64,000 nt of DNA from the NCBI RefSeq assembly GCF_022834715.1, contig NZ_BQKC01000001.1:966501-1030500 (forward strand), in the 5' to 3' direction. The position numbers and the translations under genes are program-made. The stretch comes from Granulimonas faecalis. GTDB taxonomy: Bacteria > Actinomycetota > Coriobacteriia > Coriobacteriales > Atopobiaceae. Position 1 is the first letter of the stretch. Each line of letters starts with the position of its first letter. The notes under the pieces are model-generated. The model had not been told where the DNA came from. It saw only the letters and a program-made list of their open reading frames with translations, and ran no database searches. Below are positions 1 through 64,000 of this stretch, in pieces.

Positions 1-164
1 CGCGCCGTCGAACGGGGGCACATCCCGGTCTCCCTCCTCCGGCCCGCCCGCGGCAAGTCGACAAGCTCGCTCCCAACGGCCGGCCGCCCGTCCTCGCAGC
101 TCCCCGCTCACGGTCCCCCTCTCCGGGTAGAATGCTGGGTGGAAAACCTACCGTGAGGAGACCC
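1..164. other. leader region upstream of def
   Basis: No gene could be supported here. The stretch probably carries the end of whatever precedes def, beyond the window, plus the def leader. A TAGAAT hexamer at 128-133 is a plausible -10 box, and a GTGAGGAG ribosome-binding site at about 153-160 precedes the def start. Confidence 0.4.
128..133 (+). promoter_or_regulatory. probable -10 box of the def operon
   Basis: TAGAAT matches the -10 consensus at five of six positions. It lies 32 bases before the def ATG and overlaps the upstream ATG at 132, which therefore cannot be the translated start if this promoter is used. No good -35 box is visible at 17 bp spacing. Confidence 0.4.
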
Positions 165-716
165 ATGGCCGATATAGATGCGATGCTTGATGACATCGTC
201 CTCATGGGCGACCCCGTGCTCACCCGCGAGGCCAGCCCCATCGACGAGATAACCCCCCAGGTACGCGCCCTCGCCGAGCGCATGATCGACGACATGTACG
301 CCGCCGAGGGCTGCGGCCTGGCCGCCCCGCAGGTGGGGGAGTCGGTGGCCATGGTGGTCATCGACTGCGACTACGGCGACGGCACCAAGAAGAACCCCTA
401 CGTCCTCATCAACCCCCAGATCGTGGAGCAGTCCGAGGAGACCTTCACCGGCTCCGAGGGCTGCCTGTCGTTCCCCGGCGTCACCGTGGAGGTGGAGCGT
501 CCCCGCCACGTGGTGGTGCACGCCCAGAACCTCGACGGCGACCTCATGCGCTACGAGGCCGACGGCACGCTGCTGGCCCGCTGCCTCCAGCACGAGATCG
601 ACCACCTCCACGGCACCGTGATGCTCGACCACCTCGGCCCCATCGCGCGTGCCCGTGCTGCCACCCGCGTCCGCCAGGCCATCGCCGAGGGCGTCCGCCC
701 CGGCGAGACCGAGTAG
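165..716 (+). CDS. def: peptide deformylase
   Basis: Removes the N-formyl group from the initiator methionine of new proteins in the cytoplasm, using a bound metal ion. All three family motifs are present in the 183 residues: GCGLAAPQVG near residue 48, EGCLSFPG near 98, and QHEIDHLHG at 142-150. These give metal ligands C100, H143 and H147 and catalytic E144. ATG 165 is preferred over the in-frame ATG at 132 because a GTGAGGAG ribosome-binding site precedes it and the earlier ATG sits inside a likely -10 box. fmt follows after 9 bases, so formylation and deformylation enzymes are co-expressed. Confidence 0.97.
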   Translation: MADIDAMLDDIVLMGDPVLTREASPIDEITPQVRALAERMIDDMYAAEGCGLAAPQVGESVAMVVIDCDYGDGTKKNPYVLINPQIVEQSEETFTGSEGCLSFPGVTVEVERPRHVVVHAQNLDGDLMRYEADGTLLARCLQHEIDHLHGTVMLDHLGPIARARAATRVRQAIAEGVRPGETE

Positions 717-725
717 GGGGCCGCC

Positions 726-1646
726 ATGCGCGTCGTCTTCATGGGCACGCCGGACTTCGCCGTGCCCTCCCTCGAGGCGCTCGACGCCACCTTCGACGTC
801 GTGGGCGTGGTCACGCGCCCCGACGCCGTGCGCGGCCGCGGCAAGACCCTCGACCCCTCTCCCGTCAAGGCGTGCGCCGCGCGCCTCGGCCTTCCCGTGC
901 GCGAGGCCACCCGCATGGACGACGAGACCCAGGCGTGGCTCCGCGGCCTCGAGCCCGACATCCTGTGCGTGGCCGCCTTCGGCTGCATCCTGCCCCAGGG
1001 CGTCATCGACCTCGCGCCCCTCGGCTGCGTGAACGTCCACGCGTCGCTGCTGCCGCGCTGGCGCGGCGCCGCCCCCATCCAGCGCGCCATCCTGGCCGGC
1101 GACCGCACGGCCGGCGTCTCGATCATGCGTGTGGTCAAGGAGCTCGACGCCGGCGACTTCTGCCTCACGGGCTCTGTGCCCATCGACGGCAAGAACAGCG
1201 CCCAGGTGACCGACGAGCTCTCCCACCTGGGCGCACGCCTCCTCGTGCGCGCCCTCGTGGCCGTCGAGGCCGGCGAGGCCGTCTGGACGCCCCAGGACGA
1301 GTCCCTCGTGACCTTTGCCCCCAAGGTGGAGAAGGCCGAGATGCGCCTGGACCCCGGCGACACCGCCGTGGCCAACGTCCGCCGCGTGCTGGCCTCGAGC
1401 GACGCCGCCCCCGCCCGCCTCAGGGCCGGCGGCCGCGGCATGCGCGTGCTCGCCGCCCGCACGGTGGCCGGCCTCGGCGCCCGTCCCGGGCACCTGCGCA
1501 TCGAGCACGGCCGCGTGGCCCTGGGCTGCTCCGACGGCGTCGTGGAGCTGCTCGAGGTGAAGCCCGACGGCAAGCGCGCCATGGCCGCCGGCGAGTGGGC
1601 CCGCGGCCTGCACGACGACCCCGACTGCCGCTGGGAGCGTATCTGA
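726..1646 (+). CDS. fmt: methionyl-tRNA formyltransferase
   Basis: Formylates Met-tRNA(fMet) with 10-formyl-tetrahydrofolate so that it can initiate translation. The N-terminal formyltransferase domain carries the catalytic triad N103, H105 (in NVHASLLPRWRG) and D141 (in ELDAGDF), at the spacing known for the E. coli enzyme. The C-terminal part, from about residue 205, corresponds to the tRNA-binding domain. At 306 residues it is of normal length. It sits between def and rsmB, and its stop codon overlaps the next ATG (TGATG). Confidence 0.96.
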   Translation: MRVVFMGTPDFAVPSLEALDATFDVVGVVTRPDAVRGRGKTLDPSPVKACAARLGLPVREATRMDDETQAWLRGLEPDILCVAAFGCILPQGVIDLAPLGCVNVHASLLPRWRGAAPIQRAILAGDRTAGVSIMRVVKELDAGDFCLTGSVPIDGKNSAQVTDELSHLGARLLVRALVAVEAGEAVWTPQDESLVTFAPKVEKAEMRLDPGDTAVANVRRVLASSDAAPARLRAGGRGMRVLAARTVAGLGARPGHLRIEHGRVALGCSDGVVELLEVKPDGKRAMAAGEWARGLHDDPDCRWERI

Positions 1647-3091
1647 TGGCCGAGGTCTCGCCCTCCCGCGCCGTGGCCCTGGCCGTGGTCTCCCGGGCCC
1701 GCCGTCGCGACGCCTACGCCCGCGAGCTCCTGCGCGCCGCCCCGGAGATGGCGCGGCTCTCCCTCAAGGCCCGCGGCCTGGCCTCCCGCCTCGTGCTGGG
1801 GTCCACGGCCTGCCGCGGCCTGCTCGACGCCGTGCTCGACAGCCACCTGCGGCGCCCCCGCGACCTCGAGCCCCGCGTGCGCGACGCCCTGCGCGTGGCA
1901 TGCTTCGAGGTCATGTACCTCGAGACCTCGCCCGAGGTCTCCGTCTTCCAGGGCGTGGAGCTCGTGCGCACCGTGGCGAGACGCGCGTCCGGCCTGGCCA
2001 ACGCCGTGCTCCGCAAGGTGGTCTCCTGCGACCGCCCCCGCGTGCGGAGCGCCCGGGAGCGTGTGACGGCGGCCCTGGCGGGCGGCGTGCCCGTCTCCGT
2101 GGCCGACGTCTCCCTCGTGGCCGGCATGCCCTCCTGGCTCGCCGTGCGCCTGTGCGCCTCGCTGCCGGCGCCCCAGGCGGCCGCCATGGCCCTGGCCCAG
2201 CTGGAGCCGGCCCCCGCGTGGGTCGCCGCCAACACCGGCGTGTGCGACGCCGCCCAGGCCTACACGCGCCTGCGCGAGAGCGGCACGGCGCCGGTGCCCG
2301 TAGCGCTGCCCGGGTCGTTCCTGCTCGAGAAGCCCGCCGCCCTGGCCCGGAGCGGCCTCGTGGGCTCGGTGGACGTGGTGGTGAGCGACCTCGGCTCCCA
2401 GATGGTGAGCCGCATCGGCGCACCGGCTCCCGGCACCGCGCTGCTCGAGGTGGGGCAGGGGCGCGCCACCAAGACCATCCTCCTGGAGAACGCCGCGGCG
2501 GCCCTGGGCGGCCCGGCCAAGGTGGTGGCCGTGGATCTCTCCGAGTCCAAGGTGGAGCTGGCCCGGGAGCGCGTGAGCCACGGCTGGGAGGCGTCCGTCA
2601 CCTCCATGGCCTGGGACGCCCGTCTGCTCGACGGCCCCGGCCTGCCCCGCGAGCTGGACCGCTCCTTCGACACCGTCTTCTGCGACGTGCCCTGCTCCGG
2701 CACGGGCACCATGCGCCGCCACCCGGAGATTTCCTGGGCCCTCGACCCCTCGGCGCTCGACGCCGACAACCCCGACGGCCTGCCGGCCCTCCAGGGCCGC
2801 ATCCTCGAGGCGGCGTCGAGACGCGTGGCCCCGGGCGGGACCCTCGTCTACGCCACGTGCTCGGTCCTGGACGAGGAGGGCCCGGCCGTCGTCGACCGAT
2901 TCCTGGACAGCCCCGCCGGCCGCGGCTTCCGTCGCGAGGACTGCGGCCGCGCGCCTGGCGTGGCCGCGGCGCCGGTGCCGTTCCAAGGCATGGTGCGCCG
3001 GTGGGTGCTCCCGTCCGGCGACTTCGCGAGCGTGCCCGCCACGGACGGCCCCGACGGGCACTTCGCGGCCCGGCTCGTCAGGCGGGGGTAG
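1646..3091 (+). CDS. rsmB: 16S rRNA m5C methyltransferase, RsmB/Sun type
   Basis: Methylates a cytosine of 16S rRNA with S-adenosylmethionine; the E. coli homologue modifies C967. The N-terminal ~135 residues form a NusB-like RNA-binding domain. The methyltransferase domain carries the SAM-binding stretch LLEVGQGRATKT and both family cysteines: C350 in DVPCSGTG and the nucleophile C405 in YATCSVLDEEG. At 481 residues the length suits the NusB-fused RsmB group. It starts at the ATG overlapping the fmt stop and closes the def-fmt-rsmB operon. The exact target base is inferred from the family. Confidence 0.9.
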   Translation: MAEVSPSRAVALAVVSRARRRDAYARELLRAAPEMARLSLKARGLASRLVLGSTACRGLLDAVLDSHLRRPRDLEPRVRDALRVACFEVMYLETSPEVSVFQGVELVRTVARRASGLANAVLRKVVSCDRPRVRSARERVTAALAGGVPVSVADVSLVAGMPSWLAVRLCASLPAPQAAAMALAQLEPAPAWVAANTGVCDAAQAYTRLRESGTAPVPVALPGSFLLEKPAALARSGLVGSVDVVVSDLGSQMVSRIGAPAPGTALLEVGQGRATKTILLENAAAALGGPAKVVAVDLSESKVELARERVSHGWEASVTSMAWDARLLDGPGLPRELDRSFDTVFCDVPCSGTGTMRRHPEISWALDPSALDADNPDGLPALQGRILEAASRRVAPGGTLVYATCSVLDEEGPAVVDRFLDSPAGRGFRREDCGRAPGVAAAPVPFQGMVRRWVLPSGDFASVPATDGPDGHFAARLVRRG

Positions 3092-3128
3092 GCGGCGCCC
3101 CGGTCCCGGCCGGGCGCCGTAGGTGCCG

Positions 3129-3377
3129 CTAGTGGCAGCCGGAGCAGTCGCCGCCGGAGCAGCCGGCGCACGACGTTGAGTGGGACCCCGACCCCGAGGA
3201 GTCGCGGCTGTCGGTGTTGTAGAAGCCGGAGCCGGTGAAGGTGATGGCGCTCGCCTCGAAGACGCGCTCGCAGGGTGCGCCGCAGGCCGGGCAGGCCACC
3301 TCCGGGCGCTCGCCCATGGGGTGCTCCACCTCGAAGACGGTTCCGCACTCGGTGCAGCGGTAGTCGTAGCGGGCCAT
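3129..3377 (-). CDS. FmdB-type zinc-ribbon protein
   Basis: An 82-residue protein beginning MARYDYRCTECGTVFEVEH, the hallmark of the FmdB/putative regulatory zinc-ribbon family. The first 40 residues hold two CxxC pairs (CTEC and CPAC) that should bind one zinc. The C-terminus is an unusual Ser/Gly/Cys tail ending CSGGDCSGCH. The start at 3377 is chosen because an AAAGGAAC ribosome-binding site precedes it; a longer frame to 3443 lacks one. It is transcribed divergently from the HAD gene and convergently with rsmB. The cellular role of this family is not established. Confidence 0.85.
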   Translation of the reverse strand: MARYDYRCTECGTVFEVEHPMGERPEVACPACGAPCERVFEASAITFTGSGFYNTDSRDSSGSGSHSTSCAGCSGGDCSGCH

Positions 3378-3410
3378 GGCGTTCCTTTCGTCGATGCTGT
3401 GCGACGCATA

Positions 3411-3465
3411 ACTGTACCCCTCGGCTGCCCCCTCCATAAACACTGCGACGCCCTTGCGCTAGAGT
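3411..3465. promoter_or_regulatory. divergent promoter region between FmdB-like and HAD genes
   Basis: Two -10-like hexamers face outward: TACAGT on the minus strand (3411-3416 on plus reads ACTGTA) for the zinc-ribbon gene, and TAGAGT at 3460-3465 for the HAD gene. Neither has a good -35 box, so the assignment rests on position and the -10 matches. Confidence 0.35.
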
Positions 3466-3497
3466 CTGGTGGACCGCTTGGAAAGAGGGAGGTTTCC

Positions 3498-4166
3498 GTG
3501 GACATCAAGGCCATAGTCTTCGACTGCGACGACACCCTGCTCGACTCCATGGGGATGTGGCGCTCGGTGTTGCCCGAGGTCCTCTCCGCCTACGCCGGCG
3601 AGGAGGCCGCCCAGACCCACCAGGCCCGCGCCGAGACCATGGGGGCCGACGAGGGCCTGGCCATGTTCGTGAGGGAGAACGGTCTGGACGTGGACCCGGC
3701 CCGGATCAAGGCCGAGGTCATGGAGCGGGCCCACTGGCACTACGCCAGCGACGTCCCGGCCATACCCGGTGCCAGGGAGTTCCTGGAGCAGGTGCGCGAC
3801 GCCGGCCTGCCCATGGCCGTCGCTAGCTGCTCCGAGCTCCCCGAGGTCGAGTGCGGCCTCGGAGCCAACGGGCTCCGTGGCTTCTTCGACCGGATCTACT
3901 CCGTGTCCATGGGCTACCCGAGCAAGAGCGAGCCCGGCATGTGGCTCGCGGCGGCCACCGACTACGGGCTCGACCCCGCGCGGGTGCTCGTGGTGGACGA
4001 CTCCCTCCACGCCGTGACCGTGGCCCACGGGGCGGGCTTCCCCACGCTCGGCCTCACCTGGCCCACGAGCCGCCACAGGCTCGGCGACATGGAGGCCGTG
4101 GCCGACGTGGCGCTTTCCGACGGCTGGCGCGGCGTCACCCTCCGAGAGGTGCTGGAGGCGCTGTGA
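3498..4166 (+). CDS. HAD-superfamily hydrolase
   Basis: A 222-residue haloacid-dehalogenase phosphatase of the beta-phosphoglucomutase-like subfamily. Motif I FDCDDTLLDS gives nucleophile D9 and general acid D11. Motif II is the serine in AVASCSELP, motif III is the lysine near SKSEPGMW, and motif IV is VVDDS. A cap domain is expected between motifs I and II. Translation starts at GTG 3498, supported by GAAAGAGGGAGG just upstream. It overlaps the next gene by GTGA. The substrate cannot be read from the sequence; the link to thiamine pyrophosphokinase hints at phosphate-ester or cofactor turnover but is not proof. Confidence 0.88.
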   Translation: MDIKAIVFDCDDTLLDSMGMWRSVLPEVLSAYAGEEAAQTHQARAETMGADEGLAMFVRENGLDVDPARIKAEVMERAHWHYASDVPAIPGAREFLEQVRDAGLPMAVASCSELPEVECGLGANGLRGFFDRIYSVSMGYPSKSEPGMWLAAATDYGLDPARVLVVDDSLHAVTVAHGAGFPTLGLTWPTSRHRLGDMEAVADVALSDGWRGVTLREVLEAL

Positions 4167-4834
4167 CGGCCGGTCGCCTCTCGGTGGCCGTGGTGGCCGG
4201 CTCGCCCGAGCCCTGCTCCCGCGAGCTGCTGGCCGCATGCTGCGCCGGAGCCGACTACGTCGTGGCGGCCGACCGCGGCGCCGCGTGGTGTCGCGACGCC
4301 GGGGTTGTGCCGGACGCCTTCGTGGGGGACGGCGACTCCGCGGGGCCCGACGTGCTCGCGTGGGTCGCCTCGGCGGTGCCGGAGCGCGTGGCCCTCCCGT
4401 GCGAGAAGGACATGACCGACCTGGAGGCCGCGTTCGCCCTGGGTGAGGCCGTCGCGGCCGCCCGTGGGACGATCCCGGCGTTCACCCTGCTCTGCGCCAC
4501 CGGCGGCCGCGTCGACCACGGCCTGGGCGTCCTGGGCGTGGCGCGGCGGCACAGCGGGCGCCCGGTGGCCCTCGTGGGCGACGGCTGGCGGGGCTGGGTT
4601 CTCTCGCCGGAGGGGCTGCCCTCTGTGCGCGTGGAGGGCAGGGGGCGCACGGTCTCGGCGGTGCCCCTCGCGGACGGCACCTGCATCTCCGAGCGCGGCC
4701 TCCACTGGCCGCTGGACCACCGGTGGCTCGACGCCCTGGACGACCTCGGCGTCTCCAACGTGGTGGAGGCCGCCGGCGGGGGAGAGGTGGAGTGCCACGT
4801 GGGCTGCTGCCTCGTGCTCCTGTTCGAGGGCTGA
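4163..4834 (+). CDS. thiamine diphosphokinase
   Basis: Transfers pyrophosphate from ATP to thiamine, giving thiamine diphosphate. The 223 residues contain the family signatures ADRGA near residue 35 and VGDGDS (GDxDS) near residue 52, then DMTDLEAA, another strongly conserved ATP/metal-binding stretch. The C-terminal thiamine-binding domain has the expected WPL/SNVV pattern. It begins at a GTG sharing four bases with the HAD stop, so the two genes are translationally coupled. No TPP riboswitch is visible ahead of the pair. Confidence 0.9.
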   Translation: MTAGRLSVAVVAGSPEPCSRELLAACCAGADYVVAADRGAAWCRDAGVVPDAFVGDGDSAGPDVLAWVASAVPERVALPCEKDMTDLEAAFALGEAVAAARGTIPAFTLLCATGGRVDHGLGVLGVARRHSGRPVALVGDGWRGWVLSPEGLPSVRVEGRGRTVSAVPLADGTCISERGLHWPLDHRWLDALDDLGVSNVVEAAGGGEVECHVGCCLVLLFEG

Positions 4835-4964
4835 GCCGGCGCCCCCGGTCGGGCAGCGCCGGGTGAGGGGAGATCCGGATATCCCCGCATCCTTGCCGGG
4901 TCGATGAGGACAAACCGCGATTGTGCGCGTCTCCTGCACGGTCGTGCCGCGTTTCCGGCCGGGG

Positions 4965-4995
4965 GTGACAGCCCCGCGGGGCGCTGGCATATACT
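4965..4995 (+). promoter_or_regulatory. probable promoter of the 5.0-20 kb gene run
   Basis: GTGACA at 4965-4970 (one mismatch from TTGACA) and TATACT at 4990-4995 are separated by 19 bases, slightly long but acceptable. They lie in the 198-base gap after the thiamine diphosphokinase gene and point toward the VOC gene, from which a long run of closely spaced genes extends. Confidence 0.45.
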
Positions 4996-5032
4996 TGACG
5001 GTACTGCCTGCACACGGTGAAGGGACAAACCG

Positions 5033-5407
5033 ATGGAACGACCCAGCGAGGACCCTGTAGAGCTCTTCGGCCTGCGCATCGCCCACGTGGGCGTCAATGC
5101 CGCCGACGACGCCGAGGCCGCCTCCATCGCGGAGGCCTTCTCCCGCCTCATGGGCCTGCCCCGCACCGACACCCCCGTGTCGCTGTTCAGCGGCACGCTT
5201 GTGGAGACCATGCGCGGCTGCGGCCGCGGCGAGCACGGGCACATCGGCTTCCACGTGGACGACATCCCCGCCGCCGAGGCCTGGTTCGCCGCCCGCGGCT
5301 TCGAGGTCGACGAGTCCTCCCGCGTCCTGCTGCCCGACGGCTCCACCAAGCTCGTCTACTTCAAGGAGCCCGTCGCGGGCTTCGCCATCCACCTCACGCA
5401 AGACTAG
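5033..5407 (+). CDS. VOC-family (glyoxalase-like) protein
   Basis: A 124-residue vicinal-oxygen-chelate fold protein with two beta-alpha-beta-beta-beta units. [15 protein letters not shown] begins the first and [22 protein letters not shown] begins the second. Such domains act as metal-dependent isomerases or dioxygenases, or as antibiotic-binding proteins. Histidines at 18 and in the GFHVDD segment could be metal ligands, but a full ligand set cannot be assigned. An AAGGGAC ribosome-binding site precedes ATG 5033. The ABC-F gene follows after 11 bases. Confidence 0.8.
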
Positions 5408-5418
5408 GAACAAGCCCC

Positions 5419-7438
<2,020 letters not shown>

Positions 7439-7446
<8 letters not shown>

Positions 7447-7729
7447 CGCCGCCGCCTCCCGCGTCTTCCGGGCGCTCGCCTACCTCTGCCGCGCCGCCGC
7501 CGTCGTGCTCTCCGCGCTGGTGGTGGTCCTCTGCCTGGGCACGGCCACCAACCTCGGCCTCGTCTCCATCGTCATGGGGCTCAACGACTTCGTGCCCACG
7601 GCGGTCTCCGGGCTGCTCGTGATCCCCACGCCGCTCGGCGGCGCCTTCCGCGGCGACTTCTTCCTGGTGGCCGTCTTCCTGTTCGTCCTCGACTGGGGCC
7701 TCATGCGGGCCTCGTCGGCCGTCCGCTGA
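7439..7729 (+). CDS. small membrane protein
   Basis: A 96-residue hydrophobic protein of unrecognised family. Two or three membrane segments are likely: about 18-38 ([15 protein letters not shown]), about 50-66 and about 74-90 ([16 protein letters not shown]). Its ATG overlaps the last codons of the ABC-F gene, and the M50 protease gene starts 10 bases later, so it is co-transcribed with both. Function unknown. Confidence 0.7.
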
Positions 7730-7739
7730 GGGGAGGGCC

Positions 7740-8429
7740 ATGTATCTCACCGGCGCCGGCGTCCTGTCCTACCTCCTCGACGCCGTCATCACCGTGGCCA
7801 TCGTCATGTGGGCCGCCACGCTCCACGAGGTGGCCCACGGCTACACGGCCTACCTCTGCGGCGACTCCACGGCCAAGGACGAGGGGCGCCTCTCCCTCAA
7901 CCCCCTCAGGCACCTCGACCCCTTCGGCTCGGTGGTGCTCCCGCTCGTCATGGTGCTCCTCGGCGGGCCGGTCTTCGGCTATGCCAAGCCGGTGCCCTAC
8001 AACCCGTGGCGCCTGCGCCACCGGCGCCGCGACGAGGTGCTCGTGGCCCTCTCCGGCCCCGCCTCCAACCTCGTGCAGGCCGCGGTGGGCGCGCTCGTCT
8101 TCCGCGCCGTCGTGGCCCTCTGGCCCATGGCGCTCTTCCAGGCGCCGTTGCTCGTGCAGGTGCTGGCCGACTACGTGTGGGTCAACCTCGTGCTCTGCTT
8201 CTTCAACCTCATCCCGCTGCCGCCGCTCGACGGCTCCCACGTCATCGGCTTCTTCCTCAAGGGCCGCGCCCTCGACGCCTACTACCAGGTGCAGCGCTAC
8301 GCCATGCCCGTGCTCATCGTCGTGCTCTACCTGCTGCCCGACTTCCTGCACGTGAACCCGCTCGGCGCGTACTTCGACGTCACCGCCGGCAGCCTCTACG
8401 ACGTCATGCTCTGGGGAGGTGGCCTGTAG
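7740..8429 (+). CDS. M50 (site-2 protease) family membrane metalloprotease
   Basis: An integral-membrane zinc peptidase homologue of 229 residues. The zinc motif HEVAH is at 29-33, in the first long membrane helix. The third ligand is D164 in NLIPLPPLDGSHV, the family's NPxPPLDG-type motif. Four to five hydrophobic stretches fit the compact bacterial S2P group without a PDZ domain. Substrates of this short group are mostly unknown. It abuts scpA directly (stop at 8427-8429, GTG at 8430), an arrangement seen in many Gram-positive genomes. Confidence 0.9.
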   Translation: MYLTGAGVLSYLLDAVITVAIVMWAATLHEVAHGYTAYLCGDSTAKDEGRLSLNPLRHLDPFGSVVLPLVMVLLGGPVFGYAKPVPYNPWRLRHRRRDEVLVALSGPASNLVQAAVGALVFRAVVALWPMALFQAPLLVQVLADYVWVNLVLCFFNLIPLPPLDGSHVIGFFLKGRALDAYYQVQRYAMPVLIVVLYLLPDFLHVNPLGAYFDVTAGSLYDVMLWGGGL

Positions 8430-9236
8430 GTGTCGTTCCGGGTGCAGACCGGCTCGTTCTCGGGCCCCTTCGACCTGCTGCTGTCGCTCGTGAGCCGCCA
8501 GAAGGTGGACATCGGCGCCATCAGCGTCGCCGAGGTGGCCGACCAGTACCTGGCCGAGGTCGAGCGCATGGGCGAGATGGACCTCGACGTGGCGAGCGAC
8601 TTCGTTCTCGTGGCGTCCACGCTGCTCGACATCAAGGCTGCCTCCCTCGTCCCCGAGGACGGCGCCGGCCGCCCCCGCGGCGACGAGGAGGACGAGGACG
8701 ACCTGCTCGACCTCTCGCCGGACGAGGCCCGCGACGTCCTCGTGGCCCGGCTCATGGCCTACAAGCAGTTCCGCAACGCCGGCGCGGCGCTCGGGGCCCG
8801 CATGGAGGCGGAGTCGCGCATGCATCCGCGCACGGCCGGCCCCGACCCGGAGTTCCTGGGCGTCATGCCCGACTTCCTCAAGGGCGTCACCCTGCGCGGG
8901 CTGGCCGTCATCTGCGCCGACTGCGAGTCGCGCCGACAGGGGTTCCTCCTCGAGGCGGAGCACGTGGCGCCCAAGCGGCTCCCCGTGGCCCTCACGGCCG
9001 CGAGCGTGGACCGCGTGGTGCGCTCCCGCGGGTTCGCCACCTTCTCGGAGCTCCTCGACGGCTCCCGCGACCCCGAGACCGTGGTGGTGACCTTCCTCGC
9101 CATCCTCGAGCTCTTCAAGCGCGGCATGGTGCGGCTCTCCCAGAGGGAGCTCTTCGGCGACATCGACGTCGCCTGCGTGGAGGGCTCGGGGCCCTACGAG
9201 CCCACCGACATCCAGGACATGGAGGACGACCTATGA
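8430..9236 (+). CDS. scpA: segregation and condensation protein A
   Basis: Kleisin subunit of the SMC-ScpAB condensin complex that organises and segregates the chromosome. The N-terminal VQTGSFSGPFDLLLSLVSRQKVD region is the conserved SMC-neck-binding domain. An acidic linker (DEEDEDDLLDL) occupies about residues 87-97, and the C-terminal winged helix ends with the pattern for the SMC head contact. 268 residues is normal. It begins at GTG 8430 and its stop overlaps the scpB ATG, coupling the two kleisin-complex genes. Confidence 0.95.
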   Translation: MSFRVQTGSFSGPFDLLLSLVSRQKVDIGAISVAEVADQYLAEVERMGEMDLDVASDFVLVASTLLDIKAASLVPEDGAGRPRGDEEDEDDLLDLSPDEARDVLVARLMAYKQFRNAGAALGARMEAESRMHPRTAGPDPEFLGVMPDFLKGVTLRGLAVICADCESRRQGFLLEAEHVAPKRLPVALTAASVDRVVRSRGFATFSELLDGSRDPETVVVTFLAILELFKRGMVRLSQRELFGDIDVACVEGSGPYEPTDIQDMEDDL

Positions 9237-9964
9237 ACGAGACCCTCGACCGCCTGCCGGCCGACTCCCAGAAGGGCTGCATAGAGGCGCTGCTGCTCGT
9301 GTCCTCCGACCCGCTGCCCGCCACCACCGTGGCCAAGGTGCTCGGCATCGCGCCGGGCGAGGCGGTGGAGGCGCTCGCGGACCTCTCCGCCGAGTACCAG
9401 GACGCCAACCGCGGCATCCAGCTCAGGCAGGTGGCCGGCGGCTGGCGGCTGTTCACGCACCCGGCCTACCACGACCAGGTGGAGCGCCTCGTGGCCTCCT
9501 GGGACACCCGCAAGCTCTCCCAGGCCGCCCTCGAGACCCTCGCCGTCATCGCCTACCACCAGCCCGTGAGCCGTGAGGGCGTCAAGGCCGTGCGCGGGGT
9601 GAACTCCGAGGGCGTCATCGCCTCCCTCATCGACAAGGGCCTCGTGCGCGAGGCCGGGCGCGACAAGGACCGCGGCCACGCCGTGCTCTACGGCACCACC
9701 ACGGCGTTCCTCGAGCGGTTCGGCCTCTCGTCCATCAAGGCGCTGCCGCCCCTGGAGGACTTCGCCCCCGACGAGGCCTCGCGCCGGTTCATCATCGAGC
9801 GTCTGGGAGGCCGCGCGGCCCCGGCCCCGGCCGACGATGGCGCGGGGCAGGTCGGCGCGGAGCGGGACGAGGAGGTCGTGACGGGGCAGGTCGAGGTCAC
9901 AGGCGACGTGCTGGACGACATCGACCCGGGCCTCCTGGAGGTGGACGACGATGACGACGAGTGA
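9233..9964 (+). CDS. scpB: segregation and condensation protein B
   Basis: Dimeric winged-helix partner of ScpA in the SMC condensin. The conserved core runs from IEALLLVSSDPLP to LAVIAYHQPVSREGVKAVRGVNSEGV and YGTTTAFLERFGL. An acidic, low-complexity tail follows from about residue 195 (ending LLEVDDDDDE). The ATG at 9233 shares four bases with the scpA stop. The 3-prime end overlaps the pseudouridine synthase start by 14 bases. 243 residues, slightly long because of the tail. Confidence 0.94.
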   Translation: MNETLDRLPADSQKGCIEALLLVSSDPLPATTVAKVLGIAPGEAVEALADLSAEYQDANRGIQLRQVAGGWRLFTHPAYHDQVERLVASWDTRKLSQAALETLAVIAYHQPVSREGVKAVRGVNSEGVIASLIDKGLVREAGRDKDRGHAVLYGTTTAFLERFGLSSIKALPPLEDFAPDEASRRFIIERLGGRAAPAPADDGAGQVGAERDEEVVTGQVEVTGDVLDDIDPGLLEVDDDDDE

Positions 9965-10781
9965 GGGCGCGCCTGCCGTGGTGCCCATGCGGCTCCAGAA
10001 GTTCCTCGCCCGGGCCGGCGTGGCCAGCCGCCGCGGCTCCGAGGACCTCATGACCGCCGGCCGCGTGACGGTGAACGGCGCGACGGTCACCGAGCTCGGC
10101 AGCAAGGTGGACCCCGCCGTGGACGAGGTGCGCGTGGACGGCCGGCATGTCTTCCTCGGGGACGGCCCCTTCACCATCGTGCTCAACAAGCCGGCGGGCT
10201 ACCTCACCACCATGCGCGACCCCAGGGGCCGTCCCTGCGTGGCCGAGCTCGTGCCCGTGGCCGAGCACCCCGGGCTCTTCCCGGTGGGGCGCCTCGACGG
10301 CGACACCACGGGGCTGCTCCTCTTCACCACCGACGGCGACCTCGGCCAGGCGCTCGCCCACCCGTCCGCCGAGAAGTCCAAGGACTACGTGGCCCTCGTG
10401 GAGGGCGTCGTGCGCCCCCACGAGCTGGAGCCGCTCCACGACGGCATCGAGCTCGACGACGGCCTCTGCGCGCCCGCCCGCGGCCACGTGCTCTCGCCGC
10501 GCTCCTCGCGCGTGGCGGCCGTGGCGCCCCACGGGGTTCCCGAGGGCATGTCGGTCGTGGCCCTCACCATCCACGAGGGCCGCAAGCACCAGGTCAAGCG
10601 CATGCTCCAGGCCATCGGCCACCCGGTGGTGCGGCTGCACCGGGACGGCTTCGGCCCCGTACGCCTGGGAGGGCTCGCCGAGGGCGCCTGGCGCCCCCTC
10701 ACGGACGGGGAGGCCCGGGAGCTCGACGGCGTGAAGGCCGAGGCCGCCGCACGCCGCAGGGGGAGGGGAGGGCGCCCGTGA
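9951..10781 (+). CDS. rRNA pseudouridine synthase, RsuA/RluB family
   Basis: Converts specific rRNA uridines to pseudouridine. It has an S4 RNA-binding domain (MRLQKFLARAGVASRRGSE, about 13-60) and a catalytic domain with D116 in GRLDGDTTGLLLFT, the family's active aspartate. The GRKHQVKRMLQAIGHPVVRLHR block is diagnostic of the RsuA/RluB/E/F group. The C-terminus is basic (ARRRGRGG). It usually follows scpB in Gram-positive genomes, which fits an RluB role on 23S rRNA, but the target is inferred. ATG 9951 lies inside the scpB end. Confidence 0.9.
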   Translation: MTTSEGAPAVVPMRLQKFLARAGVASRRGSEDLMTAGRVTVNGATVTELGSKVDPAVDEVRVDGRHVFLGDGPFTIVLNKPAGYLTTMRDPRGRPCVAELVPVAEHPGLFPVGRLDGDTTGLLLFTTDGDLGQALAHPSAEKSKDYVALVEGVVRPHELEPLHDGIELDDGLCAPARGHVLSPRSSRVAAVAPHGVPEGMSVVALTIHEGRKHQVKRMLQAIGHPVVRLHRDGFGPVRLGGLAEGAWRPLTDGEARELDGVKAEAAARRRGRGGRP

Positions 10782-11428
10782 GCGAGGTCCTGTTCATGCG
10801 CCACCCCGAGACCCTGGGCAACACCGCCCACCTCTTCTCGGGCCGGCGCAACGTCGAGCTGTCCGACCGCGGCGCCCTGCAGTGCGCCCGGGCCGTGCGG
10901 GCCCTCGTGGACTGGCGCCCCGACCGCATCCTGACGTCGCCGCTCGTGCGCTGCCGCTCCATCGCCTTCGGGGCGGCGCTCTGTCTCGGGATCGAGCCCG
11001 AGGTGGAGGGGCGCCTCGTCGAGATAGACTTCGGCGCGCTCGAGGGGCTCACGGCGGCCGAGGGCCGGGAGCGCGGCCTCGCGTTCCCCTGGCCCGTGGG
11101 CCCGGACGGGCGCTCGCGCCCCGCGCCGGGCGCCGAGTCGTTCGAGCACCTCATGGGACGGGCCGCGGACTTCCTCGAGGACGCCCGCGGCTTCGGGGGG
11201 CGCGTGGCCTGCGTCACCCACGGCGGCATGACGAGGGCCCTCCTCGGCGCCGCCTACGGTATGGAAGTGGACAGATTCTGGGATATGGCCATAGGCAACG
11301 TCTCGTCGCAGATCTTCGTCGGCGACGGCTCGTCCAGGCTTATGGTCAGTGCCATGGGGCTCACGCCCGAGGAGGTGGCGGCCCGAGGCAGGGCGCGCAC
11401 CGCCCTGGAGAAGGAGGAGAATCAATGA
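10778..11428 (+). CDS. histidine phosphatase (phosphoglycerate mutase-like)
   Basis: A 216-residue histidine-phosphatase-fold protein. R8-H9 in FMRHPETLGN is the phosphate-accepting motif, with LFSGRRNVELSDRG and EIDFGALEGLT following as expected for the cobalamin-phosphatase/PGM-like group. The second catalytic histidine is H148 in CVTHGGMTRALLG. Typical targets are sugar phosphates or the alpha-ribazole phosphate group; the substrate here is not determined. GTG 10778 shares four bases with the upstream stop, and its own stop overlaps the cmk ATG. Confidence 0.86.
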   Translation: MSEVLFMRHPETLGNTAHLFSGRRNVELSDRGALQCARAVRALVDWRPDRILTSPLVRCRSIAFGAALCLGIEPEVEGRLVEIDFGALEGLTAAEGRERGLAFPWPVGPDGRSRPAPGAESFEHLMGRAADFLEDARGFGGRVACVTHGGMTRALLGAAYGMEVDRFWDMAIGNVSSQIFVGDGSSRLMVSAMGLTPEEVAARGRARTALEKEENQ

Positions 11429-12993
11429 TCGTGGTCATCGACGGCCCCGCGGGGTCCGGCAAGTCCACCGTGGCGAGGGCCCTGGGCCGTCGCGAGGGGC
11501 TCACCTACCTGGACACCGGCGCCATGTACCGCTGCGTGACCCTGGCGGCCCTCGAGCGGGGCGTGGACCCCTCCGACGCCTGCGCCCTCGGCGCCCTGGC
11601 ACGCTCGGTCACCATCGCCTTCGGCCCGGCCGCCGAGCCCGGCGGCGCGCCCACGGTGCTCCTCGACGGCCGCGACGTCACCTCCGCCATCCGCACGGCC
11701 GAGGTGGACTCCAACGTGAGCGCCGTCTCGGGCGTCCCCGCCGTGCGCGAGGCCATGGTGGCCCAGCAGCGCGCCGTGGGCGCCGCCGGCGACGTGGTGG
11801 CCGAGGGTCGCGACATGGGCACCGTGGTCTTCCCCGACGCCGACGTGAAGGTGTTCCTCTCCGCCGACGCCGCGGCCCGGGCCCGCCGCCGCACCATGGA
11901 GCGTGAGGGCACCGACCCCCGCACTCCCGGCGCCGAGGTCCGCGACCTGGCCCTCTACGAGCGCATCTGCCGCGACATCCTGGCTCGCGACGCCGGCGAT
12001 GAGGCCCACGCCGTGGGCGCGCTCCGCTGCGCCGACGACGCCGTGCGCCTGGACTCCACCTCCATGACGGCCGACGAGGTCGTGGATGCCGTGGCCTCCC
12101 TCGTGGACGGCGCCCGGGAGCGGGCGGCCGCCGAGGCCGCGCCGAAGGACGCCCCCGAGGAGGCCCCTAAGGCCGAGCCTGAGCCCGCTCCCGCTTCCGA
12201 GGCGGGGGAGGGGGCCGGGAAGGCCGCCAAGTCGGCCAAGGCCGCGGGCGGGGACGCCCCCATGCGGCCCTTCCACAACACGTGGGACGACTACTACGAC
12301 CACGGCATGGCCGAGTTCCCCCTGCCCAGCCGCATGGTCTACTCGGCGGCGTGCGCCGTCGTGTACGGCTTCACGCGCCTGTACTGGCCCTGGCGTTTCG
12401 AGGACGCCGAGCCCCTCATGGAGGAGCTCGAGCGCCGCGACAAGGGCACCGTCGTGGTCATGAACCACGTCTCCATGGTCGAGCCGGTGATCTGTGTGGT
12501 CATGTTCTGGCGCCACGGCCTGCGCATCCGCCCGGTGTTCAAGAAGGAGTTCAACAGGAGCGACCTCACCCGGTGGGTCTTCACCCGGGTGGGCGGCATC
12601 CCCGTGGACCGCGGCACGGCCGACCTCAAGGCCGTGCGCCGGGCCAAGCGCGCCATCCAGCGCGGCGAGTCCGTGCTCATCTACCCCGAGGGCACCCGCA
12701 TCCGCGACGACGACGGCACCGCCGACATCCACGGGGGCTTCGCCCTCATCGCCCGCATGGCCAAGACCGACGTCACCCCCATGGCTGTGGTGGGGGCCAG
12801 GGACGTCACCCCCGAGGGCAAGCGCCTGCCCCGGCCCCACCGCGTCTTCTTCAAGGTGGGCCGCCCCCTGAGGTTCGGCGCCCTCGGCGTCAAGGGGCGC
12901 CGAGAGCAGCTCGACGCCATGGAGCGACGCGCCATGGACCGCGTCTGGGAGCTCCGCGCCGAGCTCCGCCGCGAGCACCCGGGGGAGTGGTAG
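11425..12993 (+). CDS. cmk: cytidylate kinase fused to PlsC-type acyltransferase
   Basis: A 522-residue fusion. Residues 1-225 are cytidylate kinase (P-loop GPAGSGKST near 6-14, TGAMYRCV, EGRDMGTVVFPDA), which phosphorylates CMP/dCMP. A ~55-residue Ala/Glu/Lys/Pro-rich linker leads into a 1-acylglycerol-3-phosphate acyltransferase domain (about 280-522) with YPEGTR and the GGIPVDRG segment. The acyltransferase box reads H348-VSMV-E353, so the usual HX4D is HX4E. An internal ATG at 12262 (M280) could allow separate expression, but no clear ribosome-binding site was seen. The frame is continuous, so this is not an assembly join of two stops. Confidence 0.9.
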   Translation: MIVVIDGPAGSGKSTVARALGRREGLTYLDTGAMYRCVTLAALERGVDPSDACALGALARSVTIAFGPAAEPGGAPTVLLDGRDVTSAIRTAEVDSNVSAVSGVPAVREAMVAQQRAVGAAGDVVAEGRDMGTVVFPDADVKVFLSADAAARARRRTMEREGTDPRTPGAEVRDLALYERICRDILARDAGDEAHAVGALRCADDAVRLDSTSMTADEVVDAVASLVDGARERAAAEAAPKDAPEEAPKAEPEPAPASEAGEGAGKAAKSAKAAGGDAPMRPFHNTWDDYYDHGMAEFPLPSRMVYSAACAVVYGFTRLYWPWRFEDAEPLMEELERRDKGTVVVMNHVSMVEPVICVVMFWRHGLRIRPVFKKEFNRSDLTRWVFTRVGGIPVDRGTADLKAVRRAKRAIQRGESVLIYPEGTRIRDDDGTADIHGGFALIARMAKTDVTPMAVVGARDVTPEGKRLPRPHRVFFKVGRPLRFGALGVKGRREQLDAMERRAMDRVWELRAELRREHPGEW

Positions 12994-12995
12994 CC

Positions 12996-13850
12996 GTGGC
13001 CACCATCGTCGTGGCCGACCGCGCCGGGGCGTGCTTCGGCGTGGAGCGCGCCCTCTCCCTCGTGGACGGCGTCCTCTCGGCCGGCGGCACCCCCGTGCAC
13101 ACCATGGGGCCGCTCATCCACAACCCGCAGGTGGTGGCCTCCCTCGAGGAGCGCGGCGCCGACGCCGTGGACGACGGGGCCATCCGGGGGCTCCCGGCGG
13201 GCGACCGCCTCGTGCTCCGCAGCCACGGCGTCGTGCCCGAGGTGGCCGACGAGGCCGCGGCGGCCGGGCTCGAGGTCGTGGACGCCACCTGCCCCTACGT
13301 CAAGAAGGTGCACCGCGCGGCGCAGCGCCTGGCCGCCGAGGGCTACGAGGTGGTCGTGGTGGGCCAGGCCGGCCATCCCGAGGTCGAGGGCATCCTCGGC
13401 CACGCCCCCGGCGCCCACGTGGTGGGGTCCGCGGCGGACGCCCGGGCCCTGCCCGACGCCAGGCGGGTGGGCGTGGTGGTGCAGACCACCACGGAGAAGG
13501 GCCTCCTCGACGAGGTGGTCTCCGAGCTCCTCGCGAGGTTCGGCGAGGTGCGCGTGCACAACACCATCTGCGAGGCCACCCGCGAGCGCCAGGAGGCGGC
13601 CGCGCGCCTGGCCGACTCCGTGGACGCCATGGTGGTCATCGGTGGCAAGAACTCCGCCAACACCACGCGCCTGGCCGAGATCTGCGCCGGCCGCGTGCCC
13701 ACGTGCCACGTGGAGTCCGCCTCCGAGCTGGACCCCGCGTTCCTCGCCGGCGCGGACACCGTGGGCGTCACCGCCGGCGCCTCCACGCCCGCGACGCAGA
13801 TCCACGAGGTCGTGGAGGCCCTCGAGGCCATGGTGGGCGAGGGCCGGTGA
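12996..13850 (+). CDS. ispH: 4-hydroxy-3-methylbut-2-enyl diphosphate reductase
   Basis: Last enzyme of the MEP isoprenoid pathway, producing IPP and DMAPP with a [4Fe-4S] cluster. Three cluster cysteines are conserved, in AGACFGVERAL, VDATCPYVKKVH and NTICEATRERQ. Substrate-binding motifs RSHGV and GGKNSANT are present. The protein is 284 residues from GTG 12996, with GGGGGAG upstream; the gene starts two bases after the cmk-plsC stop. Its end overlaps the next GTG by four bases. Confidence 0.95.
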   Translation: MATIVVADRAGACFGVERALSLVDGVLSAGGTPVHTMGPLIHNPQVVASLEERGADAVDDGAIRGLPAGDRLVLRSHGVVPEVADEAAAAGLEVVDATCPYVKKVHRAAQRLAAEGYEVVVVGQAGHPEVEGILGHAPGAHVVGSAADARALPDARRVGVVVQTTTEKGLLDEVVSELLARFGEVRVHNTICEATRERQEAAARLADSVDAMVVIGGKNSANTTRLAEICAGRVPTCHVESASELDPAFLAGADTVGVTAGASTPATQIHEVVEALEAMVGEGR

Positions 13851-15241
13851 GCGAGCAGCGGCAGCGGGCCGACTACGGCCGCCAGGAGCTCCCGGTGCTC
13901 GGCGCCTGGGTGGCCTCCGTGGAGGAGGGGAGCCCCGCGTGGGAGGCCGGGCTCGAGCCGGGCATGCGTGTGGACGCCGTGAACGGCGTGCCCCTGGACG
14001 ACATCATCACCTGGCGCTGGGAGGCCGACGGCGCCTCCGTGGACCTCGACGTCGCCGTGGTGGGGGAGGACGGCTCCGAGGAGGCCTGCGCCTGCACCCT
14101 CGAGCGCGGGCCCGGCCAGGACTGGGGCCTCGCCTTCTCCGACGTGCTGTTCGACGGCATCCGCACCTGCCGCAACGCCTGCGTCTTCTGCTTCATGGCC
14201 ATGCTGCCCGAGGGCATGCGCGACTCGCTCTACCTGCGCGACGACGACTACCGCCTGAGCTTCCTCCAGGGGAACTTCGTGACGCTCACCAACGTGGGCG
14301 ACGACGACCTGGAGCGCATCGTCTCGTACCGCCTCTCGCCCATGAACGTGAGCATCCACGCCGTGTCCCACGGGGCCCGGCGGGCCATGATGGGCCGCAA
14401 CGAGGCCCGGGGCCTCGAGGTGCTCGAGCGCCTGTGCGACGAGGGCATCGAGGTCCACGCCCAGGTGGTGCTCTGCCCGGGCCTCAACGACGGCGAGGAG
14501 CTGCTCCGCACCCTCGACTACGTGGAGGCGCGCCCTGCCGTCACCTCTCTCGCCATCGTGCCCATGGGCTACACCAAGAACTCGCCCTTCACGAGGAGCT
14601 ACTCCGACGACCCCGAGGCCGCCCGCGCCGTGGTGGAGGCCGTGGCGCCCTACCAGGGGCGCGCCCGCGCCACCCTGGGCATCACGCGGTTCCAGCTCTC
14701 GGACGAGTTCTACGTGGCCGCCCGCCTGGACCCGCCGCCCGCCGAGGACTACGACGGCTACCCGCAGTTCTACGACGGCATCGGCATGCTCAGGAGCTTC
14801 ATCGACGATACCTCCCGCGTGGTGGCGGAGCTGCCCGGGAGGGCGGCCGCGGTCGCCGGCGCCCTGGAGCGTGACGACCTCGGGCTCCTGCTCGTGTGCG
14901 GCGAGGCCGCCGAAGGCGTGTACCGCGGCTTCCTCGAGGGGGTCGGCTGGGCGCCCCGGGCCGAGGCCTTCGCCGTGCGCAACGACTACTTCGGCGGCGA
15001 CGTCAACGTCACCGGCCTCATCGTGGCCGAGGACATCCTCGCCCAGCTGCCGGCCGACCTGTCGCGCACCGTGGTGGTGCTGCCCGACCTCATGCTCAAC
15101 TTCGACTCCGTGACCCTCGACGGCATGGCCGCGGCGGACGTCGTCGCGGCCCTCGCCGAGCGCGGCGGGGATGCCTTTTTCATCGAGACGCTGCCGGAGA
15201 GCCTCGTGGACGGCGTTTACGGGCACCTGCTGAACGGGTAA
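13847..15241 (+). CDS. DUF512 radical-SAM-like protein with PDZ domain
   Basis: A 464-residue member of the DUF512/YtxC-neighbour family often annotated as a Fe-S oxidoreductase. An N-terminal PDZ-like segment (GSPAWEAGLEPGMRVDAVNG) covers about 20-90. A radical-SAM-type cysteine cluster CRNACVFC (CX3CX2C) lies near residue 108. The C-terminal DUF512 domain includes the ITRFQLSDEFY stretch. The family commonly sits between ispH and der, exactly as here, but its reaction is not known. Starts at GTG 13847, coupled to ispH. Confidence 0.85.
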   Translation: MSEQRQRADYGRQELPVLGAWVASVEEGSPAWEAGLEPGMRVDAVNGVPLDDIITWRWEADGASVDLDVAVVGEDGSEEACACTLERGPGQDWGLAFSDVLFDGIRTCRNACVFCFMAMLPEGMRDSLYLRDDDYRLSFLQGNFVTLTNVGDDDLERIVSYRLSPMNVSIHAVSHGARRAMMGRNEARGLEVLERLCDEGIEVHAQVVLCPGLNDGEELLRTLDYVEARPAVTSLAIVPMGYTKNSPFTRSYSDDPEAARAVVEAVAPYQGRARATLGITRFQLSDEFYVAARLDPPPAEDYDGYPQFYDGIGMLRSFIDDTSRVVAELPGRAAAVAGALERDDLGLLLVCGEAAEGVYRGFLEGVGWAPRAEAFAVRNDYFGGDVNVTGLIVAEDILAQLPADLSRTVVVLPDLMLNFDSVTLDGMAAADVVAALAERGGDAFFIETLPESLVDGVYGHLLNG

Positions 15242-15286
15242 CAAGCATAATCAAGGGGTTATGTCGGAACTGCCGAGGAGTGATCC

Positions 15287-16609
15287 ATGCCCAAACCCAT
15301 CGTCGCCGTCGTGGGCCGCCCCAACGTGGGCAAGTCCACCCTGGTAAACCGCATCGCCCAGGGTCGCGACGCCATCGTCCACGAGTCGCGCGGCGTCACG
15401 CGCGACCGCTCGTACCACGAGGCCGACTGGAACGGCGTGGAGTTCGTGCTCGTAGACACCGGCGGCATCGAGACCGGCCGCACCGACGACGCCTTCTCCG
15501 GCCGCATCCGCGAGCAGGCCCTCGCCGCCGTGGAGGAGGCCGACGCCATCGTGTTCGTGGTGGACGGCCGCACCGGCGCCACCGAGGAGGACGAGGCCGT
15601 GGCGCGCATCCTGCGCCGCAGCGACAAGCCCGTCTTCCTCTGCGTCAACAAGGTGGACGACCCCACCAACGAGGCGGCGCTCTGGGACTTCTACTCCCTG
15701 GGCCTCGACGAGCCCCGCGCCCTCTCGGCGCTCCACGGCACCGGCACGGGCGACCTGCTCGACGACCTCGTGGGCTCCTTCCCCGAGGAGGTGGCCCACG
15801 ACGACGTCTACCCCGAGGGCACCGTCAACATCGCCATCATCGGCCGCCCCAACGTGGGCAAGTCGTCGCTCGTCAACCGCATCGCCGGCCGCACCCGCTC
15901 CATCGTGAGCGACGTCGCCGGCACCACGCGCGACGCCGTGGACATCGTGGTGGAGCGCGACGGCGTGCCCTTCCGCATCGTCGACACCGCCGGCATGCGC
16001 AAGCGCTCCGTGGTCCACGAGGACATCGAGTACTACTCCATGGTCCGCGGCCTGCGCGCCATCGACGAGGCCGACGTCTGCCTCCTCGTGGTCGACTCCT
16101 CCGAGGGCATGACCGAGCAGGACCAGAAGATCGCCGGCCTCGCCATCGAGCGCGGCTGCGCCCTCGTGGTGCTGCTCAACAAGTGGGACCTCGCCGACAC
16201 CGACCGCAAGCGCGAGGAGTGCGTCATGTCGGTGGACCGCCGCCTGGACTTCGCCCCCTGGGCGCCCCGGCTGCGCATCTCCGCCCTCACCGGCCGCTCC
16301 GTCGACAAGATCTGGGCCCTCGTGGCGCAGGTCTGCGAGAACCGCTCGCGCCAGGTGCCCACGTCGGCCCTGAACGACCTGCTGCAGCGTCTGCGCGAGA
16401 CCGGCCACACCGTGTCGCGCGACCGCAAGCGCCTGCGCATCATGTACGGCACCCAGACGGGGTCGAGGCCCCCCGTCTTCGCGTTCTTCTGCAACTACCC
16501 CGAGGTGGTCGACGACAACTTCCGCCGTTACCTCGAGAACCGGCTCCGGGAGAACTTCGACCTGGAGGGCACCCCGGTGCGTCTCCGCTTCCGTAGAAAG
16601 GACTCGTGA
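15287..16609 (+). CDS. der: ribosome biogenesis GTPase Der
   Basis: Essential tandem-GTPase needed for 50S ribosome maturation. Two G domains are seen: G1 motifs GRPNVGKSTLVNR (residue ~9) and GRPNVGKSSLVNR (~187), G3 DTGGIET and DTAGMRK, and G4 NKVDD and NKWDL. A C-terminal KH-like domain (about 355-440) ends with RLRFRRKDS. 440 residues, full length. The 45-base gap upstream is the largest in this stretch, so a local promoter is possible but not evident. The stop overlaps the plsY GTG. Confidence 0.97.
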   Translation: MPKPIVAVVGRPNVGKSTLVNRIAQGRDAIVHESRGVTRDRSYHEADWNGVEFVLVDTGGIETGRTDDAFSGRIREQALAAVEEADAIVFVVDGRTGATEEDEAVARILRRSDKPVFLCVNKVDDPTNEAALWDFYSLGLDEPRALSALHGTGTGDLLDDLVGSFPEEVAHDDVYPEGTVNIAIIGRPNVGKSSLVNRIAGRTRSIVSDVAGTTRDAVDIVVERDGVPFRIVDTAGMRKRSVVHEDIEYYSMVRGLRAIDEADVCLLVVDSSEGMTEQDQKIAGLAIERGCALVVLLNKWDLADTDRKREECVMSVDRRLDFAPWAPRLRISALTGRSVDKIWALVAQVCENRSRQVPTSALNDLLQRLRETGHTVSRDRKRLRIMYGTQTGSRPPVFAFFCNYPEVVDDNFRRYLENRLRENFDLEGTPVRLRFRRKDS

Positions 16610-17568
16610 CCGCCATGGGCACCCCCGTAACGCTCGTCCTGCTCCTGCTGATGCTCGCCACCTACTGCATCTGCGGGATCCCCTTCGGCCTGATCTTCGG
16701 CGACGCGGACGGCGTCGATGTGCGCACCAAGGGCTCCGGCAACATCGGCACCACCAACGTGGCGCGCGAGGTCGGTCCCAAGGCCGCCGCCCTCACGCTG
16801 GCCTGCGACGTGGCAAAGGGCTTCGTGTGCACGTTCCTCGGCACGTGGGTGCTGGCGTTCTTCTGCTTCGGCGGCGACGTCTCCCAGGCGCTGCCCATGG
16901 GCGCGTGGTCCTGGACCGGCGCCTGCCTGTTCCTGGCCGCCGTCTGCGGCCACGTCTTCTCGCCGTACCTGCGCTTCCGGGGCGGCAAGGGCATCGCCGT
17001 GGGGTTCGGCGCGGCCCTCGGCATCTCGTGGCCCATCGCCCTCGGCCTGCTCGTGGTGTGGGCGCTCTGCACCGTGCCGTCCAAGGTCGTGAGCCTGGGG
17101 TCCGTGGCCGCCGCCGTGGCCCTGCCGTTCCTCGCGTTCTTCCTCTACCAGCCCTCCTCCTGGGCCTTCGAGCTGCCGTTCGTCGTCGTCGCCGTGGTCG
17201 TGGTCTGGGCGCACCGCCAGAACATCGCCAAGATGCGCTCCGGTGACGAGTCGACCTTCTCCATGAGGACCGGCGACGCCCCCTCCGAGGCCGTGGCCGC
17301 CGAGGCCGCCGCCCGCGCCGACGTCTCCGTCTCCGGCACCGACGACGCCCCGTCGCGCCTGCAGCGCGCCGAGCGCGCGGAGGTGGCCGAGGACGCCGCC
17401 GTGGACGCCGGGGAGCGCGCCGAGTCCGTCGAGCGGGTGCAGGAGGCCGCCGAGGAGGCTGCCGAGCGGGACGCCTCCCGGGTCCCCGCGCCCGGCACCG
17501 GCCTGTTCTTCGGCGACGAGGAGGCCGTGACCCGGCACATCGAGGACGAGACCGGAAAGGGTGAGTGA
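16606..17568 (+). CDS. plsY: glycerol-3-phosphate acyltransferase PlsY with long acidic tail
   Basis: Acylates glycerol-3-phosphate from acyl-phosphate, the first step of phospholipid synthesis, in the membrane. Conserved loops are SGNIGTTNVAR, DVAKGF and the GHVFSPYLRFRGGKGIAVGFG block. Four to five hydrophobic helices occupy residues 1-205. A further ~105 residues, rich in Ala, Glu and Asp, extend into the cytoplasm; normal PlsY ends near 200. GTG 16606 overlaps the der stop and ATG 16615 is an alternative. It is followed by gpsA with an 8-base overlap, placing precursor supply and acylation together. Confidence 0.92.
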   Translation: MTAMGTPVTLVLLLLMLATYCICGIPFGLIFGDADGVDVRTKGSGNIGTTNVAREVGPKAAALTLACDVAKGFVCTFLGTWVLAFFCFGGDVSQALPMGAWSWTGACLFLAAVCGHVFSPYLRFRGGKGIAVGFGAALGISWPIALGLLVVWALCTVPSKVVSLGSVAAAVALPFLAFFLYQPSSWAFELPFVVVAVVVVWAHRQNIAKMRSGDESTFSMRTGDAPSEAVAAEAAARADVSVSGTDDAPSRLQRAERAEVAEDAAVDAGERAESVERVQEAAEEAAERDASRVPAPGTGLFFGDEEAVTRHIEDETGKGE

Positions 17569-18604
17569 CATGGCTGGCACCGTGTGCGGCAAGGTCGCCG
17601 TCGTAGGCATGGGCTCCTGGGGCACGGCCGCGGCCGGGCTCCTCGCCCGGAACGCCGGCGAGGTCTGCGGCTGGGCCCTTGAGGAGGAGGTCGCCCGCGG
17701 CATCTCCGAGGGGCACCGCAACCCGCTCTACCTGCCCTCCTACGAGCTGCCGGCCAACGTGCGCGCCACCTCCTCCATGGGGGAGGCGCTGGACGGCGCC
17801 GACGCCGTGGTCGTCGTGGTTCCCTCCGCCTTCATGCGCCCCACCGCCGAGAGGCTCGCGCCGCTCCTGGGCGACGACGTCCCGGTCTGCGTGCTCACCA
17901 AGGGCGTCGAGCCCGGGACCATGATGCTCATGACCCAGGTGGTGGCCGACGTCTGCGGCGGGCCGGGCCGGATGGCGTGCCTCTCGGGCCCCACCCACGC
18001 CGAGGAGATCTGCCAGGGCAAGCCGGCCGCGGCCGTGGTGGCCGCCGCCTCCGACGCCGTGGCCGACCTCTTCCGCTCGCTGTTCATCGCCCCCTCCTTC
18101 AGGGCCTACGTGTCGTCCGACATGGTGGGCGTGGAGGCCTGCGGCGCCGTGAAGAACGTGGTGGCCATCGCCTGCGGCATCGCCCGCGGCCTCGAGCTCG
18201 GCGACAACACGAGCGCCGTGCTCATGACCCGCGGCCTGGCCGAGATCGGCCGCCTGGCCTGCGCCATGGGCGCTGAGCCCATGACCTGCATGGGCCTCGC
18301 CGGCATGGGCGACCTCGCCACCACCTGCATGTCGCCGCACTCCCGCAACCGCACGTTCGGCGCCGCCCTCGTGGCGGGGGAGACCCTGGACGAGTACCAG
18401 GCTCGCACCCGCATGGTGGTGGAGGGCGCCGCCGCTGCCCGCTCCGCCCACGAGCTGGCCGGGAGGCTCGGCGTGGACGCCCCCATCGTGGCCGCCGTGC
18501 ACGCCGTGCTCTACGACCACGCGCCCCTCCAGGGCGAGATGCGCCGCCTTCTCGACCGCATGCCCTACGACGAGTTCTACGGACTGGGAGGCGACGCCCG
18601 ATGA
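17561..18604 (+). CDS. gpsA: NAD(P)H-dependent glycerol-3-phosphate dehydrogenase
   Basis: Makes sn-glycerol-3-phosphate from dihydroxyacetone phosphate, feeding PlsY encoded just upstream. The Rossmann motif GMGSWGTAAAGLLARN is near residues 16-31. The catalytic lysine lies in ACGAVKNVVAIACGIARGLELGDN, and GLAGMGDLATTCMSPHSRNRTFG is the substrate-binding block. Length 347 from GTG 17561; an in-frame ATG at 17570 is nearly equivalent. Its stop overlaps rpe by ATGA. Confidence 0.95.
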   Translation: MSDMAGTVCGKVAVVGMGSWGTAAAGLLARNAGEVCGWALEEEVARGISEGHRNPLYLPSYELPANVRATSSMGEALDGADAVVVVVPSAFMRPTAERLAPLLGDDVPVCVLTKGVEPGTMMLMTQVVADVCGGPGRMACLSGPTHAEEICQGKPAAAVVAAASDAVADLFRSLFIAPSFRAYVSSDMVGVEACGAVKNVVAIACGIARGLELGDNTSAVLMTRGLAEIGRLACAMGAEPMTCMGLAGMGDLATTCMSPHSRNRTFGAALVAGETLDEYQARTRMVVEGAAAARSAHELAGRLGVDAPIVAAVHAVLYDHAPLQGEMRRLLDRMPYDEFYGLGGDAR

Positions 18605-19305
18605 CGAACCGCCGAGGAGTACCCATGGAAGACGCGCCCGTCCTCATCGCCCCGTCGCTGCTCTCGGCGGACCTGCTCGACCTCCGCTCGGAGCTCGAGG
18701 CCATTGAGACGGCCGACTGGGCCCACATCGACGTCATGGACGGACACTACGTGCCCAACCTCACGTTCGGCCCCGCCATGGTGGCCGCGGTGAGGCGCCA
18801 GGGCGACCTCGCGGCCGACGTCCACCTCATGGTCACCAACCCCGACGAGTGCGTGGGCCTCTACCTCGACGCCGGCGCCGACGTCGTGAGCTTCCACATG
18901 GAGGCGGCGCGGCACCCGCACCGCATCGTGTCCCAGATCCACGCCGCCGGCGCCAAGGCCGCCGTGGCCCTCAACCCCGGCACGCCCGTGGGCGCCCTCG
19001 AGGCGCTCCTCGGCGAGCTCGACATGGTGCTGGTCATGAGCGTCGACCCGGGCTTCGGTGGGCAGTCGTTCATCCCGTCCACCCTCGGCAAGCTCCGCGA
19101 CCTCCGCAGGCTCTGCGAGCGGGTGGGCGCGGCGCCGCTCGTGGAGGTGGACGGCGGCGTGGGCGACGTCAACGCCGCCGACATCGTGGCCGCCGGCGCC
19201 GACGTGCTCGTGGCCGGTAGCTCCGTGTTCGGGAGGCCCGACCGCGCCGCGGCGGTCGAACGCCTGCGCCGGGCCGGGTACCTCGGAAGGACGGGGCGCG
19301 CCTGA
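18601..19305 (+). CDS. rpe: ribulose-phosphate 3-epimerase
   Basis: Interconverts ribulose-5-phosphate and xylulose-5-phosphate in the pentose phosphate pathway. A TIM barrel beginning IAPSLLSADLL, with metal/catalytic residues in HIDVMDGHYVPNLTFG, DVHLMV, SVDPGFGGQSFIPS and VDGGV. From ATG 18601 it is 234 residues. ATG 18625 (226 residues) has a better-placed GAGGAG and matches the usual family length, so either start may be used. Confidence 0.94.
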   Translation: MTNRRGVPMEDAPVLIAPSLLSADLLDLRSELEAIETADWAHIDVMDGHYVPNLTFGPAMVAAVRRQGDLAADVHLMVTNPDECVGLYLDAGADVVSFHMEAARHPHRIVSQIHAAGAKAAVALNPGTPVGALEALLGELDMVLVMSVDPGFGGQSFIPSTLGKLRDLRRLCERVGAAPLVEVDGGVGDVNAADIVAAGADVLVAGSSVFGRPDRAAAVERLRRAGYLGRTGRA

Positions 19306-19306
19306 C

Positions 19307-20473
19307 ATGGACCGTCGATTCGTCTACCTCGACTACGCGGCCTCGGCGCCCCTACGGCCCGAGGCAGTGGCCGCCCGCTCCGCCTACGAGGCCGAGCCCT
19401 GGGCATGCGCCAACCCGAGCTCCCTCCACACCCTCGGCCGCGAGGCCCAGGCGGCTCTCGAGGGCGCGCGGCGCACCGTGGCCGCGTGCCTGGGGTGCGG
19501 GTTCCGCCCCATGGACGTCTCGTTCTGCGGGGGCGGCACCGAGGCCAACAACCTCGGGGTCGTCGGCCTCGCCGAGGGCGCCCGCGAGCGCGACCCCGGG
19601 CGGCGCCGCGTGGTGCTGAGCGCCGTGGAGCACGACTCCGTCATCGATCTCGCCTCGCCCCTCAAGGCTCGGGGCTTCTCCGTGGACGTGGCCTCGCCCG
19701 ACCCCTCGGGCGCCGTGGGCCCCGACCGCGTGGCCCCGCTCCTGGGCGACGACGTGGCCCTCGTCTGCCTCATGGCCGCCAACAACGAGACGGGCGTCGT
19801 GCAACCCGTGCCCGCCGTCGCCGAGGCCGCCAAGGCCTCGGGCGCCCTCGTGTTCGTGGACGCCATCCAGGCGTTCGGCCGCATCCCGCTCGGGCTCTCC
19901 CCCGTGGACGGGGTCTCGATCGCCGGCCACAAGATCGGCGCCCCCCAGGGCACCGCGGCCCTGGCCGTGCGCGGCGGGGTACCCTACCGCAACCAGGAGT
20001 TCGGCGGCGGTCAGGAGGGCGGCCGGCGCCCCGGGACCCCCGACGTCGCCGGCGCCGTGGCCCTCGCAGCGGTCTCCGAGCTCTGCGTGGGCGCCATCCC
20101 CGAGGTGCGCCCCGCGGTGGCAGCCCTCGCCCGGGGGGTCTACGGGCGCCTCTGCGCGCCGGGCACGGGCATCCGGCCCACGGCCGGCGCCGAGGTGGGG
20201 GACGACCGCCTGCCCGGCATCGTGTCGGTGGTGGTGGAGGGCGTGGAGTCCGAGACCCTCATCCTCGCCCTCGACGCCGCGGGCTTCGAGGTGTCGGCCG
20301 GCTCCGCCTGCAGCTCCGGCTCCCTCGACCCGAGCCACGTGCTCACGGCCATGGGCATCCCGCGCGACCTCGCCCTGGGGTCGCTGCGCGTCTCGTTCGA
20401 CGAGCGCGTGGACCCGGCCGACCTCGACGCCTTCTGCGACGAGCTCCTGGCCGTCGTCGCGCGCTGGCGCTAG
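19307..20473 (+). CDS. cysteine desulfurase (IscS/NifS-like)
   Basis: A PLP-dependent aminotransferase-fold enzyme that takes sulfur from cysteine as a protein persulfide. PLP lysine K209 is in AGHKIGAPQG, and the persulfide-carrying C335 is in SAGSACSSGS. The motifs GGTEANNL, EHDSV and ANNETG are all in place over 388 residues. mnmA, the tRNA 2-thiouridylase that consumes such sulfur, lies just downstream, so this enzyme probably serves tRNA thiolation and Fe-S assembly. ATG 19307 follows the rpe stop by one base. Confidence 0.93.
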   Translation: MDRRFVYLDYAASAPLRPEAVAARSAYEAEPWACANPSSLHTLGREAQAALEGARRTVAACLGCGFRPMDVSFCGGGTEANNLGVVGLAEGARERDPGRRRVVLSAVEHDSVIDLASPLKARGFSVDVASPDPSGAVGPDRVAPLLGDDVALVCLMAANNETGVVQPVPAVAEAAKASGALVFVDAIQAFGRIPLGLSPVDGVSIAGHKIGAPQGTAALAVRGGVPYRNQEFGGGQEGGRRPGTPDVAGAVALAAVSELCVGAIPEVRPAVAALARGVYGRLCAPGTGIRPTAGAEVGDDRLPGIVSVVVEGVESETLILALDAAGFEVSAGSACSSGSLDPSHVLTAMGIPRDLALGSLRVSFDERVDPADLDAFCDELLAVVARWR

Positions 20474-20506
20474 GGTAGGGGGCGGGCGGCCCCGGATTCT
20501 CCCCGG

Positions 20507-20632
20507 CACCCGCGGAACGTTCTACGGGTGGTTTTTCTACCCGCGGAGGCTTCCGCGAGCGGTTTTCCCGTCCTCCGGCACCCGCAGAAGGTCCTGCGGG
20601 TGCCCTCGTACCCGTGGAAGGTCCTGCGGGTG
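20507..20632. repeat. four degenerate hairpin repeats upstream of mnmA
   Basis: Four copies of a ~24-base hairpin-forming unit start at 20507, 20538, 20579 and 20609. The clearest is CACCCGCAG, six bases, CTGCGGGTG at 20579-20602, a perfect 9-bp stem. The 20609 unit shares the AAGGTCCTGCGGGTG half, and the 20538 unit contains CGCGGA/TCCGCG arms. Spacing is 30-41 bases. The block lies between the cysteine desulfurase stop and the mnmA GTG. It could be a transcription attenuator or a small repetitive element. Confidence 0.6.
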
Positions 20633-20686
20633 GGCCGGTCGTCGCGCGGCGTCCCGTCGGGCCGCGCTTGTGGAAGGGGTGGTGGC

Positions 20687-21733
20687 GTGAGGGTTCTCGT
20701 GGGCCTGTCGGGAGGGGTGGACTCCTCCGCTACGGTGGCCCGGCTCCTGGCCCGGGGCCACGAGGTCGTGGCCGCGACGCTCGTCATGGCCCGCGGGGGC
20801 GTCCCCGTTCCGCCCGACGACGCCATGGCCCGCGCCCGGGCCCTCTGCGCCTCGCTCGGCGTGGAGCACCACGCCGTGGACGTCTCCGACGCCTTCGAGC
20901 GGCGGGTGTGCGCCCCCTTCGCCGAGGCCTACGCGGCGGGGATTACGCCGAGCCCCTGCGTGGCCTGCAACCGCTCCGTGAAGGTGGCCTCCCTCCTCGA
21001 CCTCGCCGACTCCCTCGGCTGCGACCGGGTGGCCACGGGCCACTACGTCAGGCTCGTGGCGGGCGACGACGGCGTCACCCACGTGGCCCGGGCCGAGGAC
21101 CGCTCCAAGGACCAGAGCTACTACCTCTGCGAGCTGTCCCCGGCACAGGTGGCCCGGCTCCTTGCGCCCCTCTCGGGCGCCACGAAGTCCGAGGTCAGGG
21201 CGGAGGCCCGCGCCGCCTCCCTGCCCGCCGCCGACGCCCCCGACTCCATGGGTGTGTGCTTCGCCCCCGGCGGTGACTACCGTGCGTTCCTCCGGGGGCG
21301 GCGCCCCGACGCCTTCGAGCCCGGGGACATCGTGGACGAGGAGGGGCGCGTGCTCGGCCGCCACGGTGGCATCGCCGGGTTCACCGTGGGCCAGCGCAAG
21401 GGGCTGAACATCCGCACCGGCGGCGGCCCGTGGTTCGTCTCGTCCGTGGACCCGGCCACCCGCCAGGTCCGCGTGGGCACGGGCGTGCGCCCGCTCAGGG
21501 CGTCGTTCCCACTCACCGGGGTCGTCCTCGGCCACGACCCGGCGTGGTACCGGGGGCGCGACCTCCTCGTGCAGACCCACCACCGCGGCCGCCCGGAGCC
21601 GGCGACCGTCACCGTCACCGCCCCCGGCGAGGCCCTCGTGGGGCTCGCCGGCCCCGGCACCCTCGCGGCCCCGGGCCAGACCTGCGCCGTCTACGACGGC
21701 GACACCGTGGTCGCCGGGGGTACCATAGCCTGA
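20687..21733 (+). CDS. mnmA: tRNA 2-thiouridylase MnmA
   Basis: Thiolates U34 of Lys, Glu and Gln tRNAs using ATP and a relayed persulfide. An N-terminal PP-loop ATPase has SGGVDSS at about 8-14. The two catalytic cysteines are C91 in SPCVACNRSVK and C191 in SMGVCF. Substrate residues GHYVR and KDQSYYL follow, and the C-terminal beta barrel includes FTVGQRKGL. GTG 20687 is supported by GGAAGGGG; the frame is open further upstream but runs through the hairpin repeats and has no homology there. 348 residues. Confidence 0.95.
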   Translation: MRVLVGLSGGVDSSATVARLLARGHEVVAATLVMARGGVPVPPDDAMARARALCASLGVEHHAVDVSDAFERRVCAPFAEAYAAGITPSPCVACNRSVKVASLLDLADSLGCDRVATGHYVRLVAGDDGVTHVARAEDRSKDQSYYLCELSPAQVARLLAPLSGATKSEVRAEARAASLPAADAPDSMGVCFAPGGDYRAFLRGRRPDAFEPGDIVDEEGRVLGRHGGIAGFTVGQRKGLNIRTGGGPWFVSSVDPATRQVRVGTGVRPLRASFPLTGVVLGHDPAWYRGRDLLVQTHHRGRPEPATVTVTAPGEALVGLAGPGTLAAPGQTCAVYDGDTVVAGGTIA

Positions 21734-21762
21734 CCCTCCGCCAACCCGCCGAAGGAGGCACC

Positions 21763-22557
21763 GTGCTCGTTTCCGACATCGAGGCCATGCTCTTCAGCGT
21801 TTTCCCCCGCGACCTCGCCGAGCCCTGGGACCGCGTGGGCCTCTCCGTAGGCGACCCTTCCGCCGGGGTCACCGGCGTGGCCTGCGCGCTCGACCCGCTG
21901 CCCGACACCCTGGCCCGCGCCGCGGCGCAGGGCTGCAACGTCCTCGTGACCCACCACCCGGCCTTCCTCGAGGCCCCCGGCACCGTCACGCCGTCCGTCG
22001 CCACGTCGTCGCTCGGCGGCAGCCTCGTGTGGGAGGCCGCGCGCCTGGGCGTCTCGCTCATCGCCATGCACACGAACCTCGACCGCTCCGCGGCCGCGCT
22101 GGCGGTGCCCACGCGCCTCACCAACCTGCATGCGGTCGGCAGGCTGGAGGAGCCCGACGGCTTCGGCGCCGTCCTCGACGGCGAAGGCCTCACGGCGGCG
22201 GAGCTCGCCGAGCGCTTCGGCGAGGCCTACGGCTGCCCGCCCACGCTCTACGGCGACCCGGACGCCCCCTGCACGCGGGTGGGGTTCTGCTCTGGGTCTC
22301 TCGGCGACCTCTGGGAGACCGCCGTGGCCCAGGGCTGCCAGGCCGTGGTCACGGGGGAGCTCGGCTACCATCGGGTGCTGGCCGCCGTGGAGGCCGGGTG
22401 CGCGGTTATACTGTTGGGGCACGACGTGTCGGAGCTGCCCTACGCCCGCCTGCTGGCAGCCAGTGTCGCCGAGCGCCAGGACTCGGTGCCCGTGGTGACC
22501 CTGGCGGAGGAGGCACACTGGCGCATCTGCCTCGACCCACGTTCCATAGGCCGATGA
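21763..22557 (+). CDS. Nif3-like dinuclear metal-binding protein
   Basis: A 264-residue Nif3/YqfO family protein, a toroid-forming hydrolase-like fold with a two-metal centre. Likely metal ligands are in THHPAFLE, MHTNLDRS and GHDVSELPY, with TGELGYH as the other conserved block. The family acts variously as GTP cyclohydrolase-like or DNA-associated proteins, and its role is unsettled. GTG 21763 has AAGGAGGC just upstream. The zinc-ribbon gene downstream is a very common neighbour of nif3. Confidence 0.88.
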   Translation: MLVSDIEAMLFSVFPRDLAEPWDRVGLSVGDPSAGVTGVACALDPLPDTLARAAAQGCNVLVTHHPAFLEAPGTVTPSVATSSLGGSLVWEAARLGVSLIAMHTNLDRSAAALAVPTRLTNLHAVGRLEEPDGFGAVLDGEGLTAAELAERFGEAYGCPPTLYGDPDAPCTRVGFCSGSLGDLWETAVAQGCQAVVTGELGYHRVLAAVEAGCAVILLGHDVSELPYARLLAASVAERQDSVPVVTLAEEAHWRICLDPRSIGR

Positions 22558-22601
22558 ATGCCGCCCCGCGCCCCGGGGCCGAGAATCCGAGGGGACTGCC
22601 C

Positions 22602-23315
22602 ATGACCGACGCCGACGCCCTGCGACGACTCCAAGAGATCGACCTCGAGCTCCTCCGCATCTCCAAGGAGGGCAGGGAGCTGCCCCAGCGGGCCAAGATC
22701 GATGCCGCCAAGGCCGCCCGCAAGAAGGTGGACGGCGAGCTCACCAAGATCGTGGGCCAGCGCAAGGACCTCGAGATCGAGCTCAACGACCTCGGGCACC
22801 GGCGCCGGGACTGCGAGCGCCAGCTCGACGAGATCTCGGCCTCCCAGGACGGCGCCTCCGACTACCGCGCCGCGGCCGACCTCGAGGCGCGCCTCACCAC
22901 GATCGCCAAGAAGCTCGAGCGCATCGACTTCGAGTCTGACGCCGTGACCGAGCGCCTCATCACCGCCGAGCGCGCCGAGAAGAACGCCCGCGGCCTCCAG
23001 GAGCGCCTGGACACCGAGACCGCGTCGCTCGCCGCCTCCGCCAAGGAGGCCCTGCTCGCCCTGCGCGACCGCCAGGAGGCCCTGACCCGCGAGCGTGAGT
23101 CGATCTCCGGCTCGCTGCCGCCCGAGCTGCAGCTCCGCTACATCAAGGCGAGAAAGCGCTTCGGCACCGTGGCCGTAGAGACCCTGGACGGCAATAAGCC
23201 CTCGGCCTGCCGCGTCACGCTGCAGCCGTCGCAGTACTCCGACCTCAAGCGCCGCGCCCAGCCGGTGGACGAGTGCCCCTACTGCCACCGCATCCTGATC
23301 ACCGACTTCTCCTGA
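22602..23315 (+). CDS. coiled-coil protein of the DUF164/CdsZ zinc-ribbon family
   Basis: A 237-residue protein made of a long antiparallel coiled coil (about 10-175) and a short C-terminal zinc-ribbon-like domain. Only one CxxC (DECPYCHR) is visible there; the partner pair appears degenerate (SACRVTL), so zinc binding is uncertain. ATG 22602 has GAGGGGA upstream; an earlier ATG at 22554 overlapping the nif3 stop would add 16 residues. The family is routinely found next to nif3 and its function is poorly defined. Confidence 0.82.
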   Translation: MTDADALRRLQEIDLELLRISKEGRELPQRAKIDAAKAARKKVDGELTKIVGQRKDLEIELNDLGHRRRDCERQLDEISASQDGASDYRAAADLEARLTTIAKKLERIDFESDAVTERLITAERAEKNARGLQERLDTETASLAASAKEALLALRDRQEALTRERESISGSLPPELQLRYIKARKRFGTVAVETLDGNKPSACRVTLQPSQYSDLKRRAQPVDECPYCHRILITDFS

Positions 23316-23333
23316 CCCGCGAGGTTCCGACCT

Positions 23334-24524
23334 ATGAACGTTGTTCTTGGCGTCACCGGCTGCATAGCCGCCTACAAGGCCGCCGAGGTGTGCCGCGGCC
23401 TGCAGAAGGCGGGCTGCGAGGTGCGGGTGGCCATGACCGAGGCCGCCACGCGCTTCGTGGGGACCGCCACCTTCGAGGGGCTCACCTCCGTGCCCGTGGC
23501 CAGGAACGTCTTCGACTGGCCCCCCTCTCCCATCCCGCACATCGATCTCGGCGAGTGGGCCGACGCCTTCCTCGTGTGCCCCTGCACGGCCGACGTCCTC
23601 GCCAAGCTCGCCTGCGGCATCGCGGACGACTGCCTCACCTCGGCGGCCCTCGCCACCACGGCCCCCGTGCTCGTGGCCCCGGCCATGAACGTGCATATGT
23701 GGCAGAACCCGGCCACCCAGGCCAACGTCGCCACGCTGCGCTCCCGGGGCGCAGGGGTGGTCATGCCGGTCTCGGGCCGTCTGGCCTGCGGCGACGTGGG
23801 GGAGGGCAAGCTCGCTCCCGTGGACGACGTCGTGGCCGCCGTGCTCGCGCTCCGCGACCGCCCCCTCGCCGGGACCTGCGTGCTCGTCACCGCCGGGCCC
23901 ACCCACGAGGCCATCGACCCCGTGCGCTACATCGCCAACGCCTCGTCGGGCAAGATGGGTTACGCCGTGGCGGCCGAGGCCGCGCGCCGCGGCGCCGAGG
24001 TGTGCCTGGTCTCAGGTCCCACGTCGCTTCCCTGCCCGGCGGGCGTGACGCGCGTCGACGTGGTCTCCGCGGCCGACATGCGCGACGCCGTCATGGCACG
24101 CGCCCCCTGGGCCGACGTCGCCGTGTGCGCCGCCGCCGTGGCGGACTACACCCCCGCCGCCCCAGCCGACCACAAGCTCAAGAAGGCCGAGGGGCGCCTC
24201 GGCTCGGTGGAGCTCGTGGAGACGGCCGACATCCTGGCCGGCCTCGCGGCGTCCGGGGAGGTGGGCTACGTGGTGGGCTTCGCCGCCGAGACCCGCGACC
24301 TCCTCGACAACGCCCGGGCCAAGCTCACCTCCAAGGGTGTGGACCTCCTCGTGGCCAACGACGTTTCCCGGCCCGACTCCGCCTTCGGCTCCGACACCGA
24401 CCACGTGTGGCTCGTGGACGACGCCGGCGCCGAGGAGCTCGACACCCTGACCAAGGCCGAGGTGGCCGCGGACATCTGGGACCGCGTCCAGGCCGACCTC
24501 GGCCGCGAGGGGGGTGCCGCGTGA
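23334..24524 (+). CDS. coaBC: bifunctional phosphopantothenoylcysteine decarboxylase/synthetase
   Basis: Two steps of coenzyme A synthesis. The N-terminal flavoprotein CoaC domain (to about 180) begins NVVLGVTGCIAAYKAAE and carries PAMNVHMWQNPA and the SGRLACGDVGEGK active-site region. The C-terminal CoaB domain begins VLVTAGPTHEAIDPVRYI and has SSGKMGYAVA, AVADYTP and the VGFAAET motif. 396 residues, full length. nfo overlaps its stop. Confidence 0.96.
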   Translation: MNVVLGVTGCIAAYKAAEVCRGLQKAGCEVRVAMTEAATRFVGTATFEGLTSVPVARNVFDWPPSPIPHIDLGEWADAFLVCPCTADVLAKLACGIADDCLTSAALATTAPVLVAPAMNVHMWQNPATQANVATLRSRGAGVVMPVSGRLACGDVGEGKLAPVDDVVAAVLALRDRPLAGTCVLVTAGPTHEAIDPVRYIANASSGKMGYAVAAEAARRGAEVCLVSGPTSLPCPAGVTRVDVVSAADMRDAVMARAPWADVAVCAAAVADYTPAAPADHKLKKAEGRLGSVELVETADILAGLAASGEVGYVVGFAAETRDLLDNARAKLTSKGVDLLVANDVSRPDSAFGSDTDHVWLVDDAGAEELDTLTKAEVAADIWDRVQADLGREGGAA

Positions 24525-25360
24525 TGCCGTACATCGGGTGCCACCTCTCCACCACCAAGGGCTACCGCGCCATGGGGGCCACGGCCCTCGAGATCGGGGC
24601 CGACACCTTCGCGTTCTTCCCCCGCCCGCCGCGCGGTGGCGCCATGCGCGCCCTTGACCGTGAGGACCTGGACGGCCTGCTCGCCGTCATGGGCGACAAC
24701 GGGTTCGGACCCCTCGTGGCCCACGCCCCCTACGTGTACAACCTCGCCTCGGCCAAGGACGAGGTGCGCGAGCGCACCCGGCAGACCATGGCCGAGGACA
24801 TCGAGCGCCTGGAGCTCATCCCCGGGTGCCTCTACAACTTCCACCCCGGCTCCCACGTGGGCCAGGGTGCCGAGCGGGGCGTGGAGCTTGTGGCCGAGGG
24901 CCTCAACGACGTGCTCCGCGAGGGTCAACGCACCAAGGTGCTCCTCGAGACCATGGCCGGCAAGGGCTCCGAGCTCGGCCGCTCCTTCGAGGAGCTCGCG
25001 GCCATCATCGACGCCGTGGAGCTGGACGGGCTCGTGGGCGTGTGCCTCGACACCTGCCACGTCTCCGACGGCGGCTACGACGTCGCGGCCGACCTCGGCG
25101 CCGTCCTCGACGAGTTCGACTCCGTGGTGGGGCTCGACCGCCTCATGGCGCTCCACCTCAACGACTCCAAGAACCCCGTGGGCTCCCACAAGGACCGCCA
25201 CGAGCGCCTGGGCCTGGGCACCATCGGGCTCGACCTCTTCGAGGCCGTGGTGCGCGAGCCCCGCCTGGCGGGGCTGCCCATGATCCTGGAGACCCCCAAC
25301 GACCTGGCCGGCTACGCCGAGGAGATCGCGGTCCTCCGCGCCGCCGCCGAGGAGGCGTGA
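24524..25360 (+). CDS. nfo: deoxyribonuclease IV (AP endonuclease)
   Basis: Cleaves DNA at abasic sites in base excision repair. The Nfo TIM-barrel motifs are present: IGCHLSTTKGY at the start, NFHPGSHVG, LLETMAGKG, CLDTCHVSDGGYD and LNDSKNPVGSHKDRHERLGLG, supplying the three-zinc ligands. 278 residues. ATG 24524 overlaps the coaBC stop; a GTG one codon earlier is also in frame. Confidence 0.95.
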   Translation: MPYIGCHLSTTKGYRAMGATALEIGADTFAFFPRPPRGGAMRALDREDLDGLLAVMGDNGFGPLVAHAPYVYNLASAKDEVRERTRQTMAEDIERLELIPGCLYNFHPGSHVGQGAERGVELVAEGLNDVLREGQRTKVLLETMAGKGSELGRSFEELAAIIDAVELDGLVGVCLDTCHVSDGGYDVAADLGAVLDEFDSVVGLDRLMALHLNDSKNPVGSHKDRHERLGLGTIGLDLFEAVVREPRLAGLPMILETPNDLAGYAEEIAVLRAAAEEA

Positions 25361-25364
25361 CACC

Positions 25365-27164
25365 TTGGAGATCCTCATCGGCCTCGAGGACGTGAGCCTC
25401 GAGTGGCCCGGGAAGCACGTGCTCGTGGACCAGACCGCGACGGTGGCCGCCGGCGACCGCTGCGGCATCGTGGGCCGCAACGGCGACGGCAAGTCGAGCC
25501 TCCTGCGCCTCATCGACAAGACCCTGGAGCCAGACTCCGGCCGCGTGACGTGGCGCAACGGCATCTCCGTTGGCATGCTCGGCCAGGCGGACGCCCTGGA
25601 CGACGGCGCCTCGGTGGCCGAGGCCGTCTTCGGCGACGTCCCCCGCTACGAGTGGGCGTCCGACCCCGCCTGCCGCTCGATCGCGGGGGCGCTCCTCGGC
25701 GGCATCCCCCTCGACGACACGGTGGGGCACCTCTCGGGCGGCCAGCGCCGCCGCGTGGACCTCGCCCGCGTGCTCGTGGGGCGCTGGGACGTCCTGCTCA
25801 TGGACGAGCCCACCAACCACCTCGACATGGAGGGCATCCGCTGGCTCGCCGACCACCTGCGGCACCGGTGGCCCGAGGGCCAGGGGGCGCTGCTCTGCGT
25901 GACCCACGACCGCTGGTTCCTCGACGAGGTCTGCACCTCCATGTGGGAGGTGCACGACGGGCGCATCGACCCGTTCGAGGGCGGCTACTCCGCCTACATC
26001 CAGCAGCGCGTGGAGCGCGAGCGCCAGGCCCGAAGGACCGAGGAGCGCCGCCAGAACACGCTGCGCCGCGAGCTCGCCTGGCTCTCCCGCGGGGCCCAGG
26101 CGCGCTCCTCCAAGCCCAAGTTCCGCATCAAGGAGGCCCTGGCCCTCGTGGCCGACGACCCGCCCCTGCGCAACGAGCTCGAGCTCAAGCGCCTCTCGGT
26201 GGCGCGCCTCGGCAAGCAGGTCTTCGAGCTCAAGGGGGTCGCGGCCGGCCACTCCGGCTCCGCGCCCGTGGTGAGCGGCCTCGACTGGCTCATAGGCCCG
26301 GGTGAGCGCATCGGCATCCTGGGGGCCAACGGCGCCGGGAAGACCACGCTGCTCGAGACCGTGCTCGGCAACCTTCGCCCCCTGGCGGGCACCGTCAGGC
26401 GCGGCAAGTCCGTGCGCATCGGCCGCATGGACCAGCAGCTCGAGAACTTTGGCGACAAGGGCGACTGGACCGTGGCCGATCTCCTCGGGCAGTACCGCCG
26501 CACCTGCGTCATCGGCGGGAAGGAGCAGTCCACGACGTCGCTCCTGGAGAGCCTGGGGTTCGAGTCCAAGGAGACGCTCACGCGCCTCAAGGACCTCTCG
26601 GGCGGCCAGCGCCGGCGCCTCGCGCTGCTCTGCGTGTTGCTCGAGGAGCCCAACGTCCTCGTGCTCGACGAGCCGGGCAACGACCTCGACACCGACATGC
26701 TCGCCGTCATGGAGTCGCTCCTCGACGAGTGGCCCGGCACGCTGCTGCTCGTGACCCACGACCGCTACCTCATGGAGCGCGTCACCGACGACCAGTACGC
26801 CATCGTGGGCGGCACCCTGCGCCACATGCCCGGCGGTGTGGACCAGTTCCTCGCCCTGCCGCACGCTGCCGCCGGGGGGCTCGACACCTCCGGGCCCGAG
26901 GCCGCTCCCAAGGCGGCCGCCGCGCCCGGCGCCATGACCAACTCCGAGCGCCGCGACCTCAAGCGGAGGCTCGACTCCGTGGCACGGCGCCTGGAGAGGC
27001 TCCGTGACGAGCCTGCCGCCATCGAGGCCGAGATGGCGGCGGCCGACGGCAGCGACTACGAGGCCCTCGGCGCGCTCCAGGGGCGCCTCGACGCCGCGAG
27101 GGGAGAGATCTCGTCCCTCGAGGACGAGTGGCTCGAGCTCGCCGACCGCCTGGGCGTGGAGTAG
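25365..27164 (+). CDS. ABC-F ATPase, Uup-like
   Basis: A second soluble twin-ATPase ABC-F protein (599 residues). Walker A motifs are GRNGDGKSS (near residue 36) and GANGAGKTT (near 322). Signatures LSGGQRRR occur in both halves, with Walker [11 protein letters not shown] and VLDEPGNDLD. The NDLD form and a C-terminal coiled coil from about 525 resemble Uup, linked to branched-DNA and ribosome processes in E. coli. Translation starts at TTG 25365 behind GAGGAGG; no earlier start fits. Confidence 0.87.
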   Translation: MEILIGLEDVSLEWPGKHVLVDQTATVAAGDRCGIVGRNGDGKSSLLRLIDKTLEPDSGRVTWRNGISVGMLGQADALDDGASVAEAVFGDVPRYEWASDPACRSIAGALLGGIPLDDTVGHLSGGQRRRVDLARVLVGRWDVLLMDEPTNHLDMEGIRWLADHLRHRWPEGQGALLCVTHDRWFLDEVCTSMWEVHDGRIDPFEGGYSAYIQQRVERERQARRTEERRQNTLRRELAWLSRGAQARSSKPKFRIKEALALVADDPPLRNELELKRLSVARLGKQVFELKGVAAGHSGSAPVVSGLDWLIGPGERIGILGANGAGKTTLLETVLGNLRPLAGTVRRGKSVRIGRMDQQLENFGDKGDWTVADLLGQYRRTCVIGGKEQSTTSLLESLGFESKETLTRLKDLSGGQRRRLALLCVLLEEPNVLVLDEPGNDLDTDMLAVMESLLDEWPGTLLLVTHDRYLMERVTDDQYAIVGGTLRHMPGGVDQFLALPHAAAGGLDTSGPEAAPKAAAAPGAMTNSERRDLKRRLDSVARRLERLRDEPAAIEAEMAAADGSDYEALGALQGRLDAARGEISSLEDEWLELADRLGVE

Positions 27165-27167
27165 GCC

Positions 27168-28904
27168 ATGGCGGAGCTCGCGAGGCGGTTCTTCGGCCCC
27201 TACCGGCGCTGGCTGGTGCTCGGCCCGCTCATGAAGACGCTCGAGGTGGTGTTCGACCTGCTCACGCCCCTGGTCATCGCCTGGATGATCGACTCGGGCG
27301 TGCGGCGGGGGGACGCCTCGGTGGTGACCCGCGGGGCCGTGGCCCTCGTGGCCTTCGCCTTCTGCGGGTTCGGCTTCACGCTCGTGTGCCAGAAGATGGC
27401 GTCCCTGGCGAGCCAGGGCATGGGCACCGACATCCGGCGCGAGCTCTTCGCCGCGGTCAACCGCTTCTCCTTCGCCGACGTGGACCGCTTCGGCACGCCG
27501 TCGCTCATCACCCGCATCACCAACGACGTCAACCAGCTCCAGGTGGCCGTGGCCATGCTCATCCGCCAGGTCATCCGCTGGCCGGTGCTGGCCGTGGGCG
27601 CCATCGTGTGCGCCCTGGCGCTCGACCCCGTGCTGGGGTCGGTCTTCTGCCTGTGCCTGCCGGCCACGCTGCTGGTGTTCTACCTTGTCATGCGCTGGAG
27701 CATCCCGTACTTCGTCTCCATGCAGGCCAAGCTCGACCGCATCGGCACCATCGTGCGCGAGGCCCTGGCCGGCGTGCGCGTGGTCCGCGCCTTCTCCCGC
27801 GAGGGGTTCGAGGAGCGGCGCTTCGAGCGGGCCGCGACCGACCAGGCGGCCGACGCTGTCGCGGCCGGGCGCCTCTCGGCGCTGCTCAACCCCGCCACCT
27901 TCCTCATCCTCAACGTGGGGGTGTGCGCCATCCTCTGGCTCGGTGCCGGGCAGGTCTTTGCCGGGGACCTCGAGCAGGGCGAGCTCATGGCCCTCATCGG
28001 CTACATGAACCAGGTGCTCGTGTCCGTGGCCTACATCGCCAACCTCGTGGTCATCTTCACCCGCGCCCAGGCCTCCGCCGGCCGCGTGGCCGAGGTGCTC
28101 GACTGGGAGCCCACCGTGCGCGACCCCGGCGGCCCCGTGCCCGCGCCCGTCGCGTGCGCCCCGGCCGTGGCCTTCGAGGGCGTCTCGTTCACCTACCCCG
28201 GGGGCGGCAGGCCCGCCCTCGACGGCATCACGGTGTCGATCGGCCCCGGCGAGGTCCTGGGCGTCATCGGGGGCACCGGGTCGGGCAAGTCCACCCTCGC
28301 CGACCTCGTGGGGCGCTTCTACGACGTCTCGTCCGGCTCGGTGTCCGTGCTCGGCGCCGACGTGCACGCGTGGCCCTTCGCGGGGCTCCGGTCGGCGGTG
28401 TCGTTCGTCCCCCAGGAGTCGGCACTGCTGTCCGGCACCATACGCGGCAACCTGCTGTGGCGAGACGGCTCGGCCACCGACGACGAGCTCTGGGAGGCCC
28501 TCGAGCGGGCGCAGGCCGCCGACTTCGTGCGGGGGCGCCCCGAGGGGCTCGACGCCCCGGTGGAGGCCGGCGGCAGGAACTTCTCCGGCGGCCAGCGCCA
28601 GCGCCTCTGCATCGCCCGCGCCCTCGTGGGCTCGCCGCAGGTGCTCGTCATGGACGACGCCGCCTCGGCCCTGGACTTCGCCACCGACGCCAGGCTCCGC
28701 GTTGCCCTCGGCTCCTGGGAGGGCGGCCCGGCGCGCATCGTCGTCTCGCAGCGCGTGGCCTCCGTGCGCCACGCCGACCGCATCCTCGTGCTGGACCGCG
28801 GCCGGGTGGCCGGCCTCGGCACCCACGCCGAGCTCGTGGAGACGTGCCCCGTCTACCGCGAGACGTGCCTGTCCCAGCTCGAGCGCGAGGAGGTGCTGGC
28901 ATGA
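27168..28904 (+). CDS. heterodimeric ABC exporter subunit with degenerate site
   Basis: A half-transporter (578 residues) with a six-helix membrane domain (about 15-320) and an ATPase domain. Walker A GGTGSGKST lies near residue 370 and the signature is FSGGQRQRL. Walker B ends MDDAASALD: the catalytic glutamate is replaced by aspartate, as in the non-hydrolysing half of heterodimeric exporters such as TM287/288 or LmrCD. Its partner overlaps by ATGA. Substrate unknown; multidrug or peptide export is plausible for the family. Confidence 0.9.
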   Translation: MAELARRFFGPYRRWLVLGPLMKTLEVVFDLLTPLVIAWMIDSGVRRGDASVVTRGAVALVAFAFCGFGFTLVCQKMASLASQGMGTDIRRELFAAVNRFSFADVDRFGTPSLITRITNDVNQLQVAVAMLIRQVIRWPVLAVGAIVCALALDPVLGSVFCLCLPATLLVFYLVMRWSIPYFVSMQAKLDRIGTIVREALAGVRVVRAFSREGFEERRFERAATDQAADAVAAGRLSALLNPATFLILNVGVCAILWLGAGQVFAGDLEQGELMALIGYMNQVLVSVAYIANLVVIFTRAQASAGRVAEVLDWEPTVRDPGGPVPAPVACAPAVAFEGVSFTYPGGGRPALDGITVSIGPGEVLGVIGGTGSGKSTLADLVGRFYDVSSGSVSVLGADVHAWPFAGLRSAVSFVPQESALLSGTIRGNLLWRDGSATDDELWEALERAQAADFVRGRPEGLDAPVEAGGRNFSGGQRQRLCIARALVGSPQVLVMDDAASALDFATDARLRVALGSWEGGPARIVVSQRVASVRHADRILVLDRGRVAGLGTHAELVETCPVYRETCLSQLEREEVLA

Positions 28905-30664
28905 GGTGGGAGGACGCCGCCCCGCGCGAGGTTCTCGCGCGCATCGTCTCCTACGTGCGGCCCCACCGCGGGCTCGTGGCCGCGGCGTTCCTCACGGCCG
29001 TGGGGTCCCAGGGCCTGGCGCTCACGGTGCCGGTGCTCGTGGGCCTGGCCATCGACGCCGTCGTGGGGCCGGGTCAGGTGGCCTGGGGCGATCTCGCGTG
29101 GCTCATGGGGTGTCTCGCCTGCGTGGTGGCCGCCGTGGCGCTGCTCCAGTGGCTCCAGGGCTACACCACGAGCCGTCTCACCTACGATACCGTGCGCGAC
29201 CTCCGCGACGCCGCCTACGGCAAGTTCCGCCGGCTCCCGGTCTCCTACATCGACGACCACCCCCACGGCGACATCATGTCCCGCGTGGTCAACGACGCCG
29301 ACGCCGTGGGCGACGGCCTCCTCCAGGGCGTCCAGCAGCTCTTCTGCGGCGTGGTGGCCGTGGTGGGCACCCTGGCGTTCATGTTCTGGATCTCGCCCGC
29401 CATCGCCGTGGTCGTCGTGGTGGTCACGCCCGTCTCGGTACTCGTGGCCGCCTTCATCGCCAAGGTGGGGCACACGAGCTTCGCCGCCCAGCAGGAGATC
29501 CAGGGCGACCTCGGCGGCTATGTGGAGGAGCATGTCTCCAACCAGCGGCTCCTCTGGGCCTTCGGCCGCGCCGGGGAGGCCGAGAAGGGCTTCGCCGCCC
29601 TCAACGACCGCCTCTACACCGTGGGCGAGCGGGCGCAGTTCGCGGGGTCGCTCACCAACCCCGGCACCCGCTTCGCCAACAACGTGGTCTACGCCGTGGT
29701 GGCGGCCATCGGCTGCTGGGCCTGCCTCACCGGGTTCCCCGGGCCGCTCTCCATCGGCGGCGTGCAGAGCTTCCTGTCCTACACCACCCAGTACACCAAG
29801 CCCTTCAACGACATCTCCGGCGTCATGACCCAACTGCAGACGGCGTTCGCCAGCGCGCGGCGGCTCTTCGCGCTCATCGACGCCCCGGAGATGGAGCCCG
29901 ACCCCGCGGACGCCCTCGTGCTCCCCGAGGAACCTGCGGGCGAGATGGGCTTCTCCGACGTGTCGTTCGGCTACGAGCCGGGCAGGCCGCTCCTGGAGGG
30001 GCTCACCTGGCACGCCGACCCCGGCGAGCGCGTGGCGGTGGTGGGTCCCACGGGCTGCGGCAAGACCACCCTCATCAACCTGCTGCTCCGCTTCTACGAC
30101 GCCGACTCCGGCACTATCCGGGTGGACGGCCGCGACACCCGCGCGCTCACGCGGGCGAGCCTGCGCCGGGCCTTCGGCATGGTGCTGCAGGACACCTGGC
30201 TCTTCGAGGGCACCGTGGCCGACAACATCGCCTACGGCCGGCCCGACGCCACCCGGGAGGAGGTGTGGGCCGCCGCGGAGCGCGCCTTCGCGGCGGACTT
30301 CATCGAACGCATGCCCGAGGGCTACGACACCGTGGTGGGCGAGGGCGGCGCCGGCCTGTCCCAAGGGCAGCGGCAGCTGCTCTGCATCGCCCGGGTGATG
30401 CTCGTGGATCCGCCCATCCTGCTGCTCGACGAGGCCACGAGCTCCATCGACACCCGCACCGAGGCCCTCGTGCAGGAGGCCTTCGACGCCATGATGGCCG
30501 GGCGCACCTCGCTCGTGGTGGCACACCGGCTCTCCACGGTGCGCTCGGCCGACCAGATCCTCGTCATGGGCCGCGGCACCATCGTGGAGCGCGGCACCCA
30601 CGAGGAGCTCCTCGCCCTGGGCGGCGAGTACGCCAAGCTCTACCGGAGCCAGTTCGAGGGGTAG
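28901..30664 (+). CDS. heterodimeric ABC exporter subunit, catalytic half
   Basis: Partner of the upstream half-transporter (587 residues). Membrane domain about 20-330, with the coupling region SYIDDHPHGDIMSRVVNDAD. ATPase motifs: Walker A GPTGCGKTT near residue 381, signature LSQGQRQL and Walker B LLLDEATSSID, which retains the catalytic glutamate. The two genes thus form one canonical and one degenerate ATP site. A strong inverted repeat downstream ends the operon. Confidence 0.92.
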   Translation: MRWEDAAPREVLARIVSYVRPHRGLVAAAFLTAVGSQGLALTVPVLVGLAIDAVVGPGQVAWGDLAWLMGCLACVVAAVALLQWLQGYTTSRLTYDTVRDLRDAAYGKFRRLPVSYIDDHPHGDIMSRVVNDADAVGDGLLQGVQQLFCGVVAVVGTLAFMFWISPAIAVVVVVVTPVSVLVAAFIAKVGHTSFAAQQEIQGDLGGYVEEHVSNQRLLWAFGRAGEAEKGFAALNDRLYTVGERAQFAGSLTNPGTRFANNVVYAVVAAIGCWACLTGFPGPLSIGGVQSFLSYTTQYTKPFNDISGVMTQLQTAFASARRLFALIDAPEMEPDPADALVLPEEPAGEMGFSDVSFGYEPGRPLLEGLTWHADPGERVAVVGPTGCGKTTLINLLLRFYDADSGTIRVDGRDTRALTRASLRRAFGMVLQDTWLFEGTVADNIAYGRPDATREEVWAAAERAFAADFIERMPEGYDTVVGEGGAGLSQGQRQLLCIARVMLVDPPILLLDEATSSIDTRTEALVQEAFDAMMAGRTSLVVAHRLSTVRSADQILVMGRGTIVERGTHEELLALGGEYAKLYRSQFEG

Positions 30665-30673
30665 GGGAGGGCG

Positions 30674-30717
30674 GACGCCACGGCAGCGCATCCGTGCGTC
30701 CGTGGCGCCGTGGCGTC
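30674..30717. terminator. bidirectional terminator between convergent genes
   Basis: GACGCCACGG at 30674-30683 pairs perfectly with CCGTGGCGTC at 30708-30717, with a 24-base loop that can itself fold. It lies between the ABC exporter (plus) and the YczE-like gene (minus) and overlaps the latter's stop. No long T tract is present. Confidence 0.6.
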
Positions 30718-31483
30718 ACATGCCGCGGTCGTCGTTCTCGTCCAGGCTCCGGTCGAGGTCCTCGGGAACCACGGCGGGGATGCCAGGCACAGGGTCCTTG
30801 GGCACCCGGCGCATGACGGGGGCGAGGACCCTCGCCCAGAAAGCAACCACCATGCCGGTGCCCACGGCCGCCAGCACGGTGCCCTCGCGGACGTCTCGCA
30901 GCTCCGCGAAGAACAGCAGGGAGAGCACGGCGCCGGTGGCCACGAGCACCACGTCGAAGGCTACCTTCACCTTGTGGTAGGTGCGGCCCGTGAGGCGCGT
31001 GATCACCGACACGAGGGCGTCGCCCGGCGTCATGAGGACGTCGGCCGTGGTCTGCAGGTAGACGCCCAGGGCGAGCACGGCTACGGAGACCGCCGTGCAG
31101 AGCAGCTGGACGGGGTAGACGTCGTTGGGGATGGCCTCGAAGAGCAGCATCCACATGTCCACCGAGGCCGACATGAGGAGTACCACGGGGACCTGGAGCA
31201 GCTGGGCCACGGGGAAGCGCCTGCGCAGGAGGACGAGCTCCACCACGAGGCAGGCGGCGTTCATGGCAAATGAGCACATGCCCAGGGTGACGGTGGCGAC
31301 GCCGTTGTCGCGCAGCAGGTCGTAGACGACGGCCGGAATCACGGAGATGGGCGTGGTGCCTGTGAGGGCGTGCTTGGAGAGGGCCACCGCCATGCCCACG
31401 AGGAGCACGCCCACGACCATGAGGACCACACGGGCGAACACGCCCTTGCCCGGTCTTCTCGCGTCCGTTCCTCCGTCCCCCAT
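30716..31483 (-). CDS. YczE/YyaS-type membrane protein
   Basis: A 255-residue membrane protein of the YczE/YitT-like family (COG2364). About five hydrophobic helices are seen, with the typical segments GMAVALSKHALTGTTPIS, LQTTADVLMTPGDALVS and VAFWARVLAPVMRR. The tail is acidic (LDRSLDENDD). GGGAGG precedes ATG 31483. Members are uncharacterised, sometimes beside transporters or regulators. Here it converges on the ABC exporter operon. Confidence 0.8.
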   Translation of the reverse strand: MGDGGTDARRPGKGVFARVVLMVVGVLLVGMAVALSKHALTGTTPISVIPAVVYDLLRDNGVATVTLGMCSFAMNAACLVVELVLLRRRFPVAQLLQVPVVLLMSASVDMWMLLFEAIPNDVYPVQLLCTAVSVAVLALGVYLQTTADVLMTPGDALVSVITRLTGRTYHKVKVAFDVVLVATGAVLSLLFFAELRDVREGTVLAAVGTGMVVAFWARVLAPVMRRVPKDPVPGIPAVVPEDLDRSLDENDDRGM

Positions 31484-31576
31484 AGCGCCTCCCGTCGTCC
31501 GTTCCCACCGGTGTCTATATAACCGTGGGGGCCGACGGGCTTTCAAGGACCCGGCCGGCGGACGGGGCGGGTCCGC

Positions 31577-31933
31577 CTAGAGGCTGAGAATGCCCATGAG
31601 GATGCGCCCAAGCACGGGGCCGGCCACGGCGAACGCCGCGGTGAGGCAGGCGGCACCTGCGGCCGAGAGGGCCACGGCGACCCTGCGGGAGCGGGTCACC
31701 TCCTCGGGGGAGACGGGCATGGGCTCGCCGCGGCCCTCGAGGGTCCTGGCGAAGCTCCCGTGGATGGCGGCGCCGATGGCCTTGAAGCAGGCGGCGGCGA
31801 ACAGACCGCCGGCCGCCACGAGCAGCGCGGTGGCCGCGGCGCCCACCTGGGCGGCAGCACCGGTGAAGGCCAGGGCGAACGCCAGGCAGGCGAGCAGGAG
31901 CGGGACGAGGCAGGCGAGCAGGACGCGACCCAT
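31577..31933 (-). CDS. small three-helix membrane protein
   Basis: A 118-residue protein of unrecognised family. Hydrophobic, alanine-rich segments lie at about 4-27, 30-53 and 88-115, with a polar loop between (HGSFARTLEGRGEPMPVSPEEVTRSRR). GAAGGAAGG precedes ATG 31933. It ends 93 bases upstream of the YczE-like start and may be transcribed with it. Function unknown. Confidence 0.65.
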   Translation of the reverse strand: MGRVLLACLVPLLLACLAFALAFTGAAAQVGAAATALLVAAGGLFAAACFKAIGAAIHGSFARTLEGRGEPMPVSPEEVTRSRRVAVALSAAGAACLTAAFAVAGPVLGRILMGILSL

Positions 31934-32037
31934 GGGACCTTCCTTCGGGCGGGGTGCTTCTCGGGCGCGCGGGCGGTGAGGGCCGCCGGGACGCTGGGCT
32001 ATCATAGCTTAAAGACACCTTCGTCCGAGGAGCCCCC

Positions 32038-32610
32038 ATGCTTGTGGAACCGGGAAAGACCGCCCTGCTCGTCGTCGACGTGCTCGAGGCCACCGTGGAG
32101 GGCCGCGAGGCCGACCCCGCCCTCGACGCCTTCGCCTCCGCCTGCACAGAGGTCGTGGGGGCGTGCCGCGCCTGCGGCATCCCCGTGATCTTCCTCGACG
32201 ACGCCCACGTGCCGGGCCTCGACCGAGAGCTGGAGCTCTGGGGCGAGCACGGCATCGCGGGCTCCGCGGGCGCCCGGCCGGCGGCGTGCCTCGGGCCCTG
32301 CGACCGCGACCTCGTCATCGAGAAGCGCCGCTACTCCGGCTTCTTCCAGACCGACCTCGACCTCACCCTGCGCGAGCTCGGTTGCGACCGCGTGGTTGCC
32401 ATCGGGTTCGACAGCAACATCTGCGTGCTCCACACCCTCGCCGACGCCTACTTCCTGGGTTACGACTCCCTCGTGGTGGCCGACGCCTGCCGCAGCACCC
32501 TCGTGGGCTCCGAGGCCGGCGCACTGGAGTACTTCAGGCGCTGCTACGGCTCGGACGTCGTGTCCCTCGACGAGTTCAGGGAGCGCCTCGCGGGCGACAT
32601 CCCGGCGTAG
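32038..32610 (+). CDS. cysteine hydrolase, isochorismatase/nicotinamidase family
   Basis: A 190-residue isochorismatase-fold hydrolase. The catalytic triad is complete: D14 in LLVVDVL, K96 in VIEKRRYSGF and C129 in SNICVLHT. The cis-peptide motif before the cysteine is typical. The family includes nicotinamidases, ureidoacrylate and N-carbamoyl hydrolases; the substrate cannot be assigned. GAGGAG precedes ATG 32038, and TATCAT at 32000-32005 is a possible -10. Single-gene unit. Confidence 0.88.
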   Translation: MLVEPGKTALLVVDVLEATVEGREADPALDAFASACTEVVGACRACGIPVIFLDDAHVPGLDRELELWGEHGIAGSAGARPAACLGPCDRDLVIEKRRYSGFFQTDLDLTLRELGCDRVVAIGFDSNICVLHTLADAYFLGYDSLVVADACRSTLVGSEAGALEYFRRCYGSDVVSLDEFRERLAGDIPA

Positions 32611-32690
32611 CCTTGCGGGAGCGCCGCGGCAAGGCGGCGGCGGGACTGACATATATGTGCCTCCATGGTCTAAAAATGAGGGACGGTGGC

Positions 32691-32696
32691 TATACT
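32691..32696 (+). promoter_or_regulatory. probable -10 box for the 34-residue ORF transcript
   Basis: TATACT lies about 95 bases before the small ORF, in an otherwise gene-free 180-base gap. No convincing -35 was found. With the terminator at 32943 it would define a transcript of roughly 270 bases with an ~90-base 5-prime leader. Confidence 0.4.
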
Positions 32697-32790
32697 TCTC
32701 CCAACGCGGGAACGGTGCGCTTTGTAAACCGTTCAGCCGCATGAAGGGGCGCCGAGAGCGGCAGCCCGAAGTCACGACAGAGGAGGTCGT

Positions 32791-32895
32791 ATGGTTAGGT
32801 ATTGGGCCGACATGATCCGAGGCAACATCACCCGTCTTTCCGAGGTCCCCGAGCTCTACCGCGAGAACGTCCGCGCGCTCATCGAGGAGCAGTAA
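32791..32895 (+). CDS. 34-residue small protein
   Basis: ATG 32791 is preceded by a perfect AGGAGGT six bases upstream and opens a 34-codon frame starting MVRYWADMIRGNI and ending RALIEEQ. The pattern (short, WA..I...., then VPELYRENVRALIEE) resembles tiny conserved proteins of Firmicutes and their phages in the XkdX/CD1375-like class, but the match is by eye. It has its own promoter-like box and a strong terminator 50 bases later, which argues that it is expressed. Function unknown. Confidence 0.6.
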   Translation: MVRYWADMIRGNITRLSEVPELYRENVRALIEEQ

Positions 32896-32942
32896 ACTTT
32901 CGTCCCCCATCAGGTGATAATCCATGAGCATCCCGATGCTTT

Positions 32943-32974
32943 GAGGCCTTCGCCGAGGCGAAGGCCTCTTTTTT
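32943..32974 (+). terminator. rho-independent terminator
   Basis: GAGGCCTTCG at 32943-32952 pairs perfectly with CGAAGGCCTC at 32959-32968 around a six-base loop. Six T residues (32969-32974) follow. It ends the small-ORF transcript. Confidence 0.9.
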
Positions 32975-33020
32975 GTGCCGACGAGGCGCCCCGGCCCGGC
33001 GCCCGGATGGGCCCGTGCCG

Positions 33021-33209
33021 TCAGCCCGGCGGCTCCCGAGGGCTCTGGCGCTCCCGCTCCCGCAGGGCCTCCTCGTAGCCCGTCAGAGCGGCGAAGGGCA
33101 GGAACTGCGACGCACGGTCGGCATGGTCGCGGGCCACGTGGGGGGCGGCGGCCGCCTTGGCCGCGATGCGCGCGACAAGCGCCCGGCGGCGGTCGTCACC
33201 CTCAGGCAT
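33021..33209 (-). CDS. YolD-like partner of the Y-family polymerase
   Basis: A 62-residue protein whose core RASQFLPFAALTGYEEALRE matches the RAxQFxPFAALxGYxEAI pattern of YolD-like proteins, which are usually encoded beside Gram-positive UvrX/UmuC polymerases and are thought to play a UmuD-like accessory part. Its ATG (33209) lies inside the 3-prime end of the polymerase gene, so the two are coupled. Assignment is by motif and position. Confidence 0.75.
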   Translation of the reverse strand: MPEGDDRRRALVARIAAKAAAAPHVARDHADRASQFLPFAALTGYEEALRERERQSPREPPG

Positions 33210-34488
33210 GGTGGCCCCCTATCTGGCAGTGCCGCTCGCGTCCCGTGGCCTCGCCGCGCAGCGACGCGCCCGGCACCACGGCGCTGGCCCCGAAGCGCCG
33301 ACGGATGGCGTTGACCGTGCGGGAGAGCTCCATGGTCGCCCCTCCCTCCTCGAGGGGCAGCCGCAGCTGGGCCTCCCCGAGGCACCGGAGGTGCCCCGCC
33401 GACAGCGACAGCCGCCGCACGGCGCGCCCCGGGTCCGCGACGGCGCCGTGGAGCTCCAGGACGAGCGGCACCAGCGACTCCGGCGTGCAGACCGGCGCCG
33501 CCAGCCGGCGCGACGTGGAAGCCCGAGACCCCGGGCGGCCGCGGCGGGACGGCGCGCGCCCACGGGGCTCCTGGTAGCCCACGGAGAGGGAGAGGCTGCC
33601 GCAGGAGAGCTCCTTCTCCACGAGGTCCAGGGCGAGGTCGCCCGCCATCTCGCGGAGGACCGTCCGCGTCTCGGCGAACGAGTAGGGGCGCGGCAGCACC
33701 TGACCCGTGCAGAGGGAGCGCGACCTAGGGACGTGGGCCTTGATCTGGGCCATGGTGACAGGCTCCTGGCCCCAGGCGTGGTCGATGAGGTACTCGGCGT
33801 TCCGGCCGAACTCCCCGTAGAGGTCCGCTTCCGGGGCGGCGCAGATGCCGGCGAGGTCGTGGATGTCCCGTGCGGCCAGCCGCCGGGCGATGTTGGGGCC
33901 TATACCCCAGATGTCGGTGATGGGGCGGTGGAACCACAGACGCTGGCGGAACGACTCCTCGTCGAGCTCGGCGATGCAGTCGGGGTCGTGCTTGGCCTCC
34001 ACGTCCAGGGCGGCCTTGGCCACGAAGAGGTTGGGGCCTATGCCGGCCGTGGCGTAGACGCCCTTCTCGCGCCGCACCTCGTCCATGAGGCCGCGCACGA
34101 GCTCGCGGGCGCTCACGCCGTAGTAGGGGAGGTACTGGGTGAGGTCGAGGAAGACCTCGTCCACGGAGTAGACGTGCATGTCCTCCGGTGCGATGTGGCG
34201 CAGGTAGATGCCGTAGATGTCCGCCGCGGTCTCCATGTAGAGCGCCATGCGCGGCGGGGCCACGACGGGGTGGAGGGCCGCCGGCACCTGGAAGAGGCGG
34301 CAGCGCGACGGCATGCCGAGGGCCCGCAGGGCAGGGGAGACCGCGAGGCAGATGGTGCCCCGGCTACGGGAGGGGTCCGCCACCACGAGGCGCGTTGACA
34401 TGGGGTCGAGGCCGCGGTCGGCGCACTCCACCGACGCGTAGAAGCTCTTGAGGTCTATGCACGCGTAGGTTCTGGCAGACTGGTCCAT
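33202..34488 (-). CDS. Y-family translesion DNA polymerase (UvrX/UmuC type)
   Basis: An error-prone polymerase for bypass of DNA damage. Palm motifs ACIDLKSFYASVE (D12) and YSVDEVFLDLT (D110, E111) supply the catalytic acids. The helix-hairpin-helix region is DIWGIGPNIARRLAARDI, and the little-finger domain follows. 428 residues from ATG 34488, preceded by GAGGAGGAG; a longer frame to 34713 would run back through the LexA box and into the tRNA gene. A LexA-type operator lies 33-44 bases upstream, so SOS induction is expected. Confidence 0.92.
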   Translation of the reverse strand: MDQSARTYACIDLKSFYASVECADRGLDPMSTRLVVADPSRSRGTICLAVSPALRALGMPSRCRLFQVPAALHPVVAPPRMALYMETAADIYGIYLRHIAPEDMHVYSVDEVFLDLTQYLPYYGVSARELVRGLMDEVRREKGVYATAGIGPNLFVAKAALDVEAKHDPDCIAELDEESFRQRLWFHRPITDIWGIGPNIARRLAARDIHDLAGICAAPEADLYGEFGRNAEYLIDHAWGQEPVTMAQIKAHVPRSRSLCTGQVLPRPYSFAETRTVLREMAGDLALDLVEKELSCGSLSLSVGYQEPRGRAPSRRGRPGSRASTSRRLAAPVCTPESLVPLVLELHGAVADPGRAVRRLSLSAGHLRCLGEAQLRLPLEEGGATMELSRTVNAIRRRFGASAVVPGASLRGEATGRERHCQIGGHHA

Positions 34489-34520
34489 GGGCTCCTCCTC
34501 GCTCCCGGCTTCCCAGTATA

Positions 34521-34532
34521 GAACAGATGTTC
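34521..34532. promoter_or_regulatory. LexA (SOS) box of the Y-family polymerase
   Basis: GAACAGATGTTC fits the Gram-positive LexA consensus GAACRNRYGTTC at every position and is near-palindromic. On the minus strand it is immediately followed by CTATACT, whose TATACT is a likely -10 box, so LexA bound here would block RNA polymerase at the polymerase promoter. Confidence 0.85.
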
Positions 34533-34643
34533 TGAAATGGGGACGGGGCACCGTCGGCCGATGTCCGAGAAACCTGGCGATTTCGCTTGCACGGCCCCCG
34601 GCAGGGTGGTAGAGTTCTCTCTGTTGCCCGCGGGCAGCAAGAA

Positions 34644-34720
<77 letters not shown>

Positions 34721-34729
34721 GTGAAATCT

Positions 34730-34775
34730 CAGGTCATCGGGGTAACCCGGTGGCCTGTTTTCTTTTGGTCGCAAA
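34730..34775 (+). terminator. tRNA-Pro terminator, duplicated after tRNA-Val
   Basis: CAGGTCATCGGG and CCCGGTGGCCTG form a 12-bp stem (with G-T pairs) around a GTAA loop at 34730-34757, followed by TTTTCTTTT. The 46 bases are identical to those at 44354-44399 behind tRNA-Val. Two copies of GGTCGCAAA follow. Confidence 0.85.
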
Positions 34776-34878
34776 GGTGGTCGCAAAAACCGGGGGCAAA
34801 ATCCCGGCGCCCACACGCACGGGAGCGCCGCCGTCCCGGGGTGGGGCGGCGACGCTTGTCGCCCACCCTGTCGACAGG

Positions 34879-34912
34879 AAAAGACCCCCTGGTTCCGTGG
34901 AGCCAGGGGGTC
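34879..34912 (-). terminator. rpmB terminator
   Basis: GACCCCCTGG and CCAGGGGGTC form a 10-bp stem at 34883-34912. On the minus strand the hairpin is followed by TTTT (34882-34879), so it terminates the rpmB transcript. Confidence 0.85.
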
Positions 34913-34955
34913 CGAGTCGCCGATCGCGTGCGACGCCGCGTAGATGTCTCGCGCC

Positions 34956-35153
34956 TTACTGGGCGGCAGAGCGGGCGAGGTTGCCCTTCTTGAGGCAGCG
35001 GGTGCAGACGTTCATCTTGCGCTTGTGACCGTTCTTGAAGACGGTGACGCGCTGGATGTTGGGGCGGAACTTACGATTGGTGACGCGGTGGGAGTGGCTG
35101 ATGGAGTGACCAGCAACCGGGTGCTTACCGCAGATTTCGCAGACCTTCGACAT
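34956..35153 (-). CDS. rpmB: 50S ribosomal protein L28
   Basis: A 65-residue L28 with the start MSKVCEICGKHPVAGHSISHS and a second CxxC in MNVCTRCLKK. This is the zinc-binding (C-plus) form that cells can exchange for a zinc-free paralogue under zinc limitation. GGAGGAAAAC precedes ATG 35153. It is transcribed alone from the promoter at 35211-35238. Confidence 0.97.
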   Translation of the reverse strand: MSKVCEICGKHPVAGHSISHSHRVTNRKFRPNIQRVTVFKNGHKRKMNVCTRCLKKGNLARSAAQ

Positions 35154-35210
35154 TTGTTTTCCTCCATTACGCGGGCGCCATTGCGCACGCCTACATGCAA
35201 CAGCTGTCCA

Positions 35211-35238
35211 AATATAGCACAGGCCCCCGGACGTGCAA
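35211..35238 (-). promoter_or_regulatory. rpmB promoter
   Basis: On the minus strand TTGCAC (35238-35233) and TATATT (35216-35211) are separated by 16 bases, close to a sigma-70-type promoter, about 58 bases ahead of the L28 start. Confidence 0.65.
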
Positions 35239-35306
35239 CGAACGTACACGGTCTGTGCGTTTCTTCATCTCCTCCTCCTTGACCGGCGGTCCCATGGGAC
35301 AAATAA

Positions 35307-35335
35307 TTTCTGCTAGAAAATGTTTTCCGCAGAAA
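35307..35335. promoter_or_regulatory. palindromic operator ahead of the MarR gene
   Basis: TTTCTGC (35307-35313) and GCAGAAA (35329-35335) are perfect inverted repeats. Nested within is the palindrome GAAAATGTTTTC (35316-35327). The site lies 8 bases before the MarR ATG, just upstream of the ribosome-binding site, the usual place for MarR autorepression. Binding is inferred. Confidence 0.65.
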
Positions 35336-35343
35336 GGAGAGCC

Positions 35344-35907
35344 ATGGAGCCCATGGAGGAACCCCATGGTACCTGCGCCACGCCGCCCGGCGAGCCGGTC
35401 CCCGAGGTGATACGCGAGCTCGCGGGCCGGTTCCTGGAGGAGGCGTTCGCCGCGAGGCGGCTCGTGAGGCCGCCGCTGGCGCACCTCGACGGCCACGGCC
35501 TGCGCCTCGAGGACGCTGGCCGCGGGTGCATCGGCCTTCTCGGAGTGCTGTCCGACGAGGGCGGCTGCGCCAGCCCGTCGCTCTTTGCCCGTCAGCTCGG
35601 CCTGACCCCGGCGCGGGTCTCCAACATCCTCTCGGCCCTCGAGCGGGAGGGCCTCGTGGAGCGCGGCCCCTCCGCAGGCGACCGCCGCCGCGTGGAGGTG
35701 CGTCTCACCGAGAAGGGCCGCGAGGTCGACGCCCTCATGAACGAGGCGCTCGCCCGGCACACGGCCGACCTCCTCAACGCCCTCGGCGAGGAGGACTCCC
35801 GCGAGCTCGTGCGCATACTCGGGCGCATCGTCGCCGTGCTCGGGGGCGCTCAATGGCAGCAGGCCCACCGGCAGCAGTCCCAGTGGCAGGGGAGGTGCGG
35901 GTCATGA
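35344..35907 (+). CDS. MarR-family transcriptional regulator
   Basis: A 187-residue winged-helix repressor. The DNA-binding core is SLFARQLGLTPARVSNILSALEREGLVERGPSAGDRRRVEVRLTEKG-like (about residues 78-122), with the recognition helix followed by a basic wing DRRR. It likely senses a toxic compound and represses itself and the two ABC exporter genes it overlaps (ATGA). ATG 35344 has AAAGGAGA upstream. The last ~20 residues are Gln-rich. Confidence 0.88.
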   Translation: MEPMEEPHGTCATPPGEPVPEVIRELAGRFLEEAFAARRLVRPPLAHLDGHGLRLEDAGRGCIGLLGVLSDEGGCASPSLFARQLGLTPARVSNILSALEREGLVERGPSAGDRRRVEVRLTEKGREVDALMNEALARHTADLLNALGEEDSRELVRILGRIVAVLGGAQWQQAHRQQSQWQGRCGS

Positions 35908-38267
35908 GGGTGTTCCGGTTCCTCAAGGGCCACGGCCTCGCCGTGGCGCTCTGCATCACGCTCCTCGTGGTCCAGGCCAACCTGGAGCTGGCGCTGCCCG
36001 GCTATATGAGCGACATCATCGACGTCGGCGTGCAGCAGGGCGGCATCGAGGGCCCCGTGCCCCGCACCATCTCCGAGCGGGACCTCGCCAATCTCGAGAT
36101 GTTCATGCCCGAGCCCCACGCCGCCCTCGTGGAGAGCGTCTACGGCGAGCCCGACGCCGACGGCATCCGCACCTACACCGGCACGGAGGCCCAGGCGGCC
36201 GACGACGGCGAGGTAGGGGAGGCCATGGCGCTCCCCGAGTGCGTGGCCCTCTCGCTGGGGCAGGGCATCGACCCCTCCAAGATGGAGGGCGCGGCGTCCT
36301 TCTCCGACATGGGGTCGTCGCCCCAGGCAGCCAAGCTCGCCGCCACGCCCCAGGGTCGCGAGAGGCTCGCCGCCGTGCAGCGGGTGCTCGCCGCCTCCGA
36401 CGGCAGGCTCACCTTGGACGTGGTCCGCGCGCTCTACGACGCGGGCCTCGTGGACCGCGCGCAGCTCGTGGACGCCGCCGACGCCATGTCGGACGCCATG
36501 GACGCCATGGCCGGGTCCATGACGTCCCAGCGCGCCGTGGACTACGTGCGCTCCGTCTACGGGTCGCAGGGCGTGGACCTCGACTGGGTGCGCTCCGACT
36601 ACCTCGCCCGCACCGCGCTCGTGATGTTCGGACTCTGCGCGGCGACCCTCGCCACCACTGTGGCCGTGGGCCTCATCGCCAGCCGCACCGCCGCGTCCGT
36701 GGCCCGCGACCTGCGCCACCGGCTCTTCTCCAAGGTCATGGACCTCGCGCCCTACGACGTCGACCGCTTCTCGCCGTCGTCGCTCATCACCCGTTGTACC
36801 AACGACGTGCAGCAGGTGCAGATGGTCGTGGTCATGATGCTCCGCATGATCCTCCTGGCGCCCATCATGGGCATCGTCGCCTTCATCCAGGTGTGCGCCA
36901 CCAGGAGCGGCCTCGAGTGGATCATCGCCGTGGCGCTCCTCGTGCTGCTGGCCGTCGTCGGCGTGCTCATGGGCCTCACCATGCCCAGGTTCCGCCGTAT
37001 GCAGTCGCTGGTGGACCGCCTCAACCTGGTGTCGCGCAACATGCTCGACGGCCTCATGCCGGTGCGTGCGTTCGGCCGCGAGGCCTACGAGCTCGAGCGC
37101 TTCGACGAGGCCAACACCGAGCTCAAGGAGACCCAGCTGTTCACCAACCGCTCCATGAGCCTGCTCATGCCGGCGATCATGCTGCTCATGAACCTCATGG
37201 CCCTCTCCATCGTCTGGTTCGGCGGCTTCGCCGTGGACGACGGCACCATGCAGGTGGGCACCATGATGGCGTTCATCTCCTACAGCGTGCAGATCGTCAT
37301 GGCGTTCATGATCCTCGCCATGGTGGCCGTCATGCTGCCGCGCGCCGAGGTCTCGGCCGTGCGCATCGACGAGGTGCTCGACTGCGAGCCCCTGGTCGCG
37401 GACCCGGCAGACCCCGTCCCCGTGCCCGATGGGGCGCCCGTCGGCGAGCTCGTCTTCGACGACGTCACCTTCCGCTACCCCGACGCCGCCGACCCCGTGG
37501 TGGCCTCCGTCAGCTTCAGGACGCAGCCCGGCCGCACCACGGCCATCATCGGCTCCACGGGCTCGGGCAAGACCACGCTCGTGAAGCTCGTGCCGCGGTT
37601 CTTCGACGCCACCGAGGGCACCGTGTCGCTCGACGGCGTGGACGTGCGCGACATGGCCCTCGACGACCTGCGCGGCCGCATCGGCTACGTGCCGCAGCAG
37701 GGCCTGCTGTTCTCCGGCACCATCCGCAGCAACCTGCTCTTCGGCGCGCCCGACGCCACCGACGAGGACCTCCGCTGGGCACTCGAGGTGTCGCAGTCGG
37801 CCGAGTTCGTGGACCAGCTGCCCGAGGGCATCGACACACCCGTGGCCCAGGGCGGCACCTCGGTTTCGGGCGGCCAGCGCCAGCGCCTCTCCATCGCCCG
37901 CGCCCTGGCCCGCAGGCCCGAGGTCCTCGTGTTCGACGACTCCTTCTCGGCGCTCGACTACGCCACCGACGCCCGTCTGCGCGACGCGCTGGCGTCCCAG
38001 GTGCGCGGGGCCGCGGTGGTCGTCGTGGCCCAGCGTGTGGCCACGATCATGCACGCCGACGAGATCCTCGTCCTCGACCGCGGCACCCTCGTGGGCCGCG
38101 GAACCCACGAGGAGCTGCTCGCCGCCTGCCCCACCTACCTGGAGATAGCGCGCAGCCAGCTCTCCGACGAGGAGCTCGACCTCACCGAGGCCCGCGCCAA
38201 CGGCCTGGTGGACGACGACGCCCCCACCCACGACGACCCCGAGGAGGTGGCCGACAATGGCCGATAA
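35904..38267 (+). CDS. ABC exporter half with large extracellular insertion
   Basis: A 787-residue half-transporter. The first membrane helix (about 12-35) is followed by an insertion of roughly 185 residues (about 47-232), acidic and Met/Ala-rich, before the remaining five helices. This sits where the first outward loop is expected. The ATPase domain has Walker A GSTGSGKTT near 552 and signature VSGGQRQRL. Its Walker B ends VFDDSFSALD, with aspartate in place of the catalytic glutamate. It pairs with the next gene as the degenerate half. Confidence 0.88.
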   Translation: MRVFRFLKGHGLAVALCITLLVVQANLELALPGYMSDIIDVGVQQGGIEGPVPRTISERDLANLEMFMPEPHAALVESVYGEPDADGIRTYTGTEAQAADDGEVGEAMALPECVALSLGQGIDPSKMEGAASFSDMGSSPQAAKLAATPQGRERLAAVQRVLAASDGRLTLDVVRALYDAGLVDRAQLVDAADAMSDAMDAMAGSMTSQRAVDYVRSVYGSQGVDLDWVRSDYLARTALVMFGLCAATLATTVAVGLIASRTAASVARDLRHRLFSKVMDLAPYDVDRFSPSSLITRCTNDVQQVQMVVVMMLRMILLAPIMGIVAFIQVCATRSGLEWIIAVALLVLLAVVGVLMGLTMPRFRRMQSLVDRLNLVSRNMLDGLMPVRAFGREAYELERFDEANTELKETQLFTNRSMSLLMPAIMLLMNLMALSIVWFGGFAVDDGTMQVGTMMAFISYSVQIVMAFMILAMVAVMLPRAEVSAVRIDEVLDCEPLVADPADPVPVPDGAPVGELVFDDVTFRYPDAADPVVASVSFRTQPGRTTAIIGSTGSGKTTLVKLVPRFFDATEGTVSLDGVDVRDMALDDLRGRIGYVPQQGLLFSGTIRSNLLFGAPDATDEDLRWALEVSQSAEFVDQLPEGIDTPVAQGGTSVSGGQRQRLSIARALARRPEVLVFDDSFSALDYATDARLRDALASQVRGAAVVVVAQRVATIMHADEILVLDRGTLVGRGTHEELLAACPTYLEIARSQLSDEELDLTEARANGLVDDDAPTHDDPEEVADNGR

Positions 38268-40101
38268 CCGTGCCCCCGCCATGGCCCGCGGCCCCATGGG
38301 AGGCCCCGGCCGCCACCGCGGCTCCGGCGAGAAGGCAAAGGACCTGGGCGGCACCCTGCGCCGGCTCGTGTCCTACGCCCGGCCCCACATCGCCGCGCTC
38401 GTGCTCGCCCTGCTCTTCGCCGTCGCGTCCGTGGCCTTCAACGTCGTGGGCCCCGACGTCCTCGGCCGGATCACGACGAAGCTCTTCGAGGGCCTCGTGG
38501 CCAAGGTCGGTGGCACCGGCGGCATCGACTTTGCCTGGATCGGCCGCACGGCCCTCTTCCTGCTGGGCCTCTACTTGGCCTCCGCCGGCTGCTCCGCCGT
38601 GCAGGGAATCCTCCTCACCGGCGTCTCGCAGAAGGTCTGCTACCGCCTGCGCTCCGACATCGCCGAGCGCATCTCCCAGGTGCCCCTCGGCTACTTCGAC
38701 GACCACTCCAAGGGCGACGTGCTCTCCCGCATCACCAACGACGTGGACACGCTGGGCGCCTCGCTCAACCAGTCGCTGTCCCAGATGGTGACCTCGGTCA
38801 CCCAGGTCGTGGGCGTCGCCGCCATGATGGTCTCCATCTCGCCGGTCATGGCCGGCGTGACGTTCCTCTGCCTGCCCCTCGCCCTCGTGGTGGTCCTCGT
38901 GGTGGTCCACTTCTCCCAGCGCTACTTCGTGCAGCAGCAGCGCACCCTCGGCGCGGTCAACGGCATCGTCGAGGAGGACTTCGCCGGTCAGATGGTCATC
39001 CAGGCCTTCAGCCGTCGGCAGGCGTCCGTGGAGGAGTTCGACGCCGCCAACGAGGGCCTCTACGACAGCGCCTGGCGCAGCCAGTTCCTCTCCGGCCTCA
39101 TGCAGCCCCTCATGAACCTGGTGTCCAACATGGGCTACGTGGGCGTCGTGGTCGTGGGCGCGGGCCTCGCCGCGGCCGGCACCATCTCCATCGGCGACAT
39201 CCAGGCCTTCATGCAGTACGTCCGCAACTTCACCCAGCCCATCTCGCAGCTGGCCAACGTCGGCAACATGCTGCAGTCCATGGCCGCGGCCGCCGAGCGC
39301 GTCTTCGAGTTCCTCGACGCCCCCGTGGAGTCCGAGCCTGAGCACCCCGAGCGTCCCGCGTCGCGCGACGGCTCGGTGGCCTTCGACGACGTGGTCTTCG
39401 GCTACAAGGCCGACGAGCCCGTGATCCGCGGCCTGTCCTTCTCGGCGGACCCCGGCCAGACCGTGGCCATCGTGGGCCCCACCGGTGCCGGCAAGTCCAC
39501 GCTCATGAAGCTCATGCTGCGCTTCTACGATGTCGACGGGGGAAGGGTCCGGGTCGACGGCCTCGACGTGAGGCGCTGGTCGCGCCCCGACCTCCGCGGG
39601 AACTTCGCCATGGTGCTGCAGGACTCCTGGCTCTTCAAGGGCACCGTCCGCGAGAACATTCGGTTCGGCCGGCTCGACGCCACCGACGAGGAGGTGGAGG
39701 AGGCCGCGCGCGTCGCCCGGTGCGACCACTTCGTCAACACCTTGGACGGCGGCTACGACTTCATGGTCAACGAGGAGGGCACCAACCTCTCCCAGGGCCA
39801 GCGCCAGCTGGTGACCATCGCGCGGGCCGTGCTCGCCGACAGGCCCATCCTCATCCTCGACGAGGCCACCTCCAACGTGGACACGCGGACCGAGGTGCTC
39901 ATCCAGGAGGCCATGGACCGGCTCATGGCCGGCCGCACGAGCTTTGTGGTGGCCCACCGGCTCTCGACCATCCGCAACGCCGACAACATCCTGGTGATGG
40001 AGCACGGCGACGTGGTGGAGCAGGGCACCCACAGGGAGCTCCTCGCGAAGGACGGCGTCTACGCCAGGCTCTACAACTCGCAGTTCGAGGGATGCGACTA
40101 A
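38257..40101 (+). CDS. ABC exporter half, catalytic partner
   Basis: A 614-residue half-transporter overlapping the previous gene by 11 bases. A ~35-residue Gly/Arg/Pro-rich N-terminus precedes six helices. Coupling region: GYFDDHSKGDVLSRITNDVD. ATPase motifs: Walker A GPTGAGKST near 408, signature LSQGQRQL and Walker B LILDEATSNVD with the catalytic glutamate. With its partner it forms an asymmetric exporter under likely MarR control, consistent with drug or antimicrobial-peptide efflux. Confidence 0.9.
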   Translation: MADNRAPAMARGPMGGPGRHRGSGEKAKDLGGTLRRLVSYARPHIAALVLALLFAVASVAFNVVGPDVLGRITTKLFEGLVAKVGGTGGIDFAWIGRTALFLLGLYLASAGCSAVQGILLTGVSQKVCYRLRSDIAERISQVPLGYFDDHSKGDVLSRITNDVDTLGASLNQSLSQMVTSVTQVVGVAAMMVSISPVMAGVTFLCLPLALVVVLVVVHFSQRYFVQQQRTLGAVNGIVEEDFAGQMVIQAFSRRQASVEEFDAANEGLYDSAWRSQFLSGLMQPLMNLVSNMGYVGVVVVGAGLAAAGTISIGDIQAFMQYVRNFTQPISQLANVGNMLQSMAAAAERVFEFLDAPVESEPEHPERPASRDGSVAFDDVVFGYKADEPVIRGLSFSADPGQTVAIVGPTGAGKSTLMKLMLRFYDVDGGRVRVDGLDVRRWSRPDLRGNFAMVLQDSWLFKGTVRENIRFGRLDATDEEVEEAARVARCDHFVNTLDGGYDFMVNEEGTNLSQGQRQLVTIARAVLADRPILILDEATSNVDTRTEVLIQEAMDRLMAGRTSFVVAHRLSTIRNADNILVMEHGDVVEQGTHRELLAKDGVYARLYNSQFEGCD

Positions 40102-40132
40102 GGAGGCATGACCTGCGGCGAGGGGGGGGGTG

Positions 40133-40358
40133 CGGCCTGCGGCGAAGGCCCTCGGATGCGCCCTGCCCCACGGCGAGGAGGGCGTAGCCCGCGGCGAGAG
40201 GCCCTGGGTGCGCGACCGTCCGGCGAGGGCGGGCGAGTGCGCGGTTTGTCCCCGGCAAAGCGCCCCCGATGCGCGGTTTCGGGTTCAGAACGCGCATCGG
40301 GGGCCTCTCGCCGCGGGTGGGCCGCGCATCCACCGGCTTTCACCGGAGAGCCGCTCAT
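40133..40358. repeat. mirror-symmetric repeat array A
   Basis: In this 374-base gene-free gap TGCGC boxes at 40157, 40209, 40238 and 40270 (with a degenerate unit near 40183) face CGCGCA-type boxes at 40291, 40323 and 40352. The two halves are mirrored about a centre between 40270 and 40291 (a 21-base box-to-box step). The steps next to the centre are 32 then 29 bases on both sides. Arrays B and C elsewhere share this layout. A long imperfect hairpin is possible. No coding potential was seen. Confidence 0.75.
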
Positions 40359-40475
40359 CGAAGGCGTTTCGACGGGCCGGAGAGGCCCCGGGGCCCACGG
40401 TCCGAACCCGTCGGCGAGACACAGCGAACCCCCTGCTCAGACGTGCCGGGCGAGGGGGTTCGCACAGTTGGAGGT

Positions 40476-40551
40476 TGGTGGGCCCAGTAGGATTCGAACC
40501 TACACTCCAAGGATTATGAGTCCTCTGCATTGACCGTTATGCTATAGGCCC
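40476..40551 (-). tRNA. tRNA with CAT anticodon, probably tRNA-Ile2
   Basis: A 76-base tRNA including CCA. Acceptor GGGCCTA pairs with TGGGCCC (one G-T), and the anticodon loop CTCATAA carries CAT. Such a tRNA is either elongator Met or the lysidine-modified Ile2. The GGGCCTATAGC 5-prime half resembles tRNA-Ile genes, and C4-G69/C5-G68 fit known TilS preferences, so Ile2 is favoured but not certain. Confidence 0.9.
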
Positions 40552-40558
40552 GATACAG

Positions 40559-40586
40559 AAAAGGGCGGCGACCGAGGCCGCCGCCC
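40559..40586 (-). terminator. terminator after tRNA-Ala
   Basis: GGGCGGCG and CGCCGCCC pair over 8 bp at 40563-40586. On the minus strand TTTT follows. It sits between tRNA-Ala and the CAT tRNA, so the second tRNA is either read through or has its own weak promoter. Confidence 0.75.
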
Positions 40587-40595
40587 TGTATCATG

Positions 40596-40671
40596 TGGTG
40601 GAGATAAGGGGGATCGAACCCCTGACCTCATGACTGCCAGTCATGCGCTCTCCCAGCTGAGCTATATCCCC
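40596..40671 (-). tRNA. tRNA-Ala (GGC)
   Basis: A 76-base cloverleaf with encoded CCA. Acceptor GGGGATA pairs with TATCTCC (one G-T), the D arm is TAGCTCAGCTGGGAGAGC, anticodon loop CTGGCAG gives GGC, and the T arm is GGGGTTCGATCCCC. Confidence 0.96.
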
Positions 40672-40690
40672 GTGGGTTGGTGCGTCGATA

Positions 40691-40718
40691 ACTATAGCAG
40701 AAGCCGAGGCCTCCGCAA
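40691..40718 (-). promoter_or_regulatory. promoter of the tRNA-Ala / CAT-tRNA unit
   Basis: Minus-strand TTGCGG (40718-40713) and TATAGT (40696-40691), 16 bases apart, lie about 20 bases ahead of the tRNA-Ala 5-prime end. Confidence 0.65.
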
Positions 40719-40745
40719 GCACTTTTTTTCGTCGATTGGGCCACG

Positions 40746-41418
40746 ATGTCAAAACATCCCCTCTCACCAGGCAAGACGCGGGCCATCGTCGCCCTGTGCG
40801 CCGCCGTGGTCGCCGTTGCCGTCTGGGTGCTCTGGCCCCTCGCGCTCTGTCCGGACCCGACCCCCCGCCCACGGGCTGCCCGAATCCGACTTCGTCGAAG
40901 GCGACGGGTCCGCAGGTTACCGGGACGGCGACGGTGTGCCCGACCCCGAGGACATCATCGTGTCGGCCCGCGCCTACACGGCCATGCGCCCCCGCTATGG
41001 GAGCGCCTACTACGAGGGCGGCCCTCCCGCGGACAGCCGGGGCGTGTGCACCGACCTCCTCGCCGCCCCTCAAGGGCGCCGGGTGGGACTTGCAGTCCCT
41101 CGTGGACGAGGACATCCGCGCCGCCCCCGGGGCCTATGGCGTGGGGGAGCCGGACCGGGCCATCGACTACCGGCGCGTGAGGAACGTCGCCGTCTACCTG
41201 GGGATCCATGCTGCCTCGCTGACGCTCGACCCCTACGACGCCGCCGCGTGGCGTGCGGGGACATCGCCGTGTTCTCCGACCACGTGGCGGTCGTCTCCGA
41301 TGTCCGCGACGGGGACGGCGTGCCCTACCTCATCCACCACGAGGGCCCGCTGCGGCGCTCCTTCGAGGAGGACGTCCTGGCCTCCCGCCCCGACCTTGTG
41401 GGGCATTTCAGGCTCTGA
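40746..41418 (+). pseudogene. frameshifted DUF1287-family gene
   Basis: Three reading frames in succession encode one protein. Frame 1 from ATG 40746 gives a signal anchor (TRAIVALCAAVVAVAVWVLW). After about 40865 a second frame gives SARAYTAMRPRYGSAYYEGG and RGVCTDLL. From about 41075 a third frame gives DLQSLVDEDIRAAPGAYG and DRAIDYRRVRNV. From about 41260 the second frame resumes with GDIAVFSDHVAVVSD and VGHFRL. The order and motifs match DUF1287 proteins, which are exported and NlpC/P60-related. At least three indels break it, each near short homopolymers, so either a decaying gene or sequencing errors. Confidence 0.75.
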
Positions 41419-41504
41419 AGTCGCCCGGCCTAACGGGGCCGGAAGGGTGGCTACCATGGGATGTTGCTGGCACGCACCCAGGACGACCGGAAAGGACCTC
41501 TCCC

Positions 41505-42224
41505 GTGGCCGACAAGAACGACCGATCCCCCACCCCCGCCGACCGGCGCAGGCAGAAGCGCGAGGCCAAGGAGGCAAAGGCCCGCGAGAGGCGCATCCGC
41601 GCCCGGCAGGGGGACCGCAGGCTGTTCCCCAAGGTGTCCAAGAAGGCTGCCACCGCGTTCGTGGCCGTCGTGGCGGTGCTTTTCGTCCTGAGCGTCTTCT
41701 GGCGTCTCGGTCCCGGCTCCCAGGCCCCCCGCGTGCAGGGCACCGACGCCCCGGCCGTGGCCAAGAAGGGCGCCACCATGATCTACAAGTCGGGCTCCTA
41801 TACGGTGGGCACCAACCTTGACGCGGGGCAGTACAAGTTCCTGGCGGCCGGCGGGCAGACCGCCGCCGTCTCCGTGGACGGCGGCGATGCCGCCTCCTTC
41901 ACCACGCAGTGCTGGCTCGAGCTCTCGGACGGCCAGAAGGTGGAGGTTTCGGGCGCCACGTTCGCCTCGGGTGACGACATATCCGCCACCGACGCGCAAG
42001 AAGTCGAGGGCACGGGTATCTACAAGGTGGGTACCGACTGCCCCGCGGCCCGCTACGCGGTCACCTCGGACGGCTCCGGCGCCGCCTCCTACGCCGTGCT
42101 CGACTCAGACGCCCCCGGGTCGGAGCCCGTGGCCTCCGGATCGGTCGACGGCTCCACGGAGGTGCAGGTCGCCGATGGTCAGTACCTCGAATTGAGAGGC
42201 TGCGTCGCGACCGTCCTCGGATAG
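41505..42224 (+). CDS. single-pass membrane protein with two repeated external domains
   Basis: A 239-residue protein. The N-terminal 48 residues are strongly basic (KREAKEAKARERRIRARQ) and cytoplasmic, followed by one membrane helix at about 49-67. The external part has two related segments, one with SGSYTVGTNLDAGQYKFLAA and one with GIYKVGTDCPAARYAVTS. These resemble the small YxVGxDIPAGxY beta modules seen in surface proteins of Gram-positive gut bacteria. GTG 41505 has AAAGGACC upstream. Role unknown. Confidence 0.75.
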   Translation: MADKNDRSPTPADRRRQKREAKEAKARERRIRARQGDRRLFPKVSKKAATAFVAVVAVLFVLSVFWRLGPGSQAPRVQGTDAPAVAKKGATMIYKSGSYTVGTNLDAGQYKFLAAGGQTAAVSVDGGDAASFTTQCWLELSDGQKVEVSGATFASGDDISATDAQEVEGTGIYKVGTDCPAARYAVTSDGSGAASYAVLDSDAPGSEPVASGSVDGSTEVQVADGQYLELRGCVATVLG

Positions 42225-42261
42225 ATCGCGGCCCTGACGTTTCACCCTGTTAGGAGGGACC

Positions 42262-42765
42262 ATGGCACGGGACTCGGCGGGTAGAGGACGCACCACCGCG
42301 ATAAAGGGCTTGACGGTCGCCGTCGCCCTCGCGGTGCTCTGCGTGCCCGTGGGCCTCTCCTCCTGCACGGCAGGGAGCGCGAAGGCCGCGGGGGCCACAA
42401 CCCTGGGTCAGACCCGGAAGGTGGGGCACGGTCGGAAGCCCGACGCCGACGAGCTGCTCGTCATCCGCACGGACGACTCCACCTCCGCCTACGGGAAGCC
42501 CATGCAGGTGTCCGCCCCCTCCGACGGGTCCGGGGTCCCTGTGACCCTGGTGACGGAGTTCTTCTCGACGTCGCGCTTCCTCTTCATCTACGTGGACGGC
42601 GACATGGTGGAGGTGCAGGAGACACCCAAGGATCGCACGGTGGTCCCGCTCTCGGGTGACCGGTTGAGCGAGGGCACGCACACCGTGGAGGCCGTCCAGT
42701 ATGCCGGAGACAGCCCGGCGGCCACTGTGACCATGTACAAGACCGCCCAGTACGTTGTCTCGTGA
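42262..42765 (+). CDS. predicted lipoprotein
   Basis: A 167-residue exported protein. The signal peptide has arginines at 3, 8 and 10, a hydrophobic core LTVAVALAVLCVPV and lipobox LSSC, so C35 should be lipidated after cleavage. The mature part is a single compact domain with no recognised family. TTAGGAGGGACC precedes ATG 42262. It lies between two membrane-protein genes in the same orientation and is probably co-expressed with them. Confidence 0.78.
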   Translation: MARDSAGRGRTTAIKGLTVAVALAVLCVPVGLSSCTAGSAKAAGATTLGQTRKVGHGRKPDADELLVIRTDDSTSAYGKPMQVSAPSDGSGVPVTLVTEFFSTSRFLFIYVDGDMVEVQETPKDRTVVPLSGDRLSEGTHTVEAVQYAGDSPAATVTMYKTAQYVVS

Positions 42766-42775
42766 GGGAGGACGA

Positions 42776-43732
42776 TTGAACCGAAGGATCTCTGCCCTGG
42801 CCGACACCCCGCGCGCCCGCTCCGCCGTGCGCAACGCCGCCGTGGCCTACCTCGTCCTCACGGGGGCGGCCATGGGCTTCGTCATCTACCTCCTCGCCTG
42901 CGCTGCCGCGTGGGTGAGCGGGCGGCCCGGCGGCTTCTCGGCCCCCATCCGGGTCGTGCTCGTCTCGCTTCCTGCGGGTGCCTGCCTCATCTTCCTGTTC
43001 GCCCTTGCCGTAGGGGCGTGCACCACGGGCATCGCCCTCGCCTCGCGTGCCCTCCGCGCGCCTACCAGGGGCGTGCCGCGCTGGCTGGGAAGGGCCTCTG
43101 CCTCCCTCGTGGTCCTCTACCTCGCCGGCGTCGCCTGGTCGTTCACCCAGGCGGACCCCGTGCTCTTCTCCACCTTCGCGCTCATGCTCATGCTCACGGT
43201 CGTCTTCCGCTGGGTGGTCACGGAGAACGTCGTCGTCCCGCCACCGGAGGAGCCCGACTCCGACGCCGTGGCGTGTCCCGAGGGGCTCTCGCGGTTCATC
43301 ACCGGCTATTGCCAGCTCATGGTCATCTGGGGCTCCATGGAGTGCGTCATGGCCATGACCTACCTCGCCAAGGTGGCGTCCGTCCCCATGGCCGAGCCCG
43401 GTTTCGTCTCCACCATGGGCTCCGGCGTCACCACGGGCCTCATACTCCTTCTTGAGGGAGCCTACTTCGTCGTGTGCGCCGTCTTCAACGTGCGCGGGGC
43501 CAAGCGCCAGCGCGACGCGCGAGTCGGTCTCGGCCTGCTCTTCGCGGGGCTCGTCGCCGCGCTCTCCCTGCTCGTGCTGGCCCTCGTGGTGAGGGCCATG
43601 GGGTCGCCCGACGGCACGGAGCAGCTCTTCTGCGCCGTGGTGAGCTCCGGCCTCATGGCCGGCGCCTACGCGAGGTGCCGGGCGCGGCTCAAGCCGTCGT
43701 ATCGCCCGACGGCAAACGGTTACACTGCATAA
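42776..43732 (+). CDS. polytopic membrane protein of unknown function
   Basis: A 318-residue protein with about eight hydrophobic helices (for example AAMGFVIYLLACAAAWV, IFLFALAVGACTTGIAL, LMLMLTVVFRWVV, LLFAGLVAALSLLVLALV). No family was recognised. TTG 42776 is favoured because GAGGGAGG lies just upstream; another TTG at 42755 inside the lipoprotein end would add seven residues. Confidence 0.72.
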   Translation: MNRRISALADTPRARSAVRNAAVAYLVLTGAAMGFVIYLLACAAAWVSGRPGGFSAPIRVVLVSLPAGACLIFLFALAVGACTTGIALASRALRAPTRGVPRWLGRASASLVVLYLAGVAWSFTQADPVLFSTFALMLMLTVVFRWVVTENVVVPPPEEPDSDAVACPEGLSRFITGYCQLMVIWGSMECVMAMTYLAKVASVPMAEPGFVSTMGSGVTTGLILLLEGAYFVVCAVFNVRGAKRQRDARVGLGLLFAGLVAALSLLVLALVVRAMGSPDGTEQLFCAVVSSGLMAGAYARCRARLKPSYRPTANGYTA

Positions 43733-43779
43733 CGCCATTGACAGCTGTCCCGGGCGAGCCGGGGGAGGGAGCGGACACC

Positions 43780-44199
43780 ATGTCCAACGACCGCAAGCTC
43801 ATGAAGGTCATGAGCCTCATCCTTTTGGCCTGGTCCCTGGTGATCTTCGTCTACGACGCCCTGTGCATCGTGACGGTGGCCACCAACGGCTGGCACTCCG
43901 CCGGCTTCGTACTCGTGGCCAGCTACACCTTCCAGGGCCTGTTCGGCATCTGGACCGGCATGGCAGGCGTCAAGGGGGCCAACACCCCGTCGCGCTCCGG
44001 GAGGTTCAACGTGGGTGCGGCTATCCTCTCGCTCTTCGAGCTGTTCTGCCTCGTCTACACCCTCGTGGTGGGCCACGACCTCGGCGGACGGGTCTTGGGG
44101 GAGGACATACCCAGCATCGTCCTCGAGGTGGTCGCCCTCATCGTCTGCGCCGCGGGCTGGATGTTCGGTCGCCGCGTTCTGGAGGCGTCGAAAAAGTAA
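43780..44199 (+). CDS. four-helix membrane protein of unknown function
   Basis: A 139-residue protein with four hydrophobic helices (about 9-30, 40-62, 76-96, 105-128). The pattern LILLAWSLVIFVYDALC...GIWTGMAGVKGANTPSRSGRFNVGAAILSLFEL suggests a compact bundle, but no family was recognised. ATG 43780 follows GGGGGAGGGAGCGG. Last gene of the envelope cluster before tRNA-Val. Confidence 0.72.
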   Translation: MSNDRKLMKVMSLILLAWSLVIFVYDALCIVTVATNGWHSAGFVLVASYTFQGLFGIWTGMAGVKGANTPSRSGRFNVGAAILSLFELFCLVYTLVVGHDLGGRVLGEDIPSIVLEVVALIVCAAGWMFGRRVLEASKK

Positions 44200-44212
44200 T
44201 CCAAATTGGCCC

Positions 44213-44240
44213 TTGCACGCCGAGACGCTTCTGCTAATAT
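44213..44240 (+). promoter_or_regulatory. tRNA-Val promoter
   Basis: TTGCAC (44213-44218) and TAATAT (44235-44240) are separated by 16 bases and lie 30 bases before the tRNA 5-prime end. Confidence 0.75.
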
Positions 44241-44269
44241 AAATATCCGTGCGGCAGCGTCGCACCTAC

Positions 44270-44344
44270 GGGCGATTGGCTCAGTGGTAGAGCACATCCT
44301 TCACACGGATGGGGTCGCTGGTTCGAACCCAGCATCGCCCACCA
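44270..44344 (+). tRNA. tRNA-Val (CAC)
   Basis: A 75-base cloverleaf with encoded CCA. Acceptor GGGCGAT pairs with ATCGCCC, anticodon stem CATCC/GGATG encloses TTCACAC with anticodon CAC, and the T arm has GGTTCGAACCC. Reads GTG, a heavily used codon here. Confidence 0.95.
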
Positions 44345-44353
44345 GAGAAACAG

Positions 44354-44440
44354 CAGGTCATCGGGGTAACCCGGTGGCCTGTTTTCTTTTGGTCGCAAAA
44401 TGGTCGCAAAATGGTCGCAAAGGTGGTCGCAAAAACCCGG
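44354..44440 (+). repeat. tRNA-Val terminator and GGTCGCAAA tandem repeats
   Basis: 44354-44399 is identical over 46 bases to the tRNA-Pro 3-prime flank and contains the same 12-bp stem, GTAA loop and T-rich tail. Four copies of GGTCGCAAA follow here against two behind tRNA-Pro, and similarity continues through the CCGGCGCCCAC segment. The shared 3-prime flank of two different tRNAs suggests duplication or old integration events. Confidence 0.75.
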
Positions 44441-44504
44441 CGCCCACGCCCACGGGAGTGCCCGGGCTCATGGGACCCCACGTCCACACGGGCGCCGTCC
44501 CATG

Positions 44505-44545
44505 AAAAAGGCGCCTCCCGAGGGGACCGATCCCCGGGAGGCGCC
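44505..44545 (-). terminator. rpsT terminator
   Basis: GGCGCCTCCCG-type arms at 44510-44545 form a long GC stem (with an inner GGGG/CCCC pair). On the minus strand the hairpin is followed by TTTTT (44509-44505). Confidence 0.88.
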
Positions 44546-44621
44546 CGATGTTCCGTGTCTCTAAGGTCTGCCAGATCCTCGTGGGGTAGGAGCGACAGCC
44601 ACACACGAACCCAGAAGGGTG

Positions 44622-44885
44622 TTAGTTGATGGAGTTCACCAGCTTCTGGATGCCGGACTTGCGGTCGGCGGCCTGGTTCTTGTGGATGATGCCCTTGGAG
44701 GCAGCCTTGTCGAGAAGACGGCAGGCGTGATTGCACTTCTCCTGGGCCAGGGCGGCGTCGCCGGCTTCGACGGCCTCGCGAACGTGCTTGATGGCGGTCT
44801 TGAGCTCAGAACGGACGGCCTTGTTGCGGATGCGGGCCTTCTCGTTGGTCTTGTTGCGCTTCTTCTGCGACTTGATGTTAGCCAC
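44622..44885 (-). CDS. rpsT: 30S ribosomal protein S20
   Basis: An 87-residue helical, lysine-rich S20 beginning (V)[20 protein letters not shown], with the conserved C-terminal [20 protein letters not shown]. The start is GTG 44885 behind AAAGGAAC. TAGTAT with an extended TG at 44950-44955 (minus strand) is a probable -10. Encoded divergently from lepA. Confidence 0.96.
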
Positions 44886-45041
44886 GTGCGGTTCCTTTCG
44901 ATGCGATACTGTGAGGCCTCTTGTTGAGACACGGTGAGGCAACTTCGCAATACTAGCATAGGGGGCCCGGAACAGCGCATCTACGGCGCACTATGGAGAA
45001 AAGTCCGCACATCTCCCGCCCCGGCCGGGCCGTCTGGCCCA

Positions 45042-45050
45042 TGCTAGACT
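45042..45050 (+). promoter_or_regulatory. extended -10 promoter of lepA, implying a leaderless mRNA
   Basis: TGCTAGACT is an extended -10 element ending 7 bases before the lepA ATG. Transcription should begin at or within a base or two of the A of ATG. No Shine-Dalgarno is present between it and the start. Confidence 0.55.
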
Positions 45051-45057
45051 GGCTCCT

Positions 45058-46866
<1,809 letters not shown>

Positions 46867-46869
46867 CCC

Positions 46870-47916
46870 GTGGCCCCCACTCCGGGCGAGCTGCTCGCCA
46901 CCTACGGGCCCGCGGCGGGGCTCGCCCCGGCCGTCGCGCCGTTCCCGCGGGAGGGGACGTTCGCCGAGCGCCTCGCCGCCAACCCCTTCCTCATGGCCCC
47001 CATGGCCGGCGTCACCGACGGAGCCTACCGCCTCCTCGCCCGTGCGGGCGGGGCGGCGCTCGCCGTGAGCGAGATGGTGAGCGTGGCCGGCCTCCACCAC
47101 GCGAACGAGAAGACCTGGCGCCTCGTGGACCCGCTGCCCGAGGAGCCGGACATCGTGGTGCAGCTCTTTGGCTCCGACCCCGCGCAGTTCGCCGAGGCCG
47201 CCGCCACCGTGCACGACCGCGTGGGCGGCAAGCTGGCCGCCATCGACGTGAACATGGCCTGCCCCGTGCCCAAGGTCACCCGCAAGGGCGAGGGGTCGGC
47301 GCTCCTCGACGACCCGGACCGCGCCGCGGCCATCGTCGCGGCCTGCCGCGAGGGAGCCGGCGACGCCGTCCCCGTGACGGCCAAGATCCGCATCGGCCGC
47401 AGGCCGGGCGAGACCGTGGGGCCGGCCTTCGCCGCCCGGCTGGAGGAGGCCGGTGTCGCGGCCGTGGCCGTGCACGGCAGGTTTGCGAGCCAGTTCTACC
47501 GCGGGGAGTCCGACGCGAGGGCCGTGGCCGACGTCGTCCGAGCCGTCTCGGTGCCGGTCATCGCCTCGGGCGACGCCCTCGACGCCGCGGCGGCCGCACG
47601 CCTCAAGGAGGGGACCGGCGCCTGCGCCGTCTACTGCGCGAGGGGCACCTACGGCGACCCGTGGATCTTCGGCGACGCCGCGCGGGTCCTGGCGGGGGAG
47701 CCCGTGGCGGGGCGCGGGGTCGGGGAGCGCCTGGCGGCCTTCGCCCTCCACGTGCGGCTGCTCGAGGCCACGGGGGCGCATATCGCCCGGGCGCGGTCGC
47801 TGGCCGGCTGGTACCTCAAGGGCATGCCCGAGGCCGCCTCTTGGCGAGAGCGCGCCATGCACTGCGACACCGCCGCCGACTACCTCGCCCTCATCGAGGC
47901 GGTCGCCGCGCAGTGA
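46870..47916 (+). CDS. tRNA-dihydrouridine synthase (DusB-like)
   Basis: FMN-dependent reduction of uridines in the tRNA D-loop. 348 residues. PMAGVTDGAYR binds FMN, C131 in NMACPVPKV is the catalytic cysteine, and KIRIG and VAVHGR are further active-site motifs. The usual GNGDI is replaced by ASGDALDAA, a modest change in the FMN-phosphate loop. The N-terminus is extended by about 35 residues ahead of the conserved barrel. GTG 46870 follows lepA closely. Confidence 0.9.
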   Translation: MAPTPGELLATYGPAAGLAPAVAPFPREGTFAERLAANPFLMAPMAGVTDGAYRLLARAGGAALAVSEMVSVAGLHHANEKTWRLVDPLPEEPDIVVQLFGSDPAQFAEAAATVHDRVGGKLAAIDVNMACPVPKVTRKGEGSALLDDPDRAAAIVAACREGAGDAVPVTAKIRIGRRPGETVGPAFAARLEEAGVAAVAVHGRFASQFYRGESDARAVADVVRAVSVPVIASGDALDAAAAARLKEGTGACAVYCARGTYGDPWIFGDAARVLAGEPVAGRGVGERLAAFALHVRLLEATGAHIARARSLAGWYLKGMPEAASWRERAMHCDTAADYLALIEAVAAQ

Positions 47917-47922
47917 CGCCCC

Positions 47923-47970
47923 TGTCCCAACACCCGGACACTTTTGTCCCAATGGTCGGGCACTTTTGTC
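47923..47970. repeat. 22-bp tandem repeat between dus and hemW
   Basis: TGTCCCAACACCCGGACACT and TGTCCCAATGGTCGGGCACT begin 22 bases apart (47923 and 47945), each followed by TT, with a partial third TGTC. The GGACACTTTTGTCCC core is itself palindromic. It occupies the 85-base gap ahead of hemW. Confidence 0.6.
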
Positions 47971-48001
47971 ACTACAGACCTTGATTATGAGAGGGGCGAC
48001 G

Positions 48002-49219
48002 ATGGCGGACGCGACCGGCTTCCGGGCCCTCTACCTCCACGTGCCGTTCTGCGTGCGCAAATGCGCCTACTGCGACTTCGCCTCGTCGGCCACGGGGCGC
48101 CGCGACCCGCTCATGGCCGTGTACGCCCGGTCGCTCGCCGCCATGGTGCGCCGCATGGCGGGGGAGGGCCTGCTCGACGGTCTCTCCACCGCCTATGTGG
48201 GCGGGGGCACCCCGTCGCTCCTGGGGGGCGAGGGCCTCTCCTTCCTGATCGGTGCCGTCCCGTCCGTGGGCGAGCTCACGTTCGAGGCCAACCCCGACTC
48301 CTTCTCGCCCGACCTGGCGGCTGCCGCCCGCGACGCCGGCGCCACCCGGGTGTCCCTGGGCGTGCAGTCTCTGGCAGACGACGAGCTCCGGGCCCTCGGG
48401 CGCGTCCATGACGGTGAGGCGGCCCGGCGGGCCCTGGGTGAGGCGGCAGCCAGCGGGCTCCGCCTGTCGGCCGACCTCATGGCCGCCGTCCCCGGCCAGA
48501 CGCCGGCAAGCCTCGCCGCCAGCGTGGAGGGTGCGGTCGCCGCCGGTGCCAGCCACGTGAGCGTCTACCCGCTCATTATCGAAGAGGGTACGGTCTTCGG
48601 GCGGGCCGTGGAGGAGGGGTCCATGGAGGAGCCCTCGGACGACGAGGAGGCCGCCGCCATGGAGGCGGCCGAGCGGGTCCTCGGCCGGCTGGGCTTCGCG
48701 CGTTACGAGGTGGCGAGCTACGCGCGGCCCGGCGAGCGCTGCCGACACAACCTCTCCTATTGGAACGGCACGCCCTACCTGGGCCTCGGCACGGCGGCGG
48801 CGTCCATGGCCGACTGCGGGCTCTACGGGCGCCTGCGTCGCCTGGCGCCGGGGCTGCCCGCCGTGGCGGCCTCCACGGCGCGGGTTCGTCTCACCTGCGA
48901 CTCGACCGCCCGGGAGGTGGCCGCGGCCGAGGGGGACCTGTCGCGGCTGTCCTTTGGAGTAGAGGAGCTCACGGCCGGGGAGGCCGCCGCCGAGGACCTC
49001 ATGCTCGCGGCGCGGACGTCGGACGGGCTGGGGCCGGGGCTGCTCGCCCGCGCCCGGGACGCCGTCGGCGCGGCGGCCGTGGACCGCGCCGTGGACACGC
49101 TGGTGGGGGAGGGGCTCCTTGCCGAGACCCCGTCGGGGGCCTTTGCGCCCACCGAGCGCGGCTGGCTCATGGGCAACGTGGTCTTCGGGGAGCTGTGGGG
49201 CTTGGCGGACGGAGACTGA
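48002..49219 (+). CDS. hemW: radical SAM heme chaperone HemW
   Basis: A 405-residue HemW (formerly oxygen-independent coproporphyrinogen oxidase-like) protein. The radical-SAM cluster is C17, C21 and C24 in FCVRKCAYCDF. YVGGGTPSLL, FEANPDSF and SLGVQSLADDELRALGR are family blocks, and RHNLSYWNGTPYLGLGTAA is near the C-terminal domain. It binds heme and delivers it to acceptors rather than making porphyrin. ATG 48002 has GAGAGGGG upstream; ATG 47987 is a possible alternative. hemW after lepA is a common order. Confidence 0.92.
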   Translation: MADATGFRALYLHVPFCVRKCAYCDFASSATGRRDPLMAVYARSLAAMVRRMAGEGLLDGLSTAYVGGGTPSLLGGEGLSFLIGAVPSVGELTFEANPDSFSPDLAAAARDAGATRVSLGVQSLADDELRALGRVHDGEAARRALGEAAASGLRLSADLMAAVPGQTPASLAASVEGAVAAGASHVSVYPLIIEEGTVFGRAVEEGSMEEPSDDEEAAAMEAAERVLGRLGFARYEVASYARPGERCRHNLSYWNGTPYLGLGTAAASMADCGLYGRLRRLAPGLPAVAASTARVRLTCDSTAREVAAAEGDLSRLSFGVEELTAGEAAAEDLMLAARTSDGLGPGLLARARDAVGAAAVDRAVDTLVGEGLLAETPSGAFAPTERGWLMGNVVFGELWGLADGD

Positions 49220-49275
49220 CGGCCCCGGGCGGGGATGCCCCTTCTCGAGTGCGGCCTTCAGCCGGTCCCGTGCCG

Positions 49276-49394
49276 GGTTGCGCGATATAAATGTTCCATC
49301 ATGAATAGACCGATGAAAATTATGGATGAAAGCCGCCTCCGGCGCCGGTGGCTCGCATATTTCCATTAAGTTGCAGCGCTTATATCGCGCAACC
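49276..49394. repeat. 15-bp perfect inverted repeats bounding a 119-base AT-rich segment
   Basis: GGTTGCGCGATATAA (49276-49290) and TTATATCGCGCAACC (49380-49394) are perfect inverted copies enclosing 89 bases that are much more AT-rich than the flanks. The element lies in the 230-base gap between convergent hemW and WYL genes. A 22-codon frame starts at ATG 49301 but has no ribosome-binding site. Size and termini resemble a miniature inverted-repeat element; no target-site duplication was recognised. Confidence 0.6.
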
Positions 49395-49449
49395 GACTTC
49401 GGCTCCCTGCGGCCTCCCGGTCGCGCGCCGGCAACCGCGGCGGTGCCCC

Positions 49450-50829
49450 CTACTCGCCGCCGCCTTCGGCCACGCCCCTCGCCCAGGCGCGCACCTCGGC
49501 TCCCACCTGCGGGTCGTCGACGTAGGCCCCCAGCGCGTCGCAGAGGAACCGCGCGTATGTCTCCTTGAGCCGGTGGTCGCCCACGACCTTGGCCTCTGTG
49601 CCAAAGCTCGCGAGCCTTCCCATGAGGGCGGCGCCGTCGGACGCCGGGACCTCTATGCGGGTGCGCCCGTCGTCGAGCACCCGCACGGAGTTCTTGCGGG
49701 CCAAAGGCGAGTCCTCGCTGTCGGGGTCGAAGGAGTCCGCGATGGCCTTGAGCACCGAGCCCTCGGCCTCCAGCTCGAGCATGAGGGGGTCCGAGGTGGC
49801 ATACATCTCGTAGCTCGTCTCCAGGGTGTAGCGCTCCTGCTCGGTGAGGCCGGCCCGCTTGCCCGGGGCCGGGTCAAGGAGGCGGTAGGGGAGCAGGCCG
49901 AGATGGCCCTCGTCGGCCCAGTCCTCCACGCTGCCGGGAATGACGCGGTCGAGCCGGTAGTTGAGGTAGCCGTTGTTGTGCACCACGTAGCGGGGGCCGT
50001 CGCAGGTCTCCTCCACGGTCACAAACCGGGCGCTCATGTAGTAGCGGCCCCGGTCCTCGTGCACGGCCACTGGCAGCAGCAGCCGACGCATCTCACCGTC
50101 GTGGCGGGGCTGGGCCACGAGGTCGAGGTCGGGGCCCAGGGTGCCGTAGATGAGCGACACCGGGGCGATCGTGGCGTCCCTTCGGCCGCCCACGGACGAG
50201 AGCCGCCCCGCCGCCCGGGCCACAGCCTGATAGGTGGAGAGGAGCGCCGCCGACGACTCGGCGCGCGGCCGGTAGCTCATGCAGGGCGCCACGGACCCGT
50301 GCTCGGGGGCGTGGTGCAGCAGCTTGACCTTTTCCATGAGGCGGTCCTTGGCCCGGGCGTCGGCAAGGCGCGAGTGGGCGATGGCGTCTGCCAGGATGAA
50401 GACCTCCTCGGCCGAGAAGGGCCGTTCCACGTGGTAGGTGAAGCGGTTGCCGCCGCGGTCGCGCGAGGTGACGGTCCGGGTGGGCTCTCTGCCCGGGTCC
50501 GCGATGACATCGCGACGCGCGAACAGCTGGTTGATGGCGCCGAAGTCGCGGCGGATCCGCTGGAGCGCGTTCTCGTGGGCGCGGTCGGAGTCATACTGGG
50601 CGTCGGAGACGAGCAGCCCGTAGCCGCGCTCGAGGGCCGTCAGGATGTCGTCGGGGGCATCCAGGTCGCCCTCGTCCCAGGCGCTCGCCACGAGGGTCAC
50701 ACCCTCGCCGTCCTCCTCGGACGTGCGACGGCACAGGAGGTCCCACAGCGCGAGCATGCGCTCGGGGCTCGACGCCTTGCGCGGTGCGAGGTCTTCCTCG
50801 ACATGCGTCTCTCTCTTATGGCCGGCCAT
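49450..50829 (-). CDS. WYL-domain transcriptional regulator
   Basis: A 459-residue regulator. A winged-helix segment lies near residues 68-100 (HENALQRIRRDFGAINQLF). A WYL-type ligand-binding core is at about 190-300 (SLIYGTLGPDLDLVAQPR ... GRYYMSARFVTVEE ... YRLDRVIPG), followed by a WCX-like C-terminal domain. WYL regulators often control defence or DNA-repair genes and sense nucleic acids or nucleotides. GGAGGCGCC precedes ATG 50829. It lies at the edge of the accessory region. Confidence 0.83.
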   Translation of the reverse strand: MAGHKRETHVEEDLAPRKASSPERMLALWDLLCRRTSEEDGEGVTLVASAWDEGDLDAPDDILTALERGYGLLVSDAQYDSDRAHENALQRIRRDFGAINQLFARRDVIADPGREPTRTVTSRDRGGNRFTYHVERPFSAEEVFILADAIAHSRLADARAKDRLMEKVKLLHHAPEHGSVAPCMSYRPRAESSAALLSTYQAVARAAGRLSSVGGRRDATIAPVSLIYGTLGPDLDLVAQPRHDGEMRRLLLPVAVHEDRGRYYMSARFVTVEETCDGPRYVVHNNGYLNYRLDRVIPGSVEDWADEGHLGLLPYRLLDPAPGKRAGLTEQERYTLETSYEMYATSDPLMLELEAEGSVLKAIADSFDPDSEDSPLARKNSVRVLDDGRTRIEVPASDGAALMGRLASFGTEAKVVGDHRLKETYARFLCDALGAYVDDPQVGAEVRAWARGVAEGGGE

Positions 50830-50872
50830 GGCGCCTCCGTACCGTCAGCTGGATCTGCGAGACCCATTGTGG

Positions 50873-50886
50873 CACGGTGCTCCGTG
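50873..50886. promoter_or_regulatory. inverted repeat upstream of the WYL gene
   Basis: CACGGTGCTCCGTG is a perfect 5-bp inverted repeat with a four-base centre, 44 bases before the WYL start. It may be an operator, but nothing else supports this. Confidence 0.35.
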
Positions 50887-50942
50887 AAGCTGAATGACAT
50901 TTTAATGAGGGAATACATTTCAGGCTGCATTCTGCGCCGTCG

Positions 50943-51584
50943 TCAGATCCTGTCGATGACGTTTGCCGGCTTGTCCAGGTGGTCTTGGCCCCCTTCGCCC
51001 TCCCGCCCACGCACCATCGCCATGTGGAAGGCCTCCTCGTTGCGCGCCACCAAGGCCTCCACCTCGCCGTCCGCGAGCTCGATGCCCAACGCCTCCGCCA
51101 TGAGGGCGAACACCCGCTGGTTGGGGCGGAACCGCGGGTTGTCCCAGATCCAGCCGTCGTCCTCGCCCAAGGACCGCAGCAGGGCCGCGGCCATGGCCGC
51201 CGAGCGGGCCTGACCGTTGTCGCAGGCGACCATGATGGTGCCGCGACCCCGGTGCCCGAGGAAGAACGCTGCCGCCTCCCTTGCCTGCTCCCGCGTCATG
51301 GCCTGCGGGTGCTCGTAGGCGACGTCCGCGAACTCCAGCACGAGGCAGTCGGGCCCCTCCTCGACCCCTGCGATCTTGCGGCGCGACGTCATGACGATGG
51401 CGGCGGCGGGGGAGGGGATCCCCGGTACCTCGGTGAGCTCCATCCGGCGCATCCGCGACTTGGGCACGATGCGCGACACGACGATCCTGGTGCCGAGGTC
51501 TGGGTCCGGCCCCGGCTTCCCGGAGGCGCGTCTGAAGAGGTCTTTGATTCGGCCGAAAGACGGCGGCGTGAAAGGTGGGTTCAC
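50943..51584 (-). CDS. protein-tyrosine/dual-specificity phosphatase-like protein
   Basis: A 213-residue protein with a CX5R phosphatase loop: C121 to R127 in MVACDNGQARSAAMAAALL. FADVAYEHP could provide the general acid aspartate, and the downstream WIWDNPRFRPNQRVFALM pattern is typical of bacterial DSP-like proteins. Starts at GTG 51584 behind GAGGAGC. Divergent from the FtsH-like gene. The substrate could be a protein or nucleotide and is not predictable. Confidence 0.78.
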   Translation of the reverse strand: MNPPFTPPSFGRIKDLFRRASGKPGPDPDLGTRIVVSRIVPKSRMRRMELTEVPGIPSPAAAIVMTSRRKIAGVEEGPDCLVLEFADVAYEHPQAMTREQAREAAAFFLGHRGRGTIMVACDNGQARSAAMAAALLRSLGEDDGWIWDNPRFRPNQRVFALMAEALGIELADGEVEALVARNEEAFHMAMVRGREGEGGQDHLDKPANVIDRI

Positions 51585-51682
51585 CGGCGCTCCTCGTTTT
51601 GGGCTGTGGCCAGCGTAGCTGCCCTCTGCGGCCCGCCATGAGGGATGGTGGCATAGGTCGACCGCGTTCGCGCCGCCCGCGA

Positions 51683-51701
51683 TATGCCTCCATACGGCAT
51701 A
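51683..51701. promoter_or_regulatory. inverted repeat between divergent phosphatase and FtsH-like genes
   Basis: TATGCC and GGCATA flank a seven-base spacer (TATGCCTCCATACGGCATA). It lies in the 176-base divergent intergenic region, about 60 bases before the FtsH-like ATG, in a position suited to a shared operator. Confidence 0.35.
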
Positions 51702-51760
51702 GTCCCTCTTTCAGCGGGCCGTAACCTTCACCGCATCATCCCGACCCCGAGAGGAGACCC

Positions 51761-53131
51761 ATGGGCCCGTTTGACAAGGTGATCGGCTACCGGAGGGTCG
51801 TCTCCGAGCTCGAGCGCATCGCGTCGGTGCTCGTAGACCCAAGCCCCTACGAGCGTTTGGGCGCCCGCGTCCCAAACGGGCTGCTCATCGCGGGCGAGCC
51901 GGGCCTCGGCAAGACCCTCATGGCCCGCTGCTTCGTGGAGGCTGCCGGATGCCCGTGCGTCACGCTGCGGCGTACCGTCGCAGGCAACGAGTTCCTCGAC
52001 CAGATCCGCGACGCCTTCGTCAGGGCCGCGGAGGAGGCACCCTCGATCATCTTCCTCGACGACCTGGACAAGTTCGGCAGCGGCGACCGCAACCGCGCCA
52101 GCGAACCGGAGTACGTGGCGGTGCAGAGCTGCATCGACGACTACGCAGGCAAGGGCGTCTTCGTGCTCGCCACAGCCAACAACGTCCTGCGCGCCGTGCC
52201 GCCGTCGCTCGTGCGTGCCGGACGCTTCGACCGCACCATCTACCTCGAGCGTCCCGAGTACGAGGACGCCCGCCGCATCGCCGCGCACTACCTGAGGGAG
52301 CACTCCATCCCCAACACCATCGACCCCGACGTTGTGGCGCAGTTCCCCATGTCGTGCGCCGAGCTCGAGGCCCGCGTGAACGCCGCGGCCGTCGTCGCGG
52401 CATCGGAGGGGAGCGACGTCGTGACGACGGAGCACGTGGTGCGGGTGTGCGTCGAGCACTGGGAGGGGAGGGCCTGGCGCCCCTGCAAGGAACCCATGGA
52501 CTGGCAGGCGGCCGCCAAGACCAAGCGGTACTGCGACCGTGCCCGCTGCGCCTGCCACGAGGCCGGCCACCTGCTGGTCATGGAGCTCGTCGACCCCGGG
52601 TGCTCGGGCTTCGGGGTGCTCCTCGGCTCCGGCGCCCGGCGAGGGCGCGGCTTCACGAGGGTGCGGCGCGACCACAAGCCCTTCTCGCCCGACCGCACCC
52701 CCGAGGACGTGCAGGTCCTGGTGGGTCTGGGCGGGCTCGTGGCCGAGGAGGTCGCCTTCGGGGCATGGTCCACGGGGCCCCACAGCGACCTTGAGAAGGT
52801 CACCGACATCGTCTACGGCGGCCTGATGCACGGTGTGGGCGGGGTCCAGCACCTCAACGTGATCGGAGAGCGCAACCGGAGGTGCACGCCGCCGTCGCCC
52901 GAGCGCATCGCCTGGCGCGAGGCGGCGGCCGTCGACCGGATCCAGCAGGACATGGCCGAGGCCCGCTCCCTGCTCATGGGGCACTGGGCCCTGCACGGCC
53001 AGGTGGCGCAGCTCCTCTACGACCGCGGGATCGTCTACGGCGAGGAGGTGCGGGCCATGCTGGAACGGGAGGGGGGCGGCACGACCGAGGGGGACGGTCT
53101 AGGCGTCGGCGCCCCGTCGGAAGTAGCCTGA
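51761..53131 (+). CDS. FtsH-like AAA+ metalloprotease lacking the membrane anchor
   Basis: A 456-residue protein combining an AAA+ domain and an M41 peptidase domain. Walker A is GEPGLGKT at 45-52, Walker B is IIFLDDLDKFG, and the second region of homology is RAGRFDRTIYL. The zinc motif is H266-EAG-H270 in CACHEAGHLL, with the third ligand D343 in STGPHSDLEKVTDI. FtsH proper has two N-terminal membrane helices and ~640 residues; here the AAA+ domain starts within 20 residues and no helix is present. GAGGAGACCC precedes ATG 51761. Its end overlaps the convergent XRE gene by 33 bases. Confidence 0.88.
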   Translation: MGPFDKVIGYRRVVSELERIASVLVDPSPYERLGARVPNGLLIAGEPGLGKTLMARCFVEAAGCPCVTLRRTVAGNEFLDQIRDAFVRAAEEAPSIIFLDDLDKFGSGDRNRASEPEYVAVQSCIDDYAGKGVFVLATANNVLRAVPPSLVRAGRFDRTIYLERPEYEDARRIAAHYLREHSIPNTIDPDVVAQFPMSCAELEARVNAAAVVAASEGSDVVTTEHVVRVCVEHWEGRAWRPCKEPMDWQAAAKTKRYCDRARCACHEAGHLLVMELVDPGCSGFGVLLGSGARRGRGFTRVRRDHKPFSPDRTPEDVQVLVGLGGLVAEEVAFGAWSTGPHSDLEKVTDIVYGGLMHGVGGVQHLNVIGERNRRCTPPSPERIAWREAAAVDRIQQDMAEARSLLMGHWALHGQVAQLLYDRGIVYGEEVRAMLEREGGGTTEGDGLGVGAPSEVA

Positions 53132-53341
53132 GTCAAAGAACTCGTCGAGCGTGATGCCGAGGCCGCGGGCGATGCGCTCGAGGTTCTGGAGGGAGATGTT
53201 GCGCTTGCCGGTCTCCACCTCGGCGAGGTAGGAGCGGGACATGTCGATGGCGTAGGCGAGGTCGTCCTGGCTCAGGTCTGCGGCGGCGCGAAGCTCCTTG
53301 ATGCGCAGCCCGGTCTGCATGCGGATGTCCCAGTCGGTCAT
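53099..53341 (-). CDS. XRE-family helix-turn-helix regulator
   Basis: An 80-residue Cro/C1-type regulator. The helix-turn-helix is LSQDDLAYAIDMSRSYLAEVETGKRNISLQNLERIARGLGI-like, spanning about residues 23-63. It is divergent from the GmrSD-like gene with a ~70-base gap and tail-to-tail with the FtsH-like gene, so it may control either or both. AGGGAGGGG precedes ATG 53341. Confidence 0.88.
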   Translation of the reverse strand: MTDWDIRMQTGLRIKELRAAADLSQDDLAYAIDMSRSYLAEVETGKRNISLQNLERIARGLGITLDEFFDSGYFRRGADA

Positions 53342-53410
53342 GGAAGCCCCTCCCTAGAGCTTCCATCCTTAATGAGACACTGCTTGAAAGGCACCTCGAT
53401 ATAAGTGACA

Positions 53411-55207
53411 ATGCAGTCAACTGACATCAGTTTAGACTCAGAAATGGAGAGAGCAGTGGCAGAGTTGCAAGCAGGCAAGAAAACGGTTCTCGAGTTGCTC
53501 GGAAACGAGAAGGCGAGCTTTCATATCCCCAGCTATCAACGTCCTTACGCCTGGGGTGTCGAGGAGTGCGAGACGCTCTGGGACGACATCTGCTCCTTTA
53601 CTGTCCCCGACAACGATCCGAACGGCTTTGTGGCTGACAGCGAGTATTTTCTCGGTCCTCTCGTAACGTTCAAGCAGGCCGATTCTGGCTTCTACGAGGT
53701 CATCGACGGTCAGCAGCGACTGACCACGCTCATGCTGCTCCTGCGTGTTCTTTACTCGAGGCTTGAGCACATGAACGACAAGGACAATGCCTCGCTCAGG
53801 GACGACATCGAAAAGGCGATATGGAAGGTTGGCGAGTTCGGCAAACCCATAGCAGGGGAGTCAAAACTTCAGTCCTCCGTCGCGTCCGATGACGACCTCG
53901 GGGAGCTCGGTGCCATTCTCGCGTCTGGCATCGTGGATGACGACATGACCAGTCGCTATGCGGCGAACTACCGCTTCTTCCTAAACGCTGCGGATGATTA
54001 TGTCAGTAAGTACCCGGACTATTTTAAGTTCCTGGTCAATCGGCTGTTGAGAAACGTCATCCTGCTCCCCATCGAGTCCGAGGATAGGGACTCCGCTCTC
54101 CGCATCTTCTCGACGCTCAACAATCGCGGCCTTCCCCTCTCGGATTCAGACATCTTCAAAGCCGCGATGTATGAGCACTACCGAAGCCGGGGAAGGGCAG
54201 AGGAGTTCGACAGCCGTTGGAAGGAGATTGAACGGCAACTTGCCGGCCCTCTGCTCGCCGAGGACTCGCCGATGACCGAGCTGTTCCGCCTCTACATGGG
54301 ATACCTGCGTGGACTCAGCTATGCGGGCTCGACCAACCGCCCCGCCGTCCGAGACTTCTTCAGCCGGGACCGCAACGCCATCCTTAAGGAGGAGAAAACC
54401 CTCAGCGACCTCGAGGACCTCGTCGATTTTTGGAATCGTTACGAGGGTGGGGAAGGGTTCTCCGACCCTGTGCTAAAGGATTTCTTCGTACTCAGGTTCG
54501 CGCCCAACAAGCTCTGGCAGGACGCCGTTTCTAACTATTACCTCATGAATCGCAACGACAGCGGGCGTCTTGACCAGGATGCCTTCCATAGCTACCTCCA
54601 GCGTCTCATCGCGTTCCTGTACGGTGCCGTGGTGGCCGGTGCCACGAGCACCTGGGAGCGTCGCGAGATCGACAAGGAGGCCGGGTTCCTGGCAGGCCGC
54701 ATCGACCGCTCGCCCTTTGAAGGCCGCTTTACCGAACACGAGATGCGAGATGCGCTGAAAGTGCTCGGTCCTTGGAAGAGGATCAACAAGGGAATTCTCG
54801 CCTGGCGAATGATGAGCAACGCGGGCCAGGCACCTATCGAACTGGGAACCGACTTCGATGTCGAGCACATCTACGCGAGGAAGCGTCATCAGAACCACCC
54901 AGGCGAGATCACTGACGATCAGCTGGAGTCCCTCGGCAACAAGGCCCTGCTCGAGAAGAGAATCAACATCCGTGCGGCGGACTACGACTTCTCCGACAAA
55001 CGCGCCATCTACCGCGGACTGACTGCAGGGAAGGCCGGTACCGCCGTCCAGGAACTCCTCGATCTTGCTGACGGCAACGACGACTTTGCCTCCCGCGAGA
55101 TTGACGAACGCACGGCAGAGATCGAAGGGTCGTTCCTGAGGTTCTTGGAGCAGGCCGGCGTGGTCATCCCCGAGGGTCTTTCCAACGACGATTCCGAGGA
55201 GGGCTGA
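53411..55207 (+). CDS. GmrSD-like (DUF262 + DUF1524) nuclease
   Basis: A single-chain member of the GmrSD/DUF262 group, known in type IV restriction of modified DNA and in other phage defences. The N-terminal DUF262 domain begins FHIPSYQRPYAWG and has D99-GQQR in VIDGQQRLTTL, the ParB-like NTP-binding/nuclease motif. The C-terminal DUF1524 HNH-type domain has D483-VE-H486 in FDVEHIYARK and LGNKALLEKRIN. The start is uncertain: ATG 53411 (shown), GTG 53405 or ATG 53444; none has a good ribosome-binding site. Codon use is more AT-rich than in the housekeeping genes. First gene of a tight four-gene run. Confidence 0.88.
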   Translation: MQSTDISLDSEMERAVAELQAGKKTVLELLGNEKASFHIPSYQRPYAWGVEECETLWDDICSFTVPDNDPNGFVADSEYFLGPLVTFKQADSGFYEVIDGQQRLTTLMLLLRVLYSRLEHMNDKDNASLRDDIEKAIWKVGEFGKPIAGESKLQSSVASDDDLGELGAILASGIVDDDMTSRYAANYRFFLNAADDYVSKYPDYFKFLVNRLLRNVILLPIESEDRDSALRIFSTLNNRGLPLSDSDIFKAAMYEHYRSRGRAEEFDSRWKEIERQLAGPLLAEDSPMTELFRLYMGYLRGLSYAGSTNRPAVRDFFSRDRNAILKEEKTLSDLEDLVDFWNRYEGGEGFSDPVLKDFFVLRFAPNKLWQDAVSNYYLMNRNDSGRLDQDAFHSYLQRLIAFLYGAVVAGATSTWERREIDKEAGFLAGRIDRSPFEGRFTEHEMRDALKVLGPWKRINKGILAWRMMSNAGQAPIELGTDFDVEHIYARKRHQNHPGEITDDQLESLGNKALLEKRINIRAADYDFSDKRAIYRGLTAGKAGTAVQELLDLADGNDDFASREIDERTAEIEGSFLRFLEQAGVVIPEGLSNDDSEEG

Positions 55208-55210
55208 CCC

Positions 55211-55477
55211 ATGGGCATCCTGGACAAAGACTGGAAAGAGTACGACGAGGGTTCCTGGGCCATTCGCGACGGTCAGGTGGAGATCGAGGTGAGAGCCTAC
55301 GAGCATGAGGGGAGAAAGCGGTACGGCTGGGCACTGAGGCAGTGCGGCGCCGTCATTCGCAGAGGGGAGCTTGAGACCCTTCTCGCCGCACAAAAGGTCG
55401 CCAAGGAGGCTTTCTCGTCGGAGTCCTTCGATATCGACCAGAACTGGGGTCTTGAGACGGAAGGGACTGGTCGGTAA
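55211..55477 (+). CDS. 88-residue protein in the GmrSD-like operon
   Basis: No family recognised. A charged alpha/beta protein (starts MGILDKDWKEYDEGSW; EIEVRAYEHEGRKRYGWALRQ looks like a beta hairpin), without membrane segments. It begins three bases after the GmrSD-like stop behind GAGGAGG and ends in TAATG, overlapping the next start, so it is translated with both neighbours. Confidence 0.72.
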   Translation: MGILDKDWKEYDEGSWAIRDGQVEIEVRAYEHEGRKRYGWALRQCGAVIRRGELETLLAAQKVAKEAFSSESFDIDQNWGLETEGTGR

Positions 55478-55986
55478 TGGCTTCGAAAGGGTCTCAGATC
55501 ATCAGGGAGCACGACGATCTGAACCAGCGGGTCAGCTCCCTTGTCGACCGCAAGAACCGGCTCGAGGACCAGCTCGAGCAGAGGAGGCGGGACATCCAGG
55601 AGAAACAGGATGCCTTTGCGAACATCGCCCCGAGGATGGAAGCGGAGAGGAGTAACTACCGCTCGGTGAGCCTCATGAGGGCAGAGGCGCAAAAGCAATA
55701 CGACGAGATCCAGGGGCAATGCTGGTCCCTGATCGAGAGGCGTGATGAGGCCAGGAAAGGCGACGAGAAGCGGCTGCGTCCCTTCAAAAGGAAGCTTGAC
55801 CGGGCGCAGCGTGCCTATGAGAGGGCTCTCGAGCGGCGAGAGCAGGCCAAACAGAGGCACGACTCCGCCAAAGAGCATGGAAGGTTTCGCGGCCATAACG
55901 GCCGTCACGGATACCGTGCGCAGCTTTGGGGGCGACGCCTCCACCCGATCCATGAAGCAGTTTCAGAGGAGTGTCAGTCAGGGTAA
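55477..55986 (+). CDS. coiled-coil protein of the GmrSD-like operon
   Basis: A 169-codon frame. Residues 1-133 are highly charged coiled coil (LNQRVSSLVDRKNRLEDQL, KLDRAQRAYERALERREQA). After about SAKEH the last ~35 residues turn into a basic non-helical tail. The plus-one frame from this point encodes the next protein, whose own helices continue, so a frameshift joining the two is possible. The 110-base overlap with that gene is unusually long. Confidence 0.68.
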   Translation: MASKGSQIIREHDDLNQRVSSLVDRKNRLEDQLEQRRRDIQEKQDAFANIAPRMEAERSNYRSVSLMRAEAQKQYDEIQGQCWSLIERRDEARKGDEKRLRPFKRKLDRAQRAYERALERREQAKQRHDSAKEHGRFRGHNGRHGYRAQLWGRRLHPIHEAVSEECQSG

Positions 55987-57100
55987 CCTCGCTGATGCTT
56001 CCAACGCTTCTGCCGCCCGTGCCCTGGAGCTCGACGAGGCAGAAGAGGCCGTCATCCTCGCTCAGGAGGATCTTGAGGACGCTGCAGAGGAGTACGAGGA
56101 GCAGCAGAATGCCCTTGTCGACTCACGACGCGAGATCGAGGATGCCGGCAACAGGGCCGAGGCACTGGTCAACGGTTTTGTCATCCAGATGATGAACAAC
56201 GACCGAATCATCGCATGCGCCGAGAGAGCAATCGACAGCCTTGATGAGCTATCGCAGCAGACGCATCTCCTGGAAGAGGCAGCAAAAGACGAGGAGGAGC
56301 TCAGCAACTCGTTGAGCAAAACCGAGCTCGAGCTTGCGTCGACCCGCGAGGAGCTTGCCGCCATCGAGGGTGCGGCTACTGAAGCACGCAGGCGCCGAAG
56401 CGTGAGAAGGATCGTGCTGGGAGTCTTGGTAACGGTCGCTGTCGTGGCGCTCGCTGTCTGTGCCATCAACCTGACTCCAGCTAGTACCGATGCCGGTAGT
56501 GCTCCAGCTGACAGCTCTTCAACTGACGAGGTTGCGTCGCCAGCAGCGGGACCGGCAGCGGAGAACAGCAGTCCGGAGGAGGCTTCGTCTTCCGACAATC
56601 TGCCAAATGCCACGACAGCAGTGGAAACATCAGACAACGACATTGACATTGATTATCAGGCTCAAGAGCTTAATGAGATATACGAAGAGCTTGCACAGAT
56701 TGACAGCCGAATCTCGATTGCAGCGCAGCAATTTAACGACAGTTACCTCACCGGTTCGTTAGAGCAAAGACGTGCGTATGCCACCGATTGCCTACGAATA
56801 GTCGAGGACATCACCGGCACATGGACTCCGCTTCAGGATAAGCTGCGTAGCGGGGCGTTTTCTCCGCAATCCAGGCTATACGAGGCCGCACAGGCACTGG
56901 ACAACCTCTGTAACGACCTGTACCAAAGGGCACATCTTCTCTATTCCGCCTGGGATCTTGATACTAGGTACGCCGATCCGATCCCTGCAAAAGACGACAT
57001 CCTTGGCATACTAGAGTCCCGTAACAACGAACAGGGTATTAACATCTATAAAGAACATTTCGATAAGAGCTATCCTCTGTGGGCCGAACAATACATGTAA
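55877..57100 (+). CDS. coiled-coil membrane-anchored protein of the GmrSD-like operon
   Basis: A 407-residue protein from ATG 55877. Long helices fill about 45-170 (ALELDEAEEAVILAQEDLEDAAEEY and others). One membrane helix follows (RIVLGVLVTVAVVALAVCAI, about 178-198), then ~60 residues of Ser/Ala/Glu/Asp-rich linker and a helical domain of ~135 residues ending WAEQYM. No family recognised. It may be translated separately (no clear ribosome-binding site) or as an extension of the upstream coiled-coil frame by +1 shift. Confidence 0.65.
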   Translation: MEGFAAITAVTDTVRSFGGDASTRSMKQFQRSVSQGNLADASNASAARALELDEAEEAVILAQEDLEDAAEEYEEQQNALVDSRREIEDAGNRAEALVNGFVIQMMNNDRIIACAERAIDSLDELSQQTHLLEEAAKDEEELSNSLSKTELELASTREELAAIEGAATEARRRRSVRRIVLGVLVTVAVVALAVCAINLTPASTDAGSAPADSSSTDEVASPAAGPAAENSSPEEASSSDNLPNATTAVETSDNDIDIDYQAQELNEIYEELAQIDSRISIAAQQFNDSYLTGSLEQRRAYATDCLRIVEDITGTWTPLQDKLRSGAFSPQSRLYEAAQALDNLCNDLYQRAHLLYSAWDLDTRYADPIPAKDDILGILESRNNEQGINIYKEHFDKSYPLWAEQYM

Positions 57101-57109
57101 TGCCAGCGT

Positions 57110-57214
57110 TTGAGTAACGCGATTTGTTGCGCGATTGGAAGGGTGGAAGAGGACGGCATCATTTTCGATTCCGACTGGGGTGGCAACGTCGTTGCCCGCG
57201 TCGATGGCAGGTAG
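57110..57214 (+). pseudogene. possible remnant coding fragment
   Basis: Directly after the membrane-anchored gene, a 34-codon open stretch encodes GRVEEDGIIFDSDWGGNVVARVDGR before a stop. The composition looks like real protein, yet there is no ribosome-binding site and no ATG, so it may be the end of a deleted gene. The rest of 57101-57402 shows no other supportable gene. Confidence 0.3.
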
Positions 57215-57342
57215 AAGCGCTTCGCTGGAGCCGCTGCGCTGCTTCTGCTTCTCAACTGGTGACTCGCTGCAATGTGGCCGGGCCGTACTGGACGCCGGCA
57301 ACGACAAGGCCCATCGCATCTCGGTTGATATGAGGAATGCAG

Positions 57343-57380
57343 CAGGCCCCGCCCCATGGATTTTCACGGGGCGGGGCCTG
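57343..57380. terminator. strong hairpin between convergent operons
   Basis: CAGGCCCCGCCCC (57343-57355) and GGGGCGGGGCCTG (57368-57380) form a perfect 13-bp stem with a 12-base loop. It lies between the GmrSD-like operon (plus) and the FtsK-like genes (minus). No T tract, but the stem is very stable and usable in both directions. Confidence 0.7.
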
Positions 57381-57402
57381 ATCGCCGAAAGGACGCTACG
57401 CC

Positions 57403-58572
57403 TTATTCGCGGTGTTCCCTCTTCCGGTTGTGGATTGCATGTCGCAGTTCGAAGCGAGCTCTATTATCCAATTGCCTGTAATTAAGAAGCTCTTGGAACG
57501 TGGCGAATCCTCGAGCGAACTGCCTGCCAAGGCCCTTAATCGACTGCAATTCCGAGCGGTAGCTCTTCCGTGCTTCCATTTGTTTGCAGTATTCAGCCCA
57601 AATATCAAACTCTTTGGAGGTGAGAAGGCGGTACAGGGAACCTCCATCGCCTATACTCTCTTCTTTAATGGAAATGACCATGTCGTCAAGGCTCGTCTTG
57701 ACAAGCCCGTCGATTGTCGGCGGTTCGACTGCGGTTTTCATGTGCCAGAGATTGTCGACAGTAGCCACCAAGTGGACACCGAGGTCGCGGCCCTCCTCCG
57801 CAACAGGCCTTAGACCGTCCCAGTCATACAGCCAGCTGTCGGCGTCCATATCGCTTGCGAAGACGAACAGCTCGGGGCCCGTTTGCATCCCTAGGGCCAG
57901 AAGTCTCTTGCGCTGTTCCATCTCAGCCGTCAGCCAATCGACGGAAGCTGACTTGGCATAGGGGCTACAGGCACGTGGGATGCAAAGTGGAGAAGCGTCG
58001 TCACTGCAGCGCTTTGACGACGGCCCGATTGCGACAAACTGAACCCCGCATCTTTCACCAAGAGCTCCTGCAACAACATCTACCAGCGACTCTTGTGGTC
58101 CTCCCGTTCCGAACACGCAGAGCTCGACAAGGTGAGGGGTTTCGGCAAAGTCGAGGCGTACCGGCTCGCCGCTCTCATCGGCTCCAAGCTCGAAAGAAAG
58201 GTCGTCCACGGGGACTTCGGGAAGGGCGAGGAGCTCTTCATCGGTGAGTTCGGCGTGATAATACTCATTGCTCGCGATGAGGCGTTCCGTGCGCACAACC
58301 GCATCGTCGAGTGCTCGGTAGAGGGAGGCGGCCTTTGCAACATATGCCTCTTGCGCAAGCTCTGCCTGCTTGCGAATGCCGTTCATGTCGCCGTCGCGCC
58401 TTGCAAGGCTCATGAAGGCGAGGTGCTTCTTGACGTCCCCTTGGAGCCACTGGGAGTAGAAGTCTGGGGTATCTTCACTGGCTCCTGCCACGCCGCTCTT
58501 GGCTTCCTCAATAAGACTGTGAATGTACTTCGCCTTTTTCGTCTTTAGGTCATGGTCTTCTACCGGCCTCAT
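57403..58572 (-). CDS. FtsK-like protein with lost Walker A, short form
   Basis: A 389-residue protein. The N-terminal ~125 residues are helical. The remainder follows an FtsK/SpoIIIE ATPase pattern: PHLVELCVFGTGGPQESLVDVV (about 146-167) sits where HLLxxGxTGSGKS is expected, SVDWLTAEMEQRKRLLA matches the FtsK EMERR helix, and PELFVFASDMD and GVHLVATVDNLW match Walker B and the ATQRP strand. The catalytic lysine and acidic pair are lost. AGGAGGAACA precedes ATG 58572. Related in layout to the two genes upstream. Confidence 0.65.
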   Translation of the reverse strand: MRPVEDHDLKTKKAKYIHSLIEEAKSGVAGASEDTPDFYSQWLQGDVKKHLAFMSLARRDGDMNGIRKQAELAQEAYVAKAASLYRALDDAVVRTERLIASNEYYHAELTDEELLALPEVPVDDLSFELGADESGEPVRLDFAETPHLVELCVFGTGGPQESLVDVVAGALGERCGVQFVAIGPSSKRCSDDASPLCIPRACSPYAKSASVDWLTAEMEQRKRLLALGMQTGPELFVFASDMDADSWLYDWDGLRPVAEEGRDLGVHLVATVDNLWHMKTAVEPPTIDGLVKTSLDDMVISIKEESIGDGGSLYRLLTSKEFDIWAEYCKQMEARKSYRSELQSIKGLGRQFARGFATFQELLNYRQLDNRARFELRHAIHNRKREHRE

Positions 58573-58754
58573 TGTTCCTCCTGTCTGTTTTGAGTGACAT
58601 GCCTGAATCTAATTCTACGAGGCCGCAGGGGTGCAGGTCTGTCCTATGGTGGTAGATTGTGACCCGTATCACTCTGCGTATGGATCCCATGCAACGAGGG
58701 TCGTTGCATGCTCCCAGGCCACTCCATGGAGTCGTTCTGACGACGGAGTTTTGG

Positions 58755-59045
58755 GTGGGGGAGGGCGCCCTCATCGGTCCTCCTGCTCGGGCAATTCGGC
58801 CAAAGCCCTCCAATGCGCGATAAAACTGCAGCGAAGGGCCGTCGATGTGCGATTTCGGTCCGTTTTCGCGCATCGGCGGCCTTTGGGAGCCAATCAACCG
58901 CGCATCGGGGCGGCTTCGCAGCATGGCCGCGCACTCGCCGCCCTTCGCTGCGCCATATCGCGCACTGGAGCCCCTTCGCGGTGCTGCATCGCGCATCGGG
59001 GTCCTTCGCCGCGCGGCCGTCGCGCACTGGAGCCCCTTCGCGGCG
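58755..59045. repeat. mirror-symmetric repeat array B
   Basis: In the 552-base gap upstream of the short FtsK-like gene, TGCGCG/TGTGCG boxes at 58814 and 58846 face CGCGCA boxes at 58867, 58899, 58928, 58959, 58990 and 59021. Steps are 32 on the left, 21 across the centre, and 32, 29, 31, 31, 31 on the right. Each right unit continues YYGG..CCCTTCGC. The centre is GATTTCGGTCCGTTTTC. No protein-coding pattern supports these bases. Confidence 0.8.
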
Positions 59046-59124
59046 GGATGGCACCGATCCGCACGTCCAGGCGATTGCGCCAGGCGCCCGAGTGGCGCGA
59101 AGTCCGTGGTCACCGGCCCGTGTC

Positions 59125-60345
59125 TTACGGGCAATACCTGAGGGCAAGGGCCTTGAACGTGCTCTCGTCCATCGGATCGAAAGCGAGCCCAAGCCCCGAC
59201 CCATCCCCATCGAAGCTGTTGGACGACCAATACATTCCTCCAGCAATCGGCAGTTCCGGCCTCAAGGAGCAGTCATTTGGCAATGACTCCACACGGCAAA
59301 AGGAGAAGGCGTTGGCCGAATCCTTGTGGCACCCGCAGTACGCCCCGGGCAAAGACATCGTTGCCGCAAGGTGAACCCCGTAGCGAGCGCCGTTCCTCTC
59401 GATCTCGCGAATGGCGTGTTTTGCGACCCCGACGTCCCCCTTCAGCAGATGCTCCACATCGGGGATCGATATGACCATCAACCTCATGGGGTCGCCGAGT
59501 CCCGCGGACCCATGGTGGTAACAGTCGTGGTAACAGAGCCTAATCGGCGCCTCGGCGGACGACCAGTTGAACATCTCGAATCCGCAGCCATAGGGGTCGA
59601 GGGCGGTCCTCCGCCTGTTGAGCTCCTTGAGCCCCTTTTCCAGCGCCTGTTTCGTCGAGCAGACCTCCACATGCTGGGGAAGAAGCCTGTACCTTTGCAG
59701 GGGGTCGTCCTGCCGCTCACCCATGACCAGATGCACGGAATGGGGTCGTGCCACAAGGGAGATCTGGATAAGCGCCGTGTCGACGAGCCCTTCGGCGTCG
59801 GGGCGTGGTCCGTTCACAAACAGGTGGCCGCCGAATTCTCCAAACCTGATGTGGATCGGATCGCCCGTTATCAGGTCAACGCCCAGGGCGCATGGCACCG
59901 CCTGCACGTCACTCCACCCCTGGCTCACTGCCTCATCGTTCGGGGCCCCTGGTCCATCTCTCAAGAACTCGATAAAACGGCAGACGACGTTTGCCGGGAG
60001 TCTCCGCATATGGGAGGACGCGACATCGACGACAACCTTTCCTCCCGCATCAAACGCTTCGGGGATCATCCTCCATGCGCGAAAGGTCACGGACATAAAG
60101 TCGAGCGACATGCTGTTGACCGCAGCGCAAAACATGTCGGCGTCGCCTCTGGACCGCACCTCGTAGACAAGCCTGTCCCCGTAGGGCCCGACCGTCCGGC
60201 TCACTTCGAAGGCGTAGGGGAGCGTGCCGATGGCCCTGGCCACCCGTTTCAGCCGCTCGCGCCTCCGTATCATTCCTTCCCGGTCACCCCAGTCATCGGG
60301 GAGCAGCGGGTTCTTCCCCATCATGTACCAGGGATTCTCGGGCAC
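59125..60345 (-). CDS. FtsK-like protein with degenerate nucleotide-binding site (paralogue 1)
   Basis: A 406-residue protein. Residues 150-210 read PCALGVDLITGDPIHIRFGE then HLFVNGPRPDAEGLVDTALIQISL, matching FtsK's GxDxxGxPxxxDL-HLLxxGxTGSGKS-xxNxxIxSL with the P-loop replaced by GPRPDAEG (179-186). VHLVMGERQDD, ELNRRRTAL, LMVISIPDVEHLL and GVHLAATMSLP follow in FtsK order. The start is GTG 60345 (GGAGG upstream), aligned with its paralogue, whose N-terminus also has NPW......LLP.GWG. No membrane segments. Function unknown. Confidence 0.72.
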   Translation of the reverse strand: MPENPWYMMGKNPLLPDDWGDREGMIRRRERLKRVARAIGTLPYAFEVSRTVGPYGDRLVYEVRSRGDADMFCAAVNSMSLDFMSVTFRAWRMIPEAFDAGGKVVVDVASSHMRRLPANVVCRFIEFLRDGPGAPNDEAVSQGWSDVQAVPCALGVDLITGDPIHIRFGEFGGHLFVNGPRPDAEGLVDTALIQISLVARPHSVHLVMGERQDDPLQRYRLLPQHVEVCSTKQALEKGLKELNRRRTALDPYGCGFEMFNWSSAEAPIRLCYHDCYHHGSAGLGDPMRLMVISIPDVEHLLKGDVGVAKHAIREIERNGARYGVHLAATMSLPGAYCGCHKDSANAFSFCRVESLPNDCSLRPELPIAGGMYWSSNSFDGDGSGLGLAFDPMDESTFKALALRYCP

Positions 60346-60410
60346 GGTGAACCTCCAACTTATGCGACGTATGGCATCACTGGTGGCTTCAGACGACCGT
60401 TCAGGCGCCC

Positions 60411-61601
60411 TTACGCAAAACGCGCCACGATCGATCTGAAGGTTCTCTCGTTTATCGGTTGAAAGGCGGCGCAAAGGCGTCTGCCATCCCTGCGCGAAGT
60501 CTCTTGAGAGCAGGTGAACAACCCGTCGACGAGAAGGCCGAACTCGCGCGGCGGGTGGCCACATCTGTCGAGCCAGAAGACGAGATCGCTGCCCCGATGC
60601 AGCGCCTCGCAACGCGTCGACCCCCACACCGCCGTCTGCACCCCGTACTGCGGCCCGAACTCCGTGATCCGGTAGAGGTCCTCGAGCTGGCGCGGCCCGG
60701 CATCTCTCGTCAGCCGGTCGATGTCCCTGAGAACGAGGACGAAGAGGTCGTGAATCCCCTCGATAAGTGGTCTCATCTCGTCGTTTTCGTCCAGGTCGTT
60801 GAACGATGCGTAATCGAGACGGAAAGCCTCGAGCTTTCGCTTGCGTCTGTCGAGCTCGAGGGCGGCCATCTCGATCGCCTCCCAGGGTTCGACTATATCG
60901 ACCTTCTGGGGAAGCTCGCGGAAGCGTGACAGGTCGTCGTACTCACAGGATCCCAACACGAGGTGCACCGTCCGGGGGAGGTATCCGAGGGCGAGGCCGA
61001 GCAGTATCGTGTCGAGGATTCCGTCGGCCTCGTGGCGCGGCCCTTTTACGAAGACCACAGGGGATCCGGCTCTGGACTCGAAGCAGACCGAGACGGGGCG
61101 ACCCGTCAGCATGTCGACACCACAGACGCAGGGGGTGCTGTCAGCTCGGAGCAGGGCTCGAGAACCGCCGCTGCGATTGACGACCACGTCGGCAGCGAAC
61201 TCCAGGCATTTCGTATGCCAATGACGCGCGAACGTCTCCAGGACCTCGGGCTGGAGCCTGGTGACCGCCGTCGGGAACACATCCACCGTGACCCGCATCC
61301 TTCCGTTGTTGGAATGGGGAGAGGCGCAGTTTGCCCACAGGCCGGCGTGCAGCGGATTACGGGTCGAGCCGTTCACCTCTTGGCAGAACCTTCTCGCGCG
61401 GCTTTCGCTCGTACACTCGAAAACCAGCCGGTCCGAGTAGGGGCCGATCGTGCGCTGCAGCTCGTAGGCAAACGGAAGCGCCCCCAGCGACCGGGCGATG
61501 ATGTCGAGCCAGAAGCCGCGCTTCCTCATGGAGTCGGGCGACCCCCAGCCCTCTGGAAGCAGAACGTTCTCTCGCATAGACGACCAAGGATTCAAGAACA
61601 T
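60411..61601 (-). CDS. FtsK-like protein with degenerate nucleotide-binding site (paralogue 2)
   Basis: A 396-residue paralogue of the next gene downstream. Shared blocks: NPW......LLP.GWG at the N-terminus, ALPFAYELQRTIGPYSDRLVFE (about 41-62), PCVCGVDMLTGRPVSVCFE, GPRHEADGILDTILLGLAL (P-loop position, lysine missing), TVHLVLGSCEYDDLSRFRELPQ, DRRKRKLEAF and LFVLVLRDIDRL. ATG 61601 has GGGGGAGG upstream. It leads a minus-strand pair with a 65-base gap to its paralogue. Array C lies upstream of it. Confidence 0.72.
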   Translation of the reverse strand: MFLNPWSSMRENVLLPEGWGSPDSMRKRGFWLDIIARSLGALPFAYELQRTIGPYSDRLVFECTSESRARRFCQEVNGSTRNPLHAGLWANCASPHSNNGRMRVTVDVFPTAVTRLQPEVLETFARHWHTKCLEFAADVVVNRSGGSRALLRADSTPCVCGVDMLTGRPVSVCFESRAGSPVVFVKGPRHEADGILDTILLGLALGYLPRTVHLVLGSCEYDDLSRFRELPQKVDIVEPWEAIEMAALELDRRKRKLEAFRLDYASFNDLDENDEMRPLIEGIHDLFVLVLRDIDRLTRDAGPRQLEDLYRITEFGPQYGVQTAVWGSTRCEALHRGSDLVFWLDRCGHPPREFGLLVDGLFTCSQETSRRDGRRLCAAFQPINERTFRSIVARFA

Positions 61602-61711
61602 CCGTCCCTACCTCCCCCTGTCGAAACCGGTGCCCACGAATCTATCCAGAGCCCTGCCGATAGCGCTGACGGATGGTGGCATACATGGTTGGCAGCAAAG
61701 CCTCACGGAGC

Positions 61712-62035
61712 GGTGGGGGGAGGGCGCCCTCATCGGCCCCGCTCGGCCGATTCGGCCAAAGTCCCCCAGTGCGCGGCTTCGGCGAATGCCCTCCAATGCG
61801 CGGCAAATCTGCAGTGAAGGGCTGCCGATGCGCGATTTCGGGCCGTTTTCGCGCATCGGTGGCCTTTGGGGGCCAATCAACCGCGCATCGGGGCGGCTTC
61901 GCGGAAGAGCCGCGCACTCGCCGCCTTTCGCTGCACCGTATCGCGCACTGGAGCCCCTTCGCGGCGCAGCATCGCGCATCGGGGCGGCTTCGCAGCATGG
62001 TCGCGCATTCACGGCCATTCGCCGTGCGGCCGTCG
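61712..62035. repeat. mirror-symmetric repeat array C
   Basis: In the 532-base divergent gap between the FtsK-like gene and the glutathione peroxidase gene, TGCGCG boxes at 61770, 61797 and 61829 face CGCGCA boxes at 61850, 61882, 61911, 61942, 61973 and 62002. Steps are 27 and 32, then 21 across the centre, then 32, 29, 31, 31, 29. Sequence is close to array B along most of its length and includes the same left-end GGGCGCCCTCATCGG. C has one extra left unit. Confidence 0.82.
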
Positions 62036-62133
62036 CCCACACACCGGCACCACGCCGCCGCGGTCCCACGGCTGAATCCCCATCTGATGGGTAGGAATCC
62101 CCTCGGCAACAAACCCCTGCAAAAGGAGCAACC

Positions 62134-62679
62134 ATGGCCACCATCTACGATTTCACCCTTGAGAAGCCCGACGACACCGAGGTCAGCCTCTCCGAGTTCC
62201 GCGGCCGCCCCATGCTCATCGTCAACTCGGCCACCGGCTGCGGCTTCACCCCGCAGTACGAGGACCTCAAGAACCTCTACGACGCCTACCACGACCAGGG
62301 CCTCGAGATCGTCGACATCCCCTGCGACCAGTTCGGCCACCAGGCCCCTGGCACCGACGATGAGATCCACGAGTTCTGCACCATGACCTTCGGCACCCCG
62401 TACCAGCAGTACAGGAAGTCCGAGGTCAACGGCGACGACCAGCTGCCCCTCTACGCCTTCCTCAAGGAGGCCCAGGGCTTCACCGGCTTCACCGGCGAGA
62501 AGGCCGAGTTCATGGACGGCTACCTCAAGGAGAACGTGGACCCCGACTACGCCTCCAACGACGACATCAAGTGGAACTTCACCAAGTTCCTCGTCGACCG
62601 CGACGGCACCGTGGTCGCGCGCTTCGAGCCCACGGTGGACATGGCCCTGGTCGAGGACGCCGTCAAGGACGTCCTGTAG
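62134..62679 (+). CDS. glutathione peroxidase-family thiol peroxidase
   Basis: A 181-residue GPx-fold peroxidase that reduces hydroperoxides, in bacteria usually with thioredoxin. Peroxidatic C36 is in NSATGCGFTPQY, a likely resolving C64 in IPCDQFGHQ, with the Gln in the same motif and WNFTKFLVDRDG near the C-terminus completing the active site. Cysteine rather than selenocysteine is used. AAAGGAGC precedes ATG 62134, and a hairpin terminator follows. Single-gene unit. Confidence 0.93.
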   Translation: MATIYDFTLEKPDDTEVSLSEFRGRPMLIVNSATGCGFTPQYEDLKNLYDAYHDQGLEIVDIPCDQFGHQAPGTDDEIHEFCTMTFGTPYQQYRKSEVNGDDQLPLYAFLKEAQGFTGFTGEKAEFMDGYLKENVDPDYASNDDIKWNFTKFLVDRDGTVVARFEPTVDMALVEDAVKDVL

Positions 62680-62707
62680 GCCGGCGCGCCAGCCTGGATC
62701 ACCCGCG

Positions 62708-62739
62708 GCGCCCGCACCCCGACCCAGGGGCGCGGGCGC
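62708..62739 (+). terminator. terminator after the glutathione peroxidase gene
   Basis: GCGCCCGC (62708-62715) pairs with GCGGGCGC (62732-62739), with an inner CCCC/GGGG pair; TTC follows but no long T tract. Confidence 0.65.
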
Positions 62740-62857
62740 TTCACGTTTGCGCATACCCCGTGGTTGTTGGGAAACCTGCGTCCTTCGCGCTAAGATGTGA
62801 GTTTGCGAACGTTTGTGCCGCGGCAAGGGCCGCGGGCGCCACCTAACGACAGGAGCC

Positions 62858-63988
62858 ATGCAGCCCATGTCTGCCATGACCGACAAGAACTACTACGAGG
62901 TCCTCGGCGTCTCCCAGGACGCCACCACGGAGGAGATCCGCCGCGCCTTCCAGAAGAAGGCCCGCACGCTCCACCCCGACGTCAACAAGGAGCCCGACGC
63001 CGAGGAGCGCTTCAAGGAGGTCTCCGAGGCCTACGCGGTGCTCTCCGACGACACCAAGCGCCGCCGCTACGACGCCATGCGCTCGGGCGTGCCCTTCGCG
63101 GGCTCCCCGTCTTCCGGCGCGCCCCAGTCGCCCTTCGGCGGCGGCTACTCCGGCGGCTTCGGCGGGTTCCCCTTCGGCGCCGGCTTCGGGGGCTTCGGCA
63201 CCCAGACGCGCCGCCGCACCCCCGCCTACAACCCCCAAGGGGGCGCCGACGTCGTCTACCAGATGGACCTCGACGCCAAGACGGCCGCCGCCGGCAGCCG
63301 CCGCGGCATCACCTACCAGCGCTACGTCACCTGCGAGGTCTGCCACGGGTCGGGATCGGAGGAGGCCGAGCACGCCAAGGTGTGCCCCACCTGCGGCGGC
63401 ACCGGCACCATCGACGTCGACCTCTCGTCCATCTTCGGCGGCATGGGCTTCGGCGCCATGCAGGTGCAGTGCCCAGAGTGCGAGGGCACCGGCCGCGTGG
63501 TGGCGGACCCCTGCCACGCCTGCGGCGGCTCCGGCCGCGTCCTCTCGGCCTCCGAGGTCGTGGTGGACATCCCGGCCGGCTCCCACGACGGCGACACCGT
63601 GCGCGTGCCCGGCATGGGCAACGCCGGCACCAACGGCGGCGAGACCGGCGACCTCGTGGTGCGCGTGGGCGTGCCCGCGGAGCGCCTGGCTCCCGAGGCC
63701 GCCCTCGGCTTCCAGCTCGTCGGTTTCGTGCTGCCGTTCATCGCCATGGGGGCGTTCTTCAACGTACTCCCCTCCATCGCCTTCATCATCGTCGTGCCGT
63801 TGGTCATCGGCCTTTTCATGGTCGTCCGCGGCGGCTTGGCAAAGCACAACGGCGTCTGGTGGAGAAACGCCGGCACCCAGGTGCTCGCCGGCCTCTCCAA
63901 CGGCTTCTTCATCGCCCTGTTCCTGACGCTGCTCATGAGCTGCTCGCAGTCCATGGGCCGCGTGGGGCCGCGGGGCTGGATCTACTAG
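62858..63988 (+). CDS. DnaJ-like co-chaperone with C-terminal membrane segment
   Basis: A 376-residue protein. The J domain has H39-P-D41 in LHPDVNK, followed by a Gly/Phe-rich linker (about 80-130). All four CxxCxGxG zinc motifs are present between C159 and about 226 (CEVCHGSG, CPTCGGTG, CPECEGTG, CHACGGSG). After VVVDIPAGSHDGDTVRVPGMGNAG the usual second client-binding domain is missing. From about residue 283 three hydrophobic helices follow (LVGFVLPFIAMGAFF, IAFIIVVPLVIGLFMVV, GFFIALFLTLLMSC). Start uncertain among ATG 62858, 62867 and 62876. It likely recruits DnaK at the membrane. Confidence 0.88.
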   Translation: MQPMSAMTDKNYYEVLGVSQDATTEEIRRAFQKKARTLHPDVNKEPDAEERFKEVSEAYAVLSDDTKRRRYDAMRSGVPFAGSPSSGAPQSPFGGGYSGGFGGFPFGAGFGGFGTQTRRRTPAYNPQGGADVVYQMDLDAKTAAAGSRRGITYQRYVTCEVCHGSGSEEAEHAKVCPTCGGTGTIDVDLSSIFGGMGFGAMQVQCPECEGTGRVVADPCHACGGSGRVLSASEVVVDIPAGSHDGDTVRVPGMGNAGTNGGETGDLVVRVGVPAERLAPEAALGFQLVGFVLPFIAMGAFFNVLPSIAFIIVVPLVIGLFMVVRGGLAKHNGVWWRNAGTQVLAGLSNGFFIALFLTLLMSCSQSMGRVGPRGWIY

Positions 63989-64000
63989 TGCCTACAGGCG

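Follow-up and report, generated by a model that had tools for sequence, protein, structure and literature searches.

Free-standing FtsK-class proteins with a degenerate nucleotide site on a putatively acquired segment of the Granulimonas faecalis genome

Pseudo-ATPases of the FtsK class are known mainly as domains within EccC/EssC, in which an active motor accompanies them. EccC/EssC itself is a membrane protein that carries three ATPase domains in tandem; D2 works there together with an active D1 as part of a secretion system, and EccCb1 provides a natural stand-alone D2-D3 protein (PMC6954902). In the DUF domain of EccC5, the Walker A segment reads GEREQVL, is one residue shorter and has an extended helix and an Arg salt bridge; no ATP binding is seen by DSF or ITC, and DUF domains still matter for secretion (PMC11154593). 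The FtsK/SpoIIIE motor, composed of alpha and beta domains, is a hexameric DNA translocase driven by ATP. Inactive subunits can be mixed into its rings and are tolerated when they are not adjacent (PMC4728128). A further group with FtsK-like architecture, the TcpA-type conjugation coupling proteins, includes solved structures, among them ATP-bound forms.

Can this fold exist as a free-standing protein once its nucleotide site is gone? Within a window of 64,000 nucleotides of the Granulimonas faecalis genome, the whole stretch of DNA analysed here, three minus-strand genes (P0001, P0002 and P0003) had been put forward in a preliminary description as adjacent FtsK-like proteins devoid of the Walker A lysine. 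The three open reading frames are intact and lie where that description placed them, each with a purine-rich ribosome-binding site a few bases 5' of the gene (AGGAGG for P0001, TGGAGG for P0002 and GGGAGG for P0003). The features of the locus are as follows.

53405 to 55207, plus strand: GmrSD-like (DUF262/DUF1524) protein, 600 aa, GC3 0.74; Pfam GmrSD_N 1e-36, GmrSD_C 1.1e-6
55477 to 57100, plus strand: membrane-anchored protein with a coiled coil, split between two overlapping frames (55477-55986 and about 55877-57100), GC3 0.61-0.75
57403 to 58572, minus strand: P0001, FtsK-like, 389 aa; from about residue 117 to 320 it resembles the FtsK beta (RecA-like) domain, and both terminal parts are predicted to be helical
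57838 to 57867, minus strand: Walker B site in P0001, FVFASDMDAD; Asp retained, catalytic Glu replaced by Met
58087 to 58110, minus strand: former Walker A of P0001, GTGGPQES, with Glu in place of Lys
58757 to 59045, no strand assigned: downstream repeat array of 31-bp units, a direct copy of the upstream array
59125 to 60345, minus strand: P0002, FtsK/EssC-class pseudo-ATPase, 406 aa, GTG start, paralogue of P0003
59443 to 59481, minus strand: Walker B site in P0002, LMVISIPDVEHLL; Pro in place of the first Asp, Asp at the Glu position
59788 to 59811, minus strand: former Walker A of P0002, GPRPDAEG
60411 to 61601, minus strand: P0003, FtsK/EssC-class pseudo-ATPase, 396 aa, with an N-terminal domain and a RecA-like domain
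60708 to 60743, minus strand: Walker B site in P0003, FVLVLRDIDRLT; Arg in place of the first Asp, with the Glu position occupied by Asp
61020 to 61043, minus strand: former Walker A of P0003, GPRHEADG, which in the alignment is shorter than GxxGxGKS by one residue
61716 to 62040, no strand assigned: upstream repeat array, sharing about 90% identity with the downstream array over 207 bp at a spacing of 2983 bp

P0003 and P0002 adjoin on the same strand with a gap of 65 bp. A repeat array parts P0001 from this pair, and P0001 is convergent with the plus-strand pair of GmrSD-like and coiled-coil genes.

The Walker A motif GxxGxGK[ST] is absent from P0001, P0002 and P0003. GTGGPQES and GPRHEADG were placed on the FtsK segment GxTGSGKS by profile alignments, and GPRPDAEG through the alignment of P0002 with P0003; these readings, and the absence of the lysine in all three proteins, agree with the preliminary description. 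Its further statement that the Walker B acids are lost holds in part: the catalytic Glu of P0001 and the first Asp of P0002 and P0003 are gone, but P0001 keeps its Asp, and P0002 and P0003 carry an Asp at the Glu position. Where hhhhDE would be expected, DE reads DM in P0001, PD in P0002 (core string ISIPDVEH, from the paralogue alignment) and RD in P0003 (core string VLRDIDRL, from the profile alignment). The FtsK sensor segment ATQRP reads ATVDN, ATMSL and WGSTR in P0001, P0002 and P0003, respectively. As read from these motifs, the nucleotide site is broken in all three proteins, which would be expected not to bind nucleotide.

The replacement P-loop common to P0002 and P0003, G-P-R-x-[DE]-A-[DE]-G, resembles that of the EccC DUF domain (D0): both are shortened, have Arg as the third residue and lack Lys. 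The DUF domain belongs to a membrane-bound motor, and the P0002/P0003 profile reaches a score of only 21 against it, which is not significant; in view of this lack of significant homology, the resemblance of the GPR segment is one of structural analogy.

On what grounds are these proteins assigned to the FtsK class? P0001 matches the FtsK motor of E. coli (phmmer, E 0.0023), NCBIfam EccCb (E 7e-4) and an FtsK profile (19.7 bits); against Pfam FtsK_SpoIIIE (PF01580) it scores 11.3 bits, under the curated cut-off of 24. In a tblastn-style search, it finds matches at E<=0.01 in 124 of the 150 relative genomes (best E 3e-7), nearly all of them long canonical-type FtsK frames, mostly of 800-990 aa. 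Its beta-domain blocks, including LGxDxxGxP and GLxK, follow the FtsK order. Taken singly, P0002 and P0003 match no Pfam or NCBIfam family, FtsK_SpoIIIE included, and the sequences in the PDB yielded no relevant match to P0002 or to a two-sequence profile made from P0003 and P0002 (A2). The A2 profile does match FtsK open reading frames that carry GxTGxGKS, with E values down to 1e-10. All three proteins are thus related, remotely but beyond chance, to the ATPase class of FtsK and EssC, and the FtsK/SpoIIIE-like nature originally proposed for the genes is borne out. Compared with FtsK/SpoIIIE they are short, only about 400 aa, stay under the PF01580 cut-off, have an altered Walker B, and lack the Walker A lysine, the sensor Gln and a membrane or gamma domain.

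Structural modelling extends this assignment to the fold of one of the three proteins. A ColabFold model of P0003, built from a two-row alignment, is of low confidence (mean pLDDT 52.5), and its best fold match is the FtsK motor (Foldseek, E 5.6e-7), with EccCb1-D2 and EssC next. VIA-align gave Z 11.2 against P. aeruginosa FtsK (281 residues, rmsd 9.1), Z 10.4 against the D2 of stand-alone EccCb1 (188 residues, rmsd 4.1) and Z about 9.5 against TcpA (rmsd 8-9), to which no sequence match of P0002 and P0003 was seen. An rmsd of about 9 A to FtsK indicates that domain orientation is poorly modelled. For P0003, a RecA-like FtsK-type fold is supported by this low-confidence model. The model of P0001 (pLDDT 35) is unusable, so its assignment as a RecA-like core with FtsK-type blocks rests on sequence. 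Position in the structural alignment suggests that the N-terminal domain of P0003 and P0002, which is extra relative to EssC D2 and EccCb1, may correspond to the FtsK alpha domain; comparison of that domain with the FtsK alpha domain at the sequence level gave no support.

Are P0002 and P0003 closer to FtsK or to EssC D2? Their profile scores best against the EssC D2 of relatives (hhalign 94.7, E 3.4e-13) and second best against FtsK (69.7, E 1.8e-8), two values that are not strictly comparable because the alignments differ in diversity; EssC D1 and D3, taken as internal controls together with the DUF, score 28 and 19. Single sequences searched against the A2 profile reverse the order, with FtsKs at 38-40 bits and EssCs at 20 bits. 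In a mixture-model tree, P0002 and P0003 sit on a long stem (2.3 changes per column) that falls within none of the groups and attaches, with weak support, close to where FtsK, D1 and D2 meet; P0001 groups with FtsK (92/70). AU tests rejected neither a clade with D2 (0.46), nor a clade with FtsK (0.19), nor a union of all three proteins (0.20). From such a tree and such tests, it is possible that the lysine was lost independently once or twice among the three.

Loss of the lysine is itself found in EssC D2. Among 29 D2 stretches of the same class, many P-loops lack it (GAQDSGADG, GSAASDVDG, GLGESGVET), and others are intact (GMTGSGKT, GSPGSGKT). Such a change is therefore ordinary in this class, though the free-standing form is not. 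The D2 domains of L064-L091, with the lysine lost in many and kept in some, form a natural series for loss of an ATPase site.

Orthologues of P0001, P0002 and P0003, with or without the lysine, were found neither in 150 relatives nor in 398 genomes of the class, nor in plasmids, phages, or pattern scans of genome and viral contigs (two scans each, with exact short peptide patterns that distant relatives would escape); 140 genomes of the family likewise held none for P0002 or P0003. Accordingly, recurrence of the lysine loss or of the tandem arrangement elsewhere, as the preliminary description had envisaged, drew no support. A close homologue with an intact GKS motif, which it had named as a sign of simple decay, was looked for and not found in the collections searched. 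Two candidate relatives were dismissed: a Walker-less match in L057 proved spurious, being antisense to a cysteinyl-tRNA synthetase frame, and L094:3878-4774 is no stand-alone relative but an EssC D2 fragment, joined to an unrelated frame close to a type VII locus and probably a pseudogene piece.

A single intact FtsK exceeds the Pfam cut-off in this genome, and its gene lies about 15 kb away from P0003. We rejected P0002/P0003 as a recent duplicate of this host gene, given that the A2 profile misses it at E<=0.01. Membership in a type VII secretion system was also rejected: EssC, WXG100 (PF06013) and YukC/EssB (PF10140) were not detected in the genome (96% complete). The three genes have GC3 values of 0.62-0.79 (0.62 for P0001) as compared to more than 0.91 for flanking genes, and the GmrSD-like and coiled-coil genes fall in or close to the same range. 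Based on this low GC3, the segment 53405-61601 looks acquired.

The GmrSD-like neighbour noted at the outset is real, as its Pfam matches show; a functional link to it did not emerge, P0001 being convergent with that operon. Among the products of genes around the locus, the GmrSD-like one matched a PADLOC model, and there were weak matches for an AAA protein (51761-53131) and a WYL protein (49450-50829); none of the models matched P0001, P0002 or P0003. The AAA ATPase has a Peptidase_M41-like C-terminal part (FtsH/IetA-like) and host-like composition, and adjoins the foreign segment. The split coiled-coil gene may reflect a frameshift, a sequencing error or overlapping genes. The C-terminal domain of its product has matches in 117 of the 398 class genomes, and relatives that were read out carry a zinc ribbon ahead of this domain. 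As a lead the gene was set aside: the domain is common in the class, and the short flanks of 19 relatives held no FtsK-like or GmrSD gene.

The genes are also interleaved with repeats, as first described, in that the two arrays flank P0002-P0003. Both are GC-rich, with units of about 31 bp that are partly inverted inside each array, and a local duplication, or recombination of one array with the other, is plausible. Weaker copies, mostly of 66-77% identity, occur at other intergenic sites beside ordinary genes. Because the family is dispersed, the arrays do not define P0002/P0003 as a cassette; we rejected them as cassette ends, and the flanking repeats seem incidental to the pseudo-ATPase genes, with no functional link apparent.

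Is the loss of the nucleotide site a product of decay or of selection? That P0001-P0003 are decaying remnants, FtsK-/EssC-like motor fragments of an integrated element that stay open by chance, would fit their occurrence in a single genome, the foreign composition of the segment, the strong divergence of the P0002/P0003 stem and the adjoining coiled-coil gene, whose split over two frames makes some decay in the segment possible. We consider this unlikely, since it would leave unexplained three open frames of about 390-406 aa, each with a ribosome-binding site, and the pattern of conservation between P0002 and P0003. These two are clear paralogues, as had been noted (about 33-34% identity, E 1.5e-48, 383 aligned codons), and at the first, second and third codon positions their identity exceeds that expected from composition by 0.30, 0.41 and 0.08, respectively. 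When P0003 was substituted neutrally to the P0002/P0003 divergence, about 6 stops arose and the frame stayed open in 0 of 200 runs, in a simulation of substitutions that does not count indels. Moreover, the replacement P-loop is still common to both copies after duplication: the 30-column block that contains it is 43% identical, versus 33% overall, and the lysine was probably gone before the two genes duplicated. These data argue for selection on the P0002/P0003 pair and not for decay. To this extent the earlier suggestion that the loss was selected holds; P0001 has no paralogue to compare, so that all support for its constraint comes from the open frame, the ribosome-binding site and codon-position composition.

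What might such proteins do? Structural partners, decoys and sensors were the roles named in the preliminary description. As decoys, or as dominant-negative subunits, they could enter an active FtsK-type ring, that of the host or the translocase of an incoming element, and slow or redirect it. The single intact host FtsK lies close by, P0002 and P0003 are without membrane and gamma parts, and rings of this class do accept inactive subunits (PMC4728128). Co-assembly, however, requires matching interfaces, and the P0003/P0002 profile does not find the host's own FtsK; rings also bypass single dead subunits, so that inhibition would take several, and we regard a decoy function as distinctly improbable. 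Alternatively, P0002 and P0003 might be free-standing substrate-recognition adaptors derived from EssC D2, of type VII origin and now without a secretion system. D2 yields their best profile score, the D2 of relatives shows a similarly degenerate P-loop (GAQDSGADG), EccCb1 sets the stand-alone precedent (PMC6954902), and the D2 clade is not rejected (p-AU 0.46). The bit scores of single EssCs and FtsKs point the other way, EssC, YukC and WXG100 were not found in the genome, and P0001 groups with FtsK; a D2-derived adaptor thus appears rather doubtful.

The explanation we favour, to which we attach about an even chance, is that P0003 and P0002, with P0001, are nucleotide-independent RecA-like scaffold subunits of some complex, encoded on an acquired segment. 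They would be pseudo-ATPases that kept the RecA-like core while the canonical nucleotide site became unusable. In P0002 and P0003, the GPR segment probably continues into a first helix that is extended, a feature that crystallography showed for the EccC5 DUF. The two proteins might be co-expressed as a pair of structural subunits and assemble a static partial ring or platform via the usual FtsK subunit interfaces; such a platform would present a partner or substrate and would not pump DNA. P0001 would be a third, different dead module, and the GmrSD-like nuclease and host FtsK are candidate partners. Against this scaffold reading stand the lack of any orthologue that would show the lysine loss to be conserved between species, the weak P0003 model (pLDDT 52) and the unusable one of P0001, the failure of sequence comparison to tie the N-terminal domain to FtsK alpha, and that of the trees to place P0002/P0003 within either FtsK or EssC D2. 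A bolder version, in which the three dead proteins form a hetero-oligomeric, ATP-free ring or clamp, possibly a DNA- or partner-holding accessory or defence part that acts with the GmrSD-like nuclease, strikes us as a long shot.

We conclude that P0001-P0003 are a real, slightly unusual, free-standing variant of known pseudo-ATPases. EccC/EssC combines three ATPase domains in one membrane protein, whereas P0001-P0003 are single-module proteins in a genome where EssC, YukC and WXG100 were not detected. Only one genome carries the set so far, and the case rests on evidence from within the locus. A free-standing set in a genome without that system would, if true, mean that the FtsK fold has been retained purely as an assembly surface, and would permit a direct test of the role of this fold once ATP is removed.
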